Below, in pieces: positions 1-60,329 of a DNA stretch of 60,329 bases. A model generated the notes under the pieces. It was not told the origin of the DNA, did no database searches, and saw only the letters and a program-made list of their open reading frames with translations. A program made the position numbers and the translations under genes. Within the stretch, counting starts at the first letter, position 1. Each line of letters begins with the position of its first letter. Source of the stretch: Acidobacteriota bacterium (GTDB taxonomy: Bacteria; Acidobacteriota; Polarisedimenticolia; J045); assembly GCA_030949985.1 (NCBI GenBank), contig JAUZRX010000060.1, positions 1 through 60,329 of the forward strand, read 5' to 3'.

Positions 1-273
1 GCCCTGGGAAAGGTGCTGGGCGCTTGCGGGACGAGGGAGGAGGCGCGAGAGCGGCTCGAGGAGGCCTTCCGGCTGGCCAGGACGCACGGTCTGATTGAGA
101 AGGCACGTGAAGCGGGCCAGCACCTCGAAACGCTGGCGGCAGAGTGGGGAGACAGTGCCGAACGCCGCCGATGGAGAAGCCGGCTGAAGCGGCTTTCCGG
201 CCCGAATCTCGGCACGCTCATGAGCGCGATGGGCTGGGATGTTCGTCCCAAAGAGAGGAGGAGAACCCCATGA
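1..273 (+). CDS. C-terminal end of a TPR-like helical protein (partial)
   Basis: The frame is open at the left edge of the window, so only the last 90 residues of a longer protein are visible. They form Ala/Glu/Arg-rich amphipathic helices (EEARERLEEAFRLAR, then IEKAREAGQHLETLA), the helix-turn-helix texture of a terminal tetratricopeptide repeat, followed by a basic tail. No catalytic motif is visible. TPR arrays of this kind often end long Ser/Thr-kinase or regulator proteins, but nothing here decides that. The TGA stop overlaps the ATG of the next reading frame (ATGA at 270-273), which suggests translational coupling and one transcript. Confidence 0.5.
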   Translation, partial: ALGKVLGACGTREEARERLEEAFRLARTHGLIEKAREAGQHLETLAAEWGDSAERRRWRSRLKRLSGPNLGTLMSAMGWDVRPKERRRTP

Positions 274-398
274 TCGGGAATGTTCTGAAGGGCCTCATTC
301 TTCTCCTGCTCGGGTTGACTTTTCTTCATCCGTTGGCAGCGGAGGTTTCGGTCGACCGGCAGCCGGACTCGGACGTGGAGTCGGCGGTCTTGACCTAA
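270..398 (+). CDS. Signal-peptide fragment; 5' part of a split secreted-protein gene
   Basis: This 42-residue frame starts MIGNVLKGLILLLLGLTF and continues to an AxA-like site (PLAAE), a textbook Sec signal peptide, then runs only about 20 residues before TAA at 396-398. The next codons stay open in the same frame into the propeller-like ORF that begins 6 bp later. The simplest reading is one exported protein (270-1142) cut by a single nonsense codon. A signal peptide alone is unlikely to be functional. AGGAGGAGAA at 256-265 is a good ribosome binding site for the ATG at 270, so this is the true translation start of the locus. A sequencing error at the TAA is the main alternative. Confidence 0.5.
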   Translation: MIGNVLKGLILLLLGLTFLHPLAAEVSVDRQPDSDVESAVLT

Positions 399-404
399 GA
401 TCTG

Positions 405-1142
405 ATGGCGGGAGGGGACGATGGCGCTCCTTGGCCCATCATGCGCCTCCACATTCCTGCTGCCTGGGCTCTGAACCCGGACGGCAGCGCCGGTCCCACT
501 CCGGACGGCTGGCCCTCTCTGGCATGGGATCCCGTCGGCGATGTTCCCGAGGTGGCCTGGTCCCGGCACGACGGGACGGACTACGAGATCGTCATCTCCA
601 GGTGGAGTGGTGACAGGTGGACCGACCCGGAGACGCTCACGACCAACTCCGTGGACGACCAGGACCCGGAATTCGCCTACGCCCCGGATGGAACGGCACG
701 CATCACCTACTGGTCCGAGGGCAAAGTGTACTGGCTGACCCGGCCGCCGCTCGGCGCATGGTCGGCACCCGTGCCGGTCGACGCCGGTGTGAAATCGTCA
801 GTCACCAGTTCTGTCGAGGAACTCGTAGCTTACCAGCGCCCCACGGATCCGAGCGGCACGGAGGTCGTCGTCTCCGAAGGTGGCAACGGATGGACCCCCA
901 CCACCCTGGCGACCACCGTTTTCACGGGGCTGGACGGCAACGGTGACATCGACATCCGGCTCCATGCTCGCTCGGGCAGGGTCTGGATCGACTGGGAGGA
1001 TGCAGCGGACTCTCTCGGCTGGTGCAGACTCGAATCTGGTGGCTGGTCATCACCCCGCTACGAACCGGTCTCGAGCCCGAACGACGAAGAGGCAGCCCGC
1101 TTGCGCATCCAGCGCCAGGCACTTCGGGGTGGCGGACAGTAG
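405..1142 (+). CDS. Propeller-like secreted protein, body of the split gene
   Basis: This 245-residue frame contains repeats of the form PSLAWDPVGDVPEVAWSRHD and PEFAYAPDGTARITYWSEG. These are beta-blade-like units with W/Y-S and D-G turns, as found in extracellular sialidase/BNR- or Kelch-like propellers that report conditions. No enzyme motif is recognised. It lacks its own signal peptide; one is supplied in the same frame by 270-398, upstream of an in-frame TAA. No Shine-Dalgarno sequence precedes ATG 405, so independent initiation looks poor. It is therefore best read as the remainder of a pseudogene or of a read-through gene. The fold assignment is inference from sequence texture only. 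Confidence 0.5.
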   Translation: MAGGDDGAPWPIMRLHIPAAWALNPDGSAGPTPDGWPSLAWDPVGDVPEVAWSRHDGTDYEIVISRWSGDRWTDPETLTTNSVDDQDPEFAYAPDGTARITYWSEGKVYWLTRPPLGAWSAPVPVDAGVKSSVTSSVEELVAYQRPTDPSGTEVVVSEGGNGWTPTTLATTVFTGLDGNGDIDIRLHARSGRVWIDWEDAADSLGWCRLESGGWSSPRYEPVSSPNDEEAARLRIQRQALRGGGQ

Positions 1143-1519
1143 GCTCCGCAGTTGCAGAAACTAGGCTCTGGATTCTCCGGGAACGACAGTTGATGGGCCG
1201 TATCTGGCGAATGACGGCAGGTATCCGTCTGGTTCCAGAGTTCACGGGCGGTGAAGTTCCCGGACCAGCGGTGGAGATCCGCTATCTGGGCGAGAACCCA
1301 CCTCTACGCCAGCTCGAGGCGGGAAAGTGGACGCGTGGTTTTGCAACGCTGGGGTAGGCAGTCTCACCAGCGAGCATCCTGGACGAAGTCCCCCGCGCCG
1401 ACAAACCCGGCTCGCCTCGCCGGTAGCGCCACCGCCTCCCCGTCCCGGATGATGCGCGGCATGTTCAGAAAGCTGCTCGTCGCCAACCGTGGTGAGGTCG
1501 CCGTCCGCGTGGCCCCTAC
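1143..1519. other. Gene-free stretch ending in a truncated biotin carboxylase copy
   Basis: No convincing gene lies here. The first ~270 bp carry only shadow frames. The last ~100 bp duplicate the 5' end of the biotin carboxylase gene found at 5086. A residual frame ([18 protein letters not shown]) starts at 1450 and runs into unrelated sequence, stopping at 1580. The 3' end of the minus-strand FG-GAP gene abuts this relic. Confidence 0.6.
1420..1515 (+). repeat. Direct repeat copy A: duplicated 5' end of the biotin carboxylase gene
   Basis: This 96-bp stretch matches 5086-5181 with three mismatches by hand alignment (G1450-region GATGATG versus GATAATG; AACCGTGG versus AACCGGGG; GTCGCCG versus GTCGCTG). 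It spans the leader and the first ~18 codons ([18 protein letters not shown]). The mismatches leave the encoded residues unchanged, which suggests the copy once sat under coding constraint or that the duplication is recent. The two copies flank a ~3.6-kb block holding two secreted-protein genes. Confidence 0.85.
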
Positions 1520-3586
1520 CTACGGGCAGGCCGAGGGGTTGGTGTTCAGGCGCTCGCTGCCAGCGGAGTCGTTGCCGTAGCTTCCTGCTGAAGAGCAGGT
1601 GAGGTTGCGACCGCGGATCAGCAGGAAGAAACCCTCGCCGGCTACGGGCACCTCGTCTTCCTCGAAGGTCGTATCGCCAAGGTCGCTGTCGCGGTCGTTC
1701 TGGCAGCTCCCGTAGTCGCCACCGCCCAGGGCACTGAGCGCCCCTCGTGAGACGTCATAGAGGTCGGAGAAGGCGGCCACATCCCACTGCAACGTCGTCT
1801 TCGAGCCTGCCGCGAACCGCACTCCATCGACGACCGAAGGAGTCCCTCCCGCCGGGTCCGCGGGCGCGCAGTCCTGCTCATCGATCTGGCCGTCAGCGTC
1901 GTAGTCTCCGTCGCAGGCATCACCGATTCCGTTGCCGTCACCGTCCTCCTGGCCCGGGTTGAAGACCAGCGGGCAGTTGTCCGGGAGCTGGGTCAGCCCG
2001 TCACCATCGACGTCGACGGGGCTGATCAGCCAGACCGATGGAACCTCGGTATCGCTGTCGATGTCCGTCGAAGCGATCATCTCCGCTATGCCATCGCCAT
2101 TGAGGTCGCCGATGCTCTTGACGTTCAGCTTGTCTCCGGCACGGCCGTAGATCACCATGTCGTGGTCATTGTTGGCGACCTCGAGCTCGCTGGGGAAGAG
2201 CAAGGGGCCGAAGAACACGCTGATCTCGCCGGCGTCGATCCGAGCATTGTCAGTTCCATCCGCTTTCGAGGCACCGCAAACGAGATCAATTATACCGTCT
2301 CCATTGACGTCGCCGGCTCGTATACCTGCAGCATAGCTGTCCCCGGCCTCCGAGCCGTAAACGATAAGGTCGGAATCGGTCGCGAGATCGATGATAGCCG
2401 GAGGATTGAGGCCTGGCTCAGAGACCCGGGCTTCGCCCGCCAGCGACTGGTCATTGTTCTTGCCGTCGGCTCGAATCGAGCCCAACAGCAATTCGGCGTG
2501 CGCATCACCGTCGAGATTCGACACGATCGGGTACTGAGGGGTGCCAAAAGCATCGGCGGTATCCGCCCCAAACAGAAAAATATCCGGGTCCTCCACGAAC
2601 AGGTCGATCGACTTGGGCCATGTGGCGCGTCCGATGAATACGTTGATATCGCCTGCGTTATTGCGGCTATCGTCCTGACCGTCCCCGCTCGGCGCGACTG
2701 CGATGAGGTCATCTGTCCCGTCGGCGTCCAGATCTCCGCTGCCCACGACCCCAAGGCCATCGAAGGAGGCCCGGCCGTAGATCGTCACATCACTGTCCGT
2801 CACCAGATCTACAGTTCCCGGCCAAACGACTCGACCCAATACAACGTACACCCTTCCCGCATTGGTACCGGTTCCGGGGCTGATCCCTGGCGTATTGCCG
2901 GCGCCGAGCAGGATGTCACCCAACCCGTCGCCACTCACGTCACCAACGGAAACCTGGCCGCTGTCCGCGAGTTGCCCACTGCTGATGTTGCCGTAAACCT
3001 GAATTCCGGGATCGGCAAGGAGGTCGATCTCCGGAGCCATGGAAGGGCCACCCAGAACTACATGTGCCTGTCCGGCGTTGTTGCGAGTGTTGCTCGGTCC
3101 ATCGCCGAGGGGCGTTCCGAGTACGATGTCGTCGTAGCCGTCTCCGTTCACGTCTCCACAGCCGAGACCCTTTGCAGCGTGATCGTAGGGATCCTGGCCG
3201 TAGATCCAGACATCACTGTCCACGATCAGACTCAGAGGGCCGATCCAGCGGCCGCGGTGGCCGTATACCACATAGGCTTCACCCACACCCAGGCGCGAGT
3301 CACCCGGGCCGTCCCCATCCGGAGAACTGACGAGAAGGTCGTCGATACCATCGCCGTTGATGTCACAGGTCTCCATCCTCCTTCCTGCCTGGTCCCGCAG
3401 CGGGCCATCGATGCGAACAACATCAGGATCACTAGCCAGGTCAACGACCTCGACGGCCGGAGACGGAAAGATCGCCTCCACACCAATAGCCAGGACAAGC
3501 AGGAGGAACCTACCCAGGGTTGCCACGGACAGCCGCCGGAGTGGTCTTCCGTCTCGTCGACCTGTCGATGAGTTACTGCGGCCCAC
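1520..3586 (-). CDS. Secreted FG-GAP (integrin-alpha-like) / thrombospondin-3 repeat protein
   Basis: The protein has 688 residues. An N-terminal signal anchor (LGRFLLLVLAIGVEAIF, residues ~25-40) is followed by about six to seven FG-GAP blades. Each carries a calcium-binding loop such as CDINGDGIDDLLVSSPDGDG or CGDVNGDGYDDIVLGTPLGD, with VYG motifs at the blade ends (residues ~45-520). A thrombospondin type-3-like Asp-rich stretch (DNCPLVFNPGQEDGDGNGIG, ~525-560) and a fibronectin-like C-terminal domain ending NTNPSACP follow. That C-terminal module with paired cysteines is familiar from acidobacterial secreted proteins. The role is probably extracellular or surface binding; the ligand is unknown. 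The assigned start is GTG with an SD only ~2 nt away, so a slightly later start is possible. Its start overlaps the upstream gene by 14 bp, which implies co-translation. The stop lies just past a truncated biotin carboxylase copy. Confidence 0.85.
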   Translation of the reverse strand: MGRSNSSTGRRDGRPLRRLSVATLGRFLLLVLAIGVEAIFPSPAVEVVDLASDPDVVRIDGPLRDQAGRRMETCDINGDGIDDLLVSSPDGDGPGDSRLGVGEAYVVYGHRGRWIGPLSLIVDSDVWIYGQDPYDHAAKGLGCGDVNGDGYDDIVLGTPLGDGPSNTRNNAGQAHVVLGGPSMAPEIDLLADPGIQVYGNISSGQLADSGQVSVGDVSGDGLGDILLGAGNTPGISPGTGTNAGRVYVVLGRVVWPGTVDLVTDSDVTIYGRASFDGLGVVGSGDLDADGTDDLIAVAPSGDGQDDSRNNAGDINVFIGRATWPKSIDLFVEDPDIFLFGADTADAFGTPQYPIVSNLDGDAHAELLLGSIRADGKNNDQSLAGEARVSEPGLNPPAIIDLATDSDLIVYGSEAGDSYAAGIRAGDVNGDGIIDLVCGASKADGTDNARIDAGEISVFFGPLLFPSELEVANNDHDMVIYGRAGDKLNVKSIGDLNGDGIAEMIASTDIDSDTEVPSVWLISPVDVDGDGLTQLPDNCPLVFNPGQEDGDGNGIGDACDGDYDADGQIDEQDCAPADPAGGTPSVVDGVRFAAGSKTTLQWDVAAFSDLYDVSRGALSALGGGDYGSCQNDRDSDLGDTTFEEDEVPVAGEGFFLLIRGRNLTCSSAGSYGNDSAGSERLNTNPSACP

Positions 3587-4874
3587 TTCCTGCTCTTACG
3601 GCGTCGATGCGGTGATCCCAGTGATTGACATTTACGCCATGGCGGCCGCTACTGTTGTACAGTGGATGTCCGAGCTGGACATCCGGATCGAGGATGTCTC
3701 TCCACTCGCAACTGGACGCACATGACGAGCCATCGCAGTCCCAGGCAAGCAGGGCGTGAATCGTTGTTTGACTATCGTCGTTCTCTTCGACTTCAATGCG
3801 CAGAAGAACCTGTCCTCCATTCTTCAGCCCTGTCCGGTCCACCGCAGGACACTTGACCATGACCTTCTGGAATGGAAGAAGCTCCTTTTCTCCCTCGGAG
3901 CATCCGCTGGGCCCCGCGCGGATGATGCGAAGTTCGGGCTCGAAATCCTCGTCATCGTCCCATGTGGGCCCGTGTCGGGCCTGGACGACGTAAGCGTAAG
4001 CGGCAAGCGTTGTGCCCCCGCAGACGTCCGGAGCAGTCAGGTCGCGTGCCTGGACCGAAACACGCCAGTTCTTCGGGCGTCCACTGGTCCCGAGAGGATT
4101 CGGCTTCTGGGCGGTGCTGAGAGTCCGGAACTCTGCCTGCGTGAAGACATGGGTGTCCGTGGCTTCCCGACCCCAGGATGCCGTCGATCCCTGGGGGAAG
4201 AGAGCATAGCGGATGCCACCGGCATCTTCGGCGATCCGGTGCAACTGGCCCATGACCTTCCAAGCATCCTCGGGGCCGAGTCCGTCGCCTGGGCGCGGGC
4301 TGGTCGGCTGGCGCTCGAAGGTGTCTTCTACCTGCTGCGGGACCGCAGTCAGCGGCTTCGGATTCGGCAAGAACGCAGCGGTCGCTTGCGGAGATGACCA
4401 CCGAGACCAACAAGTCTTGTCACCGTTCGCATCTTCGAAGGCGACCCGATAGACATGATCGGTGCTCGCATCGCTCAATCCCGAGGCGCCGAACGAAACC
4501 GCGGTGCTCGGACGCCATCCACCCTGGGGCATGCCATCAATCGACCTGTGCCGCCAGAGAATGTCATAGGCTCCCGAACCGAGTACTTGCGCGGCCTCCC
4601 ACCAGATCGCGTGGGCAGAGGTCAACCCCTCGGACAACACAGATGACATGAGGGTTACCTGCTGCGCCCGAATCGGGCCGGTTACCTGCGGCGGCGTGTC
4701 TGTGGCAGGACACGGAAGGACCTCATCGCCGCCTGGAATCGCAAGGCCGCAAAGCTGAGCGTAGTAAGGGTCGTTCTCAGCCTCGGGGGCCGAGAGCGGC
4801 TCGGGCGTTGGGCACAGGGCAGAACTCGGCGCGGTGGTGAGCATGAAGCCCGCTACCAGGACCGCCGCCAGCAA
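3573..4874 (-). CDS. Secreted protein of unknown function, possibly phase-variable
   Basis: The frame from TTG 4874 gives 433 residues starting LLAAVLVAGFMLTTAPSSA, a hydrophobic signal-peptide core ending in an AxA-like site, then LCPTPEP. The body is Trp-, Cys- and Asp-rich with no recognised domain; it includes YDILWRHRSIDG and LLAWDCDGSSCASSCEW, the latter a cysteine cluster near the C-terminus. TTG 4874 has no SD and no basic n-region. A strong SD (GGAGGGAGAG, complement of 4941-4950) and ATG (4935) lie upstream but are out of frame by one dinucleotide across an (AG)6 tract. One more AG unit would join ATG 4935 to this frame and give a complete signal peptide (MNKREREHKRSDDRG, then the core). 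The gene is the first of a two-gene minus-strand operon. Confidence 0.6.
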   Translation of the reverse strand: MLAAVLVAGFMLTTAPSSALCPTPEPLSAPEAENDPYYAQLCGLAIPGGDEVLPCPATDTPPQVTGPIRAQQVTLMSSVLSEGLTSAHAIWWEAAQVLGSGAYDILWRHRSIDGMPQGGWRPSTAVSFGASGLSDASTDHVYRVAFEDANGDKTCWSRWSSPQATAAFLPNPKPLTAVPQQVEDTFERQPTSPRPGDGLGPEDAWKVMGQLHRIAEDAGGIRYALFPQGSTASWGREATDTHVFTQAEFRTLSTAQKPNPLGTSGRPKNWRVSVQARDLTAPDVCGGTTLAAYAYVVQARHGPTWDDDEDFEPELRIIRAGPSGCSEGEKELLPFQKVMVKCPAVDRTGLKNGGQVLLRIEVEENDDSQTTIHALLAWDCDGSSCASSCEWRDILDPDVQLGHPLYNSSGRHGVNVNHWDHRIDAVRAGSGPQ

Positions 4875-4916
4875 ACAGATCCTGCGGCAGGAGCCGCGAT
4901 CATCTGATCTCTTGTG

Positions 4917-4928
4917 CTCTCTCTCTCT
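4917..4928 (-). repeat. (AG)6 dinucleotide tract at the 5' end of a secreted-protein gene
   Basis: The plus strand reads six CT units here, that is (AG)6 on the coding strand, beginning within codon 3 of the ATG at 4935. With six units the ATG frame stops after MNKRERAQEIR. With seven units it enters the long signal-peptide frame. Short dinucleotide tracts inside 5' coding regions are classic slipped-strand phase-variation sites. Confidence 0.75.
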
Positions 4929-4932
4929 TGTT

Positions 4933-4950
4933 CATATTGGCTCTCCCTCC
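4933..4950 (-). promoter_or_regulatory. Strong Shine-Dalgarno and ATG preceding the (AG)6 tract
   Basis: On the minus strand GGAGGGAGAG (4950-4941) is followed after 5 nt by ATG (4935-4933). This is the best translation start near the gene, yet it is out of frame with the body by one AG unit. That argues the TTG at 4874 is not the native start. Confidence 0.65.
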
Positions 4951-5085
4951 CGACTTGCAAGGCGACCGGATGCTCACAAACGCCGTCCGGGCGTCATGCG
5001 AAACAACATTGCGGGGAGTCACGCACCGTACGACAGGCGCACTCCCATGACATCTTTAGCTACTACCTGGACCCACTGGTGTCAA

Positions 5086-5181
5086 CCGGTAGCGCCACCG
5101 CCTCCCCGTCCCGGATAATGCGCGGCATGTTCAGAAAGCTGCTCGTCGCCAACCGGGGTGAGGTCGCTGTCCGCGTGGCCC
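5086..5181 (+). repeat. Direct repeat copy B: leader and 5' end of the intact biotin carboxylase gene
   Basis: This is the partner of 1420-1515, with 93 of 96 positions identical by hand count. It includes the GATAAT sequence 8 bp before the start codon and the first ~18 codons of the functional gene. Confidence 0.85.
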
Positions 5182-6503
5182 GCACCTGCCGCAAGATGTC
5201 GGTCTGTCCCGTGGCCGTGTTCAGCGAGGCCGACCGGGGGGCGCCCTGGCTCGAGGCCTTCGACGAGGCGATCTGCCTCGGACCGGCCCATCCTGCCAGG
5301 AGCTATCTCGACCAGGAGGCGATCCTCCAGGCCGCGCAGCAGGCTGACGTGCAGGCCCTGCACCCGGGCTGGGGCTTCCTCGCCGAGAACGCCCTGTTTG
5401 CCACTCGAGTGCGCCATCAGGGTCTCGCCTGGGTCGGCCCGCCTCCCCGAGCGATCCGCCTGATGGGAGACAAGGCCCTGGCCCGCCGGACCGTGGCCTC
5501 CGCCGGCCTGCCCACCATCCCCGGCTCCGAGGGCACCCTGGACGACATCGACCAGGCCCGGCGCCTGGCCGCCGAGATCGGCTATCCCGTGCTGCTCAAG
5601 GCCACTGCCGGCGGGGGCGGCAAGGGCATGCGCATCTGTCGCGACGAAAGTGAGCTGGCCCAGGGCTTCACCGAGGCCAGCCGGGAGGCCGAGGCCTCCT
5701 TCAGCAACCCGGGGCTCTACCTGGAGAAGTTCATCGAGCGCGGCCGTCACATCGAATTCCAGCTGATGGCCGATAGCTGGGGTGCGGCCGTGCACCTCGG
5801 CGAGCGAGAGTGCTCGGTCCAGCGCCGTCACCAGAAGCTCGTCGAAGAGGCCCCCAGCCCCGTACTCGACCCAGCCCTGCGCCAACACTACGGCGAGCTG
5901 GTGGTCCAGGCCGCCCTGGCCGTGGGCTACGAGGGGGCCGGAACGGTGGAGTTCCTGCGGGAGCCCGGCGGCAAGCTCTACTTCATGGAGATGAACACCC
6001 GCCTGCAGGTGGAGCACCCGGTGACCGAGATGATCTCCGGCATCGACCTGGTCGAGCACCAGCTTCGGGTGGCCGCCGGCGAGCGCCTGGCCCTGCGCCA
6101 GGAAGAGATCACCCTCGACGGCCACGCCATCGAGGCCCGAATCAACGCCGAGGACCCCTCCGACGACTTCCGGCCCTCCCCGGGCGAGATCACCCGCTTC
6201 GACTTCCCTCGGCAGGTCGACGGCGCGAGGATCCGGGTCGATACCCACGTGCTCCGGCCCTCGGAGGTGCCCCCCTTCTACGATTCCCTGGTGGCCAAGG
6301 TCATCGCCTGGGGCCCCAGCCGCCCGGCGGCCATCGCAGGCCTGAGCGCGTGCCTGGCCGGAGCCCGCATCGAGGGGGTGCCCACCACGATCCCCGCCCA
6401 CCTGAAGATCCTCGCCCACCAGGCCTTCACCTCGGGCGACTACGACACCGGCACGCTCGAGGACATCGACCTCGGCTCCCCCGCCCCGCATCCTTCCGAC
6501 TGA
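5127..6503 (+). CDS. accC: Biotin carboxylase subunit of an acyl-CoA carboxylase
   Basis: The product carboxylates biotin on the carrier protein with ATP and bicarbonate, in the cytoplasm. Its 458 residues match the family's usual ~450. The N-terminal [20 protein letters not shown] is the family signature. ATP-grasp features follow: the glycine-rich loop [12 protein letters not shown] (~155-166), [13 protein letters not shown] (~201-213), GAGTVEFL and the catalytic stretch [16 protein letters not shown] (~285-300), then the C-terminal domain ([12 protein letters not shown]). ATG 5127 is chosen over ATG 5118 because homologues begin MFRK. No clear SD is present; GATAAT at 5113-5118 could be a -10 giving a near-leaderless mRNA, which is speculative. 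It is the first gene of the carboxylase operon, 18 bp before the carboxyltransferase. A truncated second copy of its 5' end lies at 1420. Confidence 0.93.
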
Positions 6504-6521
6504 CCCCCGCGAGGACTCGTC

Positions 6522-8243
<1,722 letters not shown>

Positions 8244-8300
8244 ACGCGAAGAGTTTCAAGCTCGCGGCTCGAGCGCTTTGCTGTAAGATGCAGGTGTAGG

Positions 8301-8330
8301 CCCGACCCCCAAAAGCCCGACCCCCAAAAG
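8301..8330 (+). repeat. Two tandem copies of a 15-bp unit
   Basis: CCCGACCCCCAAAAG occurs twice head to tail in the 113-bp gap between the carboxyltransferase and the small downstream gene. It has no dyad symmetry and no obvious promoter role. Confidence 0.8.
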
Positions 8331-8356
8331 GTGTGCAATACCATACGGAGCGGCGG

Positions 8357-8557
8357 ATGAACTCACGCGTGGTCACCTTCCAGAAGTGGATGCTCGAAAA
8401 CGAGGACTTCCTCGAGTCTCTCGGGAGGCATGCAGCCCGCCGCATCGCCGACTCCATCCTGGAGAGCGGCGAGGTGGACTGGGAAGAAGTGATCGACGGC
8501 CTTTCCCAGGACATGGAGCGCGAGATGAACTGGTTCGCGCCACGCAACCAGGCCTGA
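8357..8557 (+). CDS. Small acidic protein of unknown function within the carboxylase operon
   Basis: The product is 66 residues, MNSRVVTFQKWMLENEDF onward, predicted all-helical and acidic, with no signal peptide, membrane segment or Cys pair. It is not recognised. ATG 8357 is preferred over GTG 8333 because CGGAGCGGCGG precedes it closely. The location between the carboxyltransferase and the biotin carrier gene, 23 bp before the latter, suggests an accessory subunit or assembly factor for the complex. That role is inferred from context only. Confidence 0.6.
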   Translation: MNSRVVTFQKWMLENEDFLESLGRHAARRIADSILESGEVDWEEVIDGLSQDMEREMNWFAPRNQA

Positions 8558-8580
8558 AGCCCCGGCGAGGAGCGATCCCC

Positions 8581-9153
8581 ATGGTCCGGCCCAGCCTTCC
8601 CGCGTTGCTCATCGAAGGTGATGCAGGCAAACGGCAGATTGCGGCTCCCGCACCGGGGCGGATCCGCTGGTACCGCCTCGAGGGCGAGGTGGTCACCGCC
8701 GGCAGCCGACTCGGCCTGCTCACCGAAAACGAGCGCCATTTCGACCTGGTTTTTCCCCGGGCCCGGCCGGCCCAGCTCCGGGAGGTGCTTCTGGCCGACC
8801 CCTCGACGGCCTGCGAGTACGGCCAGGTGCTGGCCGTGGCGGTGGCTCCCAGCGGCGCGGAAGCGGCGGATCCCGAAAGCCAGGACACGGACAGTTCCGC
8901 CTTCGAGGTCCGCTCCCCGACCCACGGCACATTCTATCGGCGCCCCTCCCCCGACAGTCCGCCTTACATCGAAGTGGGCACCGAACTGCAGCGGGGGGAT
9001 ACCCTGGGCCTGGTGGAAGTGATGAAGTGCTTTTCCCCGATCACCTTCGATCCCCCGGCCGGCGCGGAGCGGGCCCGGGTGGTCGAAATCCTCGCCGCCG
9101 ACGGCAGCGAGGTCCGCGCCGAGCAGCCCCTGGTGCGCATGGAATGGCTTTGA
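8581..9153 (+). CDS. Biotin carboxyl carrier protein, AccB-like
   Basis: The protein has 190 residues. The C-terminal ~80 form a biotinyl domain: VRSPTHGTFYRRPSPDSPPY (AccB-type thumb region) and the attachment motif LVEVMKCFSPI, whose Lys (~149) would carry biotin. E. coli AccB has EAMKMM at this place, so V and C are substitutions. The N-terminal ~70 residues (IAAPAPGRIRWYRLEGEVV, then GSRLGLL) look like a second, degenerate biotinyl/lipoyl half without an acceptor Lys. It serves as the swinging carrier between the biotin carboxylase and the carboxyltransferase. SD GAGGAG precedes the ATG. The gene end overlaps the next start by 10 bp. Confidence 0.85.
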   Translation: MVRPSLPALLIEGDAGKRQIAAPAPGRIRWYRLEGEVVTAGSRLGLLTENERHFDLVFPRARPAQLREVLLADPSTACEYGQVLAVAVAPSGAEAADPESQDTDSSAFEVRSPTHGTFYRRPSPDSPPYIEVGTELQRGDTLGLVEVMKCFSPITFDPPAGAERARVVEILAADGSEVRAEQPLVRMEWL

Positions 9154-10010
9154 CCCAGCCTCCACTCCTCCGCGTGCGGGACCTGCGGGTGCGGCTCGGC
9201 CGCCGGGAGATCCTGCGAGGTGTGGACCTGGAACTCCGGCCAGGGGAGCTGGTGGCTCTCGCCGGCCCCAACGGCGCGGGCAAGACCACCCTGCTGCGCG
9301 CCATCGCGGGCCTGCTGCCCCCCTTCGCGGGAGGCGTCACCCTCGCAGGCCGACCGGCAACCGCCCTCCAACGCCGGGAACTGGCCCGCCATCTGGCCTA
9401 CCTGCCCCAGGACAGCGTTTCCGCCTTCTCCCTGAGCGTGGAGCAGACGGTGTTGCTCGGCCGCTACGCCCATGCCGGCGCCCTGCGTGGCTACACCCGG
9501 GAAGACCGGCTGACCGCCGAGAGAGCCATGACCGTCTCGGACGTCGCCCACCTGCGTCACCGACTCGTGGCCACCCTCTCCGGAGGCGAGCGGCGGCGGG
9601 TCTTCCTCGCCCGGGCCATTGCCCAGGCCTCCGGCGTGCTCGTCTTCGACGAGCCCACCTCGGCCCTCGACGTGGGCCACGCCTGCTCGGTGCTCGATCT
9701 ACTGCGGGAACTGGCCGACGCGGGCAAGGCCGTGCTCTTCTCCCTCCACGATCTGGCGCTGGCCGTCCGCGGTCCCGATCGACTGCTGCTGATGGACCAG
9801 GGCGAAATCGTCGACCGCGGCGCACCGGATAAAGTGCTCACAGGCTCCCAGGCTCGCCGGGCTTTCGGCATCGCCCTGGTGGTGACCCGCGACCCTCCGG
9901 GAGTGGTCCCCGCCGGAGGACGAGGCCGCGGAGAGGTACACACCGCCGGGCGCGTCAACGGGGCGGGACATCCGACGCCGCCAGCCGAGGGACGAGCTGG
10001 CTCCGGATGA
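9144..10010 (+). CDS. FecE/BtuD-type ABC transporter ATP-binding protein, orphan
   Basis: The protein has 288 residues. Walker A is GPNGAGKTT (~42-50), the Q-loop is LAYLPQD, the signature is LSGGERRRV (~143-151), Walker B is VLVFDEP and the H-loop Ser-Leu-His-Asp is present. The closest type is the ATPase of iron-siderophore, cobalamin and haem importers (FecCD family). No permease or binding protein gene lies in the window, so the partner must be encoded elsewhere. The C-terminal ~45 residues are Gly/Arg/Pro-rich and resemble read-through rather than a domain. The 3' end overlaps the convergent histidine kinase gene by 56 bp, and the start overlaps the BCCP gene by 10 bp, which suggests coupling to the carboxylase operon. 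Confidence 0.85.
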   Translation: MALTQPPLLRVRDLRVRLGRREILRGVDLELRPGELVALAGPNGAGKTTLLRAIAGLLPPFAGGVTLAGRPATALQRRELARHLAYLPQDSVSAFSLSVEQTVLLGRYAHAGALRGYTREDRLTAERAMTVSDVAHLRHRLVATLSGGERRRVFLARAIAQASGVLVFDEPTSALDVGHACSVLDLLRELADAGKAVLFSLHDLALAVRGPDRLLLMDQGEIVDRGAPDKVLTGSQARRAFGIALVVTRDPPGVVPAGGRGRGEVHTAGRVNGAGHPTPPAEGRAGSG

Positions 10011-12105
10011 CCCGATCCAGCTCTTCTCCGGCGATGGGCTTGCACACGTAGTCGTCCATGCCGGCGTCGAGGCAACGCCGGCGGTCCTCTTCGAAAGCGT
10101 GGGCCGTCATGGCCACGATCGGCAGGCGCTGCCCTGGCTGTTCCCCGGCCCGGATGCGTCGGGTCAGCTCGATGCCGTCCATCTCGGGCATCTGCACGTC
10201 ACTGAGCAGAAGATCGAAATCGCCGGAACGCAGCGCGGCCAGCGCTTCGAAGCCGTTTTCCGCGGTGACCACCTGGTAGCCCAACTCTTCGAGGATTCTG
10301 ACCGCCACCATCCGGTTGACCGGGTTGTCCTCGGCCAGCAGGATCCGCACCTGGCCTCCGGACCGGACCGCCGGGGCGGCGTTCGGCGACGTGCGGCGCT
10401 GGGGACCTCCCACCGGCGAGAAGACCGCCCCCTCGAAGGTGCAGGCCACCGCCTGGAGGAGCCAGGAGGGCTTGACCGGCAGTGAGAGACTGTTGCCAAA
10501 GCCCATCCGGCGGAAGCTTTCGGCGTCGCCGCGGGATCCCATGGGGCGAATCAACAGCGCTGGAATCCCGGCGGGCACACCGGCGCCCACGGCATCGGCG
10601 ACCAGCGTGTGAAATTCTTCCATCGCTCCCCGCGCCACGACCACCATCAAACCGATGGACGCATCCTGCGCCTGGACAGCGGCGGCCACACCCCCGGGGT
10701 CCGCGGCCACCAGCACCCGCAGGCCGGCATCCCGGAGCTGTCGAGAAAGAACGCGGCGGCTCTCGCCGTCCCCCTCGACCAGCAGCACGCCGATCCCCTC
10801 CATCGACGGGGGCAGCAGATCGGTCAGCCGAGCATCACCCTGCTGGCAACCGAGGACCGCGGTGAACCAGAACGTCGATCCCCGCCCCGGAGTGCTTTCG
10901 ACCCCGATCTTTCCGCCCATCATTTCCACCAGGCGACGCGAAATCGCCAGTCCCAGGCCGCTGCCGCCATGACGCCGCGCCTCGCTGGCATCCACCTGGG
11001 TAAACGCGTCGAAGATGCGCTGCTGGTCCTCGAGCGAGATGCCGATGCCGGTGTCCCGGACCCGCACCTCCAGTTCCAGGCGGGACGCGTCCGTCCGGCG
11101 GCCGCCGACTTCGATGCTGACGGAACCGCGTTCGGTGAACTTGATCCCATTGTTGACTAGGTTGATCAGGATCTGGCGGAAACGACCCGCGTCTCCCACC
11201 ACCGCACGGGGGAGCGTGGGATCGATGTAGCAGGACAGGGTGAGACCCGCCTCACGCGCCCGCTGGGAGAGGATGTCCATCACCTGCTCGACGATCGGAA
11301 CCAGGTCGAAGGGATCGGAACGCAGTTCCATCCGGCCGGCCTCGATCTTGGAGTAGTCGAGAATGTCGTCGATCACGTAGGCCAGGGACCGGGCGCAGGT
11401 CCTGGTCGTCATCGCGTACTCGAGTTGCTCGGCGTCCAGCTGCGTACGCAGGAGGAGATCGGTCATGCCCATGATGCCCCCGAGGGGCGTTCGAATCTCG
11501 TGGCTGACATTGGCCAGGAAAAGCCGACGGGCCTCGTTGCTTCGGATGGCGATCTCACGGCTTTGGATCAGGTCGACGGTGGACAGGTAACGCTTGTAGG
11601 TGGCGACACCGATATAGACGCCGTAGACGATGAGCATGATCGCCGTCATCGTCGCCGACCAGGTTCCGACCCAGAACATCACGCCGACTCCGGACGCCAT
11701 CATGGGAACGCCGTAGAAGCCGATCGAGTACGGATCGAAATAGAGCGACTGGCAGGCACCGGAGATCATTCCCACCAGGACGAAGACGAGGATCGAGCGG
11801 GGCTCCGGGGCGACCGTGGCCATCGACGTGGCCAGCCCCACCGACCAGATCAGGCCCGTCCCAAGCACCAGAACCCGCGCCATCGGCAGTTTTTCGAGGG
11901 GAAAGGGGCGCGGCGCGAGCGTCATCCACAAGTAGCGGCCGGCGCTCAGAACAGCGAGGGCGACGGTCCACCACACCAGGCCCGGGGGATCCTCCCACCA
12001 GAGCAGAAGGCTCACCAGGCCCGCCACGCCGACCTGGGTCAACGTCGCCCCCCGGCTCTGATCGATCAGATCGTCGGCCAGGTGTTGAGCCACCAATCGA
12101 TGCAC
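9955..12105 (-). CDS. Membrane-bound hybrid sensor histidine kinase with two receiver domains
   Basis: The protein has 716 residues. About six N-terminal TM segments (residues ~20-185, MASE-like, no extracellular sensor domain) precede the dimerisation/phosphoacceptor motif NVSHEIRTPLGGIMGM (His ~205). The catalytic domain has the N-box ILINLVNNGIKFTE, DTGIGIS and GGSGLGLAISRRLVEMMGG. The first receiver-like domain (~455-565) has VVVARG where the phosphoacceptor Asp should be and is degenerate. The second (~585-705) is intact: LLAEDNPVNRMV, LLLSDVQMPEMDG and CKP. The start is GTG with SD GGGAGCAGGT. A membrane-integrated signal probably controls phosphorelay to the terminal receiver; no output partner is adjacent. 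Confidence 0.92.
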   Translation of the reverse strand: MHRLVAQHLADDLIDQSRGATLTQVGVAGLVSLLLWWEDPPGLVWWTVALAVLSAGRYLWMTLAPRPFPLEKLPMARVLVLGTGLIWSVGLATSMATVAPEPRSILVFVLVGMISGACQSLYFDPYSIGFYGVPMMASGVGVMFWVGTWSATMTAIMLIVYGVYIGVATYKRYLSTVDLIQSREIAIRSNEARRLFLANVSHEIRTPLGGIMGMTDLLLRTQLDAEQLEYAMTTRTCARSLAYVIDDILDYSKIEAGRMELRSDPFDLVPIVEQVMDILSQRAREAGLTLSCYIDPTLPRAVVGDAGRFRQILINLVNNGIKFTERGSVSIEVGGRRTDASRLELEVRVRDTGIGISLEDQQRIFDAFTQVDASEARRHGGSGLGLAISRRLVEMMGGKIGVESTPGRGSTFWFTAVLGCQQGDARLTDLLPPSMEGIGVLLVEGDGESRRVLSRQLRDAGLRVLVAADPGGVAAAVQAQDASIGLMVVVARGAMEEFHTLVADAVGAGVPAGIPALLIRPMGSRGDAESFRRMGFGNSLSLPVKPSWLLQAVACTFEGAVFSPVGGPQRRTSPNAAPAVRSGGQVRILLAEDNPVNRMVAVRILEELGYQVVTAENGFEALAALRSGDFDLLLSDVQMPEMDGIELTRRIRAGEQPGQRLPIVAMTAHAFEEDRRRCLDAGMDDYVCKPIAGEELDRVIRSQLVPRLAASDVPPR

Positions 12106-12305
12106 ACCTGCTCCCTGCTGGACGGACCTCCCTCGAACGCAATGTCATTCCCCACCGACTCCAGGTCAATCACCCCCGGCGCAACCTCGGCACAGCCCCC
12201 CCGGAAGCAGCGCGGGCCCATGGCCCGGGCTCCGAACGACCGCGGAGGCGAACCGTAGGCACGGGCAGGCACCCGGTGGCCCGCCGGGCAGAGCCCCGGG
12301 GAGGT

Positions 12306-12836
12306 CTACGGAGCCGGCGGGCAGGCGGGGCGACCCCCTGCCGAAGTCCCTTCGATGGCGGCCAGCATCCGCTCCTCGTCTTCCGCCACCCGGCGCATGG
12401 TGCTGCCGACCACGCCGGTGAACATCCGGCTGAGCAGGGGGATGTTCATCCGGGCCAGGTAGACCCGGCCGGCCTCGTCCTCGAGCACCCCCCACGAGCA
12501 GGGCATGATTCCGATCATCTCCGGACGCTGGCCCACCACCTCGGAAGCGTGGCTCGGATTGCAGAGGAAGAAAATGCGCGCCTTGCGAATGCCCTGCACA
12601 CCAAAGCCCTTCTTCTGGAGTTTTTCGAGGAAATCCAGCTCCGGCATGGGAAAACTCCACCCGGGCACTGCGCCGACAGCCTTGCGGATCGCCTCGAGGG
12701 TGCCTTCGAAATCGAGGGCGGAACGGCGAAGCTGAACCATCTTCCTGCGCATCAGAGCAACGAAGACGACGCCGGCGAGGATCATGCCGACAAGCGAACC
12801 GGCCACCAGGCCCACGACGAGGCTCATCGGGTTCAT
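12306..12836 (-). CDS. DUF302-type membrane-anchored protein
   Basis: The product has 176 residues. MNPMSLVVGLVAGSLVGMIL and onward forms an N-terminal TM anchor, then a soluble domain with GWSFPMPELDFLEKLQKKGF, ARIFFLCNPSHASEV, MPCSWGVLEDEAGRVY and ARMNI, the pattern of the DUF302 fold. The function of DUF302 is not established; some members bind small ligands or metals near redox and stress genes. ATG 12836 is supported by AAGGAGAT 5 nt upstream, so a longer upstream frame is rejected. It follows the small membrane protein gene by 73 bp on the same strand and probably belongs to the TldD/PmbA-like operon. Confidence 0.75.
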   Translation of the reverse strand: MNPMSLVVGLVAGSLVGMILAGVVFVALMRRKMVQLRRSALDFEGTLEAIRKAVGAVPGWSFPMPELDFLEKLQKKGFGVQGIRKARIFFLCNPSHASEVVGQRPEMIGIMPCSWGVLEDEAGRVYLARMNIPLLSRMFTGVVGSTMRRVAEDEERMLAAIEGTSAGGRPACPPAP

Positions 12837-12909
12837 CGCGTATCTCCTTGGAAACCCGGGGCGGACGTCCCGTCCCTTCCCTTCCAAGGATGCGAAACAG
12901 CCGCTCAGG

Positions 12910-13149
12910 TCACGGAGCGGAATCGTCTTCGCCGGAGAGCAGCGCATCGACCTCCGCCGCATGCCGGCCGGTGGCCGCCTGCATGGCGCCGAGGCCCGGC
13001 AGTTCGCCGGGGCCGGCCACTTCCCGAGCCGCCTGCTCGTTCTCCTCGAGCACTGGAAGAACCTCGGCCGCGTCGCGGGCACTCAGGTAGAGCACCACCG
13101 CCAGGGCGATGAGCAGGACCAGGATGGCGATACCGCCGCCCTTTTTCAT
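12910..13149 (-). CDS. Small single-pass membrane or exported protein
   Basis: The product has 79 residues: MKKGGGIAILVLLIALAVVL is a signal anchor, followed by an Ala/Glu-rich tail (VLPVLEENEQAAREVAGPGE) of no recognised family. Its ATG overlaps the TGA of the PmbA-like gene (ATGA at 13149-13146), so translation is coupled. GGGGAAG lies just upstream. It may be a membrane partner of the neighbouring peptidase-like pair; that is inferred from position only. Confidence 0.65.
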   Translation of the reverse strand: MKKGGGIAILVLLIALAVVLYLSARDAAEVLPVLEENEQAAREVAGPGELPGLGAMQAATGRHAAEVDALLSGEDDSAP

Positions 13150-14246
13150 GGTCTTCCCCTTTCTCCCTCCAATCTGGTGTCCCTCGGGCCGATCGTCACC
13201 TGCCCCAGGCGCAGCAGCGGAATCTCCACCGGAACCCCGGCACCGTCCATCACCGCCGGTCCCCGAAAACCCTCGACGCTCTCCAGCCACCTCCCGACTC
13301 CCTCGAGGGGCAGCGGTCCCCAGCGGAAGCGAGGCTGCCCTTCCGAGTCGGCCCAGAAGCCCGCCCCGACGACGAAGGCTCCCACGGCGTGGAGGCGGGT
13401 AACCCACCAGCCTTCCGGCGAGGCCGTCGATGCCTGCGCCACCGACAGGCGCAACCGCTTCCACCCGGGCCGCGGCGGCAGCCTCCAGCTCTCCCGCACC
13501 ATCTGTCCGGGTCCCCGCGGCAGATGGACCAGCACCCCACCGGCCACCACGGATGCGGGAGCACTCCCCGGGGCGACCACCTCCACGCCGGTCGCCGCCA
13601 CCCTCTCACCGATCACACCCCCAAGCAGCCAGCGCCCGGACGCCATGCGGAGCAGATCGGCTCCGGCGAAGACGTCGAGCCAGACGGCATCCCCCGCCCG
13701 GGGTGCCCGGCCGCGGGGAAGCGACCAGCTCTTCGCCTCGCGGGCCACTACCTGCAGCCAGCCCTCCGGCCACCGGTCTTCCTCGAGGAGAACCGTTCGG
13801 GACCAGGGAGCGAATCCTCCCCGGGGAGAGCCGAGCTGCGCCCGGGCCACGACGATCTCCTGTACGCAGGGTGGACCCCCGCCACCAGTCTCCACGACCC
13901 GAGCCCGGTCCAGTTCCACCACCACCCGGGCGACGGACGCGGGCAGCGCGTCACGCAGCTCCCGCCACAAATCCGTGAGTTCTTCCCGTCGGCAGGGCGC
14001 GGGTCCATCACCCGCCTGCCGGAATGCCGGCAGAGGACGGGTGGGGTCGCCCAGGTCCCCCCTTTCGAGACCTTCACCACACTCGAAGCGCTCACCGTCG
14101 GTGAGTCCGTGAAACAAACAAGAGCTTTTCTTTCCTTTTTCTTTCAAGCCCTGATCACTGCCTGGGTCACGGCCAAGGGGCGGAACACCTTGACCAAGGC
14201 CTTTGTCTCGCCCCTCATCACGCCTCTTGTCAAAGCCTCTAGCCAT
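13146..14246 (-). CDS. PmbA-like partner protein (diverged TldD/PmbA family)
   Basis: The product is 366 residues from ATG 14246; the exact start is unsure because no SD is visible and the first ~55 residues are low-complexity and charged. The C-terminal third contains GWWVTRLHAVGAFVVGAGFW, ADSEGQPRFRWGPLPLEG and PLLRLGQVTIGP. These correspond to the end of the PmbA fold, where family members read GxFSxGxxGFxIENG ... P ... ltIaG. PmbA/TldE proteins lack the metal motif and dimerise with TldD to process small peptides. Here the immediately upstream gene carries the HExxH. The resemblance is weak and was judged by eye. The two genes are separated by 14 bp. Confidence 0.5.
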   Translation of the reverse strand: MARGFDKRRDEGRDKGLGQGVPPLGRDPGSDQGLKEKGKKSSCLFHGLTDGERFECGEGLERGDLGDPTRPLPAFRQAGDGPAPCRREELTDLWRELRDALPASVARVVVELDRARVVETGGGGPPCVQEIVVARAQLGSPRGGFAPWSRTVLLEEDRWPEGWLQVVAREAKSWSLPRGRAPRAGDAVWLDVFAGADLLRMASGRWLLGGVIGERVAATGVEVVAPGSAPASVVAGGVLVHLPRGPGQMVRESWRLPPRPGWKRLRLSVAQASTASPEGWWVTRLHAVGAFVVGAGFWADSEGQPRFRWGPLPLEGVGRWLESVEGFRGPAVMDGAGVPVEIPLLRLGQVTIGPRDTRLEGERGRP

Positions 14247-14260
14247 TGAAAACGGCGGGT

Positions 14261-15415
14261 TTATGCCCGATTTCGCAGGTAACGGCGGAGCGGCTCGAGT
14301 ACAAGCGTCGGCGCGCCGACCATGACTGGAAGCGTCAACCCTTGTCGCGAACAGGCGGCCATTTGCTGACTGTCGCGGGTGCCACCCCGGCATACTCGCG
14401 CCCTTCTCCATGCCTGTTCAGGTGTGCACATGAGCAGCACATCCTCTCCCGTCGAAGTCTTGCCGGCGAGGAGGATCTCGCCGGAGAGAGGATCGAAGCG
14501 CCCCGCGTCGATCGCCCGGATCCACAGGGCACCGTCGGCCGGAGGATCCATCCGCGGAACGCTTGGATCCCATTCGAGCCGGGTACACGAGAGCAAGGGC
14601 TGGGGGGACTGGCGCACCGACGCGCTGCGCCAGCGCCCGGGCTCCACACTGGAGGCGGAGCCATGGGCATCCCAGAGCACCGCCCGGCGAGCGGGGCAGC
14701 CGCGATCATCGACGCGGAAGCCCGCCGGCCAGGGGGCGGCGCCGGGGTCGTCCACGATACGTAAGCCAGCGGCGTTCGGCGCCCGGATGGCGGCGGACTC
14801 CATCGCCGCGTGGGCCATCTCGTGGACCCACCAACCGGCGGCCTCCGGTTCGAGAACCACGGGGCCTTCGCTCCAACCACTGGGGACCGGCGACCCGGTC
14901 ACCGGGGGCGCGGCGTCCATATCTTCGACGGCCTGGGCCAGGATGTCGGCATCGGGAGCCTGCCGGACGTCCTCGACCAGCCAGTCTCTGCGCCGCCCCC
15001 CACCATCGAGGGTGAAGAGCAGGCCCTGCTCCCAGCTCGACGCCGCGCCGGAGTCGGGACTCCACCAGCAGCGCAGCCGCCCCCAGACCCGAAAGGCCAA
15101 GCGCTCGCTGACCTTCGCGGCCTCGGCAGCCAGGGCCCGTACCGCCTCCTCCACCCGGTGGCCGCTTTCGGCCAGATCCTCTCCCACGGTGAACTCCCAT
15201 CGGGCAGCGGTCCCGGCCTGGCTCGACGCCACCTCCCGCCGCCATCCCCCATCGGCGCGCAGGCTTCCAGCCTCGACCACCGAACCCTGGCCGGCGAGCG
15301 TGGCCCGCCACTCCCAGAGGGCCAGGCCGGAACCCCCGACCCCGGACGCACCGCCCTCCACCCGGCAGCGGTGCCGAAACTCCCGTTCGAGGCGCCTGAG
15401 CATCTCCGGGTCCAT
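14261..15415 (-). CDS. TldD-like metallopeptidase, diverged
   Basis: The product has 384 residues. The key segment is GWWVHEMAHAAMES (~190-203), an HExxH zinc site where canonical TldD has HExxxH. Downstream GLRIVDDPGAAPWPAGFRVD and DDRGCPARRAVLWD match the TldD pattern 'DDP ... G ... DDEG ... L.  G', and WIRAIDAGRFDPLSGEILLA resembles the late 'GG.vdp.tG.F' element. TldD/PmbA heterodimers cleave unfolded or modified peptides in the cytoplasm; no signal peptide is present here. This is the first gene of a minus-strand group with the PmbA-like gene, a small membrane protein and a DUF302 protein. The family call is moderate because overall similarity is low. Confidence 0.55.
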   Translation of the reverse strand: MDPEMLRRLEREFRHRCRVEGGASGVGGSGLALWEWRATLAGQGSVVEAGSLRADGGWRREVASSQAGTAARWEFTVGEDLAESGHRVEEAVRALAAEAAKVSERLAFRVWGRLRCWWSPDSGAASSWEQGLLFTLDGGGRRRDWLVEDVRQAPDADILAQAVEDMDAAPPVTGSPVPSGWSEGPVVLEPEAAGWWVHEMAHAAMESAAIRAPNAAGLRIVDDPGAAPWPAGFRVDDRGCPARRAVLWDAHGSASSVEPGRWRSASVRQSPQPLLSCTRLEWDPSVPRMDPPADGALWIRAIDAGRFDPLSGEILLAGKTSTGEDVLLMCTPEQAWRRARVCRGGTRDSQQMAACSRQGLTLPVMVGAPTLVLEPLRRYLRNRA

Positions 15416-15472
15416 AAGGCCCCTCCCTATGCCATCCAGCGGAGGCTAACACCGCCCGGCCCTCCGCGGGAA

Positions 15473-15502
15473 TTGGCCCCTTGCAGGGGCGAAACCTATG
15501 TT
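15473..15502 (+). promoter_or_regulatory. Sigma70-like promoter of the first receiver-TonB gene
   Basis: TTGGCC (15473-15478) and TATGTT (15497-15502) are spaced by 18 bp. The predicted transcription start is near 15509. This places the in-frame ATG at 15498 outside the transcript and favours GTG 15543 as the translation start. Confidence 0.5.
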
Positions 15503-15542
15503 CCTCCCTGGCAGTCCATGCGCTGAAGAGGAGCAGCCATCC

Positions 15543-17612
15543 GTGAAGGTCCGAGTGCTCGTCGTCGACTTCGAACCGCGCTCGCGAGAGGCGACGGTGG
15601 GGATCCTCCGCGAACACGGCTACGACCCTGTGCCGGTGACCTGCCCGGCGGATTGGAGCCGGCGGATCCAGCAGCCCGGGCAGTTGCCGCCGATCGCCCT
15701 GATCGAACCTCTCCTGCCGGGAACCGACGGTTTCCAGGTCTGTCGGGAATTCCGGACCGCCCACGCCGGCCGCCCCTGCCTGACGCTGGTGGGTACCCGG
15801 ATCCTCTTCTCCGAGCGCTATCGCCAGTTGGCCCACCAGGCAGGGGCCGACCTTTTCTACAAGCGCCCGGATCAGAACGGGGAAGCCCTGGCGCGGATCG
15901 CCCGGTGGATCGAGGGCTCCGGCCAGGTGCGGCTGGAGGCCGAGGTCGACACGCGGGAACCGGTCGCCGTCCTGGCCGGCGCCACCGGTCGGCAGAGCGG
16001 CGCCGAGACAGCCGACGGGGAGAGCGTGTTCTCCGAGAAAGCGATCGACCAGGCGCTGCAGGGAGCGTTTCGCGCCCCCTCGGAACCCGGCCCGCTGCCC
16101 ACGCCGGCCGATCCGCCCGCAGGAGCCGGGAACCCTGCCCCCGCGGAGGAAGACCTCGACGAGGTTCTCTCCCGGGCCCTTGGAACCCCCCAGACAAGCC
16201 CCGGCGACACCCCCCCGCCGGCAGAAGACATGGACGCCGACGCCGCCCTCGACGCCCTTTTCACCGGCGATACCAAGCCCCGCCCCAAAGCACCTCTCCA
16301 GGGCATGGACCAGGGAACGGCCGAACTCCTCTCCACTCTCGAGGAACTCGAGGCCTCCGTACCCCAAAGCCCCGACGAGCCGACGTACACGGGAGAATGG
16401 GGCTGGACCGGTGGGAGCGGCCCACGGGAGGTGGAGACGTCGATTCCCCTCTCACCACCACCTCCCCCCGAAGAGGAAGCCTCGCTCGACGCCATCTTCT
16501 CGAACCTTCCCAGTCCCATCGCCGAGCCCGTCGAGCCGGTGACCACCTCCACCACGGGAATCACCGGCTCCGGCGGCGAGAAGGCCGTCCCCACCACCGG
16601 CAAGGCAAGATCCGCAGCCACGCCGCAGCCACGGCTGACGCCGCATCCCGCCTCGTCACCGCGCCGCTTGCCGCTGGCCGTCCTGCTGGCCATCGGCGCG
16701 CTGCTGGCGGTGGTCGCCCTCGGTACCTGGACGCTGCGCTCGGCGCATCAGGCCGCATCCGCCGCGGCTCCTGCCGAAGCGGATCCCGTCGCGGTGCTGC
16801 CTCCGGCACCGACTGCCGGGGACCAGCAACCCACCGCCCCGATCGGGACCCCGGCCGACCGCCCCGAAGCCCACAATACGGAACCGGCGGATCCGGTCGC
16901 CGCCGAGGCCCCCGAGCCGCCTCCCGTACGGACCGCCCCCGCATCCCCGGCCGGGGCCCGGCCGCCACGACCCGAACCCGCCCTGGCGAAGGTTCCTCCC
17001 GCGCCGGCAGCCGCACCGGCAACCCGGACGATTCCCCAAGCCGCCATTCCCCGCCGTTCGCCCGCCCCGGCTCCCGCCGCACCGGCGACGCTCCCGGTCG
17101 AGCCCCTCGAGACCGCTCCTCTCCCGGCGCCCGTGGAGGAGGCGAGCGCCCCCTTGGCGGAAGAGGCCGCCCCGGCGCTGGAGGCGATGGTCCCCGACGC
17201 CGATCCCGTGCTCACGGAACTCGCGCTGGAACCGGATCCCGGGGCCCCTGAGGAAGTTCTGACCGACTCCGAGCTGGCGGCCGAGCAGGCCCCACCACCA
17301 CGGATGGCGCCACTGATCCCGGGAATCGGCGGCGTCAGCATGCCGGAGGTGATCCCGGAGACCCGTATCGAACCGATTTACCCCGATGCCGCACGCAGGC
17401 TGGGCCTGTCGGGCAAGGTCATCCTCCAGGTCGTCATCAGGCGGGACGGCAGCGTCGGGGACATCCAGGTGCTCAGGGAACCCCCCGGCGGCCACGGCTT
17501 CGGGGAGGCCGCGAAGGTCGCCGTCAGCCAGTGGCGCTACCACCCGGCCATGCGCGTCGGGCGCCCGGTGGATGCCCAGATCACCGTGACGATCCAGTTC
17601 AACCGCAACTGA
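15543..17612 (+). CDS. Receiver domain - TM - TonB C-terminal domain fusion, copy 1
   Basis: The product has 689 residues. Residues ~1-120 form a response-regulator receiver fold: VRVLVVDFEPRSR, then IALIEPLLPGTDGFQ with Glu55 in the phosphoacceptor position, and GADLFYKRP retaining the conserved Lys. A long Pro/Ala/Glu-rich linker contains GMDQGTAELLSTLEELE (~253-269). One TM segment (LPLAVLLAIGALLAVVALG, ~375-395) precedes a second Pro/Ala-rich spacer. A TonB C-terminal domain follows (~600-689): IEPIYPDAARRLGLSGKVIL, VVIRRDGSVGDIQV and AVSQWRYHPAM. The topology is cytoplasmic receiver, periplasmic TonB. GTG 15543 is chosen because the promoter leaves no leader for ATG 15498 and GAGGAG lies ~8 nt before it. 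Pairing TonB with a receiver is unusual; the role is probably regulated energy transduction or envelope tethering. Confidence 0.88.
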   Translation: MKVRVLVVDFEPRSREATVGILREHGYDPVPVTCPADWSRRIQQPGQLPPIALIEPLLPGTDGFQVCREFRTAHAGRPCLTLVGTRILFSERYRQLAHQAGADLFYKRPDQNGEALARIARWIEGSGQVRLEAEVDTREPVAVLAGATGRQSGAETADGESVFSEKAIDQALQGAFRAPSEPGPLPTPADPPAGAGNPAPAEEDLDEVLSRALGTPQTSPGDTPPPAEDMDADAALDALFTGDTKPRPKAPLQGMDQGTAELLSTLEELEASVPQSPDEPTYTGEWGWTGGSGPREVETSIPLSPPPPPEEEASLDAIFSNLPSPIAEPVEPVTTSTTGITGSGGEKAVPTTGKARSAATPQPRLTPHPASSPRRLPLAVLLAIGALLAVVALGTWTLRSAHQAASAAAPAEADPVAVLPPAPTAGDQQPTAPIGTPADRPEAHNTEPADPVAAEAPEPPPVRTAPASPAGARPPRPEPALAKVPPAPAAAPATRTIPQAAIPRRSPAPAPAAPATLPVEPLETAPLPAPVEEASAPLAEEAAPALEAMVPDADPVLTELALEPDPGAPEEVLTDSELAAEQAPPPRMAPLIPGIGGVSMPEVIPETRIEPIYPDAARRLGLSGKVILQVVIRRDGSVGDIQVLREPPGGHGFGEAAKVAVSQWRYHPAMRVGRPVDAQITVTIQFNRN

Positions 17613-17621
17613 TCCCGCTGA

Positions 17622-17650
17622 TTGAAGGGCCCTCGACGGGGACCTATGTT
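17622..17650 (+). promoter_or_regulatory. Sigma70-like promoter of the second receiver-TonB gene
   Basis: TTGAAG (17622-17627) and TATGTT (17645-17650) are spaced by 17 bp. The same -10 hexamer and a CC just before it occur at the first copy's promoter, so the pair was probably duplicated with its control region. The start codon at 17680 is ~23 nt past the expected transcription start. Confidence 0.55.
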
Positions 17651-17679
17651 TGCCGGGTGGGATCCGGGGGCCCGAGTAG

Positions 17680-20061
17680 ATGACCGTGAGACAACCTGTT
17701 CTCGTCGTTGACTTTGACCAGCGCTCACTGGCGGCCGCCCGCAAGCGGCTCGAGGACGCGGGGTTCGCCTGTCGCTGCGCCGGGAGCGCACCCGAGCTCG
17801 ATGCCCAGCTCCAGGCCGGCACGCCCCCCGTAGTCGTTCTCGATCCCATGCTCCCGGGGAAGGACGGCTTCAAGCTCTGCCGGGAACTCAAGCGCAAGCA
17901 GAATGGCGCACCGGTAGTGATCATCTTCTCCCGCATCTTCAAGGGCCAGCGCTACCGCGCCATGGCCCGGGATGCCGGGGCCGACCTGTTCCTCGAGCGC
18001 CCCCGGGACGATCACCGCCTGGTCGAGGAGATCCGGCAACGCCTCGAAGCCCACCAGGAAGACCCGTCCCTTCTCGACCCTCGTACCGCCGCCCGTGTCC
18101 CCGGGTCTTCCACCGATGCCGACCCCGCCCTGGCCGACATCACGGACGACGAGATCGACGGCGCCCTCCAGCGCGCCCTGGGTTTCGCTTTGCCGGACGA
18201 CGCCGCCTCCTCACCCGATCCTGCTCCGGCCACGCCCACCGCGGACGCCGTCGCCGAAGTCGCGGCGGCGGCGGAATCCATCCCACCCGCCACAGGGCCG
18301 GTGGAGCAGGCAGAGGGGAGAGTCGACGCAGCCGACCTGTGGGCCAGCCTGGACCGCCTGGAGCTGGAAGTCGCTGAAGAGCTGGCGCCGACCCGGCCTC
18401 AACTGACGGCCTCGGTGATGTCGACACCGTCCAAGCCCGCCGTCGCGCCCCCCGGCCCGGCCCGCACCCTCGACTCACCGATGGCCTTTGGCCCGGCGGA
18501 GGAGCTCGAGTCCGCGGCGCCCCCGACCGTCACACCGGAGCTGGTGGATCTGCCCTCCACCGGCGTTCCTGACGGTCCCATCGCCGACTCCCAGGCCATC
18601 GAATCCGTCGTGGACTCGGTGATCGCCTTCGCGCCCACCGCCGAGACCGGGCCGGTTGCGCCCGGCGACGACGACGCCAACGAGGCACCACCGGCGGAAG
18701 TCGACGGCTTCGAAGCGGTCGGACAGGCCCCCGAACCCACCGGTGCGACCAGCGCCGAACCCGGTGCCGTGGACGCGGCGGCGGATGACGCCCCGCCGCC
18801 ATCCGTTCCCGAGCCGCTCCGGGGCATGGACGCCGGGACCGCCGAGTTGCTCTCCACCCTCGAAGAACTGGAAAGCAGCCTGCCCCCCGACTACGAAGCC
18901 GGGATGACGGGCGAGAGCGCCTGGACCGGCACGGGGAGCCTTGGCGGCCTGTCCGGCACCGCGGGCGAACCGGAACGAGCCCCCTTGCCATCCCGCGAGG
19001 AAGAGCCTTCGCTCGAGGATCTGCTCGACCAGCTCGCGGCCGATGGCCCCGACAGGCCCGCGCCCGCCGCGGCCGAGGCGCCGGACACCGAAGAGCCCGC
19101 CAGGGCGGCCGGGGCCTCACCGACGGGAGCGATGATGGAGGATCCGCCCTCGCGGCTCGCTTCGGGAGTCATGCTGTTGTCGTTCGCCATCGGCATCGTG
19201 CTGACCGGAGCCGTAGGTGGCTTCTTCCTCTCGCGCCGCCCGGCCCCCCCGGTCCAGCGTGCGCTGATGCCCATCACCCGGACCCACACCGGCGACGGCC
19301 GGGTCCCCATGATGAAAAGCCCGGCCGAAGCCCCGCCCCGAACGCAGGCCATGCGCCGTGTTCCCGAGTCGGTGGAAGAGCCGCCCCCCGTCGCCCGGCC
19401 GGTCGCCCCGCCGCCGACGCCCCGGCCGAGGGAGGCGGCCGCCGTCGGCCCGGTCGCCCCCGAGAAAAAGATCGAGCTTGCCCGGGCCAGGCCGGCCCCT
19501 CCCCGGCCACCGCAGCCGGCGGTGGCTCGCGCCGAAACGCCGAAACCGGCGGCGCCTCCCGTGGCGACATCGCCGCCTCCGCCGCTCCCCCAGGCCCCGC
19601 GCCGGGATCCCGTCCCCGCCGCGAAGACGGCCGATGCCCGACAGCCGCCCCCTCAGCCTCGCCCGGCCGCATCGACCACCCCACCAGGGGACCGCCCCCA
19701 GCCCTCGGCCCGCCTCGAGACCCCGCCCGAGCCACCGGCGGCGCCGGACCCGCTGGAGCCTCCCGCCCCGCTGGTCAGGCTCGGGGACCTGGACTATCCC
19801 CTGCGGCTGCTCGAAGCGCCCAAGCCCGAGCTGACGCCGGAGGCCCGGGAAGCCGAGGTCCAGGGCCGGGTCTTTCTCAGCGTGCTGGTGGATCCCAACG
19901 GCAACGTCAAGGATGCCAGGATCATGATCGAACCCGGCTACGGCCTGGGCCGAGCCGCGGCAGAAGCGGTGAAGCACTGGCGCTACAGCCCGCCGCGCAA
20001 CAAGGGCCGCCGGGCCCGTGTATGGAAGACGGAAGTCGTCGAATTCCAGCTTCCCCAGTAA
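17680..20061 (+). CDS. Receiver domain - TM - TonB C-terminal domain fusion, copy 2
   Basis: The product has 793 residues and is a paralogue of the gene just upstream. The receiver (~1-125) reads LVVDFDQRSLAAARKRL, then VVVLDPMLPGKDGFK with Asp55 kept, but GADLFLERP has Glu where the conserved Lys should be. The linker again carries GMDAGTAELLSTLEELE (~381-397), then an acidic stretch. The TM segment is MLLSFAIGIVLTGAVGGFFL (~495-515). A ~180-residue Pro-rich spacer, suited to crossing the periplasm, leads to the TonB C-terminal domain (~700-793): LTPEAREAEVQGRVFLSVLV, DPNGNVKDARI and AVKHWRYSP. No ExbB/ExbD genes are in the window. It has its own promoter, and a hairpin at 20085 ends the unit. 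Confidence 0.88.
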   Translation: MTVRQPVLVVDFDQRSLAAARKRLEDAGFACRCAGSAPELDAQLQAGTPPVVVLDPMLPGKDGFKLCRELKRKQNGAPVVIIFSRIFKGQRYRAMARDAGADLFLERPRDDHRLVEEIRQRLEAHQEDPSLLDPRTAARVPGSSTDADPALADITDDEIDGALQRALGFALPDDAASSPDPAPATPTADAVAEVAAAAESIPPATGPVEQAEGRVDAADLWASLDRLELEVAEELAPTRPQLTASVMSTPSKPAVAPPGPARTLDSPMAFGPAEELESAAPPTVTPELVDLPSTGVPDGPIADSQAIESVVDSVIAFAPTAETGPVAPGDDDANEAPPAEVDGFEAVGQAPEPTGATSAEPGAVDAAADDAPPPSVPEPLRGMDAGTAELLSTLEELESSLPPDYEAGMTGESAWTGTGSLGGLSGTAGEPERAPLPSREEEPSLEDLLDQLAADGPDRPAPAAAEAPDTEEPARAAGASPTGAMMEDPPSRLASGVMLLSFAIGIVLTGAVGGFFLSRRPAPPVQRALMPITRTHTGDGRVPMMKSPAEAPPRTQAMRRVPESVEEPPPVARPVAPPPTPRPREAAAVGPVAPEKKIELARARPAPPRPPQPAVARAETPKPAAPPVATSPPPPLPQAPRRDPVPAAKTADARQPPPQPRPAASTTPPGDRPQPSARLETPPEPPAAPDPLEPPAPLVRLGDLDYPLRLLEAPKPELTPEAREAEVQGRVFLSVLVDPNGNVKDARIMIEPGYGLGRAAAEAVKHWRYSPPRNKGRRARVWKTEVVEFQLPQ

Positions 20062-20084
20062 TCTACGACCCGCTCGAAACGAGA

Positions 20085-20108
20085 GAAGGCGTCCTCACGG
20101 ACGCCTTC
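20085..20108. terminator. Bidirectional hairpin between the TonB fusion and rpsU
   Basis: A 10-bp perfect stem (GAAGGCGTCC and its complement) has the 4-nt loop TCAC. On the minus strand it is followed by TCTCGTTT, so it is a better terminator for rpsU. It can also stop transcription from the TonB-fusion gene. Confidence 0.7.
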
Positions 20109-20131
20109 CCGATGGGCCTTGGAGACTGGAA

Positions 20132-20335
20132 CTACCGGCGCGCGCTCTTGCGCTCGGCCTTGCGACGCTTGCGATCGTTCTCGCGGCGGCGGCGGCGGCG
20201 GCGCTCAGAGGGCTTCTCGTAGTACTCGTGCTGGCGGATCGCCTTGCGGATCCCGAACTTCTCGACCTTCCGGCGGAAACGCCGAAGGGCCTTCTCCAAG
20301 TCTTCCTTCACCACCACGTAGGTCGAGTCAGGCAT
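20132..20335 (-). CDS. rpsU: Small ribosomal subunit protein bS21
   Basis: The protein has 67 residues, MPDSTYVVVKEDLEKALRRF, then GIRKAIRQHEYYEKPSERRR and a very basic Arg/Lys tail. This is the bS21 pattern (VxxxE..E.alrrFkr ... R.yeKPs..R). bS21 sits near the mRNA 3'-end/anti-SD region of 16S rRNA and helps initiation. ATG 20335 is preferred over TTG 20341 on homology, with GGAG ~9 nt upstream. It is monocistronic, with a promoter at 20505-20533, a ~163-nt leader that contains a hairpin, and a terminator directly downstream. Confidence 0.95.
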   Translation of the reverse strand: MPDSTYVVVKEDLEKALRRFRRKVEKFGIRKAIRQHEYYEKPSERRRRRRRENDRKRRKAERKSARR

Positions 20336-20360
20336 CAGCAATCACTCCAGTCTCTTCTGG

Positions 20361-20378
20361 CAGCTCCCCCGGGAGCTG
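20361..20378 (-). promoter_or_regulatory. Leader hairpin upstream of rpsU
   Basis: The perfect inverted repeat CAGCTCCC, 2-nt centre, GGGAGCTG lies 26 nt before the rpsU start and ~10 nt before its SD. It may fold in the mRNA leader and tune translation, for example by autogenous control. That is inference; no known leader motif was matched. Confidence 0.4.
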
Positions 20379-20504
20379 GGCGGGGCATACCTCCCCAGGC
20401 AGCAAAAAGCCCCAGCCAACCGGCCCCGTCGCCCCCTGGCAAACGCAGCAGGCGAGGCCGGATGGGCAGAGGGTCATCACCATCCGGAAGGATGACGCGG
20501 ACAA

Positions 20505-20533
20505 AGGCTACGGTCCGCCCCGGGGGCTGTCAA
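20505..20533 (-). promoter_or_regulatory. Sigma70-like promoter of rpsU
   Basis: On the minus strand TTGACA (20533-20528) and TAGCCT (20510-20505) are separated by 17 bp. It has a consensus -35 and optimal spacing, fitting a highly expressed ribosomal-protein gene. Confidence 0.6.
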
Positions 20534-20591
20534 GTCAGCGCCGGCCCGGCCCCGGGGGCACTTTCGCCCGAATCCCCTGAAAGAAGCTGGC

Positions 20592-20620
20592 TTGACGGGC
20601 CCTGGACCTCTCCGTAGGCT
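20592..20620 (+). promoter_or_regulatory. Sigma70-like promoter of accD
   Basis: TTGACG (20592-20597) and TAGGCT (20615-20620) are spaced by 17 bp. The predicted start is ~20627, about 32 nt before the accD ATG. It lies back to back with the rpsU promoter. Confidence 0.6.
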
Positions 20621-20658
20621 CTCTCGGTGGCCCGGCCTCGGGCCCGGAAGGTGGAGAC

Positions 20659-21534
20659 ATGGCCTGGTTCCAGAAGGCGAAGAAGCCCAGGGCGCGCTCG
20701 GAGGGGCGGCGCTCCCACATCCCCGAGGGGCTGTGGATCAAGTGCCAGGGCTGCGGCGAGGTGATCTACCGCAAGGAAGTGATCCGCAGGGCCTGGATCT
20801 GCCCCAAGTGCTCCTACCATTTCCACCTTTCCGCCACCCAGCGCCTCGAAGCCCTGCTCGACGACGGCCGCTACGACGCCTTCGACGCGAACCTGGCCTC
20901 CATCGACCCCCTGAAGTTCCGCGACAAGAAAGCCTATCGCGATCGCCTGCGGGACTACCAGGCCCGCACCGGTCTCGGGGACGCGGTGATCTGCGCCGAG
21001 GCCAGGTTGGGCGGGCACCCGATCGTGATCTGCGCGATGGAATACGCCTTCATGGGCGGCTCCATGGGCAGCGTGGTGGGCGAGAAGATTACCCGCGCCG
21101 CCGAGCGGGCCCTCGCCGCGCGGGTACCGCTGATCGTCATCTCCACTTCCGGCGGCGCCCGCATGCAGGAGGGCGCGCTGTCGCTGATGCAAATGGCGAA
21201 GATCTCCGCGGCCCTGGCTCGACTGCACGAGGCGGGCCTACCCTTCATCTCGATCCTCGCCGATCCCACCACCGGCGGTGTCACGGCCTCGTACGCCATG
21301 CTCGGCGACGTGAACATCGCCGAGCCCGGCGCGCTGATCGGCTTTGCCGGACCCCGGGTGATCGAGCAGACGATCCACCAGAAGCTGCCCCCCGGTTTCC
21401 AGCGCGCGGAGTTCTTGCTCGAGCATGGAATGGTCGACATGGTCGTCGATCGTGGTTCCCTGAGAAAGACCCTGATCGAGGTGCTCGAGCTGCTGTGGTT
21501 CGGGCCCCGCTACGACGAAGAGCCCGTCGCCTGA
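20659..21534 (+). CDS. accD: Acetyl-CoA carboxylase carboxyltransferase subunit beta
   Basis: The protein has 291 residues. The N-terminal zinc ribbon has two CxxC pairs (CQGC ~30, CPKC ~49). The crotonase-fold body follows with MEYAFMGGSMGSVVGEKI, STSGGARMQEGALSLMQMAK and DPTTGGVTASYAMLGDVNIA, all hallmark AccD segments. It transfers CO2 from carboxybiotin to acetyl-CoA as a heterotetramer with AccA, the first committed step of fatty-acid synthesis. accA is not in the window. GGTGGAG lies 5 nt before the ATG. It is 53 bp upstream of folC, the accD-folC order common in bacteria. Confidence 0.96.
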   Translation: MAWFQKAKKPRARSEGRRSHIPEGLWIKCQGCGEVIYRKEVIRRAWICPKCSYHFHLSATQRLEALLDDGRYDAFDANLASIDPLKFRDKKAYRDRLRDYQARTGLGDAVICAEARLGGHPIVICAMEYAFMGGSMGSVVGEKITRAAERALAARVPLIVISTSGGARMQEGALSLMQMAKISAALARLHEAGLPFISILADPTTGGVTASYAMLGDVNIAEPGALIGFAGPRVIEQTIHQKLPPGFQRAEFLLEHGMVDMVVDRGSLRKTLIEVLELLWFGPRYDEEPVA

Positions 21535-21587
21535 GCGCGATCCCGGCCTTTCCCTCATCTCCCATGCGGTGACATCAGAGGCGAGCC

Positions 21588-22952
21588 ATGGGTAGCCCTC
21601 CACTCGATCCCCTCTTCCAGTGGCTTTTCTCTCTCAGCGGTCCCTCGCTCAAGTGGGATATCGAAACCGCCCGGGAGTTCTGCGCCTGGCTGGGACACCC
21701 CCAACGGGCCTTTCCCTCGGTGCACGTGGCGGGAACCAACGGCAAGGGGTCGGTGGCGGCGATGATCCACGCCATGGCCGGCGCTTCGGGGCTGCGCGCG
21801 GGACTCCTGACCAGCCCACACCTGGTACGCCCCGAGGAACGCATTCGCGTCGGCGAGGACGAGATCAGCCCGCGAGCCTTCGCCGAACGGATCGAAGCCC
21901 TGCGCGACCAGGCCGCCCGGGCCCTCGACGCGGGCAAGCTGCCGCGACACCCCTCGTTTTTCGAAATGATCTGCGCCGCGGCTTTCGTCGAGTTCGCCCG
22001 GGAGCGGGTGCCCCTGGCGGTACTCGAAACCGGACTCGGAGGACGGCTCGATGCCACCAACGTGGTCTACCCGGTGGTCTCGGTGATCACCACCATCGCT
22101 CTCGACCACGTCAAGTCCCTGGGCGGGTCGATCACCGCGATCGCCCGGGAGAAGGCCGGAATCATCAAACCGGGGATTCCCGTACTCGCCGGCTGGATCG
22201 ACCCGGAGGCGGAAGCCGTCGTCAGGGCCGCGGCCCGGCGGCAGGGCGCGCCCTTCCACGCCGCGCGGGAGGAAATCGTCGTCACCCCCACGGCCGGAGG
22301 CGACGGCTTCGACGTGCAGACTCCCGAGCAGCGTTACCAGGGCCTGACCTGCGCCCTGGCGGGGCCGCACCAGCAGCGCAACGCCGCCCTGGCCCTGCGG
22401 GCCGCCGAACTGGCCCGGCAGCGGGGCGTCGCCTTCTCCACGCGGGGGTTGAGCGCAGGACTGGCCCGAGTGCGCTGGCCGGGCCGCCTGGAGAGCCTCG
22501 GGCAGGCGCCCACCTTCCTGCTCGACGCGGCCCACAACCGGGAAGGGATCGAGGCGTTGGCCGCCTGCCTGGAAGAACGGCCGCGACCGGCGCGACGGGT
22601 GCTGATCTTCGGCCTGACCGCGGGCCGCCCCCCCGCGGAGATCTTCGCTCCGCTGGCCGGACGGGTCGACGCGGTGGTCCTCACCCGACCCCGCAGCCCC
22701 AAGGCGGTCGCCACGGGGGAGATCGCCGCCGCCATCGCCCCGGCAAGCCCGGCGCTGTGGCAGCGGGACGAGGTGGGCGAAGCCATCGCCCTGGCCCGGC
22801 GGGAAGCCGGCCCGGCAGGGGAAGTGCTGGTCACCGGCTCGCTCTACCTGGTCGGCGATGTACGCCGGGAATTGCTGGACCTCGAAGGACCGTGGCGGCG
22901 GCCCGCCGAGAAGGTGCCGCCCGTCGAGAGCGCAAACCACCATGTTTCCTGA
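21588..22952 (+). CDS. folC: Folylpolyglutamate synthase / dihydrofolate synthase
   Basis: The protein has 454 residues and belongs to the Mur ligase family. The P-loop GTNGKGSVAAM is at ~47-57, TSPHLVRPEERIRV at ~76-89, LETGLGGRLDATNVV (the FolC-specific strand) at ~146-160, and the carbamylated-Lys region TTIALDHVKSLG at ~169-180. A C-terminal domain follows with FLLDAAHNREGIEAL. It adds glutamate to folates and converts dihydropteroate to dihydrofolate, ATP-dependently, in the cytoplasm. The gene end overlaps trmB by 11 bp. Confidence 0.95.
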   Translation: MGSPPLDPLFQWLFSLSGPSLKWDIETAREFCAWLGHPQRAFPSVHVAGTNGKGSVAAMIHAMAGASGLRAGLLTSPHLVRPEERIRVGEDEISPRAFAERIEALRDQAARALDAGKLPRHPSFFEMICAAAFVEFARERVPLAVLETGLGGRLDATNVVYPVVSVITTIALDHVKSLGGSITAIAREKAGIIKPGIPVLAGWIDPEAEAVVRAAARRQGAPFHAAREEIVVTPTAGGDGFDVQTPEQRYQGLTCALAGPHQQRNAALALRAAELARQRGVAFSTRGLSAGLARVRWPGRLESLGQAPTFLLDAAHNREGIEALAACLEERPRPARRVLIFGLTAGRPPAEIFAPLAGRVDAVVLTRPRSPKAVATGEIAAAIAPASPALWQRDEVGEAIALARREAGPAGEVLVTGSLYLVGDVRRELLDLEGPWRRPAEKVPPVESANHHVS

Positions 22953-23592
22953 CCTGCCCATCGCCGACCGCCGCACCGACGACTTGATCCGCCTGGATTT
23001 GCCCGATCCGCCGGGCCCGATCGATCTGCCCCGTCTTTTCGGCAACGACCACCCGGTAGAGCTGGAAATCGGTGTGGGCAAGGGACGCTTTCTGCTGCTC
23101 GCCGCCGCCGCCCGCCCGGAGACGAACTTCATCGGCATCGAAGTGGCCCGGGCCTACCACGAGAAGACGCTCGACCGCCTGGCCAAGCGGGCCCTGACCA
23201 ACGTGCGGCTGGTACACGGCGAGGCGGGACACTTCGTCGCACGCTGCCTCGGCCCGGCGAGCCTGGCGGCGATCCACGTGTACTTCCCCGATCCCTGGCC
23301 CAAGAAGCGGCACCACAAACGACGGCTGATCCGTCCCGCGGTACTCGAGCACTTCGCCCGCGTCCTGGCCCCCGGCGGCCTGCTGCGGGTGGTCACCGAT
23401 CACGCGGACTACGCCCTGGTGATCGGCGAGGTGCTGACCGCCAACCCCGAGTTCGAGAAAGCCGCGGCGACCCCGGGCCTGTGGGAACTGCCCGGCATGG
23501 GCGACTACACCACCGGCGGCGTGACCAACTTCGAGATCAAGTACCGCCGCGAAGGCCGGCCGATCCATCGCTTCGCCTTTCTGCGTCGCTGA
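22942..23592 (+). CDS. trmB: tRNA (guanine-46-N7)-methyltransferase
   Basis: The protein has 216 residues. The SAM-binding motif is ELEIGVGKGRFLLLAA (~36-51). The family fingerprint is YFPDPWPKKRHHKRRL (~115-130), followed by DHADYA and a C-terminal FEIKYRREGRPIHRF. It methylates N7 of G46 in the tRNA variable loop. ATG 22942 lies inside the end of folC (11-bp overlap), so it is translationally coupled; the upstream in-frame extension has no family match. Confidence 0.95.
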   Translation: MFPDLPIADRRTDDLIRLDLPDPPGPIDLPRLFGNDHPVELEIGVGKGRFLLLAAAARPETNFIGIEVARAYHEKTLDRLAKRALTNVRLVHGEAGHFVARCLGPASLAAIHVYFPDPWPKKRHHKRRLIRPAVLEHFARVLAPGGLLRVVTDHADYALVIGEVLTANPEFEKAAATPGLWELPGMGDYTTGGVTNFEIKYRREGRPIHRFAFLRR

Positions 23593-23693
23593 CCGTTCTC
23601 CAGGGCCGGAGATCCGCGGCGCCCCTTCCCCCCACCGGGAGGAGAAGCCGGCAGCGATCCCCCTCCGCGCCAGCCGCAGAGCACCATGCCTCC

Positions 23694-24866
23694 ATGGCGA
23701 TGCGGGATCCTCACCTGGAAGGGTGGCTGCGGCTGGCGCGGTGCCGGGGCATCGGAGCGCGACGGGCGGCGACGCTGGCGGAGCGGGCGGGCGGAGCGGA
23801 CTTTCTCGCCGATCCCGAGCCCCAGTGGCTGGAGCGTCGCGGACTGAACGAGGCCACCTGCCGGCGGTTGTCGGAGCACCGGCTGTCCCGCGCGGTGAAG
23901 GCGGAACTGCGCTGGGCCCGACGGCATGGCTGGAGCCACGTCCACCGCGACCACCCCCTCTACCCCCGCCAACTCGCGGCGATCGACGATCCACCACCGG
24001 TGCTCTGCTGCCGGGGCGACACCAGCCTGCTGCGGGAGATCCCCGTGGCCCTGGTGGGTTCCCGCAGGCCTACCCGCTACGGGCTGACCATGGCGGCACG
24101 GCTGGCCGCCCCCCTGGCGGCGCGGGGGCTGGTGGTGGTCAGCGGCCTGGCCGAGGGCATCGACGCCGAGTCCCATCGGGCGGCCCTCGAAGGCGGCGGC
24201 GCCACCCTGGCGGTGATGGCCACCGGTCCCGATCGCGTCTACCCCACCGCCCACAGGGCGCTGGCCGAGCGCATCGCCCGGCGGGGACTCCTGCTCACCG
24301 AGGCCGCGCCCGGCGCGTCGGTCAGCCCGGGTTGCTTCCCCCGCCGCAACCGGATCATTTCCGGACTGAGCTGGGTCGTGGTGGTGGTGGAGGCCGCCGA
24401 GCGCTCGGGCTCCCTGGTCACCGCCGACCTGGCCGCCGAACAGGGCCGCGAGGTGCTGGCGGTGCCCGGCCGGCTCAACGAGGCCAGTGCGGCGGGAGTG
24501 ATACGCCTGCTCGACGAGGGCGCCGGGCTGGCCCTGGGCCCCGACGACGTGATCGCCGCCCTCAACCCGGTACTGCGCCCCTTCCTCGAACAGCAGCCGG
24601 CGGACGACCCCCTCGCCCAGGGCCGTCCCCCCATGCCCGGACTGCCCGACGAGGACTGCCGAGCCGTCTACGATCTGCTCCCCGAAAACGATCCGCTGGA
24701 ACTCGACGCGATTCTCGCCCGGGCCGAGGCGGAAACCGATGCCGTGCTCACCATGCTCTTCTCCCTGGAGATGGCGGGATGGATCGAGCGGCTTCCCGGA
24801 AACCGCTACGCCCGCTGCCGGACGGACTCCGCACAACGCCGGCGGGGCGCTATGCTCGACCCGTGA
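23694..24866 (+). CDS. dprA: DNA processing protein DprA (Smf)
   Basis: The protein has 390 residues. An N-terminal helical (SAM/HhH-like) region is followed by the Rossmann core: VALVGSRRPTRYG (~118-130), VVSGLAEGIDAESHRAAL (~149-166), FPRRNRIISGLS (~217-228) and SGSLVTADLAAEQGREV. A C-terminal winged-helix (DML1-like) domain (EDCRAVYDLLPENDPLELDA) ends it. DprA loads RecA on incoming single-stranded DNA during transformation, so this organism may be competent. ATG 23694 fits the family N-terminus. The stop overlaps the next GTG (GTGA). Confidence 0.94.
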   Translation: MAMRDPHLEGWLRLARCRGIGARRAATLAERAGGADFLADPEPQWLERRGLNEATCRRLSEHRLSRAVKAELRWARRHGWSHVHRDHPLYPRQLAAIDDPPPVLCCRGDTSLLREIPVALVGSRRPTRYGLTMAARLAAPLAARGLVVVSGLAEGIDAESHRAALEGGGATLAVMATGPDRVYPTAHRALAERIARRGLLLTEAAPGASVSPGCFPRRNRIISGLSWVVVVVEAAERSGSLVTADLAAEQGREVLAVPGRLNEASAAGVIRLLDEGAGLALGPDDVIAALNPVLRPFLEQQPADDPLAQGRPPMPGLPDEDCRAVYDLLPENDPLELDAILARAEAETDAVLTMLFSLEMAGWIERLPGNRYARCRTDSAQRRRGAMLDP

Positions 24867-26164
24867 AACGCGCCTCCGACAAAGGACTCCCCTGGGGTGA
24901 GCAACGCCTCGCCTGGCCGCGGCTCGCGCCGCCCGCCCGGTGGCTCGAGCCGGAGCAGCCACCGCCGACCCCCGCCGATCCCCGGCCCGCCGCCCGGCAG
25001 GCTGCCGCGGCCGTGGCGCGGCGGCTGAGAGGCGGTGGCCGGCTGGCCCTGGTCGTCCCTGACCGCACACGGCCCCTGCCCCTGGCCGGGTTGTTGCCTC
25101 CCGTCGCCCGGGCCCTGCAGGACGCGGGTATAGACCTCTCCCGCGTCAGCCTCCTGTCCGCCTCGGGCATGCACCGCCCCATGACGCCCGGGGAGTTGCG
25201 CGCCTGGATCGGCCCCGAGGCCTGCGAGGGGTTCACCCGACTCGAACCCCACGACGCCCGCGGCCCCTGCGCCCGCCTGGGCGTGACCTCGTCGGGTATC
25301 GACGTCCTGGCCCACCCCGCCGCCGCCGAGGCCGCGGCCCTGCTGGTGCTGGGGCGACTGGTCTTCCACTACGTCGCCGGCTTCGGGGGCGGCCGCAAGA
25401 TGCTCGTACCCGGCATCGCCGGCATCGAGACCATCGTCGCCATGCATGCCCGCTGCCTGTCCCCCCGGCCGGGCTCCGGTCGTCATCCCGCCTGCCGCCC
25501 CGGCCGGCTCGAGGGCAACCCGGTGCACGAGGCGGCCTGCCAGGCGGCGGCTCTCTTTCCGCCCGCGGTGGGCCTCCACGTGGTGGTCGAACCGGGAGCG
25601 GTGATGACCCGCGTCACGGCCGGAGATCTCTTCACCGACCACCGCCGCGAGGCCCGGCGCTTTGCCGCCACCCACCGGGTCACAGTGCCGGAACCGGTCC
25701 CGGCGCTGGTGGTCTCGGCCGGCGGCCATCCCCTCGACCGCAACATGGTCCAGGCCAACAAGGCCCTCGCCGCCGTGACCGAGATCGTTCGCCCCGGCGG
25801 CGCGATCTTGCTGCTGGCCCGCTGCGCCGACGGCGTGGGCAACCCCGAGCTGCTCGAAGGCCTGCGCCTGGGCTCGTCGACCGCTATCGAACAGGAACTG
25901 CGCCGGCGCTTCCGGGTGGGGCTGCACACGGCCCTGGCGTTGCGCGGCTTTTGCCGGACCTTCCGCGTGCTGGCCCTGACCGAAGCCGACGATGAAGTGC
26001 TCGAGCTGGCCGGCATCGAGCGGGTCGCCGACCTGGCCGCGGGCCTGGCCCGCATCGGAGAGATCACCGGTGACGAGCCTGTCGTCGTCGCCCCCCGGGG
26101 AGCCGGCCTGCTCTACAGCACGCTTCAGGTAAGATCCCTGCTTTCCGAGGAGCCACCACCGTGA
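24863..26164 (+). CDS. LarA-like nickel-dependent lactate racemase family protein
   Basis: The protein has 433 residues. Family elements are VVPDRTRPLP (~73), SASGMHRPMT (~106), the His-containing VFHYVAGFGGGRKMLVPGIA (~171-190) with the Lys that in LarA holds the nickel-pincer nucleotide, EGNPVHEAA, and VSAGGHPLDRNMVQANKAL (~289-307). LarA enzymes racemise or epimerise 2-hydroxy acids; the substrate here is unknown. The cofactor-making genes larB, larC and larE are absent from the window. The gene starts with GTG inside the dprA stop and ends inside the start of the next flavoprotein gene (GTGA), so the three form a tightly coupled set with no obvious shared pathway. Confidence 0.82.
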   Translation: MKRASDKGLPWGEQRLAWPRLAPPARWLEPEQPPPTPADPRPAARQAAAAVARRLRGGGRLALVVPDRTRPLPLAGLLPPVARALQDAGIDLSRVSLLSASGMHRPMTPGELRAWIGPEACEGFTRLEPHDARGPCARLGVTSSGIDVLAHPAAAEAAALLVLGRLVFHYVAGFGGGRKMLVPGIAGIETIVAMHARCLSPRPGSGRHPACRPGRLEGNPVHEAACQAAALFPPAVGLHVVVEPGAVMTRVTAGDLFTDHRREARRFAATHRVTVPEPVPALVVSAGGHPLDRNMVQANKALAAVTEIVRPGGAILLLARCADGVGNPELLEGLRLGSSTAIEQELRRRFRVGLHTALALRGFCRTFRVLALTEADDEVLELAGIERVADLAAGLARIGEITGDEPVVVAPRGAGLLYSTLQVRSLLSEEPPP

Positions 26165-27552
26165 GCCGACACTACGATTACGACGTCCTGGTCCTGGGAG
26201 GCGGTTCCGCCGGCACCTCCGCCGCGGCGGCGGCCGTGGCCGAAGGCGCCAGGACCGCCATGGTCAACGATGGCGAGTTGGGAGGGCTGTGCATCCTGCG
26301 GGGCTGCATGCCCACCAAGACCCTACTCGCCTCGGCCCACCTGCTCCACGAAGTGCACGAGCTGGGTGACGAGCTGGGCCTGCGCCTGACCGGCGGTCTC
26401 GAGGCCGACTTCGACAGGCTGATGGAGCGCAAGACCCGCCTGGTGGCCCGCTTCCAGCGGGGCAAGATGCGGCGCATCGAATCCTCCGACTACGAGGTGA
26501 TCACCGCCCGCGCCCGGCTTGAAAAAGACGGCAGCGCCGACCTGGACGGCCGGCGTGTCCGGGCCCGCAAGTACGTCATCGCCACCGGCTCCAAGCCCTG
26601 GATGCTGCCCATCGAGGGGCTCGACACCATCGACGTGCTCACCAGCGACGACGTGATGCGCCTGAAAAGCGCCCCCCGCTCCCTGGTGGTGCAGGGTGCC
26701 GGCCCCATCGGCCTCGAGCTGGCCCAGTTCTTCGCCCGCATCGGTTGCGAGGTCCTGCTGGTCAACCGTTCCGATCTCTGCTCGCGCTGGGATCCGCCCA
26801 GCGGCGTCGAACTCCGCGCCGCCCTGGCCGCCGAGCCGCGATTCGAGCTGGCCGTTCCGGGCAAGATCACCCGGGTCCGCCGGGCCGGCGGGCAGATCGC
26901 CTTCACCATCGAAGAGCAGGGCCGGCGCCGCGAACACCAGGCCGAGGCCTTTCTGATGGCCGCCGGCCGAGTGGCCGACCTCGACGGCCTGGGACTCGAA
27001 GCTCTGGGGCTCGAGCGCCACGGGTCGGGCCTGGCCCACGACTTGCGCATGCGCACCAGCCACCCCGACATCTACGTGGCGGGAGACGCCACCGGCCAGC
27101 ACCAGATCCTGCACATCGCCAACCAGGAAGGACGCGTCGCCGGCCGCAACGCGGCGGGCGCCGACCCCTTCGCCTTGATGGACTACCGGCTGAAAATGGC
27201 CGTGGTCTTCACCGACCCCTGCTTCGCCCAGGTGGGCATGACGGCCGCCGAGGCGGAAGCCTCGGGCACACCCCACGTCTGGGGCCAGGCCCACTTCCCG
27301 GAAACCGGGCGGGCGATCACCATGGGCGTGCGATACGGCCTGTGGCGCATGATGGCTCACCGGCAGACCGGTGAGATCCTCGGCGCCACGATCCTCGGTC
27401 CCCGGGCCGACGACCTGATCCATGTCATTTCGGTGCTGATGGCCCAACACGCCCGGGTGCAGGACATCTTCGACATGCCCTGGTACCACCCCACCCTCGC
27501 CGAGGTGATCCTCGACGTGGCCCGCGCCATCGTCAGGCAACTCGACGACTGA
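26161..27552 (+). CDS. Pyridine nucleotide-disulfide oxidoreductase (Lpd/MerA type)
   Basis: The protein has 463 residues. The FAD motif is VLVLGGGSAGTSAA (~10-23), the redox-active disulfide GGLCILRGCMPTK (Cys ~44 and ~49, standard CxxxxC), the NAD(P) motif VVQGAGPIGLELAQFF, the second FAD motif DIYVAGDATG, and the C-terminal dimer residues YHPTLAE replacing the usual HAHPT. It reduces a disulfide or quinone-like substrate with NAD(P)H. No lipoyl dehydrogenase complex genes are nearby, so mercuric reductase-like, Sth-like or generic disulfide reductase activity cannot be distinguished. The start is GTG within the LarA-like stop. Confidence 0.88.
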   Translation: MSRHYDYDVLVLGGGSAGTSAAAAAVAEGARTAMVNDGELGGLCILRGCMPTKTLLASAHLLHEVHELGDELGLRLTGGLEADFDRLMERKTRLVARFQRGKMRRIESSDYEVITARARLEKDGSADLDGRRVRARKYVIATGSKPWMLPIEGLDTIDVLTSDDVMRLKSAPRSLVVQGAGPIGLELAQFFARIGCEVLLVNRSDLCSRWDPPSGVELRAALAAEPRFELAVPGKITRVRRAGGQIAFTIEEQGRRREHQAEAFLMAAGRVADLDGLGLEALGLERHGSGLAHDLRMRTSHPDIYVAGDATGQHQILHIANQEGRVAGRNAAGADPFALMDYRLKMAVVFTDPCFAQVGMTAAEAEASGTPHVWGQAHFPETGRAITMGVRYGLWRMMAHRQTGEILGATILGPRADDLIHVISVLMAQHARVQDIFDMPWYHPTLAEVILDVARAIVRQLDD

Positions 27553-27584
27553 CCCGAGCCCACCCGCCCACCCGTGGTGTTCGC

Positions 27585-27609
27585 GGTCCCGGCGGCGGGG
27601 CGCCGGACC
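27585..27609. terminator. Hairpin between two convergent genes
   Basis: A GC-rich imperfect stem (GGTCC plus GGCG with one bulged C, pairing with CGCCGGACC) has a ~6-nt loop in the 58-bp gap between the flavoprotein and YhaN-like genes. No U-tract follows on either side, so termination is plausible but unproven. Confidence 0.4.
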
Positions 27610-27610
27610 G

Positions 27611-30600
27611 TCAGCCAAGCGCCGGGATCACATGCCGCCAGAGCGTGTCCACGACCGCCCGGACCCCGGCGACGTCGATGGAACCGTTCTCGATGAAGGG
27701 ACGGCTGTCGGCCAGGACCCGGGCGGTCACCTGCCCGCGATCCAGCGCTTCGTCTTCGTCGATCAGGCCGCGCTCGCGGAAAGCCTGCTCGAGTTTGTCC
27801 GCAGTGGCGCGGTGAAAGCCCTTGACCGCCCGCCCGCGGAGGGCCTCGATCAGCCGTGCGCCGTCACCGTCGAGCCGGGTGGCCAGGGCGGCGACGGGCT
27901 CGAAGAACGTCTGGCTGAGGATTCCGGTGGCGAGCAGATCCCGGCGGGCCAGGGACCGTGGCCGCCCCTGGCGGAAGGCGCGGTAGAAGCTCGACGCGGC
28001 GGCCACCGCCGCATCGATCCTGGCGGCCACCGGCTTCTCCGGGACGATCAACGTGGCCGCTCCCCGCAGGCGGTAGACCTTCCACTGACCGGCGGTTTCG
28101 ATGCCCGCCTCGAGCAGGCGCGCGAGGGTCGGCAGGTCGTCGGCCAGCAGGTAGAACAGGTGCAGGGCCTCCACATCGGCCCAGGGATCGACGGGGCCCA
28201 CCCCCACCTCGGCGGCAAAGGCGCCGGGGTCCATACCACCCGGGTCGGGAATCGGGCGGGGCTCCGCCGGCACCCAGCGAACCGCCGCGGTGGCCTGGCC
28301 CCGACGCAAACGTCCGAGATCGATGGGCGTGACCCGCGCCTCGCCCCGGTGTTCGAGAGCCTGCTGCCAGATTTCCACATCGGAAGGGCTGGCCGTCAGG
28401 TAGAACACCTGGCGGTCCTCCCGGCGCAGCATCTCGACCAGGCTGTCGGCCACCGCGGCGAAGCGCTCGGGGTCGGCGCCGGTCAGGGCTTCGTCGAGCC
28501 AGAGGGGAGGCCGGGCCTTCCCTTCCGCCTCGAAGGCGAAGGCCAGGCGTGCGGCGAGCAGAACCTGCGAGCGGGTACCGTCGGAAAGGGCGGCGAGGAG
28601 CAGGGTCTCGCCGCTGAGGGCATCGCGCACACGGAACGCGCCGGTCTCCGGTTCTGCCTCGAGGGCATACGCCTGGCGGGTGAAGGTGGCGAGCAGGGAC
28701 GCCGCCCGGGCCAGCACCCGGGGCTCGGCGTCACGAGCGTGCCGCTCCCTCACCCGCCGCATCAGCACTCTACCCGCCGCGCGCACGAGTTGCCCGGCGA
28801 GAGCCTGCTCGAGATCACGCCGCGCTTCGTCCCGCGCTTCGAGGGCCCGGGCCATGGCGTGACTCTCCCGGGCCTGGCGCACCCGCGCCTCGGTGTCGGC
28901 CACTTGCTGCTGCAGGGCGTCGAGCCTGGAGACCTGCCCCTCGAGGCGGGCCGCCTCCTCTTCGAGCTGGTCGGGAGACCGCTCCGCCAGGGACGCCTGA
29001 TCGCCCAGCTCCGCCAGCTTCTCCCTGATCGCCCACTCCAGGCGAGCACATCTCGCCGTCACCTCGCGGTAGTCGGACAGCAGGGCCAGGCGTTCGTCCA
29101 GGGCTCGGTCCGCGGCGGCAAGGTCTTCGATATCCGGCAGGCCGGCACGCTCGAAAAGGGCCCGGCACCCGGCCCGGAGCCTGGCGAGTCGCTGTTCGAG
29201 ATCGTCGGCGCGGCGCGAGGCCTCCCGGCAGCGGGCCAGGGCCTGGCGGTGGCGTTCGGCGCGGGAGACCAGGGCGCCGACGGCAGCCTGGGCGCCGGCG
29301 CCATCTCTCACTTCCATGCGGCTCCAGCGTGCGACGAAGGTCGCGATCTCTTCGAGCCACGCTTCGTGGCGCCGCTGGATCTCTTCTCTCCGGCTCTCGA
29401 GGCGGGCCAGCTCGGCCCGCGCTTCCTGCCAACGCCGCAGATCGCCGGCCAGGCTGCCGAGAGCCAGGCTGCCGTCGGGCAGGTCCAGCCCCAGCCCGCG
29501 CTTGAACCGGCGCACTTCGTCGTCGGCGGCTTCCCACGCTTCCCGCGACTGTTCGAGGAGCCTGCCGGCCCGCCGCTGCGCCAGGTAGCGCAGCGAAAAC
29601 ACCACGGCCGCCGCCCCCAGTCCCGTGCCGGCCACCAGGCCCAGCATGCCCACCGGGGAGGTCGCCCCCCACGCCAGGGCACAGCTCAAAGCACCTGCAG
29701 CCAGGGCGACCAGCAGCCCGGGCAGCCAGCCCGGCCCGCTCCTCGTGGAGCGGAAAAACTGCTCCGCCTGGTCCAGCCGGGTGCGAGCCTCATCCCGCCG
29801 CGCCATGAGTCGATCGAGCGTTTCGAGAAAGGCTGCGTCGACCCGGCCCGCGGCCGCGGGATCGAAGGCCTCGCCCAGGGCGGCACGGGCCTGCTCGAGA
29901 ACACCGCGGGCCGCAGCGCGCTCCTGGGCAAGTCCGTCGAGCGTATCCTCCACCCGAAGCAGGTTCTGGACCCGCGCGCGCGCCTCTTCGAGGGCCTCCA
30001 CGGAGGGGGGATCGTCACCCAGCCCGCAGGCCGCCATTTCTTCTTCCGCCTGTCTGAGCGTCGCGCGGGCTTCGCGCAGTTTCCGCTCCACCTCCCCGCA
30101 CTCTTCGCGCAGGGCATCGAGGCTCTCCCGCTCGTCACCCCGCAACCGATCCATTTGCGGGGGGAAACGGCGATCCGCCTCGGCCCGCGCTTCCCGCAGG
30201 ACCTGCCGGTGACCGGCCACCTGGAGGGCGACGCGAAGCCGCTCGAGCCGGCCCCGGGCCCGACTCGCCTCATCCCGCTCGCGACGCAACGCCTCGAGGC
30301 CCTCCTCGTCCCGGGCCAGCGCCTCGAGCCGACCGGCCAGTTCCCGCACTTTCTGCTCGGCCGCTCGCAAGGCACGGGCTTCGGCTCGACCCGCCTGGGG
30401 CTTGTCGTAGAAGGGCCGCTCGACTCGCTTCAGGTCGTAGCCCCCCGAGAGCTGCCGCCGCAGCTCGGCCTGCAAACGCTCGTCCGTGGCCCCCGCCGCA
30501 TCCGGTTTGACCACCTCGAGCAAGCCGATGGCATAGCAACGGGCCAGGTATCCGGGAGGCAGGTCGGGGGGCGCGCATGCCCGGCCACCGGCTGTCCAAC

Positions 30601-30853
30601 GCACCGGCCGGCCCGGCACCGCGGAGACGGTGACCACCTCCCCGTCGATCTCCCAGGCGGCCTCCGCGTCCAGTTCCAGGTCGGGCTCGACCGAAGGCCA
30701 GAGCAGCGCCCGCACCGCCCGACAGAGGCTGGACTTGCCCACCGCATTGGGGCCGACCACCAGGTTCAGACCCGGCCCCAGATCACCGGGCTCCAGCCGG
30801 AAAGGCTGGTGGATCCCCGGCATCCGTCGGATGACCACCGAGCGCAGCTTCAT
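27611..30853 (-). CDS. YhaN-like (SbcC/Rad50-related) ATPase
   Basis: The protein has 1080 residues. An N-terminal half-ATPase holds Walker A VVGPNAVGKSSL (~30-41). Long Arg/Glu-rich coiled coils follow (~165-400 and ~470-760), interrupted near ~405-455 by two hydrophobic segments (WLPGLLVALAAGALSCALAW and GLVAGTGLGAAAVVFSL), a feature of YhaN rather than SbcC. The C-terminal half-ATPase has a signature-like LSDGTRSQVLLAARLA and Walker B PPLWLDEALTGAD. About 200 extra residues follow the ATPase, ending IPALG. It is expected to form a complex with the metallophosphoesterase encoded just upstream (ATGA overlap) for DNA end processing. ATG 30853 is supported by that overlap and by the MKLRSVVIRRMPG N-terminus. 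Confidence 0.88.
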   Translation of the reverse strand: MKLRSVVIRRMPGIHQPFRLEPGDLGPGLNLVVGPNAVGKSSLCRAVRALLWPSVEPDLELDAEAAWEIDGEVVTVSAVPGRPVRWTAGGRACAPPDLPPGYLARCYAIGLLEVVKPDAAGATDERLQAELRRQLSGGYDLKRVERPFYDKPQAGRAEARALRAAEQKVRELAGRLEALARDEEGLEALRRERDEASRARGRLERLRVALQVAGHRQVLREARAEADRRFPPQMDRLRGDERESLDALREECGEVERKLREARATLRQAEEEMAACGLGDDPPSVEALEEARARVQNLLRVEDTLDGLAQERAAARGVLEQARAALGEAFDPAAAGRVDAAFLETLDRLMARRDEARTRLDQAEQFFRSTRSGPGWLPGLLVALAAGALSCALAWGATSPVGMLGLVAGTGLGAAAVVFSLRYLAQRRAGRLLEQSREAWEAADDEVRRFKRGLGLDLPDGSLALGSLAGDLRRWQEARAELARLESRREEIQRRHEAWLEEIATFVARWSRMEVRDGAGAQAAVGALVSRAERHRQALARCREASRRADDLEQRLARLRAGCRALFERAGLPDIEDLAAADRALDERLALLSDYREVTARCARLEWAIREKLAELGDQASLAERSPDQLEEEAARLEGQVSRLDALQQQVADTEARVRQARESHAMARALEARDEARRDLEQALAGQLVRAAGRVLMRRVRERHARDAEPRVLARAASLLATFTRQAYALEAEPETGAFRVRDALSGETLLLAALSDGTRSQVLLAARLAFAFEAEGKARPPLWLDEALTGADPERFAAVADSLVEMLRREDRQVFYLTASPSDVEIWQQALEHRGEARVTPIDLGRLRRGQATAAVRWVPAEPRPIPDPGGMDPGAFAAEVGVGPVDPWADVEALHLFYLLADDLPTLARLLEAGIETAGQWKVYRLRGAATLIVPEKPVAARIDAAVAAASSFYRAFRQGRPRSLARRDLLATGILSQTFFEPVAALATRLDGDGARLIEALRGRAVKGFHRATADKLEQAFRERGLIDEDEALDRGQVTARVLADSRPFIENGSIDVAGVRAVVDTLWRHVIPALG

Positions 30854-32136
30854 GCCCCGTCGCCCTGCTTCTGATCGAAGAGCGCGCCCAGGGCCTGCCC
30901 ACCCGCCTCTCGCAGGGCCCGGCGCAGATCCTCTTCGTCCATCCTCCCCGCGACCCAACGGTTGAGTCCCGCGCCGTGCAGGGCCCGACGGAATTCCTCT
31001 TCCAGCTCCTGACGCAGCGATGGCCACGCCGGCCCTCCGTTCCGCACTTCGAGCAGTTCACGGGCCAGCAGACCCAGGGGGTTGCTCTCCGCCGCCAGGG
31101 CCTCCAGGTCGATGTCCGGGTCCACGCGGCACGCCACCCTGTCGATGAAGACGCTCACCCCCTGGTGCTCGAAGAGCAGCTCTTCCCAGCGGCTCCCGGC
31201 CACCCGCTCGGCCAGCTTGCGCCAGGCGGCCGAGCGGCCGACCAGATCGATGCGGCAGCCCAGCGCCCGCAACGCGGGAGAGGCTGCGGCGGCCTGTGCG
31301 GCGCTCTCCCGCATCAACCCCAGCACGGCCTCGTCGAGTTCCTCTCCCGCACCGCCGAGCCCGGCCGCGTCCAACGTCCGGTGCTCCCAGCGCAGGGGCG
31401 CGAGGGGAATCATCGCCGCCCGAAAGCCCCCCGCCGGATCCCGCTCCAGGCTCCACACCCCGTGCTCCCCCGTCTCGCTCGGATCGAGGCCCACCAGCGA
31501 TCCCAGGTAGCCCACCGGACGGGGCCCGGGACCCAGGCTCGGCCCGTGAAGGTGACCCAGCAGCCACGCGTCCACCGGCAGGGCCTCGAGCCTCGATCGG
31601 CGCACCGGGGCGTAGTCGCCGGCGGAGGCATCCAGATCACAGTGCAACAGGCCCACCACGGGGCCTTCGCGCTCATCGAGGGCCGGGAAGCCCTCGAGGG
31701 GATCACGGTCGTAGCTGCGCCCCGGAAAGGACCAGCCCGCCACCCGCAGCCCGGCGACCTCCGGAGACTCGAGGACGTGCACCTCCCAGCGCCCCCCCTC
31801 CCCCAACAGACGGAAACCATCGAGCGCACGGGCCAGCCGGGGCAGGGCCACCGCGTCGTGGTTGCCCGCCACTGCGCAGACCTCGATCCCCGCCTCCACC
31901 AGCCGTCGCACACCCCTCTCGAGGGGACCGTAGGCCTCGAACCACGCGTTTTCGGACTCGACCACGTCGCCCGCCAGCAGCACGGCCGCGCTGCCGCGCT
32001 CGAGGGCCAGTTCCACCACCTGCCCCCAGGCGGAAACAGGAGTCAGGGTCTCGGGATCCAGGCCCAGGGCCGCCGGCAGCCGGGCAGGCCGCCGGCCGAG
32101 ATGGATGTCCCCCACGCAGAGCAGCTCACCCGTCAT
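30850..32136 (-). CDS. YhaO/SbcD-like metallophosphoesterase (DNA nuclease subunit)
   Basis: The protein has 428 residues. Calcineurin-type motifs are CVGDIHLG (~7), LLAGDVVES (~56), AVAGNHDAV (~85), LLHCDLDAS (~160) and LLGHLHGPS (~186), giving the two-metal site of Mre11/SbcD nucleases. The C-terminal ~180 residues are a helical cap or ATPase-binding region. It would cut DNA ends or hairpins opened by the partner ATPase. Its stop overlaps the ATPase start (ATGA), and its start lies inside the end of the alkyltransferase-like gene (11 bp), so all three are one translational unit. ATG 32136 begins MTGELLCVGDIH; longer frames upstream are shadow sequence. Confidence 0.88.
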   Translation of the reverse strand: MTGELLCVGDIHLGRRPARLPAALGLDPETLTPVSAWGQVVELALERGSAAVLLAGDVVESENAWFEAYGPLERGVRRLVEAGIEVCAVAGNHDAVALPRLARALDGFRLLGEGGRWEVHVLESPEVAGLRVAGWSFPGRSYDRDPLEGFPALDEREGPVVGLLHCDLDASAGDYAPVRRSRLEALPVDAWLLGHLHGPSLGPGPRPVGYLGSLVGLDPSETGEHGVWSLERDPAGGFRAAMIPLAPLRWEHRTLDAAGLGGAGEELDEAVLGLMRESAAQAAAASPALRALGCRIDLVGRSAAWRKLAERVAGSRWEELLFEHQGVSVFIDRVACRVDPDIDLEALAAESNPLGLLARELLEVRNGGPAWPSLRQELEEEFRRALHGAGLNRWVAGRMDEEDLRRALREAGGQALGALFDQKQGDGA

Positions 32137-32494
32137 GGGGCATCCACCGGTATCGCGCGAGATCCAGGGTGCCTCCCGCCGTGAATTCCACCCCCTCCTC
32201 TTCGAGCAGGCGGCGCTGAAGCCCGGTGGGGAGGTCCGGCAGGCGGTCCGTCGAGCACCCTCCCGAGGCGTTGACCACCCGGTGCCAGGGCACCCCTTCG
32301 GGACAGCCGTGCAGAGCCCAGCCCACAGCCCGCGGGGAGAGAGTGGCGCCCAGTTCGGTGGCCACCTGGCCATAGGTCATCACCCGGCCGGAGGGGATGC
32401 GCCGCACCAGGGCGTAGACCGCCTCGAAACCGGGGCGGGGCGGCGATTCCATCTCGCCATGCAACCTTCGACCGCGATGCCGGGATTGCGCCAT
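32126..32494 (-). CDS. Alkyltransferase-like protein (ATL), MGMT family without the active Cys
   Basis: The protein has 122 residues from ATG 32494; a start at 32452 (MESPPRPGF) is equally possible. The MGMT C-terminal domain is clear: GFEAVYALVRRIPSGRVMTY, GQVATELGATLSPRAVGWAL, and PWHRVVNASG, where the alkyl-accepting Cys of PCHR is Trp. ATL proteins of this type bind O6-alkylguanine without repairing it and flag the lesion to nucleotide excision repair. Being first in an operon with a YhaO/YhaN-like nuclease suggests a DNA damage role for the whole unit, though this pairing is inference. Confidence 0.85.
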   Translation of the reverse strand: MAQSRHRGRRLHGEMESPPRPGFEAVYALVRRIPSGRVMTYGQVATELGATLSPRAVGWALHGCPEGVPWHRVVNASGGCSTDRLPDLPTGLQRRLLEEEGVEFTAGGTLDLARYRWMPHDG

Positions 32495-32670
32495 CGAACC
32501 ACCCCGTCGCTCCCGCCGCCGGTGACGGGCCGCCCGCTGATTGTACCCACCTCGAACCCGTGGAGGGCCGCGGCGGATCCTCATGGAAACCCGGAGCGGC
32601 GGACAACGTATCATTCGACGTGTCCGGCCGGCTCACCCGCCGGCGCCCGGACACGGGAGGGCAGCGACCC

Positions 32671-33774
32671 ATGACGGCCCAGCCTCCACCGCCCGCGGGC
32701 AGCCTGGATCTGGTCACCCGCAGTTTCGAGAGCGCCTGGCAACGGATGACCGGGCTGCTCTTCCGGCCCCTCCGCGTCAAGGCCTGGCTCCTGTGGGGCC
32801 TGCTGATCGCCCTGGCCGGACTGGCCCACGTCGGTATCGGCTCCCGTTGGGGGGATCACTGGCGGGGCGACGATTTCCCCGGCTCTCGCCTGGGCGGTGC
32901 CGCCGGCTGGCAGGAAGAGGGCCTGGCCCTGGTGATGGTCCTTTTCGGTGTCTTCATCGCACTGGTCCTGCTCCTGACCTATCTCTACATCCGCTCGCGA
33001 TTCCGCTTCGTCCTGCTCGAAGCCGTGATCAGCGGCGAACCCCGCGTCACCGGTGTCTTCGGCAGCACGGGACGGGACGCCCTGGCCTACTTCCTCTACG
33101 AGCTGGCCACCTGGCTGGCCCTGTCGGTATTCGCCTTCGTTCCCATGCTCCTGGCCTGGCTGCCCTCACTGCGCGTCCTTTTCCAGTACGGGACGGTGCC
33201 GGACACCCCCCCCGTGCTGGTCCTGGTCACCATCGCCTGGATCGCGCCCCTGCTCCTGGCCAAGTTCCTGGTGGACGGATTCGTCTACGACCTGGTCCTG
33301 CCCCGCGCCTGGACCTCCGGCGAGGGTTTCGTCGCGGCGTTCGGCTTCATGGCCCGGCGGGTGATCGCGCATCCCGGTGCCAGCGCCCTCTACCTGCTGG
33401 CCCGGGTGGTGGTGGCGATCGTCGCGGGAGTGCTGCTCGCCTTCCTCTGCTGCCTGACCTGCTGTCTCTGGGCGCTGCCGATGACCGGCGTGACGCTGGT
33501 CGCCATCGGACTGGCGCTGGCCACCGCGGCTTTCCCCCCCCTGCTGGTGCTGACCCTTCCGCTCCTGCTGGGGGTCTACTTCCTGGGCACCTGGGCCGAA
33601 GCTACCGTCCTGGCCCCGCTCTACGTTTTCTACCGGGCCTGGGGGCTGGCCTTCGCCCGGGAACTCGACCCCTCGATTCCCGCCTGGAGCGGGCCGGACA
33701 ATCTGGCCGGGCCGCGGCCACCGGCGCCGATGCCCCCGCCGCCCCCCACCGCCGAGACTTCCGGGGAGAGCTGA
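32671..33774 (+). CDS. Multi-pass membrane protein of unknown function
   Basis: The product has 367 residues. Six to seven hydrophobic segments are visible: WLLWGLLIALAGLAHVGIG, LVMVLFGVFIALVLLLTYLY, LATWLALSVFAFVPMLLAWL, LVLVTIAWIAPLLLAKFLV, a Cys-rich AFLCCLTCCLWALP and LLVLTLPLLLGVYFLG. A Pro-rich C-terminal tail ends it. The pattern resembles archaeal and bacterial uncharacterised membrane proteins of the DUF7544/DUF4013 kind; no catalytic motif is seen. ATG 32671 has GGGAGGGCAG upstream; earlier ATG 32560 gives low-complexity sequence. It starts divergently from the alkyltransferase-like gene. Confidence 0.75.
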   Translation: MTAQPPPPAGSLDLVTRSFESAWQRMTGLLFRPLRVKAWLLWGLLIALAGLAHVGIGSRWGDHWRGDDFPGSRLGGAAGWQEEGLALVMVLFGVFIALVLLLTYLYIRSRFRFVLLEAVISGEPRVTGVFGSTGRDALAYFLYELATWLALSVFAFVPMLLAWLPSLRVLFQYGTVPDTPPVLVLVTIAWIAPLLLAKFLVDGFVYDLVLPRAWTSGEGFVAAFGFMARRVIAHPGASALYLLARVVVAIVAGVLLAFLCCLTCCLWALPMTGVTLVAIGLALATAAFPPLLVLTLPLLLGVYFLGTWAEATVLAPLYVFYRAWGLAFARELDPSIPAWSGPDNLAGPRPPAPMPPPPPTAETSGES

Positions 33775-33837
33775 TATCGTTCGGGCAGGTTCTGGCACTG
33801 TCCTTGCTTTTCCCCGTGGCGAAGGAGGCGTCAGACC

Positions 33838-34254
33838 ATGAAGACCAGGCACGCACACGGACTCGGCTGGCTGTTCCCCCTGCTGATCGTTCTGGGGCTG
33901 TCCCTGCTCCCGGCTTCAGCCCTCGAACTCAAGGCGCAGGTCGACCAGCCCCTGGCCATCGGCCAGCAGGTCTTCTCCGCCGGCACGGTGGAGATCTCCC
34001 CCACCGCCCAGGGCAACACCCACGCCGTACTGATCGACGGCCAGGTCGTGGCCCTGGTCTTCCGCCACACCATCGACCGGGTGCCCCGGGATGCAGACAG
34101 CTACGGGCTGGCCTTCAGGGTCGATCGCCAGGGCCTGTGGCACCTGGTGGGCCTGCGCTGGACGGCGGCGGACACCGGTCGCACCGAAGAGCGCCTGTTC
34201 CGCTTCGCCCGGATATCCCGCGGCCGGACCACCCTCTCCGCCCGACGACGTTAG
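33838..34254 (+). CDS. Small exported protein of unknown function
   Basis: The product has 138 residues. A signal peptide (LGWLFPLLIVLGLSLLPASA, cleavage after ~29) precedes a ~100-residue beta-rich domain (VFSAGTVEISPTAQG, HAVLIDGQVVALVFRH, LWHLVGLRW) with a basic end. No family is recognised. GGAGG lies ~9 nt before the ATG. It is 63 bp after the membrane protein gene and is followed by an intrinsic terminator, so the two may share a transcript. Confidence 0.65.
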   Translation: MKTRHAHGLGWLFPLLIVLGLSLLPASALELKAQVDQPLAIGQQVFSAGTVEISPTAQGNTHAVLIDGQVVALVFRHTIDRVPRDADSYGLAFRVDRQGLWHLVGLRWTAADTGRTEERLFRFARISRGRTTLSARRR

Positions 34255-34274
34255 CCCGTACCCATCGGACAAGG

Positions 34275-34302
34275 AACCCGGCTCCCCTGGGGCCGGGTTT
34301 TT
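34275..34302 (+). terminator. Rho-independent terminator
   Basis: The stem AACCCGGC pairs with GCCGGGTT across a 9-nt loop and is followed directly by a T run (GGGTTTTTG). It closes the transcript of the small exported protein. Confidence 0.85.
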
Positions 34303-34461
34303 GTGTCCGGAGCCTTGTGACGGCCGGCCAGGCATCGGCCGGTCCGCCCGGGCGACCCGCCGCGGCCGGACCGATCGCTCCCACGTGGAAGCGTCCGCGT
34401 CGGGGATGTCGCGGAAGCCCGTTGGCGGCTATCATGCGCCGGCCCCATGGAGGTTGCCCGG

Positions 34462-35607
34462 ATGATCACTCCCCTGCGCTGGACGGATGGTGTTCTCGAA
34501 CTGCTCGAGCAGAGGCTCCTGCCCGCGGAAGAGAGCTGGATAAGGTGCTCGAGCGGCCGGGAGGTGGCCGAAGCGATCACCGCGATGGTGGTCCGGGGCG
34601 CACCGGCCATCGGCGTCAGCGCCGCCTTCGGCCTGGCCCTGGACCTGCGCCGGGCCGCGGAGGAAGGGCGTGACCTGGCCGAGGAACTGCCCCGCGCCGC
34701 GGAAAGGCTCAAGCAAGCCCGACCCACGGCGGTCAACCTGGCCTGGGCCGTGGATCGGCTCGCCGGTGTGGCCGAACGCGCCCTGGCCGACGGTCTGCCG
34801 GCGGGAGAAGTCGCTCACCGGATCGAGGAAGAAGCCCGGGCCATCCTCGAGGAGGATGTGCAGGCCAACCGCGAGCTGGGCCGGGCCGGCTCGCTGCTGG
34901 TTCCCGACGGTGCGCGCATTCTCACCCATTGCAACGCCGGGGCCCTGGCCACCGCGGGCTACGGTACGGCCCTCGGCGTGATCCGCGCCGCCGTGGAAGA
35001 GGGTAAGAAGGTCGAAGTCTTCGCCGACGAAACCCGGCCCTACCTGCAGGGCGCCCGGCTGACGGCCTGGGAACTCCAGAAGGACGAGATTCCCGTCACG
35101 GTGATCACCGACAACGCCGCCGGCCACCTGATGGCCCGGGGCGAGATCGACATGGTGATCACCGGCGCCGATCGCATCGCCCTCAACGGCGACACGGCCA
35201 ACAAGATCGGCACCTACACGGTGGCCGTGCTCGCCCGACGCCACGGCCTGCCCTTCTACGTGGCCGCTCCCACTTCCACCATCGACCCCGCCACCGCCGA
35301 CGGCTCACGGATTCCCATCGAGGAGCGCGACGCGGCCGAAGTCCTGGAATACGCCGGCAGGCGCTGCGCCCCGGAAGGAGTCCCGGCCCGCCATCCCGCC
35401 TTCGATGTCACTCCCGCCGAACTGGTCACGGCGATCATCACGGAAAAGGGCGTGGCCCGCGCCCCTTACGCCGTCTCCCTGAGATCCATGCTGGGCCTTG
35501 AAGATCCCGAGGAGGAACGGCAGGCACAGAACGCGGCGGACTTCGACGAGAACGGGGACTCCCAAGCCCCCGGGGGGGCGGCGGAGACGGAGGAAGCGTC
35601 TCCGTGA
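34462..35607 (+). CDS. mtnA: S-methyl-5-thioribose-1-phosphate isomerase
   Basis: The protein has 381 residues. Motifs are [18 protein letters not shown] (~42-59), [20 protein letters not shown] (~155-174; the Cys is catalytic), [18 protein letters not shown] (~190-207) and [20 protein letters not shown] (~234-253; the Asp is catalytic). It isomerises MTR-1-P to MTRu-1-P in methionine salvage. The other salvage genes are not adjacent. ATG 34462 is preferred over ATG 34447 because GGAGGTT lies between them at good spacing. A ~30-residue acidic C-terminal tail exceeds the usual ~350-residue length. TATCAT at 34430 may be the -10. A 7-bp hairpin overlaps the last codons (35583-35603). Confidence 0.94.
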
Positions 35608-35652
35608 ACTCCCGCCCGGGAGCCGCCCGGGGGGACATCGCCGGCGGCCGCG

Positions 35653-36279
35653 TCACCGCGCGGCGTCGGAGCCGCTGAACGCCACCTCGCCGGTGTCGAG
35701 CGAGTAGTGGGCGGCGACGATCAGCAAGCCGTCCTCCCTCGCGGCCCGGGCCAGGACCCGGGAGTCGTCGCGCAACGTCCCGGCCGAATTTTGAACGTTC
35801 CGCCGGACAGCCCGACGGATCCACTCCGCCCGCTCGACGGCACCGGCGACATCGCGTGCGGCGTCCACCGCCGGCCGAATCCGCTCGACGATCGCCCGCA
35901 GGTGGGGCGAGTCCGCGTCTCTGCCGCTCTCCACCACGTCAACGGTCGCCGCCACCGCCCCGCAGCGGGAATGGCCGAGAACCACGATCAGGCGGGTCCC
36001 CAGGCTCTCCACGGCGAACTCCACGCTGCCGAGCACCACGGGATCGATCACGTTGCCCGCCACGCGCACCACGAAGAGATCCCCCAGTCCCTGGTCGAAG
36101 ACGATCTCCGGAGGCACCCGGGAATCGGCGCAGGCCACGACCACGGCCACGGGCTTTTGCCCCGAGACCAGGGCCCGCCGACGGTCCGCGTCCCGCGCGC
36201 CGTGGCGAGCGGCGAGCCCACCCACGAAACGGCGATTGCCCTGTCGAAGCCGATCGAGTGCCTGCCGTGCAACGTCCAT
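35653..36279 (-). CDS. Beta-class carbonic anhydrase
   Basis: The protein has 208 residues. Zinc ligands lie in VACADSRVPPEIVFDQGLGD (Cys ~50, Asp, Arg) and VLGHSRCGAVAA (His ~103, Cys ~106), the beta-CA signature. VRVAGNVIDPVVLGSVEFAV links them. It interconverts CO2 and bicarbonate in the cytoplasm and could supply bicarbonate to the biotin-dependent carboxylases in this region, though no operon link exists. It is convergent with mtnA (45-bp gap). Confidence 0.94.
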   Translation of the reverse strand: MDVARQALDRLRQGNRRFVGGLAARHGARDADRRRALVSGQKPVAVVVACADSRVPPEIVFDQGLGDLFVVRVAGNVIDPVVLGSVEFAVESLGTRLIVVLGHSRCGAVAATVDVVESGRDADSPHLRAIVERIRPAVDAARDVAGAVERAEWIRRAVRRNVQNSAGTLRDDSRVLARAAREDGLLIVAAHYSLDTGEVAFSGSDAAR

Positions 36280-36344
36280 GATTCAGGTCCGGGAGTCGAG
36301 GATCGCCATCCTACCGACCCACCCGACCGCGGGCCAGTCCGCCG

Positions 36345-37619
36345 TCAACGCCGGCCGCGGGAACGGCCGCCGGAAGACCGGGAGCGGCCTCCCCACCGCT
36401 TGCGCCCGGAAGACGACGCGCCGTGCTTCCCCTTCCCCGAAAAACGCCGCGCAGCCGCGGGCCTCTCGACCGCATCGGCCTCGAAGCCGTCGATCTGCCG
36501 GCGCGGAATCGGCGCGCCGATCATCCGCTCGGTGGCGCGCACCCAACCGTGGTCGCTACCCGTGACGAAAGTGCAGGCCACACCGCTGCACTCGGAACGA
36601 CCGGTACGGCCGATGCGGTGGGTGTAGGCCTCGGGAGTGCTGGGCACGTCGAAGTTGATCACGTGGGAGACACGGCTGACATCGATGCCGCGGGCCGCGA
36701 TGTCGGTCGCCACCAGCACATCGTAACGGCGGGAGCGGAAGCCGCGCATGGCCCGGTCCCGCTGGGCCTGGGAGAGATTCCCCTGCAAACCCACGGCCCG
36801 GTGCCCGGCCTTGGTGAGCTGCTCGGCCAGGCGGCGCGCCCGATGCTTGGTGCGGGTGAAGACGATGGCCGACCGGCACTCCTCGGTAGCGAGAACGTGC
36901 TCGAGAAGAGCCCGCTTGCGCTCCTCGGAGACCAGCACCAGGGCATGGTCGATGGTAGACGCCGGGGAGGCGTCGGCCAGTTCCACCACGTGGGGCTTTT
37001 TCAGCAGGTTGTTCGCCAGCGAGCGCACCTCCCGCGGCATGGTGGCCGAAAAGAGCAGGTTCTGGCGGTGGGGCGGCAACGCCTTGAGGATCCGTCGAAT
37101 GTCGGGAAGAAAACCCATGTCGAACATGTGGTCGGCCTCGTCGAGAACGACGGTTTCGATCTTCTCCAGGCGTAAAACGCCCTGCCCGAGCAGGTCGAGC
37201 ACCCGGCCCGGACAGCCCACGACGATCTCCGGCGACTGCCGCAGGGCGTTGATCTGGCCGCGAACCGGAACGCCACCGTAGATCGTGATCATCTTCAACC
37301 GGGTGAACTTGGAGAGCAGGCGGATCTCGGCGGCGATCTGGGTCGCCAGCTCCCGGGTGGGGGCCAGGACCAGGATCCTCGGTCCCCGGCCGCGCACGTC
37401 GAGCAGCCGCTGAAGCAGCGGCAGGGCAAAGGCCGCGGTCTTGCCGGTGCCGGTCTGGGCCAGGCCCAGCACGTCCCGGCCGGCGAGGCCCGCCGGGATG
37501 GTTTCGTCCTGGATCGGACGCGGGGTATCGAAGCCGGCGGCCCGAACACCGCGCATGAGGAGATCGTGCAGCCCGAACCGGTCGAAGCCGGTGGGCTCGA
37601 GGGAAGCTAGTGTCGACAT
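36345..37619 (-). CDS. DEAD-box ATP-dependent RNA helicase (RhlE-like)
   Basis: The protein has 424 residues with the complete motif set: Q motif (FDTPRPIQDETIP), I AQTGTGKT, Ia PTRELA, GG, II DEAD, III SAT, IV IVFTRTK, V ATDIAARGID and VI HRIGRTGR. The C-terminal ~50 residues are Arg/Ser/Gly-rich (SSSGRKRWGGRSRSSGGRSR), an RNA-binding tail. It remodels RNA, for example in ribosome assembly or decay. ATG 37619 fits the domain start; the frame upstream is leader. The ~260-bp gap before it holds its promoter and a long 5' leader, as is common for cold-induced helicases. Such regulation is not shown here. Confidence 0.95.
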   Translation of the reverse strand: MSTLASLEPTGFDRFGLHDLLMRGVRAAGFDTPRPIQDETIPAGLAGRDVLGLAQTGTGKTAAFALPLLQRLLDVRGRGPRILVLAPTRELATQIAAEIRLLSKFTRLKMITIYGGVPVRGQINALRQSPEIVVGCPGRVLDLLGQGVLRLEKIETVVLDEADHMFDMGFLPDIRRILKALPPHRQNLLFSATMPREVRSLANNLLKKPHVVELADASPASTIDHALVLVSEERKRALLEHVLATEECRSAIVFTRTKHRARRLAEQLTKAGHRAVGLQGNLSQAQRDRAMRGFRSRRYDVLVATDIAARGIDVSRVSHVINFDVPSTPEAYTHRIGRTGRSECSGVACTFVTGSDHGWVRATERMIGAPIPRRQIDGFEADAVERPAAARRFSGKGKHGASSSGRKRWGGRSRSSGGRSRGRR

Positions 37620-37835
37620 GAAGTAGTTTTTCTCCGCTGGACTCGTGCAGGCATCGGCCTGTACGGCGCAGCCGTACGTTTCCGACCCACACAACAGCAA
37701 AGGGCAAGAGAGATGGATAGCGGCGTGATCTCGGGGGAGGTGAAGCGAGAGACCCTGTTGTTCGCCGCGGTCGGGCGGGGACCCGATCACAGGACCAAGC
37801 TACGCTGTCATTCGGTCCGGCGCAACCCGGATCCG

Positions 37836-37866
37836 AAAAGACTCCGCCCCCCCCGGCAGCGGAGTC
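37836..37866 (-). terminator. Rho-independent terminator of the kinase operon
   Basis: On the minus strand GACTCCGC and GCGGAGTC form an 8-bp stem with an 11-nt loop, followed by TTTT (37839-37836). It sits 13 bp beyond the kinase stop codon. Confidence 0.75.
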
Positions 37867-37878
37867 GCCGGATGCGGG

Positions 37879-39873
37879 TCAGGAAGAAGTCGGCTCGGTG
37901 ACCGAGATCTCGGCCAGAGCATTGAGAATCGCGTTGAGCTCCCGCAGCAGCGCCTCGGCGCTTTCGAATCGACGGGCCGGAGACTTGTCCGTCATCCGGC
38001 GAACCATGGCCTCGACCCGGGGTGGGATGACCGCCTCCCCGGGCAGAGCCGGCAGCGGAGCGCGACGGTGCTGGTCGAGAATCTCGAGGGGACTGCCGCC
38101 GGTGAAGGGCAGCCGACCGGCAAGCATGCGGTAGGCGATGATCCCCAGGCTGTAGAGATCCGAGCGTCCGTCCACCCTGGCCGGATCGAAGCTCTCCGGG
38201 GCCGCATAGTTGGGTGTGCCGAGAAAGGAGTGGCTCGCCGTCAGGTTGGAACCGTCGAGAACCCTGGCGATGCCGTAGTCCATCACCTTGACGCCCCCCC
38301 CGGTCAGGCACATCACGTTCTCGGGCTTGAGGTCGCGGTGTACGACGCCCTTGAGGTGAGCGTAGTCCAGGGCCAGGGCGATGCCCCTGAGGATATCCAG
38401 CGCCTCCCGCAACTCGAGCCTGCCGACCCGCGCGATGCGCGCTTCGAGGGTCTCGCCGCGCAGCAGCTCCATCGCGATGAAGGGAACACCCTGCTGCTCA
38501 CCCGCCTCGAAGATGCGCACGATGTTGGGGTGATGCAGGGTCGCCCCCAGGCCTCCTTCCCGCAGAAAACGCGCGACGAACTCTTGCTCTTCGAGCAGGT
38601 GGGCATAGGGGATCTTGAGCGCCATCTCGCGCTCGTCGCCCACGCGTCGGGCACGGTAGGTCGAGGCCATCCCGCCCCGACCGAGCAAGGCCATGATCCG
38701 GTAGGGCCCGAACTGCGAGCCTTCGCCGGCCTGCGCCTGCCCGGGTCCGGCAAACGTGGGGGTCAGACCGGTGTGGGGCATGTCCCGGGTTTCCATCGCC
38801 AGACGCGCCGGCGGATCCGGCTCGCCCCCCCGACGCGCCGCCAGCAAGCGGCGCAACGCCACGATCCCCAGCACGCAAAGCACGCCGACCACCACCAGCA
38901 AGAGGACCGTGAACGGACCCGGACCCCGGGGCGCCGACACCCGGGAGGAAGATGAGCGGTGGGCCGGCGGGGCCGGAGGCGCGCTCCCGCGGGAGGCGGG
39001 CTCACGGGGCGTCGCGGCCGGTCGCGGATCCCGCCCGGCGACTTCCCGCTTTTCCGCGACCACCGGCCGCGGGGCGGGACGGGCCTCCGCGACCGGGGCC
39101 GGGTCCTTCCCGGAAGGTGCCGCCGAAGGTGACGACGCGGACGCATCCACCGCCCGCGGTGCGGGAGGAACCGGTGGAGGCGGCGCCTGGGGCTCGAGTT
39201 CGAAGCGCAGGCTCAGCCGCTCACCCGCCCCCGCCTCGATCTGTCTGCGGGCCGCCAGAAAACCCTCCTGGCGAATCTCGAGGCGATGCATGCCGGGGGC
39301 AACGGGGAGTTCCACCGGCGTCATGCCCAGCAACCGGCCGTCGACGAAGACGTCGGCCCCCGGAGGGATGGATTCGAGAGCCAGGAGGGTCGGCTCCGGT
39401 TCGCTCGGCGCCGGGCGGGGGGGAGCCGGAGGTGGAACGGACGGAACCCGGGTCACCGCCCGCAGGGAAGACCGATCGCGGCGCCTCCGGGACTCGGCCA
39501 ACCTGCGCTCGACAGGCTCGAGGACGCGGGCCGGGGACACGCCGGCCTGACGGGAACGACGCAGGTGTTCGGCGGCTTCCTCGATCAGGCCGAGTTCCAG
39601 CTCGGCCCGGGCCAGGTGCAGGTAGGGGTCGTAATGCTCGAGAAAATTGAGCCCGTAGGTACGGACCCGGCGGGCGGGCTCGGGTCGCTTGTGGGCCGCC
39701 TCGAGGAAGGCCTGCCGGGCTTCCTCCCAGCGACCGGCACGTTCATCGGCCAGACCCCGACGGTAGGCATCGTGGAAGGTGGCCGCGGCGAAACCGACCG
39801 CCAGCACGCCGAGCGCCGACAGCACGCCCAGGATCCGGAGCGTCCCGGGGGGCCGGCCGCGCCACTCAGTCAT
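37879..39873 (-). CDS. Transmembrane Ser/Thr protein kinase with periplasmic TPR and PEGA domains
   Basis: The protein has 664 residues. TM1 (LGVLSALGVLAVGFAAATF, ~15-33) is followed by a TPR-like helical region (ERAGRWEEARQAFLEA, AELELGLIEEAAEHLRRSRQ). A PEGA domain follows (IPPGADVFVDGRLLGMTPVE, ~165-185), then a Pro-rich linker and TM2 (FTVLLLVVVGVLCVLGIVAL, ~320-340). The kinase domain (~388-664) has LLGRGGMASTYRA, ALKIP, HRDLKPENVM and DYG in place of DFG, then APE. Most bacterial receptor kinases have the kinase at the N-terminus; here the order is reversed and the sensory part is periplasmic. It overlaps the outer-membrane protein gene by 8 bp, so the two may act together. Confidence 0.93.
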   Translation of the reverse strand: MTEWRGRPPGTLRILGVLSALGVLAVGFAAATFHDAYRRGLADERAGRWEEARQAFLEAAHKRPEPARRVRTYGLNFLEHYDPYLHLARAELELGLIEEAAEHLRRSRQAGVSPARVLEPVERRLAESRRRRDRSSLRAVTRVPSVPPPAPPRPAPSEPEPTLLALESIPPGADVFVDGRLLGMTPVELPVAPGMHRLEIRQEGFLAARRQIEAGAGERLSLRFELEPQAPPPPVPPAPRAVDASASSPSAAPSGKDPAPVAEARPAPRPVVAEKREVAGRDPRPAATPREPASRGSAPPAPPAHRSSSSRVSAPRGPGPFTVLLLVVVGVLCVLGIVALRRLLAARRGGEPDPPARLAMETRDMPHTGLTPTFAGPGQAQAGEGSQFGPYRIMALLGRGGMASTYRARRVGDEREMALKIPYAHLLEEQEFVARFLREGGLGATLHHPNIVRIFEAGEQQGVPFIAMELLRGETLEARIARVGRLELREALDILRGIALALDYAHLKGVVHRDLKPENVMCLTGGGVKVMDYGIARVLDGSNLTASHSFLGTPNYAAPESFDPARVDGRSDLYSLGIIAYRMLAGRLPFTGGSPLEILDQHRRAPLPALPGEAVIPPRVEAMVRRMTDKSPARRFESAEALLRELNAILNALAEISVTEPTSS

Positions 39874-41317
39874 CGTCCCCGGGGCCCACGAAGATCCGGC
39901 GCAGGATCCGTGAAAGCCGGCTTCCCTCGGGAATCTGGACGATCAACGAGGCGATGATCGTCGTCTCGGTCTTCTCCAGGTTGCCGAAGGAATTGAACAC
40001 CAGGCTCTGGGTATCCAGGCTGGCGGGCATGAAAAAGCGGCTGACTTCGGCATCGGCGCGGGTGCGGGAAAGGGTCAGATCGGCGGCCACGGTTCTCCAT
40101 TTGATTCCGGCGCCCACCGAAAAGCCTCGCCGCACGAGCCGCTCCCGGGTCACCAGGTCGCGAGTCGGATAGGGTTCGCGGAAGACGCCGGCCCGGACCG
40201 GCACCACCGCGTTGCCGATGAAGAACAGGTACTCGCTGCCGATGCGCCAGTCGGAGCTGACCCCGCTGGTGGTTTGTCCGGCGCTGAGCAGGTCGAAGAA
40301 GCCGACCTGCACCTTGTCGCCGGGGTCGAAGGTGAACTCCTGCCAGTCGGTCCGCCCCCAGTCCAGCGCCATCAGCCAGCGCTCGGAGAGCTGCAGGCTG
40401 ACTCCCACGTTCAGCGAGCTGGGCCAGTGCAGACTGGTGTCGATCGGCGGCAGCGAGGTCAGGCTCAGCGGCACGTTGCTGTCCGTGTCACCGGAGAACG
40501 AGTACGCGGCGTCGAAACTGCGCCGGTAGCGCACGCCGACGCGGAAGTGCGGATAGCGCAACAGGATTCCCAGGTCGATGTTCCGGGCCCGCAGGCGGGA
40601 AGCCTGGGTGTAGGCGAAGAAAAACTCGTCGGTGGGAGCACCGATCAACGCTCGGGCGTTGAAGCTGGTGAAGTCCCACTGACCGTCCCAGCTGTTGTAG
40701 GCGGCCCCGACCAGGGTCCGGTCGGTCAGCTCCACGGCCAGAGACACCGTGCGGGCCTTGATCGACCCGGCCTGCTGGCTGCTCTGCACGATGGACGCCA
40801 GGCGGGCCGAACCATCCGCCTGGTCACCAAAGAATGTGAACACGGCGTCATAGTCGAAATTCACCATGCGCTGCTCGGAGATCTGCACGGCCCAGTGCTT
40901 CCCGGCCATCCGGAAGGGCAGCGTGGCGGAAACGAAGTTCAAACCGTCACGACCAAAGGTGTCGGAAGAGTCCGTCAACCGCAGGGGCGGCGTCTCGCCA
41001 AAGGAAACGAAGCCCGTGTAGCGATCTTCCAGCCGCTGGCTGGAATAGACGACAGAGATCTCCGGAAGCCGAAGTTGAGCCAGGCCGGCAGGATTGAAAG
41101 AAGCCGCGGTCGCGTCGTCGGCCACGGCGGTAAACGCCCCGCCCATCCCCGCCGCCCGGGCCCCGGCTCCGCGGAGCGTAAACGACGCCCGGGCCTGTTC
41201 GGCGATGATCACGCCAAAGGGCACACGGGGTTCCTCGACGACCTGGGGCGGCTCGGCGGCGGCCCGGGTCAGGACGATCCCGGCGAAAACCAGGGCTGCG
41301 GGCAGCACGCGAGACAT
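39866..41317 (-). CDS. FadL/PorV-like outer-membrane beta-barrel protein
   Basis: The protein has 483 residues. A signal peptide (VLPAALVFAGIVLTRAAA) is followed by the FadL/OmpP1-family N-terminal motif GARAAGMGGAFTAVADDATA and FNPAGLAQL (the NPAG signature). Alternating aromatic beta strands run to the C-terminus. It is probably a hydrophobic-compound channel or a PorV-type barrel; the substrate is unknown. ATG 41317 has GGGAGGAAAG just upstream, so the longer 41344 start is rejected. It is the first gene of a two-gene unit with the receptor kinase. Confidence 0.85.
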   Translation of the reverse strand: MSRVLPAALVFAGIVLTRAAAEPPQVVEEPRVPFGVIIAEQARASFTLRGAGARAAGMGGAFTAVADDATAASFNPAGLAQLRLPEISVVYSSQRLEDRYTGFVSFGETPPLRLTDSSDTFGRDGLNFVSATLPFRMAGKHWAVQISEQRMVNFDYDAVFTFFGDQADGSARLASIVQSSQQAGSIKARTVSLAVELTDRTLVGAAYNSWDGQWDFTSFNARALIGAPTDEFFFAYTQASRLRARNIDLGILLRYPHFRVGVRYRRSFDAAYSFSGDTDSNVPLSLTSLPPIDTSLHWPSSLNVGVSLQLSERWLMALDWGRTDWQEFTFDPGDKVQVGFFDLLSAGQTTSGVSSDWRIGSEYLFFIGNAVVPVRAGVFREPYPTRDLVTRERLVRRGFSVGAGIKWRTVAADLTLSRTRADAEVSRFFMPASLDTQSLVFNSFGNLEKTETTIIASLIVQIPEGSRLSRILRRIFVGPGDDD

Positions 41318-41331
41318 CTTTCCTCCCGGAG

Positions 41332-41352
41332 GCCACCTCTCCACGAGGTGGC
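41332..41352. repeat. Inverted repeat in the leader of the outer-membrane protein gene
   Basis: GCCACCTC and GAGGTGGC form a perfect 8-bp stem with 5-nt loop TCCAC, about 15 bp before the SD. It could end transcription from the upstream flavoprotein gene or act in the mRNA leader. No T run follows. Confidence 0.45.
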
Positions 41353-41399
41353 GCTACGAGGGCCAAACTATGTCCCGCAAGCGAAAAAGGCCCGCCCGG

Positions 41400-42626
41400 T
41401 CAGCGCACGGCCAGAGCGCGCAGCCAGGGCCAGGGGCCGCGCACCGCACGCGGCGGAGCGACTCCCCCGGTGCGCTCGACCAGCAGATCCACCAGGGCCG
41501 GCCGGCGGGCCAGCAGGGTGAGCACCGCACGCGCCAGCCAGGGATGGGCCACCCCCCGCTGCAATCCCCGGGCCTGGCGCAGGCGAAAGCCGATCTCCTT
41601 CCGGCGGAGATGCGGATAGGCCGCCAGCTCCCGGGGACCCGGCACTTCCACCTCGGCCAGGGCACGCACCAGTTCCCCCGCCAGAATCTCCGCCCCCCGC
41701 AGGGCGAAGGAGATGCCCTCGCCGGTCATGGGGTCCACGTAGCCGCAGGCGTCCCCCACAAGGGCCGCACCGGGGACGACCTGCCGGGTGGTGCTGAAGG
41801 CCAGCGGCCCGATGGCCCGCACCGGTTCCACCCGGCGGGCCCGCGCCAGGCGGGGCCCCAGGGAGGGATGATCCGCCGCCCGGGAGTCCAAGATCGAGTC
41901 GAGATCACTTCCCTGCAGCGACCGGCTGGCCATGACGAGGTTCAGCGTGAAAAGTCCCTGGTCGACGCTGCAACCGGCGAAGTATCCGCTATCGAAGAGA
42001 TGCACCTCGCCGGTGTCGAGGGGCGGTACACCCTCGTAGCGAGCCACCAGGGCATGGCGCCGGAGCCACCGTGTGGGCCGGGCGAGTCCCAGGTCCCGAA
42101 CCACGCGCGAGCGAACCCCATCGGCGCCCACCGTGAACCGCGCTCTGAATTCGACTTCCCGCCCGCTGCGATCGGTACCCGCCGCACCGACCACGCGCCC
42201 CCGCCCGTCCCGCAGAAGGTGGCCGATGCGCACGCCTTCGGCGAACTCCACCCCTCGCCGGGCCCGGGCCCGGTCGAGCAGAATCCGGTCGAAGACCTCC
42301 CTCCGCAGACCCAGGCCCCAGTGGTCCCCGCCACTCCCCCGGGCCACCCTCCCGTAGCAACCGTGGGCCCGTTGCCCCCAGCCGAAAAGCCGCATGCCCT
42401 CCACGCGGTGGGCTCCGGCGTCGAGCAGCGGCTCGAGGGCTCCCAGGTCATCGAGTATCGGCAGGCATTCGGGACTGATGAACTCGCCGCAGGGCTTGAA
42501 GCGGGGAAAAACAGCGCGATCGACAAGCCGGACCCGGCAACCCGCCCGAGCCAGTCGCAGGGCCAGACTCGACCCCGCAGGGCCGGCACCGACAATCAGC
42601 ACGTCGACCGCTTCACCCCGAGTCAT
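41400..42626 (-). CDS. FAD-dependent oxidoreductase, geranylgeranyl-reductase family
   Basis: The protein has 408 residues. The FAD motif is VLIVGAGPAGSSLALRLARA (~8-27), then FPRFKPCGEFISPECLPIL (~41-59), VGADGVRSRVV (~157) and GDACGYVDPMTGEGISFAL (~281-299). The CGEF...SPE pattern and GD.CG.VDP.TGEGI are typical of flavoproteins that hydroxylate or reduce lipids next to type III polyketide synthases. Two genes upstream on the opposite strand is such a synthase. The likely role is tailoring of a phenolic, pyrone or isoprenoid lipid. ATG 42626 follows GGGAGGAAACC. It lies 106 bp after the MMPL gene and is probably co-transcribed with it. Confidence 0.85.
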   Translation of the reverse strand: MTRGEAVDVLIVGAGPAGSSLALRLARAGCRVRLVDRAVFPRFKPCGEFISPECLPILDDLGALEPLLDAGAHRVEGMRLFGWGQRAHGCYGRVARGSGGDHWGLGLRREVFDRILLDRARARRGVEFAEGVRIGHLLRDGRGRVVGAAGTDRSGREVEFRARFTVGADGVRSRVVRDLGLARPTRWLRRHALVARYEGVPPLDTGEVHLFDSGYFAGCSVDQGLFTLNLVMASRSLQGSDLDSILDSRAADHPSLGPRLARARRVEPVRAIGPLAFSTTRQVVPGAALVGDACGYVDPMTGEGISFALRGAEILAGELVRALAEVEVPGPRELAAYPHLRRKEIGFRLRQARGLQRGVAHPWLARAVLTLLARRPALVDLLVERTGGVAPPRAVRGPWPWLRALAVR

Positions 42627-42732
42627 CGGTTTCCTCCCGTACGCCGCACCTGGGATCATACCCATCATGAGCCCCAACTCCCACGGCACGGTAGGGTTCT
42701 CCCGGCACCGGGGCTGAACCGACCCGCGCCGG

Positions 42733-44703
42733 TCAGTGAAGACCGGAGGACGCGGCGGCGAGTCCCGGGCGGCGCAGGAGTACCGCCGGCAGCAGCAACA
42801 GGTCGGCAACCAGCGCCAGCAGGATCGTGGCCACGGCCAGGGCGCCGAATTCCCGGGTCGTCACCAGGGTGCCGAAAAAGAGCGGGACGGCGAAGCCTGC
42901 CGAGAGCACCAGCGAGGTGAAGACGATCGGCGCCCCGGCCGTCCTCATCGCCTCGCTGACAGCGGCGGCCGGATCGAGTCCCCGGCGCTCGGCGCGGGCG
43001 TAGCGCACGAGAAAATGCAGCGTGTCGTCGACGACCAGGCCCAACATCACCGAAGCGATCATGGCCGTGGCCACGGAAACCGGCCGGTCCGCCAGCGCCA
43101 TCGCGCCGTAGACGACGATGGCCGGCACCAGGTTGGGGACGACACCGACCAGGGCCAGGGAGAGCCGGCGGGACGCCCAGAACCCGGCCACCAGCAGCAC
43201 GATCAGAGTCAAGAGGCTTGCCAGAAGCTGGTCGCGTACCAGGCGCTGGGAATCCCGGGCCACCCGCACCAGGGTCCCCACCGCCCGACTGCCCGGCGAC
43301 CCCAGGGCGGCGGCACCGGCTTCGACGGCGTCGAAGAGCTTGAAACGCAGAGACGTGCTCGACGGCACCATCACGGCGGTCAGCAGCGTCTCGCCGCTCG
43401 CGGCCTGCTGTTCGTCGACGACCTCCACCACCTGGGGCAGGTCCAGCAGCATCCGGCGTAGCGGGGTGACGCGTTCCCGGTCGGCGGCGGGGATGAGCAG
43501 GTCGAAGATCTCCACGCCTCCGAGTTGCCCGGCCAGGCGATGGAAATCGCGACGAAAAGCACTCGATGCCGGAAGGACGCCGACGGGATCCGTATCCACC
43601 TTCAACCGGGGCCATTGGGTGACGGCCACCGCGGTCAGCAGCACGAAGGCTAGCAGCACACCTCGCCGTCGGCGGGCCAGCCACGCGGCCAGCGTCCGCC
43701 AGCCTTCCCCCTCCTGCCCCCCCCCGGACCGACTCGATCCCGCGGGGCCGGGAGCCACGAGCAACCAGGCTGAACCGGCCAGGAAGGCCAGGACCCCGGC
43801 CACCACGACGCCCAAGGCGGCGAAAAGGCCGAAGCGCCGAACCGCGGGAATCAGATGGACACCGAGTGTGAGAAAGCCCGCCACGGTGGTCGCGACGGTC
43901 AGCAGCGCCGGAAAGGCGATCTCGCGCCACGCCTCCCGCAATGCGGCATCCGGCTGCCGCCCCTGGCTGCGATAGCGGCGGAAGGCTTCGACCAGGTGCA
44001 CCGACCCGGCCACGCCCACGGTCAACAAGACGGGCTGGAGCAGGCTCGAGACGGGGTCGAGCCGATACCCCAGCAGCACGTAGGCGCCGCTGATCCAAGC
44101 GATGGCCAGAAGGGGGGGAGACAGCACAGCGAGCAGGTACCCGGCCCTCCGGTAGCGCAGCCCCAGCACCGTGACGAGCACCGCCAGTACCCATGGCAGC
44201 AGGCGACGACTCTCTTGTCGCACGCCGTGAGCGATGGCGATTTCCGCGATAGGCTGACCGGTGACGAGCCATTCCCGTTCACCACCGAAGCGCTTCACCC
44301 GCCGGAGCACCTCGCGGGCGGGTCCCGCGTAGCCCCCGCCCCGTCCGTCACCACCAAGCAGCACGGCCAGCACGGGCCAGGCCGTGCGGTCGGTGGGAAG
44401 GTCGACCACATCTTCGACGCCCTCGATTTCGAACAGGTCGTCGGCGAGTTGTTCGAAGGCGTCGGAAGAGCCCTCGCCGGGAGCGGCCACGAGCACCAGG
44501 TGGTCCTCACCGAAGAGCTCGACACGCCGCTGGTAATCCCGGGCCTGGGGGGTGCCGACGGACTTCATCGCCCCGTTGGATGGATCGACCTCGACCGTGT
44601 TGCCGATCCAGGCCAGCCACGCCGAGGGCAGGGCCAGCAGGGCGAGCAGCGCCAGCGCTCCACCTCGCCCCGGAATTCGAGTCTTTGTCCGCCGGGTACT
44701 CAC
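42733..44703 (-). CDS. RND/MMPL-family lipid exporter
   Basis: The protein has 656 residues with two repeats of one plus five TM segments. TM1 is ALALLALLALPSAWLAWIG, then a periplasmic loop (~35-165), five clustered TMs (VLAVLVTVLGLRYRRAGYLL to GVVVAGVLAFLAGSAWLLV), and a second copy from VLLAFVLLTAVAVTQW. Conserved MMPL features include GLVVDDTLHFLVRYARAERR and TSLVLSAGFAVPLFFGTLVT. It is a proton-driven exporter of hydrophobic molecules in the inner membrane. The GTG start at 44703 gives the family N-terminus and has GGAGGTG upstream; the long frame beyond it overlaps the divergent YceI gene and is rejected. It is predicted to export the product of the adjacent polyketide lipid cluster. 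Confidence 0.88.
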   Translation of the reverse strand: MSTRRTKTRIPGRGGALALLALLALPSAWLAWIGNTVEVDPSNGAMKSVGTPQARDYQRRVELFGEDHLVLVAAPGEGSSDAFEQLADDLFEIEGVEDVVDLPTDRTAWPVLAVLLGGDGRGGGYAGPAREVLRRVKRFGGEREWLVTGQPIAEIAIAHGVRQESRRLLPWVLAVLVTVLGLRYRRAGYLLAVLSPPLLAIAWISGAYVLLGYRLDPVSSLLQPVLLTVGVAGSVHLVEAFRRYRSQGRQPDAALREAWREIAFPALLTVATTVAGFLTLGVHLIPAVRRFGLFAALGVVVAGVLAFLAGSAWLLVAPGPAGSSRSGGGQEGEGWRTLAAWLARRRRGVLLAFVLLTAVAVTQWPRLKVDTDPVGVLPASSAFRRDFHRLAGQLGGVEIFDLLIPAADRERVTPLRRMLLDLPQVVEVVDEQQAASGETLLTAVMVPSSTSLRFKLFDAVEAGAAALGSPGSRAVGTLVRVARDSQRLVRDQLLASLLTLIVLLVAGFWASRRLSLALVGVVPNLVPAIVVYGAMALADRPVSVATAMIASVMLGLVVDDTLHFLVRYARAERRGLDPAAAVSEAMRTAGAPIVFTSLVLSAGFAVPLFFGTLVTTREFGALAVATILLALVADLLLLPAVLLRRPGLAAASSGLH

Positions 44704-44866
44704 CGCCGCCGCCCACCTCCGGTCCACTGCTCGACGCCCCGCCGGGAACGCCGCAACGCACGATAGCAGAGTCCGTCTACCCCCCGGGGGGGGCCGCGCC
44801 CCTGCTCCGCTAGCGCCGGCCCCGGCGCGGGTGTAGGGTCGAAAGGAAGGCCCGAGTCGAGCTTCA

Positions 44867-44908
44867 TGCCGCATTGCCGATGCCGCAGTGCCGATGCCGC
44901 AGTGCCGG
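44867..44908 (+). repeat. Three tandem 14-bp repeats in the divergent promoter region
   Basis: TGCCGCATTGCCGA, TGCCGCAGTGCCGA and TGCCGCAGTGCCGG follow head to tail in the 243-bp gap between the MMPL and YceI genes. Iterated sites in a shared control region could be operator sites or simple replication slippage. Confidence 0.8.
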
Positions 44909-44946
44909 CAGGAGCGTCCCGTCACTTGTTTTTGCGCGAGGTCGAC

Positions 44947-45546
44947 ATGTCTCTTCCGGTCCATTGCCGAGTGGTCGTCGCCGTAGTCCTGGTGACGATG
45001 GCCGCTGGATGCCTCCCCGTTCTGGCGCAAACCGTGGAATACGAGTTGCTTGCAGGATCTTCCGAAGTCGGCTTCGAGGGGGCGAGCACACTTCACGACT
45101 TTACCGGTCGCACCACGCAGGTCAGTGGGCGCGTCCGCTTCGACCCCCGGGACCCCGGCCGGCAGCCCCGGGCGCATATCGAGGTCCAGGCCGCTTCCCT
45201 GGATACCGACAACAAGGGCCGCGACAGGCAGATGTACAAGCGGCTCGAAACAGATCGCTACCCCCTGATCGCTTTCGATCTGGAGGATTTCGAACTCGGC
45301 GCGCGGGAAGACGCCGGCTCCCTCTCGGGTATCGCCCGGGGCACGATCAGCATCCATGGGGTCTCCCGGCCGCTGGCGATGGAGGTCACCCTTCTGCCCG
45401 AGGAGGGCGACGGCTGGAAGGTCGTGGGCCGCGCCGATCTCGAAATGCCCGCCTTTTCGATCAAGCCGCCGCGGGTGCTGGGCTTCATCAAGGTCGACCC
45501 GCGGGTGACCATCTTCATCGCGCTGCATCTGGAGCCGCACTCATGA
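44947..45546 (+). CDS. YceI-family periplasmic lipid-binding protein
   Basis: The protein has 199 residues. A signal peptide (VVVAVVLVTMAAGCLPVLAQ) has Cys just before the likely cleavage site. The lipocalin-like YceI domain follows: GSSEVGFEGASTLHDFTGRT, VRFDPRD, MYKRLETDRYPLIAFDLEDF and GTISIHGVSRPLAMEVTLLP. YceI proteins bind polyprenyl or other long-chain lipids in the periplasm. It is first in an operon with a type III polyketide synthase (ATGA overlap), so it may carry or store that pathway's lipid. Confidence 0.88.
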   Translation: MSLPVHCRVVVAVVLVTMAAGCLPVLAQTVEYELLAGSSEVGFEGASTLHDFTGRTTQVSGRVRFDPRDPGRQPRAHIEVQAASLDTDNKGRDRQMYKRLETDRYPLIAFDLEDFELGAREDAGSLSGIARGTISIHGVSRPLAMEVTLLPEEGDGWKVVGRADLEMPAFSIKPPRVLGFIKVDPRVTIFIALHLEPHS

Positions 45547-46613
45547 CGGCGGACGGTGCCCGCATCGCCGCCGTGGCCACGGCCTTTCCGCCCCACGTCC
45601 ACACCCAGCAAGAGATTTTCGAGGAGATGCTCCGGACCTGGCGGCCACCGGAGAACGTGGTCCGGCGCCTCGAAGCCTTCATCGAGAGCACGCGGGTCGA
45701 GCGGCGTCATCTCTCCGTCCCCCTTTCGCGCTACGGAGCCATCGAGACCTTCGGCCAGGCCAACGACCTGTGGATTGGCACCGCCGTGGAACTCGGGGAA
45801 CAGGCCATCACCCGGGCCCTCGATGAAGCCGGGGTGGGACCCGCCGACGTCGACGCCATCTACTTCGTCTCCGTGACCGGGATCTCGTCACCCAGCGTCG
45901 ACGCCTTGCTGGCCAATCGCCTCGGTCTTCCGCCCCGGGTCAAACGGACCCCGATCTTCGGCCTGGGCTGTGTGGCCGGCGCCAGCGGCCTGGCCCGGGC
46001 GGCGGACTATCTCAAGGCCTATCCCGATCAGGTGGCGGTGCTGCTGTCGGTGGAACTCTGCTCGCTGACTTTCCAGCGCACCGACCTGTCGGTGAAGAAC
46101 CTGGTGGCCTCCTGCCTGTTCGCCGACGGAGCGGCCGCCGTCGTGCTGGTCGGCGCCGAGCATCCCGCCCGGAACGCGGGGCCGGAGTTGCTGGACAATC
46201 GCGCGTTCTTCTATCCGGCCACAGAAAACGTGATGGGCTGGAAGATCTCGGAGAAAGGCTTCGAGATCGTTCTTTCCGCCACGGTCCCGGAAGTCGTGGG
46301 CAGTAACATCGTGGGCAACGTGGACGCTCTGCTGACGGCCCACGGCCTCGAACGCGACGCCATCGGATCATGGGTCTGTCACCCCGGGGGCCCGAAAATC
46401 CTGATGGCCCTCCAGCACGCGTTGGGCCTGGATGAAAGCCACCTGGCCGCCACCTGGCACTGCCTGAAGGAAAAAGGCAACCTCTCCAGCGCTTCGCTGC
46501 TGCTCGTGCTCGAGCACACCATGCGCCACGCCAGGCCCGCTCCGGGAACCATGGGAGTGCTCGCGGCCATGGGCCCCGGATTCTGCTCGGAACTCCTTCT
46601 CGCTCGCTGGTAG
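45543..46613 (+). CDS. Type III polyketide synthase
   Basis: The protein has 356 residues and the chalcone/stilbene-synthase fold. The catalytic triad is visible: Cys in PIFGLGCVAGASGLARAADY (~141), His in WVCHPGGPKILMAL (~280) and Asn in KEKGNLSSASLLLVLEH (~314). DLWIGTAVELGEQAITRALD and VGPADVDAIYFVSVTG are further family segments. Bacterial enzymes of this type extend fatty-acyl-CoA starters with malonyl-CoA to give alkylpyrones or alkylresorcinols; the exact product cannot be told from sequence. It is translationally coupled to YceI and 42 bp before the LAB-N gene. Confidence 0.92.
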   Translation: MTADGARIAAVATAFPPHVHTQQEIFEEMLRTWRPPENVVRRLEAFIESTRVERRHLSVPLSRYGAIETFGQANDLWIGTAVELGEQAITRALDEAGVGPADVDAIYFVSVTGISSPSVDALLANRLGLPPRVKRTPIFGLGCVAGASGLARAADYLKAYPDQVAVLLSVELCSLTFQRTDLSVKNLVASCLFADGAAAVVLVGAEHPARNAGPELLDNRAFFYPATENVMGWKISEKGFEIVLSATVPEVVGSNIVGNVDALLTAHGLERDAIGSWVCHPGGPKILMALQHALGLDESHLAATWHCLKEKGNLSSASLLLVLEHTMRHARPAPGTMGVLAAMGPGFCSELLLARW

Positions 46614-46654
46614 CATCGTGGGACCGATGGAAGCCAGGGAGGACGACAACAACC

Positions 46655-46942
46655 ATGCCCAGCACTGACGTGATCTGGATGACGGTCGGCTTTGCCGGCC
46701 AGGCCATGTTCTCGATGCGCTTCCTCGTGCAGTGGATCGCTTCGGAAAAGAAAAAGCGGAGTGTCGTTCCCCGGGCCTTCTGGTACTTCAGCGTGGCGGG
46801 GGGGATGATCCTCCTGAGCTACGCGATCCATCGCCTCGACCCGGTGTTCATTCTCGGCCAGGGCATGGGCCTGTTCATCTATGGCCGCAACCTCTGGCTG
46901 ATTCACCGCTCCGACGCGCCGGCCGGTCAGCATTCCGGGTGA
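46655..46942 (+). CDS. Lipid A biosynthesis N-terminal (LAB-N) domain protein
   Basis: The protein has 95 residues and three TM segments. Motifs are VGFAGQAMFSMRFLVQWIAS, EKKKRSVVPRAFWYFSVAGG, YAIHRLDPVFILGQGMGLFI and YGRNLWLI, the LAB-N pattern (Q.lFs.RFlvQWi.SEk...S.vP..FW..S..G). Stand-alone LAB-N proteins accompany glycosyltransferase or phospholipid-linked sugar genes and probably act on polyprenyl- or lipid-linked sugars at the inner membrane. Its stop overlaps the methyltransferase start. Confidence 0.9.
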   Translation: MPSTDVIWMTVGFAGQAMFSMRFLVQWIASEKKKRSVVPRAFWYFSVAGGMILLSYAIHRLDPVFILGQGMGLFIYGRNLWLIHRSDAPAGQHSG

Positions 46943-47661
46943 AACGCAATCGTCTCGACATCTACGACGTTCATGGCGGGGAATGGTGGGATGAACGGTC
47001 CCGGACCTTTGCCTCGCTGCGCACGATCAACATCTTTCGCTGGCGATGGCTGCGGCGCTGGCTGGGCGACGATCTGCGCGACCGCCTGGTCGTGGACCTG
47101 GGCTGCGGGGGCGGCCTGCTCGCCGAGCCGCTGGCCCGTGCAGGGGCTCATGTCGTGGCCGTCGATCTCTCCCCCGCCAGCCTGGGCACGGGCAGGGATC
47201 ACGCCGCTGAGCGACGCATCGGCTGGACCCGGGCCGATCTCCATCAGGCTCCATTGCCCGACGGCTGCGCGGACCACGTGCTGCTCGCCGACGTGCTGGA
47301 GCATCTCGAGCACCCGGCCCGCGCGGTGAGGGAAGCCGCCCGCCTGCTGCGGGCAGGCGGCACGCTCTACGTCAACACGATCAACCGTACGCTGTCGGCA
47401 CGCTGGCTGGCGGTCTACCTGGCCGAAGGGGTGGGCCTGGTACCCCGCGGAACGCACGATCCGCGCCTCTTCGTACGACCCGGAGAACTCGACCGGGCCG
47501 CCGCGGCGTGCGGACTCGAGCGAAGCCGGCGCTGCGGCGAGTTCCCCCGGCTGCTGCGCACCCTCTGGCGACGCGAGGTCCATTTCCGCCCGGCTCGCAG
47601 TCTCGCCCTGGCCTATAGCACGCTCTACGTCCGCTCCGGCAGTGGACCCTCCGGCCGCTGA
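46939..47661 (+). CDS. UbiG-like SAM-dependent O-methyltransferase
   Basis: The protein has 240 residues. Its N-terminal YDVHGGEWWDERSRTFASLR resembles the UbiG start (W.d..g.f..L...N). The SAM motif I is VVDLGCGGGLLAEPLARAGA, then VDLSPASL, LADVLEHLEHP and VNTINRTLSARWLAVYLAEG with the UbiG-specific NTINRT. UbiG O-methylates hydroxyls of quinone-type aromatic rings. In this cluster it may methylate the phenolic or pyrone ring made by the type III synthase. The start is GTG within the LAB-N stop (GTGA). Confidence 0.88.
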   Translation: MKRNRLDIYDVHGGEWWDERSRTFASLRTINIFRWRWLRRWLGDDLRDRLVVDLGCGGGLLAEPLARAGAHVVAVDLSPASLGTGRDHAAERRIGWTRADLHQAPLPDGCADHVLLADVLEHLEHPARAVREAARLLRAGGTLYVNTINRTLSARWLAVYLAEGVGLVPRGTHDPRLFVRPGELDRAAAACGLERSRRCGEFPRLLRTLWRREVHFRPARSLALAYSTLYVRSGSGPSGR

Positions 47662-47680
47662 AGAGTACCCTGAGCCCCCC

Positions 47681-48457
47681 ATGAACCAGCCCTTGGACCT
47701 GTCGATCGTCATCCCCGTCTACAACGAAGAAGAGAACATCCCTCTCCTGCTGGGCGAGATCCGCGCTGCGCTGGAGAGCCGCCGGGAGTCCTACGAGGTG
47801 ATCTGTGTCGATGACGCGAGCACCGACGGATCCCTGGCCGCGCTGCGCCGGGGCGCCGCGGAAGATCCCCGGGTCCGCATCGTCCGGATGACCCGCAACA
47901 GCGGTCAGTCGGCGGCCCTGGCCGCGGGCTTCATGCGCGCCCGGGGCGCGCTGACGGTCACCCTCGACGCCGACCTCCAGAACGACCCCGCCGACATCCC
48001 CCGCCTGCTCGACGCCCTGGGGGACAACGACGTGATCTCGGGCATCCGGGCCACGCGGCGGGACGACTGGCTGCGGAGGCTTTCTTCCCGGGTGGCCAAT
48101 CGCGTTCGCAGCACCCTGCTCCAGGATTCGATCAGCGACGTGGGCTGCTCACTGAAGATCTACCGCACCGAGCTGCTGCGCTGGGTCCCCCCCTTCAACG
48201 GCATGCATCGCTTTCTACCCGCCCTCGTGCAGATGTACGGCGCCCGGGTGGTGGAGATGCCGGTGAACCACCGCCCCCGGATTCACGGAGAGGCCAAGTA
48301 CGGCCTGCACAACCGCCTGTGGCGGGGCATCGCCGACCTCTTCGGGGTCCTCTGGCTGCGGCGCCGGCACGTGGATCTGCGGGTCGCCGTGGACGACACG
48401 CCGGACCCGTCGCAGCAAGCGCTCAGAACAGGCGTGGAACCACCACCAACGTGGTGA
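47681..48457 (+). CDS. GT2 glycosyltransferase (dolichol-phosphate-mannose synthase-like)
   Basis: The protein has 258 residues. GT-A features are LSIVIPVYNEEENIPLLLGE (~7-26), VICVDDASTDGSL (~43), MTRNSGQSAALAAGFMRARG (~72-91), TLDADLQNDPADIP (DxD-type, ~96) and VNHRPRIHGEAKYG (~190). It belongs to the ArnC/DPM1 group that transfers a sugar to a polyprenyl phosphate, but lacks the C-terminal TM pair of ArnC. The LAB-N protein two genes upstream could supply the membrane partner. The 3' end overlaps the convergent transporter gene by 35 bp. Confidence 0.92.
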   Translation: MNQPLDLSIVIPVYNEEENIPLLLGEIRAALESRRESYEVICVDDASTDGSLAALRRGAAEDPRVRIVRMTRNSGQSAALAAGFMRARGALTVTLDADLQNDPADIPRLLDALGDNDVISGIRATRRDDWLRRLSSRVANRVRSTLLQDSISDVGCSLKIYRTELLRWVPPFNGMHRFLPALVQMYGARVVEMPVNHRPRIHGEAKYGLHNRLWRGIADLFGVLWLRRRHVDLRVAVDDTPDPSQQALRTGVEPPPTW

Positions 48458-49901
48458 TCACAATCACCACCAGAGCTATCAGGTTGGCCCCCAGCCCCCC
48501 CTTGATCATCTGGTATATCCGCACGTAGCCGGTCCCGAAGACGATGGCGTTGGGCGGCGTCCCGGCGGGCATCATGAAGGCCATCGACGCAGCCAGTGCG
48601 GCCGGAATCATCAGGATCGGCGGCTCCAGGCCGAGACCGGCGGCCGCCACCGCCAGCAGAGGCAGAATCATCGCCGTCGAAGCGGTGTTGGAAGCGAACT
48701 CCGTCAAACTCATCACGACCAGCACGACGAGCGTCAGGAAGACGGGCGGCGGCATCTCTCCCAGCGCAACGACCCCCCGAGAGAGCACCCGGGCCAGGCC
48801 GGTGTCGATCACGCCCCTGGCCAGCGCCAGCCCGCCTCCGAAAAGAAGCAGCACGTTCCAAGGCACCTCTCGCCAGGCATCCCGTTCGAGCAGGCGGCCC
48901 CCCGTTCCGGAAGGCGTGAGGAAGAGCGCCAGCGCTCCGGCGACACCCACCGCGGCGTCGTTGAGCATGCCCTCGTCAGCGATCCACCCCTGCCACAACT
49001 CGCGACTGATCCACGCCACCGCGGTCAGGGTGATGATCACTGCGGTGCGGCGCGCCCCGGGAGTCCAGGCCCCGAGGCGACTCAGCTCTTCCCGGACCAG
49101 TCGGCGTCCTCCGGGCAGGCGCTCGACCTCCGGTGGATAGGCCACCCGCACCAACCAGAGCCAGACCACGGGCAGGGTCAGCACCACGACAGGAACTCCA
49201 ACCAGCATCCATTGGCCGAAACCCACGTGGATGCCCGCCAGATCCTCCAGCACGGCGGCAAGCAGCACGTTGGGCGGCGTGCCCACGAGGGTGCCCACAC
49301 CCCCGATGGAAGCTGCATAGGCCGTACCCAGCATGACCGCCACGCCGAAACGGAAGCGTCCGGGGCGGACGTCCACCCCTTGCAGGCCGCGAACCTCGGA
49401 GGCTGCATGCTCGGTCAGCGCCAGGCCCACCGGCATCATCATCGCCGCCGTCGCCGAGTTGCTGACCCACATGGAGAGCCAGGCGGTGGCCACCATCAGG
49501 CCGAGAATGATCACCCGGGTCCGATCCCCCATCACCGCCACGATGCTCAGCGCCAGGCGGCGGTCGAGTTCCCAGCGCCCCAGGGCCAGCGCGAGCAGGA
49601 AACCGGCGAGAAAGAGCAGGATCAGGTGATGGCCGTACTGCCGACTGACGTCGGCGACAGGCATGATGCCCAGCAGCGGAAAGGCCACCACGGGCACCAA
49701 CCCGGTGGCCGCCAGGGGCAAGGCCTCGCTGACCCACCAGCAGGCCATCAGCACCGCCACTGCCGCCATGCGCCAGACCAGGGCCTGCTCGCCGGCGCCA
49801 CGGCCGAGCACGAGCAACGCCACCGCCCCCAGCGAACCGCCCCAGAAACCCACCCGGCGGGCCCATGCGGCTCCAGGCTGTCGCGTCGAAGCGGAAGGCA
49901 T
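48423..49901 (-). CDS. SLC13/DASS-family divalent anion:Na+ symporter
   Basis: The protein has 492 residues and about 11 TM segments. Both substrate/Na+ motifs of the family are present: AWLSMWVSNSATAAMMMPVG (~147-166) and SLTEFASNTASTAMILPLLA (~405-424). GTLVGTPPNVLL and MPAGTPPNAIVFGTGYV are also present. It imports dicarboxylates, sulfate or related anions; the specificity is not readable. ATG 49901 has GGGAG ~8 nt upstream; an earlier start at 49985 adds a non-family stretch. Confidence 0.93.
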   Translation of the reverse strand: MPSASTRQPGAAWARRVGFWGGSLGAVALLVLGRGAGEQALVWRMAAVAVLMACWWVSEALPLAATGLVPVVAFPLLGIMPVADVSRQYGHHLILLFLAGFLLALALGRWELDRRLALSIVAVMGDRTRVIILGLMVATAWLSMWVSNSATAAMMMPVGLALTEHAASEVRGLQGVDVRPGRFRFGVAVMLGTAYAASIGGVGTLVGTPPNVLLAAVLEDLAGIHVGFGQWMLVGVPVVVLTLPVVWLWLVRVAYPPEVERLPGGRRLVREELSRLGAWTPGARRTAVIITLTAVAWISRELWQGWIADEGMLNDAAVGVAGALALFLTPSGTGGRLLERDAWREVPWNVLLLFGGGLALARGVIDTGLARVLSRGVVALGEMPPPVFLTLVVLVVMSLTEFASNTASTAMILPLLAVAAAGLGLEPPILMIPAALAASMAFMMPAGTPPNAIVFGTGYVRIYQMIKGGLGANLIALVVIVITTLVVVPRLF

Positions 49902-50162
49902 CCGGAAACTCCCGGCAGGGACGAGGACGACATGATAACAGGTCACCACGTCCCTCCGGTCGGCCCCACCCGGGGGCTCGTCCATGTCAGGATCGGACTA
50001 ACCAACAAAAACTCCGACTTGTATGGATCGAAGGATCCGGGAAACGTAACTTCGCCGTCGTGACCCGCGCTGGTTCAAGGATGGCCGATGCGTGCAGGAC
50101 GGGTCCTCCTTGCGCGCCATCGCCAAGAGGGTCCGGACCGGCCAGGCCCCGAAGAGGGAAAC

Positions 50163-52931
50163 ATGCACGCCAACGAAAACCGTCACCGCCCATCGCTCGT
50201 TCTGCTCGCCACGGTCATCGTCGCCACCCTGGCCGTCCGCGGCGCGCTCGCCCGGCAGCCCCGGCTCGACACTCTCGAACCCGACTCGGGCAGCCCCACC
50301 GCGAGTACCGCCGTCACTCTCTCGGGAAGCGGTTTCGCCGAGGACATGCAGGTCGCGCTCGTGGAAGGGGGCATCGTCGATCTGGGCCCGGAGGACAGCG
50401 TTGCGAAACTCGATCATCGTGGCGATCTGTTCTACGGCGCCCGTGAAAACACTCTCGTCCTGCTGCAACTCGAGCCTGACGGCCGCTTGATCGAGATCGC
50501 GAGACTCACCCTGGAGGGGGAGATCACCGCCATGGATCTCGACCAGGACCTGGCCCTGGTCGCCGTCTTCGACTGGGAAAACTGGCGGTCTTTTCTGGTC
50601 GTCATCGACGCCAGCGATCCCGGCAGCCCGACGGCCGTGGGGCGACTGGAGATCCCGTCGAGCATCTATCTCATCTCGCTGGCGATCGACGGCTCCACCG
50701 CAGTGTGGTCCGAATTCGATGGCTACCACTTCGTAGACCTGACGGATCCCGCATACCCCATCGAACGCAGCCGGATCGAAACGCGCCCCGGCTTCACGGA
50801 CTTCACCCTGGAGGGCGGCTTCCTCTATGGCGGAGGGTTTTCGACGGGTTTGCTCGTCATCGACCACCGCGACCTTGACGCCCCGCAGATCGTCTATTCG
50901 AGCCGTTCCTACATGCCTTGGCGCAAAATCCAGGTCTCCCGCGAACGCCTCTACCTCTATTCCTACCCACAAGGCCTGGTCATTTTCGACATCTCCGATC
51001 CCGCCACGCCGGATCTTCTGGGAGGCTTTCCCGCCGGCGTGTCCCGCTTCGATGTCGATGATGTCGACGGCCACCGGCTCGTTGCCCGCCTGGCCAGTCG
51101 CACGGCGCTGTTCGATGTCAGCGACCCGGCCGCGCTGGTGGAGATCGAGGCCATCGGCGGATCGCTCCATCACCCCGACACGCTGATTCTGCACGGGCCG
51201 TGGATCATCGAAGGGCTCTACTCGCTCCGTCACCGAATCGACGCGCGGCGGGTCGAGCGCCCCGCGCCGCTGTTCCACTTCCAGGACCGTTCCACCATCC
51301 GCAGGAGCATGGCGGCCTCAGACGATCGGCTCTACGTCGGCGTGAAAGAAGGTGTGGAAATCTGGCGCCTCGACGGCCCTCGAGGCCCGGAGCGCATCGG
51401 CCGCATCGACGAGGCCGGCGATCCCAACGACCTGGCTGTCGGCCAGGGCCTGCTCTACGCGCTGTCCGGGAGGAGTCCCGGGCTGACCGTCTTCGATCTT
51501 TCGAATCCCGAGGCGCCGACCGCCGTGGCGCAGATCCCGAACTTGACGGGAGTTCGCCTCGTCGTGCGGGGCTCGTGGCTTTACATCGTCCAGGACCGGG
51601 CCCTGCTGATCGTCGACGCCGCCGACCCCCTGCATCCCGTCGAAGTGGGCCGCATCCCCGCACGGAGCGCATGGGGCAACTACGTCATCTTCGATGACGT
51701 CTGTCTCGATGGGTCGGACGCCTACATCGTCTCCTCCACCAACGGCCTGTTCAAGGCCGACATCGGCAACCCCGAGGCTCCCGAGATGGTGTGGGAGACG
51801 CCACAGGTCCTCGGACAGTTCCCTCACCGGTGCGCCATCGTCGGCAATCATCTCTACGTCGGTTCCCTGAGTACCGTAGCCGTCCTCGAAAAAGGATCCC
51901 GGCGGGCGGACGCCTGGCTGCGACCGGTACACGCCACACGAGACATGACCGCGGTGGGCGACCAGCTCTACATCAGCGACAGCCTGGGCCTGAAGGTCTT
52001 TGACACCTCTCTCGATCCGCTGCATGCGTCACTTCGCTCCGCCACCGATCTTCCGGGCAGCGTGCAAATCGGAGCGGTCGCTCTCGACCCGTCGCGGGCC
52101 CTGTCGGTGGGCTGGTTCGACCTTGCGGTCGTTCGCACCAATCCGGCCCTGGAGGATGTCCTGCGGATTTCCGACGGTCGGATGGAGTTCACCGTTCCAC
52201 CCGGTATGAACGTGGGCACCTACCACGTCCTGGCCCACCAGTTCCACTCGGGCCTGCACTACCTCGGCAATGCGTTCGAGGTGACAGAGACCTGCAGCCT
52301 CGAGGCCTCGCTCGGTTCGGATCTCGACCCGCTGTCGGGCAAGGTCTCTCTACCCGGATCCTGGGTCCTCCACGCGGAAGGAGACGAGCGTTTCTTCGAT
52401 CCCGAGCGCCGCCACCACGCATGGCTCGCATGGCCTCCCCTGGGAGAGGCCCCCATCGTGGAAACGGTCGCATCCGACAGCGCAGAAGAGGTGATCGAAA
52501 TCCACCGCGGCCCCACGACCGAGGCGTGGGTCCGACTGATCGGCCCCGATCCCGCCTCTCTCGCCGAACGCTGGGAGACGATGGTCGCGCAGGGCGGAAT
52601 CTCTCTCGCGCCCGACGGGCTGCACGACTATCGCCCGCTCGAGCTGAACCTGCGTCGGGAACGCAGCGGCGGTCTGGCGGTCGTCGATCCCGCGGGTAGG
52701 CCGCAGGGCGGAGCGGGGTCGACGGTCTACCGCTACACCTTGCGGGACGGCGTGCTGGTCGCGGCCACCGCCCGCGGTCCGCAAGCCGACCATCGCTTCC
52801 ACCTGGCAGGCACCACCGCCGGAGGTTGCGAGGCGGAGGAGGTGCTGAGCGTCTTCGACGAGGCCGTGGCGGCCTGCCGGGCCTTCAATGACGAAAACCC
52901 GTCGTGGAAGATCGACTGTCCTGGCCCCTGA
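50163..52931 (+). CDS. Secreted LVIVD/beta-propeller protein
   Basis: The protein has 922 residues. A signal peptide (PSLVLLATVIVATLAVRGAL) is followed by an IPT-like start (LDTLEPDSGSPTASTAVTLS). About twelve propeller units of LVIVD type follow, such as SFLVVIDASDPGSPTAVGRL, QGLVIFDISDPATPDLLGGF, PGLTVFDLSNPEAPTAVAQI and RALLIVDAADPLHPVEVGRI. A C-terminal ~200-residue beta-rich region carries a few Cys. Such proteins are extracellular or periplasmic and of unknown ligand; relatives occur in Acidobacteriota and Myxococcota. ATG 50163 has GAAGAGGGAAAC upstream. It is a single gene, ended by a strong hairpin at 52951. Confidence 0.88.
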   Translation: MHANENRHRPSLVLLATVIVATLAVRGALARQPRLDTLEPDSGSPTASTAVTLSGSGFAEDMQVALVEGGIVDLGPEDSVAKLDHRGDLFYGARENTLVLLQLEPDGRLIEIARLTLEGEITAMDLDQDLALVAVFDWENWRSFLVVIDASDPGSPTAVGRLEIPSSIYLISLAIDGSTAVWSEFDGYHFVDLTDPAYPIERSRIETRPGFTDFTLEGGFLYGGGFSTGLLVIDHRDLDAPQIVYSSRSYMPWRKIQVSRERLYLYSYPQGLVIFDISDPATPDLLGGFPAGVSRFDVDDVDGHRLVARLASRTALFDVSDPAALVEIEAIGGSLHHPDTLILHGPWIIEGLYSLRHRIDARRVERPAPLFHFQDRSTIRRSMAASDDRLYVGVKEGVEIWRLDGPRGPERIGRIDEAGDPNDLAVGQGLLYALSGRSPGLTVFDLSNPEAPTAVAQIPNLTGVRLVVRGSWLYIVQDRALLIVDAADPLHPVEVGRIPARSAWGNYVIFDDVCLDGSDAYIVSSTNGLFKADIGNPEAPEMVWETPQVLGQFPHRCAIVGNHLYVGSLSTVAVLEKGSRRADAWLRPVHATRDMTAVGDQLYISDSLGLKVFDTSLDPLHASLRSATDLPGSVQIGAVALDPSRALSVGWFDLAVVRTNPALEDVLRISDGRMEFTVPPGMNVGTYHVLAHQFHSGLHYLGNAFEVTETCSLEASLGSDLDPLSGKVSLPGSWVLHAEGDERFFDPERRHHAWLAWPPLGEAPIVETVASDSAEEVIEIHRGPTTEAWVRLIGPDPASLAERWETMVAQGGISLAPDGLHDYRPLELNLRRERSGGLAVVDPAGRPQGGAGSTVYRYTLRDGVLVAATARGPQADHRFHLAGTTAGGCEAEEVLSVFDEAVAACRAFNDENPSWKIDCPGP

Positions 52932-52950
52932 AGATCGGGGACTCTCGTCG

Positions 52951-52976
52951 CCGCGGATCCCGGGAGGGATCCGCGG
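52951..52976. terminator. Hairpin downstream of the LVIVD gene
   Basis: A perfect 10-bp stem (CCGCGGATCC and its complement) has loop CGGGAG, 20 bp after the stop codon. There is no T run, so it could be an mRNA-stabilising hairpin as well as a terminator. The rest of the 164-bp gap shows no gene. Confidence 0.6.
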
Positions 52977-53095
52977 AAGTACAGCTCTACCTGGTCACTG
53001 CCCGTCGTGCGCGACAAGAGCCTCTCCCGCCCCGCCCGCACGGCGTCGATGCGGTAGTCGATCCACCTTTCGGCACAGCCCGCGCATGCCCGGAT

Positions 53096-54202
53096 TCAGG
53101 GCTCCAGCGCCCGGGGCATACCGGAACTGCTCAGATAACGCAGGGCCAGATCGGCCACCCGCGAGTAGCTGGCCGTCCCCCCGGTCACGCCGTGAGCCTC
53201 GAGGTAGGCGCTGTAGGTGCGGCGCACCGCCGGCGCTTCCCAGCCCCTGTGGGCGCGGGAAAAGGCCGCGATGGCCCGCAGGTCCCGCCGAACGGCTGGC
53301 GAGCGTCCCGAGGTGGTCGGGTTCAGTTCGAGCCACAGGCTCAGCCAGGCGGAGTAGCGCAACCGCGGATCGTCGGAGCGCCAGAGCGTCAGCAGGCCGA
53401 GGAAAGAGGCAGCCTCTTCCCAGGCCATCCCGGCCAGGTGCGCCCGCTCGTGGGCCATAATGGCCGGCAACAATCCCGGGGGGGCGGGCAGCACCACGTT
53501 GGGTTCGCCGGTGAACGGACCATAGGTGCCCGACACACCCCAGCGCAGTAGAAGGGGGCTGCTCAGGAAGACCTTGGTGCGCCCACCGGCGGGCCGCGGC
53601 AGACCCAGGTCGGCCGCCGCGGCGGCTTCCAGCTCGCGGATCCGGCGGTCGAGGGCGGGCAGATCCTCCGGCGTGCGGATCACGCCCCGGGAATCCTCCT
53701 CGAGACCGTCGCGCAGCAGGTCGAGGCGCTCGCCGATGCGCTCGCGCCACCGCCCGGCGACTTCCGCCGCGGGCGGGGGCCCGAGCCGGAAGATCGCCAC
53801 GGGAGGATCGCGCAGATAGTTCAGACCCCACAGGGCGACGAAGAGGCTCCAAGCCCAGCCCCCGACAGCCAGGGCCCGCACCAGCCCGGAGAAGGCAGCG
53901 GTGATTCCCCCCGCCCCCCGGCGTCGGGCGCCGCGATAGCCGAAGACCAGGGCTCCGAGCACCGCCAGGCCCACCAACAGGAAGGAAAACTCGGCCAGGG
54001 AGAAGGGCAGCCAAGCGCTCGAGCCGGCGAGGACGCGGGCCACGAGGGGATAGACGCGACGCGCGTAGACCGCCTCCACCAGCCCCGGCAGGCGAGCGAG
54101 CAGGACGAAGGTCACCAGTGTCACGCCCGCCGCCCCCAGGCCCCAGCGGCACCAGCCCGGCAAGCGCCGGTGTCGGTCGCCCCGGTCGTAGTAAGGCCTC
54201 AC
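53096..54202 (-). CDS. DUF3810-type membrane protein with an HExxH motif
   Basis: The protein has 368 residues. Three N-terminal TM segments (WGLGAAGVTLVTFVLLARLP, LAEFSFLLVGLAVLGALVFG, VGGWAWSLFVALWGLNYLRD) are followed by a soluble domain with MAHERAHLAGMAWEEAASFL, a zinc-peptidase-like HExxH plus downstream Glu. This is the DUF3810 layout. Peptidase activity is plausible but not established for the family. The GTG start at 54202 overlaps the TGA of the upstream gene (GTGA), so the two are coupled. Longer upstream frames are shadows of the O-methyltransferase region. Confidence 0.82.
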   Translation of the reverse strand: MRPYYDRGDRHRRLPGWCRWGLGAAGVTLVTFVLLARLPGLVEAVYARRVYPLVARVLAGSSAWLPFSLAEFSFLLVGLAVLGALVFGYRGARRRGAGGITAAFSGLVRALAVGGWAWSLFVALWGLNYLRDPPVAIFRLGPPPAAEVAGRWRERIGERLDLLRDGLEEDSRGVIRTPEDLPALDRRIRELEAAAAADLGLPRPAGGRTKVFLSSPLLLRWGVSGTYGPFTGEPNVVLPAPPGLLPAIMAHERAHLAGMAWEEAASFLGLLTLWRSDDPRLRYSAWLSLWLELNPTTSGRSPAVRRDLRAIAAFSRAHRGWEAPAVRRTYSAYLEAHGVTGGTASYSRVADLALRYLSSSGMPRALEP

Positions 54203-54480
54203 GAGAAGAGCTTTCCCGCGAGACTGACTTCCTTGTCGGTGCGCGAGCCGATCTTGACCGCCGTGGACAGGCGGGGAACACCCTCGGCGTGCAGGATCTC
54301 GTGGATCCGCCGAATCGCGTCGAGCACCTCGTCGAGTTCCCCTTCCACGTTGGTGCCGTAGGCGTGGAGTTGCACTTCCAGCCCCGACTCGACCAGAAGC
54401 TGGTGGGCGCGCCGCACCGGCTCGCGCACCGAGACGCCGACGCCGATGGGGATCACCTGGATTTCCGCGAGGACTTTCAT
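54199..54480 (-). CDS. MTH1187/YkoF-type thiamine-binding family protein
   Basis: The protein has 93 residues: MKVLAEIQVIPIGVGVSVRE, LEVQLHAYGTNVEGELDEVL and AVKIGSRTDKE. This is the small ferredoxin-fold MTH1187 family, sometimes linked to thiamine or hydroxymethylpyrimidine binding. No thiamine pathway gene is nearby. ATG 54480 matches the family start; longer frames are shadow. It is coupled to the DUF3810 gene by GTGA. Confidence 0.9.
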   Translation of the reverse strand: MKVLAEIQVIPIGVGVSVREPVRRAHQLLVESGLEVQLHAYGTNVEGELDEVLDAIRRIHEILHAEGVPRLSTAVKIGSRTDKEVSLAGKLFS

Positions 54481-54643
54481 GGTCTTCCGCCCTCGGGTCG
54501 TTGCTGTTGCGACCCGCTCCATGATGGCACGGGCGGCCGGATTCAGCACCGAGCGCGCTGGCGGCTCCATTTTGTCGGCCCATTTGCGCCCATACGCCGG
54601 AGCGGGCGATGATTCCCCGGGCACTCGATCTCCAGGAGCCGCG

Positions 54644-55342
54644 ATGGCCGACCCGAAAAGCCGCGACGGCGGCGTCTACCACGACCCGAAGATCCTCGCA
54701 CTGGTCGAGGAGATCTACGGCGGGCACCCACCGGGGCTGGCCGAGGCTCTCGCCGCCCTCGAGCAGTACGACCTGCCACGGATCCAGATCTCGGCGAGCG
54801 ACGGGCGCATCCTGCGGCTGCTGCTGCGGGCGATCGGTGCCCGCCGGGTGGTGGAGTTCGGCACCCTTTCGGGCTATTCGGCCCTGTGGATCCTCGATGC
54901 CCTGGGCCCCGAGGGCCGGCTTCTGACCTGCGAGATGGATCCGCGGCATGCCCGGGCGGCCGCGCGGGTCTTCGACGCGGCGGGAGTCGCCGAAAGGGTG
55001 GAGATCGTCCCCGGCAACGCCCGGGAGCACTTCGACCTGCTGGCATCGCGGGGGCCCTTCGATGCCGCGTTCATCGACGCGGACAAGACGGGCTATGCGG
55101 CCTACGCCCGTTGGGCCTTCGATCACCTTCGACCCGGAGGCCTGGTGATCGCCGACAACGCCTACCTCTTCGGGCACCTGGCGCCGCCGCCGCCGGGGCT
55201 CGACGACAGCCATGCCGCCGAGCGTCGGGCCGTGCTCGAGTTGCATCGCCTCTTCGCCCAACGCACCAGCGCCTGCCTGCCTACGCCCGACGGACTCGCC
55301 GTGGCCCTGGTGGAGCCGGCGACGCGGGGAGAGCCCCGGTGA
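54644..55342 (+). CDS. Class I SAM-dependent O-methyltransferase (catechol/CCoAOMT type)
   Basis: The protein has 232 residues. Motif I is VVEFGTLSGYSALWILDALG (~69-88), then LTCEMDPRHA, FDAAFIDADKTGYAAYARWA and RPGGLVIADNAYLFGHL, the metal-dependent O-methyltransferase pattern with the metal-binding DADK and DN. The substrate is a small diphenol or similar; it is not identifiable. GGAG lies ~7 nt before the ATG. The stop overlaps the tsaD GTG (GTGA). Confidence 0.9.
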   Translation: MADPKSRDGGVYHDPKILALVEEIYGGHPPGLAEALAALEQYDLPRIQISASDGRILRLLLRAIGARRVVEFGTLSGYSALWILDALGPEGRLLTCEMDPRHARAAARVFDAAGVAERVEIVPGNAREHFDLLASRGPFDAAFIDADKTGYAAYARWAFDHLRPGGLVIADNAYLFGHLAPPPPGLDDSHAAERRAVLELHRLFAQRTSACLPTPDGLAVALVEPATRGEPR

Positions 55343-56394
55343 GAGTGCTGGCTGTCGAATCCTCGTGCGACGAGACCGCGGCGGCCGTGGCCGACGGCCG
55401 CCGCCTGCTTTCGAGCGTCGTCTCCTCACAGGTGGCGCTTCATGCCCCCTACGGCGGCGTGGTACCCGAGATCGCCGCACGCCATCACCTGGGGCGGATC
55501 CGAACGGTGGTCGACCGGGCCCTCGCCGAGGCGGATACCGATCTGGAAAGCATCGAGGGTCTGGCCGTCACCCGCGGGCCGGGCCTGGTGGGCTGTCTGC
55601 TGGTGGGGGTCAACTTCGTGCGGGCTCTGGCCCTGACCCGCCACCTGCCGGTGGTGGGAGTCAACCACCTGGAGGGCCACATCGCCTCCGGCTGGCTGGA
55701 GGCCCCGTTGCTGCCCTTTCCGGCCCTGGCCCTTGTCGTCTCCGGCGGCCACACCGCCCTGTGGCGCGTGCGGGCCTTCGGAGCGTACCAGCAACTCGCT
55801 CGCACCCGGGACGACGCCGCGGGGGAAGCCTTCGACAAAGCCGCCAAGATGATGGGACTGCCCTATCCCGGTGGCCCCGCCATCGATCGCCTGGCCGCGC
55901 GGGGGGATCCCCAGGCCTTCCACTTCGGAGAAATTCGTATCAAGGACGGCGCGGCCTTCTCTTTTTCGGGCTACAAGACCGCCGTACGCGAGCACATGAG
56001 CCGGGCCGGAATCACGCCGCTACCCCACCCCGAAGCCGATCCACCCCAAACCATGATCGACCTGGTGGCTTCCTTTCGTTACGCGGTGGTGCGGGAGCTG
56101 GTGCGGCGCACCCGCCAGGCCCTGCGGGCCGATCGGCCCCGTTCGCTCGTCCTCGCCGGCGGCGTGGCGGCCAACCGGCTTTTGCGGCAGGAGATCACCC
56201 GCCTGGCCGACGAGCACTCCCTGGCCCTGGCGATTCCCCCGCTGAAATACTGTGGAGACAACGCCGCGATGATCGCCCGGGCGGGTATCGAGGTTCTCGA
56301 GACCGGCGCCAATCACATCGAAGAACTGGACGCTTCCGCCAGCCTGCCCCTGGGCGGGGAGGAAGCCCGACGCTCGTCACGCCGACACCGCTGA
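55339..56394 (+). CDS. tsaD: tRNA N6-adenosine threonylcarbamoyltransferase
   Basis: The protein has 351 residues. Motifs are VLAVESSCDETAAAV, the Fe/Zn-binding VNHLEGHIASGW (His ~110 and ~114), LVVSGGHTALWRV, GEAFDKAAKMMGLPYPGGPA, FSFSGYKTAV, VLAGGVAANRLL and YCGDNAAMIA. It transfers threonylcarbamoyl to A37 of ANN-decoding tRNAs with TsaB and TsaE, which are not in the window. The start is GTG (55339), coupled to the O-methyltransferase stop. Confidence 0.96.
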   Translation: MRVLAVESSCDETAAAVADGRRLLSSVVSSQVALHAPYGGVVPEIAARHHLGRIRTVVDRALAEADTDLESIEGLAVTRGPGLVGCLLVGVNFVRALALTRHLPVVGVNHLEGHIASGWLEAPLLPFPALALVVSGGHTALWRVRAFGAYQQLARTRDDAAGEAFDKAAKMMGLPYPGGPAIDRLAARGDPQAFHFGEIRIKDGAAFSFSGYKTAVREHMSRAGITPLPHPEADPPQTMIDLVASFRYAVVRELVRRTRQALRADRPRSLVLAGGVAANRLLRQEITRLADEHSLALAIPPLKYCGDNAAMIARAGIEVLETGANHIEELDASASLPLGGEEARRSSRRHR

Positions 56395-56421
56395 CAACAG
56401 CGAGCAGCGCAGACCCGGTTC

Positions 56422-57444
56422 TCAGCGTCGGGAGAGGCGGGCGGCGAGCCGGATCGCCGCCACGAGGCTCTCCGCACTGGCCACCCCCTTACCGGCGATG
56501 TCCATCGCCGTACCGTGATCCACCGAGGTGCGCACGAAGGGCAGACCGACAGTGACGTTGACCGACTTCTGACGGGAAACGAGCTTGACCGGGATCGTCG
56601 CCTGGTCGTGATAGAGCGCCAGCACCAGGTCGAAGCGTCCTTCCCGAGCCATGGCGAAGACGCTGTCGGCGGGAATCGGACCATCGACTCGCAGCCCCTT
56701 TTCTCGCGCCTTTTCGATCGCCGGCTGGATTTCCTGGATCTCTTCGTGACCGAAGCGTCCCCCCTCACCGGCGTGAGGGTTGAGCGCAGCGACAGCGATA
56801 TGAGGCGCCACGCCGAAGAACCGCTGCCACTGGTCGTGGAAGAGGATGAGCATTTCGGCGATACGCGAGCAGCGAATCTTTTTCATCGCTTCGCGCAGAG
56901 ACATGTGGGTGCTCAGCAGCCCCACAGCCATTTCGGGAGTCCAGAAGAGCATGCCCACCTTGCGCGCGCCGCTGAGTCGCTCGAGCATCTCCGTGTGCCC
57001 GGGATCGGAGCAACCTGCAAGAGAGAGGGCCTCCTTGTGGATCGGCGCGGTGACGATGCCGTCGACCTGCTTGTCGAGAGCCATGGTCACGGCCCTCTCG
57101 ATGGCCACCACCGCGACCTTGCCCGCACCGGCGGAAATCTTGCCGGGCAGCCATTCCTCGTTGCCGGGGCCGAGGTCCACCAGCACCGGCCTCTCCCAAC
57201 GACGACTTGCGGGAACCTCGTCGACAACGTGGGCAAACGGCCAGCGGATCTTCAGTTCACGCGCCAGTCGCCGGAGGTGCTTTTCCCCACCGAGGACGAC
57301 CAGCCGCGCCTTCTTCGCCGTGGCCTCCTCCGCCACGGCGCGCAAGACGATCTCAGGGCCGACACCGCAAGGATCGCCGCAGGTCACCGCAAGAACCGGC
57401 TTGTCGCCCTCCGTCGCTCCTTCGGCGACGGTCTTCTTCTTCAT
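56422..57444 (-). CDS. pdxA: 4-hydroxythreonine-4-phosphate dehydrogenase
   Basis: The protein has 340 residues. Family segments are TCGDPCGVGPEIVLRA (~21-36), GIVTAPIHKEALSLAG, the metal-binding His of PGHTEMLERLSG, ALNPHAGEGGRFGHEEI, PIPADSVFAMAREG, and LALYHDQATIPVKLVS. It oxidises 4-phosphohydroxy-L-threonine in the DXP-dependent pyridoxal phosphate pathway. The start (57444) overlaps the stop of the Hfq-like gene (ATGA), so the two are translationally coupled. It is convergent with tsaD (27-bp gap). Confidence 0.95.
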   Translation of the reverse strand: MKKKTVAEGATEGDKPVLAVTCGDPCGVGPEIVLRAVAEEATAKKARLVVLGGEKHLRRLARELKIRWPFAHVVDEVPASRRWERPVLVDLGPGNEEWLPGKISAGAGKVAVVAIERAVTMALDKQVDGIVTAPIHKEALSLAGCSDPGHTEMLERLSGARKVGMLFWTPEMAVGLLSTHMSLREAMKKIRCSRIAEMLILFHDQWQRFFGVAPHIAVAALNPHAGEGGRFGHEEIQEIQPAIEKAREKGLRVDGPIPADSVFAMAREGRFDLVLALYHDQATIPVKLVSRQKSVNVTVGLPFVRTSVDHGTAMDIAGKGVASAESLVAAIRLAARLSRR

Positions 57445-57770
57445 GCACCGCTCTCGGCGGCCGAGTCCTTGACGATGTACTTGATGTGCCGCTTGAAGAC
57501 CAGCAAGTTCGGTCCTTCGTTACGATGCACCTTCAGGCAGTGCTGGTCGTACCATTCGATCCAGCCACGCAGTTCCTCGCCGTCCGCCATCACCACCACC
57601 ATCGGCGTCTTGGCGTTCATCTGCTTGAGATAGTAGTACTCCTCCGCGTGGGTTTTCTCCGGCGGAAGAGGTTTGCGCCGTTGGTCGGAACCACCCGGGC
57701 CACGCCCGCTTCCGAAAGATCGCTCCCTGCGGTCGGCCTGTCCCGCCCTGCTGGGTTTCCTGTCCATCAT
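57441..57770 (-). CDS. hfq: Divergent Hfq-like Sm RNA chaperone
   Basis: The product is 109 residues from ATG 57770; the second ATG (57767) has better SD spacing from AGGGAG. A ~40-residue Arg/Gly/Ser-rich N-terminal tail precedes the Sm fold: AEEYYYLKQMNAKTPMVVVM, ADGEELRGWIEWYDQHCLKV and LLVFKRHIKYIV. The last corresponds to the Hfq Sm2 motif, but reads FKRH where canonical Hfq has YKHA. It should form a hexameric ring binding U-rich RNA. The long basic N-terminal extension and altered Sm2 make function less certain. It is coupled to pdxA. Confidence 0.75.
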   Translation of the reverse strand: MMDRKPSRAGQADRRERSFGSGRGPGGSDQRRKPLPPEKTHAEEYYYLKQMNAKTPMVVVMADGEELRGWIEWYDQHCLKVHRNEGPNLLVFKRHIKYIVKDSAAESGA

Positions 57771-58479
57771 GCTCCCTGCTACCGGGCTCGCCCGCCTACA
57801 GCGGCCCCCTTGGACTTGGGCGGACAATAGCATGCCCCGGCGCGGCTTCACAAGACGCCCCCCCACCCACGCACGCAATCCTCCAAGGCAAGATATTTCA
57901 GTAACTTACCCCCCCCGATTCCCGCATCCCCGGCGCTGTATCGAATCATGGGCCTTCCCAAAAGCCGGCCCCGGCCATGGCCCGGTACTACGCCGAAGTC
58001 ACCTGCCCCATCTATCCGGAGAAGCGCTCGTACGCTGGATGGTCGTCGGCAGTCACCAAGGTCGTCATCGTCGCTACTGACGGACACCCACTGTGGTTCG
58101 ACCCTGTCGAAGATCCATGCCCGGTGGTTCCCGAAGCGGCATTCGCCCCTATTTCAGTCTACAGCCCTTCCCCAAAGTAGGGGGGCGCGCACCAAAAGAT
58201 CCAGCAGTACGCAAGCAATGCAATCGTCAACGACCTCAAGACGGTAAGCTTGTTTCTCCATGCTAACCATGACACCCAAAATAACATTACCATGACAGTG
58301 TTTTCGATGAAGACAGCAATCGAGTACGTCAAACCTTGGTGATCAATGCCAATAGTCAAACGGCAGGCAAAATAGTAGACGCTAACCCGGAAAATTCACG
58401 AAACCAAATAACGAAAAGCCCCAGAACTGCTAGAATTGGTGTGTAGGAAACAACTCGCAGCAGTTCCGAGGGCTTTCAC
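57771..58479. other. Gene-poor, GC-shifted junction before the insertion sequence
   Basis: About 700 bp. The first ~400 bp keep high GC and hold a 67-residue frame at 57977-58180 (MARYYAEVTCPIYPEKRSYA) without SD or family match. From ~58180 the sequence becomes clearly AT-richer, which marks the approach to mobile DNA. No RNA gene or terminator is recognised. Confidence 0.5.
58159..58359 (-). CDS. Possible small two-TM membrane protein
   Basis: The product is 66 residues from a TTG with no visible SD. Two hydrophobic stretches (VFIENTVMVMLFWVSWLAWR and LTIALLAYCWIFWCAPPYF) would make a membrane hairpin. It is in the AT-rich DNA beside the IS element and could be a chance frame in foreign DNA. 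No homologue is recognised. Confidence 0.2.
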   Translation of the reverse strand: MTIGIDHQGLTYSIAVFIENTVMVMLFWVSWLAWRNKLTVLRSLTIALLAYCWIFWCAPPYFGEGL

Positions 58480-59860
58480 ATGAATGATGCTAATCGACAG
58501 TCCGTGATTTTTCAAGACCTCGAAGAAAAGCCAGTCCACATCGCTTTCGACGAACCGATGACAAGTTCGGATGGCGGAGCGATCCTGTTGAAGTCTGTGG
58601 ATGCCCGGGTTGGGCTGACGCAGCGATTGGCGGAGTGTTTCGCTGATCCTCGTGCGCCAGGCAAGGTCTCGCATACGATTGAAGAGATGCTCCGGCAACG
58701 TGTTTTTGGTCTTGCCTGTGGTGACTCGGACACGAATGACGCAGCTCGCTTGGCGGAAGATCCAGTTCACAAGATGATCGTGGGTCGTGATCCGGTCGAT
58801 GGTGCCAATCTGGCATCGCAGCCGACGCTCTGTCGTCTCGAAAACAATGCGCGCTCAGTTGACTTTACCGCATGGGAGGGGCTCTCGCGGATACGGTGAT
58901 CAACTGGAATGCTCGGCGGCTTCGACGCAAGAAGGTGAAGCGAGTCACGATTGACCTGGATCCCACGGATGACCCGACTGACGGCGCTCAACAGTACTCG
59001 CTGTTCAATGGTCACTACGGATCGTGGTGCTATCTGCCGTTGCTCGGCTTCCTCTCCTTCGACAACGAGCCCGATCAACACTTGTTTGCTGCGATACTGC
59101 GGCCTGGTACAGCTCCTGCTGGACAGGCTGCGATACACCTGATGCGACGCACGATCGCTCGACTACGCGCGAAGTTTCCGAAAGCCAAGATCCGTGTCCG
59201 CTTAGATGGTGGATTCGCTTCGCCCGATATGTTCGAGTATCTCGAAGAGGAGAAGGTGGAGTACCTGATCGCAATGGCCAAGAACAAGGTTCTGGAGCGT
59301 CGTTCCAAGCGATTGATGGGAACGGCACGGCGTCTATCCCGCGAGAGTGGTAAGAGCGTAGTGTTGTTCTCCGAGACTCGATACGCCGCGCGTTCCTGGA
59401 AGGGCCAGAAACGCCGTGTGATCTACAAGGCGGAAGTCGTTTGCCTGGCTGGACGCACGCCGAAAGACAATCCTCGATTCGTCGTAACCAATCTTCCGCA
59501 CAAACCCGAGAACGTGTACAAGATCTACCGTATGCGCGGTGACAGCGAGAACCGAATCAAGGAACTCGACAACGAACTCTACTTCGGGGGACGAGCTGCC
59601 ATCGCGTCTTGGCGAACCAGTTTCGCGTCCTTCTGACCGCCGCTGCCTATGTATTGATGCAGATGATGCGGACACGCATGGTTCGAACCCTTCCCTCGAT
59701 CGCCCGCAAGCAAATCGGCAGCCTTCGTTTGATGCTTTTCAAGATCGCTGGAAGGGTCGAGCGATCCGTCCGTCGTGTGGTCATTCATCTGTCCGAGAAG
59801 CACGCCTGGCGCAGCGAGTGGATTCAAACAGCTCGCGCGTGGGGCGCAATCAAGACGTAG
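58386..59860 (+). mobile_element. IS1380-family insertion sequence, degraded
   Basis: The left boundary is suggested by CCCGGAAAATTCACG (58386-58400), the kind of end seen in IS1380-family elements, ~95 bp before the transposase frame. I could not find its inverted partner to the right; the next recognisable sequence is part of another transposase. The element is therefore probably truncated or overwritten at its right end. Confidence 0.5.
58480..59860 (+). pseudogene. IS1380-family transposase with two frameshifts
   Basis: Three consecutive frames together give a ~460-residue IS1380 transposase. 58480-~58870 encodes AFDEPMTSSDGGAILLKSVD, VSHTIEEMLRQRVFGLACGD and LASQPTLCRLEN. ~58872-59590 holds the DDE core: DLDPTDDPTDG, VRLDGGFASPDMFEYL and YRMRGDSENRIKEL. 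~59595-59860 encodes the conserved SCHRVLANQFRVLLTAAAYV. Each junction needs one extra nucleotide to restore the frame (near 58871 and 59592), so this copy should be inactive unless the shifts are sequencing errors. The usual family length is ~430-480 residues. Confidence 0.85.
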
Positions 59861-59991
59861 CGCGGCCACCCCCTGTTTGACACTTCGGAAAGAAATGCCC
59901 TGCCACGCTCCAAGTGTGTGCTGAATGCTTACCGTAACACGAGCGTCGCGAGCAGGGCGGTGACGGTAATCGGTGTTAGGATGGGCAGGAG
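59861..59991. other. Short junction between two transposase remnants
   Basis: About 130 bp with no gene, terminal repeat or coding signal that I can recognise. It should contain the right end of the first element and/or the broken 5' part of the second. Confidence 0.4.
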
Positions 59992-60329
59992 GTGCTGGAC
60001 CGCTTGGAGGTCCTGGCTCCGGCACGCTTGACGCTGGACTTCGACGGATCGGTTCAGTCGACGAAGAGACACGCTGAGGGGGCCGCGGTGGGCTTCAACA
60101 AGAAGAAGAAGGGTGCGCGTAGCTACTATCCGCTGTTTTGCACGATCTCCCAGACGGGCCAAGTCTTCGACGTCTTTCATCGCTCGGGAAACGTACACGA
60201 CTCGAATGGCGCGAAACGGTTCATTCTGGCGTGTCTCCAGGCGATCCGAGAGAGGCTCCCTCGTACGAAGATCGAGGTTCGAGTGGACAGCGCGTTCTTC
60301 AGCGACGAAATCGTGACCCTGCTTGATGA
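59992..60329 (+). pseudogene. Second IS1380-like transposase, 5'-truncated and cut by the window end
   Basis: The frame from 59992 is open to the last base. It reads [60 protein letters not shown] and [18 protein letters not shown]. This is the central DDE region of an IS1380-type (DDE group 1) transposase of a different subgroup from the neighbour. The N-terminal ~140 residues are missing: an in-frame TAG lies 15 bp upstream of 59992, so the copy is 5'-truncated or frameshifted. Its 3' part lies outside the window. Confidence 0.75.

Follow-up and report, generated by a model that had tools for sequence, protein, structure and literature searches.

The window analyzed here, a 60,329-nucleotide stretch of a contig from an uncultured Acidobacteriota bacterium, contains two tandem paralogous genes on the forward strand that are separated by 67 bp (P0001 and P0002, hereafter RR-TonB1 and RR-TonB2; Table 1). 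Combining Pfam, family profiles and AlphaFold2, we established that each protein consists of a receiver fold, a disordered linker, one predicted transmembrane (TM) helix (aa 376–397 in RR-TonB1 and aa 499–520 in RR-TonB2), followed by a second linker in the periplasm and finally a TonB C-terminal domain (CTD). This bears out the architecture that a preliminary description of the locus had proposed for the pair. Codon-position GC is coding-like in both genes (0.77/0.58/0.82 for RR-TonB1 and 0.78/0.58/0.83 for RR-TonB2), and the recurrence of the same architecture in orthologues from about ten genera of the family excludes a chance origin. The N-terminal regions of the two paralogues align across 195 residues (E 5e-21). 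Their linkers are otherwise unalike but share the motif GMDxGTAELLSTLEELExS[VL]P, which recurs in six more family proteins and may well form a helix that binds a partner.

Table 1. Features of the RR-TonB locus and its surroundings, in window coordinates.
Feature	Position	Strand	Remarks
BtuD-like ABC ATPase	9027..10010	+	Best NCBIfam model is a corrinoid ABC transporter ATPase, E 3.7e-75, below the equivalog cut-off
Second gene of the divergent pair	13146..14411	-	Conserved in the family; no Pfam hit
Divergent neighbour	14261..15415	-	Diverged relative of the TldD/PmbA-like gene that relatives have here, 27% identity to L050:7442-8674; no Pfam hit
RR-TonB1 (P0001)	15543..17612	+	689 aa, GTG start; pseudo-receiver, linker, TM, Pro-rich linker, TonB_C
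RR-TonB1 pseudo-receiver	15543..15917	+	
RR-TonB1 conserved linker motif	16302..16364	+	GMDQGTAELLSTLEELEASVP; common to the paralogue and orthologues
RR-TonB1 single TM helix	16668..16733	+	TM prediction; His absent
RR-TonB1 TonB C-terminal domain	17370..17603	+	YP motif kept
RR-TonB2 (P0002)	17680..20061	+	793 aa; architecture as RR-TonB1
RR-TonB2 receiver domain	17680..18054	+	
RR-TonB2 conserved linker motif	18823..18885	+	GMDAGTAELLSTLEELESSLP
RR-TonB2 single TM helix	19174..19239	+	TM prediction; His absent
RR-TonB2 TonB C-terminal domain	19825..20049	+	Pfam, AlphaFold2 and PDB matches
accD (acetyl-CoA carboxylase carboxyltransferase beta)	20659..21534	+	Syntenic marker
folC	21588..22952	+	Syntenic marker

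Most of the close orthologues lie beside accD-folC-trmB-dprA and are flanked on their other side by a divergently oriented gene that is also conserved; those of RR-TonB2 keep their place upstream of accD-folC. In one relative (G008) the tandem pair appears to be kept, split across two contigs. Through its relatives, the divergent pair at 13146–15415 is kin to a TldD/PmbA-like pair that, in other families, adjoins homologues of amgK, murU and lnt. Also conserved beside the RR-TonB locus are a biotin carboxylase, a carboxyltransferase and a biotin/lipoyl-attachment protein (window 4914–9153), which probably make up a propionyl-CoA carboxylase that would feed a B12-dependent pathway. A hybrid histidine kinase is encoded at 9955–12105 of the window, and in one genome only, a Reg_prop hybrid histidine kinase (L043:10204-14289) is separated by 34 bp from an RR-TonB gene of type 1. 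We rejected two-component gating by the window's kinase as a general mechanism, as that kinase is not conserved beside the RR-TonB gene.

The N-terminal domains keep the receiver fold and lose key residues of its active site. RR-TonB2 passes the Pfam cut-off for Response_reg (E 8.8e-14), and an AlphaFold2 model of its residues 1–135 adopts the (beta-alpha)5 receiver fold (pLDDT 86), with receiver domains such as those of YycF and PhoB as best PDB matches. The receiver of RR-TonB1 is degenerate, scoring 16.7 bits against a Pfam cut-off of 30.2, and matches the family profile at 3e-44, a profile that itself contains RR-TonB1. Phosphorylation of a receiver calls on two acidic Mg-binding residues, an acceptor Asp and a catalytic Lys, and neither paralogue carries the full set: the catalytic positions read D, F, E, R in RR-TonB1 (Glu instead of the phospho-acceptor Asp, with Phe and Arg in place of the second acidic residue and Lys, respectively) and D, F, D, R in RR-TonB2, which retains the acceptor Asp and has the same Phe and Arg substitutions. 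Of 52 TonB-bearing relatives, 48 have another residue in place of the acceptor Asp (29 E, 10 S and 9 R) and all 52 have Y, F, T or N in place of the second acidic residue, while control receivers from the same genome set were intact at the active-site positions (10 of 10). Pseudo-receivers commonly carry Glu where the acceptor Asp would be and Arg where Lys would be (PMC12632262). The RR-TonB receivers are thus pseudo-receivers, retaining the fold without key catalytic residues, and are unlikely to work as normal receivers. In the receiver tree deep support is modest and RR-TonB1 sits on a long branch, and we therefore draw no date for the duplication.

Two further groups of receivers deserve mention. 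Nine kinase-bearing members from families f14 and f39 (L221, L222, L224-L230) have Arg at the acceptor Asp, and in an equal number of members (nine) the conserved Thr is replaced by Cys and the Lys by Asp, a joint change unlike that of the Glu form. Free-standing pseudo-receivers of 150–250 aa (L100, L102, L108, L113, L052, L101, L103, L177) carry the same Asp-to-Glu change and adjoin accD; their genomes often encode a separate RR-TonB, and in family f4 they also adjoin a PduO-type adenosyltransferase gene.

At the opposite end of the proteins, TonB_C is recognized by Pfam in both RR-TonB1 (E 7.7e-19) and RR-TonB2 (E 1.5e-13, above cut-off). AlphaFold2 models the last 95 residues of RR-TonB2 as a TonB-CTD (pLDDT 94), and this model matches FoxA-bound TonB, the BtuB:TonB complex and other TonB-CTDs in the PDB. 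Two of the checks that the preliminary description had suggested favor it on the folds: RR-TonB2 has a receiver at its N-terminus and a TonB-CTD at its C-terminus by structure prediction, and Response_reg and TonB_C both score above cut-off in this one protein and occur together in many Acidobacteriota families. The membrane helix reads differently. In E. coli TonB, Ser16 and His20 contact ExbB (PMC12215075), and the corresponding SHLS-type histidine in the TM core is present in 0 of 52 family members, a sequence marker that gives no support to the "energy transducer" that the pair had been suggested to be. Most short TonBs in the same genomes do have the TM histidine; exceptions such as TonB_C81 and L194 lie beside exbB. 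Some working TonBs, of the Vibrio TonB2 type, also lack it. Given such His-less proteins beside exbB, the histidine test only makes the energizing reading less probable.

As had been noted for the window, ExbB/ExbD genes do not accompany the pair: searches with ExbB profiles, in which positive controls were detected, found no ExbB homologue either in the window or in those surroundings of the relatives' copies that were read, and we dropped an operon with ExbB/ExbD as a candidate. Several ExbB homologues are encoded elsewhere in the window's genome, so that action in trans is possible. In the genome of one relative, several TonB_C repeats are clustered within and across adjacent open reading frames (G023:C10:169503-173052).

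The genomic setting of the relatives points to corrinoid (B12) uptake. An RR-TonB gene precedes btu corrinoid-uptake genes in 15 genomes of seven families, with a cobalamin riboswitch at 13 of the loci. In six genomes (G020, G023, G025, G027, G029 and G015) it is followed directly by btuF, btuC and btuD, and in most of these a B12/siderophore-type TonB-dependent receptor follows as well. Eight genomes of f14 and f39 carry a kinase-bearing form before btuF; at these loci btuC, btuD or a receptor was recognized in varying combinations with a short reference set. The riboswitch (RF00174) lies between the RR-TonB stop codon and btuF at 9 of the 13 loci; the others have it near the receptor or upstream of it. 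Being upstream of the riboswitch at those nine loci, the RR-TonB gene itself is probably outside B12 repression. In f11 the operon adjoins a PduO-type adenosyltransferase gene. Of the 41 genomes of the class, 39 have BtuC, including some with no RR-TonB found, which indicates that RR-TonB is accessory to uptake and not a core or essential component. In one genome (G012) a TonB-less version, with receiver and TM helix, occupies the same btu position. At L049:1803-2897 a pseudo-receiver with a TM helix and no TonB domain lies immediately upstream of btuFCD, reflecting either a natural loss or an assembly fault.

Class-wide and phylum-wide searches recovered receiver-TM-TonB_C proteins from many Acidobacteriota families. 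In nine of these (f14, f15, f16, f24, f27, f31, f39, f43 and f44) a Ser/Thr kinase is inserted between the receiver and the TM helix, with Pfam Pkinase E-values of 1e-41 to 1e-45 in four examples and intact HRD and DFG motifs in 22 of 22 kinase-bearing relatives; the window's own pair is kinase-less. Proteins that join receiver, Ser/Thr kinase, TM helix and TonB_C in one polypeptide (L174, L175, L176, L185 and L215-L233) are found partly beside accD-folC and partly before btuF.

In the window's genome, as in its family, B12 genes lie scattered. The window itself has only the BtuD-like ATPase, which sits 5.5 kb from the pair, is conserved near RR-TonB2 in the family and is also found near an RR-TonB gene in G002, G008 and G010; the remaining B12 genes lie elsewhere. 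PduO, BtuF and BtuC genes stand together on contig C28, with no BtuD recognized beside them, and the sole cobalamin riboswitch found in this genome stands upstream of a C19 cluster whose genes include one for a B12-type receptor. Given this scatter, the link of RR-TonB1 and RR-TonB2 to B12 runs through the family and through remnant synteny.

Comparison with known systems sets these proteins apart. With E. coli-type TonB (TonB_C, PF03544) they share a single TM helix, a Pro-rich periplasmic arm and a TonB-CTD, but they add a cytoplasmic pseudo-receiver and linker of ~375–500 aa and lack both the SHLS-type TM histidine and an exbB found nearby. Like atypical or pseudo-receivers such as FrzS (PMC12632262), they replace key catalytic residues within a receiver fold; a difference is that theirs is fused across the membrane to a TonB-CTD, and the main text of a review of pseudo-receivers mentions neither TonB nor Acidobacteria (PMC12632262). 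The kinase-bearing relatives resemble transmembrane Hanks Ser/Thr kinases of the PknB type in joining a cytoplasmic kinase, one TM helix and an extracytoplasmic domain, but they carry TonB_C in place of PASTA on the outside and a pseudo-receiver at the N-terminus. GltJ/AgmX of Myxococcus likewise combines a cytoplasmic regulatory part, a TM helix and a TonB-like C-terminus (PMC8262864), and the pair had been given a possible motility link on this likeness. We rejected that reading: the AgmX/PglI C-terminal domain model reaches 20 bits, short of its cut-off of 40, no motility genes or Glt machinery were identified among the neighbours scanned, and the relatives sit in B12-uptake operons instead. 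As in BtuB-BtuFCD uptake under a cobalamin riboswitch, those operons carry btuF, btuC, btuD, a B12-type receptor and RF00174, yet they are preceded by a pseudo-receiver(-kinase)-TonB gene, for which the open-access papers found offer no counterpart. Nor did we find in the open-access literature a description of any receiver(-kinase)-TonB fusion, inside a B12 operon or otherwise. The single modules are known; what appears to be new is their combination and the genomic setting in which it occurs.

Most likely, the RR-TonB proteins form a family that spans the phylum Acidobacteriota and whose members cross the inner membrane once and are tied to corrinoid uptake. We put the chance that its members are transmembrane docking or sensor proteins linked to this uptake, with the TonB-like domain as reader, at about even. 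According to this model, the TonB-CTD is carried on a Pro-rich periplasmic arm of ~200 residues and probably docks on an outer-membrane corrinoid receptor by way of its TonB box, and the pseudo-receiver, locked by changes such as Asp-to-Glu, probably has a binding partner in the cytoplasm and offers no phosphorylation switch. In the kinase form, an intact Ser/Thr kinase between pseudo-receiver and TM helix would make the protein resemble a receptor kinase with a TonB-CTD as its outside domain, and the kinase-less pair of the window would most likely tether or report on a corrinoid receptor and not energize it. We favor docking or sensing because a signal-gated energizer would need two active parts, both of them missing here, and because the kinase-bearing relatives have the topology of receptor kinases. 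Counting against it, the scatter of B12 genes in the window's own family makes the linkage indirect for this pair, BtuC also occurs in genomes with no RR-TonB found, the accD-folC surroundings are shared about as widely as the btu operon is, some working TonBs lack the TM histidine too, and RR-TonB2 retains its acceptor Asp. More tentatively, the TonB-CTD might read the state of the corrinoid transporter and signal across the inner membrane to the Ser/Thr kinase, the pseudo-receiver or both, the window's pair being kinase-less derivatives.

The main rival to docking or sensing is a dedicated energizer: a true TonB that serves the corrinoid receptor with power from ExbB-ExbD made elsewhere, the pseudo-receiver merely localizing or scaffolding it. 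That the operon partner is a TonB-dependent receptor, that the CTD model matches the BtuB:TonB complex, that the genome encodes several ExbB homologues and that the periplasmic arm is long enough for the outer membrane all speak for such a protein; we nevertheless consider it a minority possibility, as the ExbB-contacting histidine is missing in 52 of 52 members (PMC12215075), no ExbB lies near any copy, the kinase form resembles a receptor kinase and ordinary TonBs are present in the same genomes.

The accD neighbourhood provides a second lead, in which RR-TonB, linked to this neighbourhood and not to B12, would act as a sensor or tether in the envelope and couple the state of the envelope to its synthesis or to that of fatty acids. 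Here accD-folC follows the RR-TonB gene in f1, f31, f44, f46 and f15 and lies beside the free-standing pseudo-receivers in f4, f9 and f49, but this is a common old gene order that may be passive synteny, and in f14, f39, f12, f5, f2 and G020 it is the btu operon that adjoins, with accD unseen in the stretch read; we judge this account unlikely. Most improbable of all is the mechanism put forward in the preliminary description, in which a two-component signal phosphorylates the receiver and so gates energy transduction by TonB. Its receiver fold is real, RR-TonB2 holds the phospho-acceptor Asp and hybrid histidine kinases lie nearby in some genomes, the window's and L043 among them. Against it stand the loss of the second acidic residue in 52 of 52 relatives and the replacement of the acceptor in 48 of them, Glu in RR-TonB1 and the Phe and Arg substitutions in RR-TonB2, the missing TM histidine and neighbouring kinases that are not conserved. 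The other option of that description, control by a protein partner through the receiver, may still hold.

If docking or sensing holds, a TonB-CTD would have a use as sensor or tether, in place of force transmission or in addition to it, and a nutrient transporter of the outer membrane would be wired directly to signaling by a cytoplasmic kinase or pseudo-receiver. Should the family include receptors that read their transporter, bacteria of this phylum would sense transporter occupancy directly. The activation mechanisms of bacterial pseudo-receivers were called a mystery by a 2025 review (PMC12632262), and corrinoid uptake would then provide a concrete process in which to ask how pseudo-receivers work.
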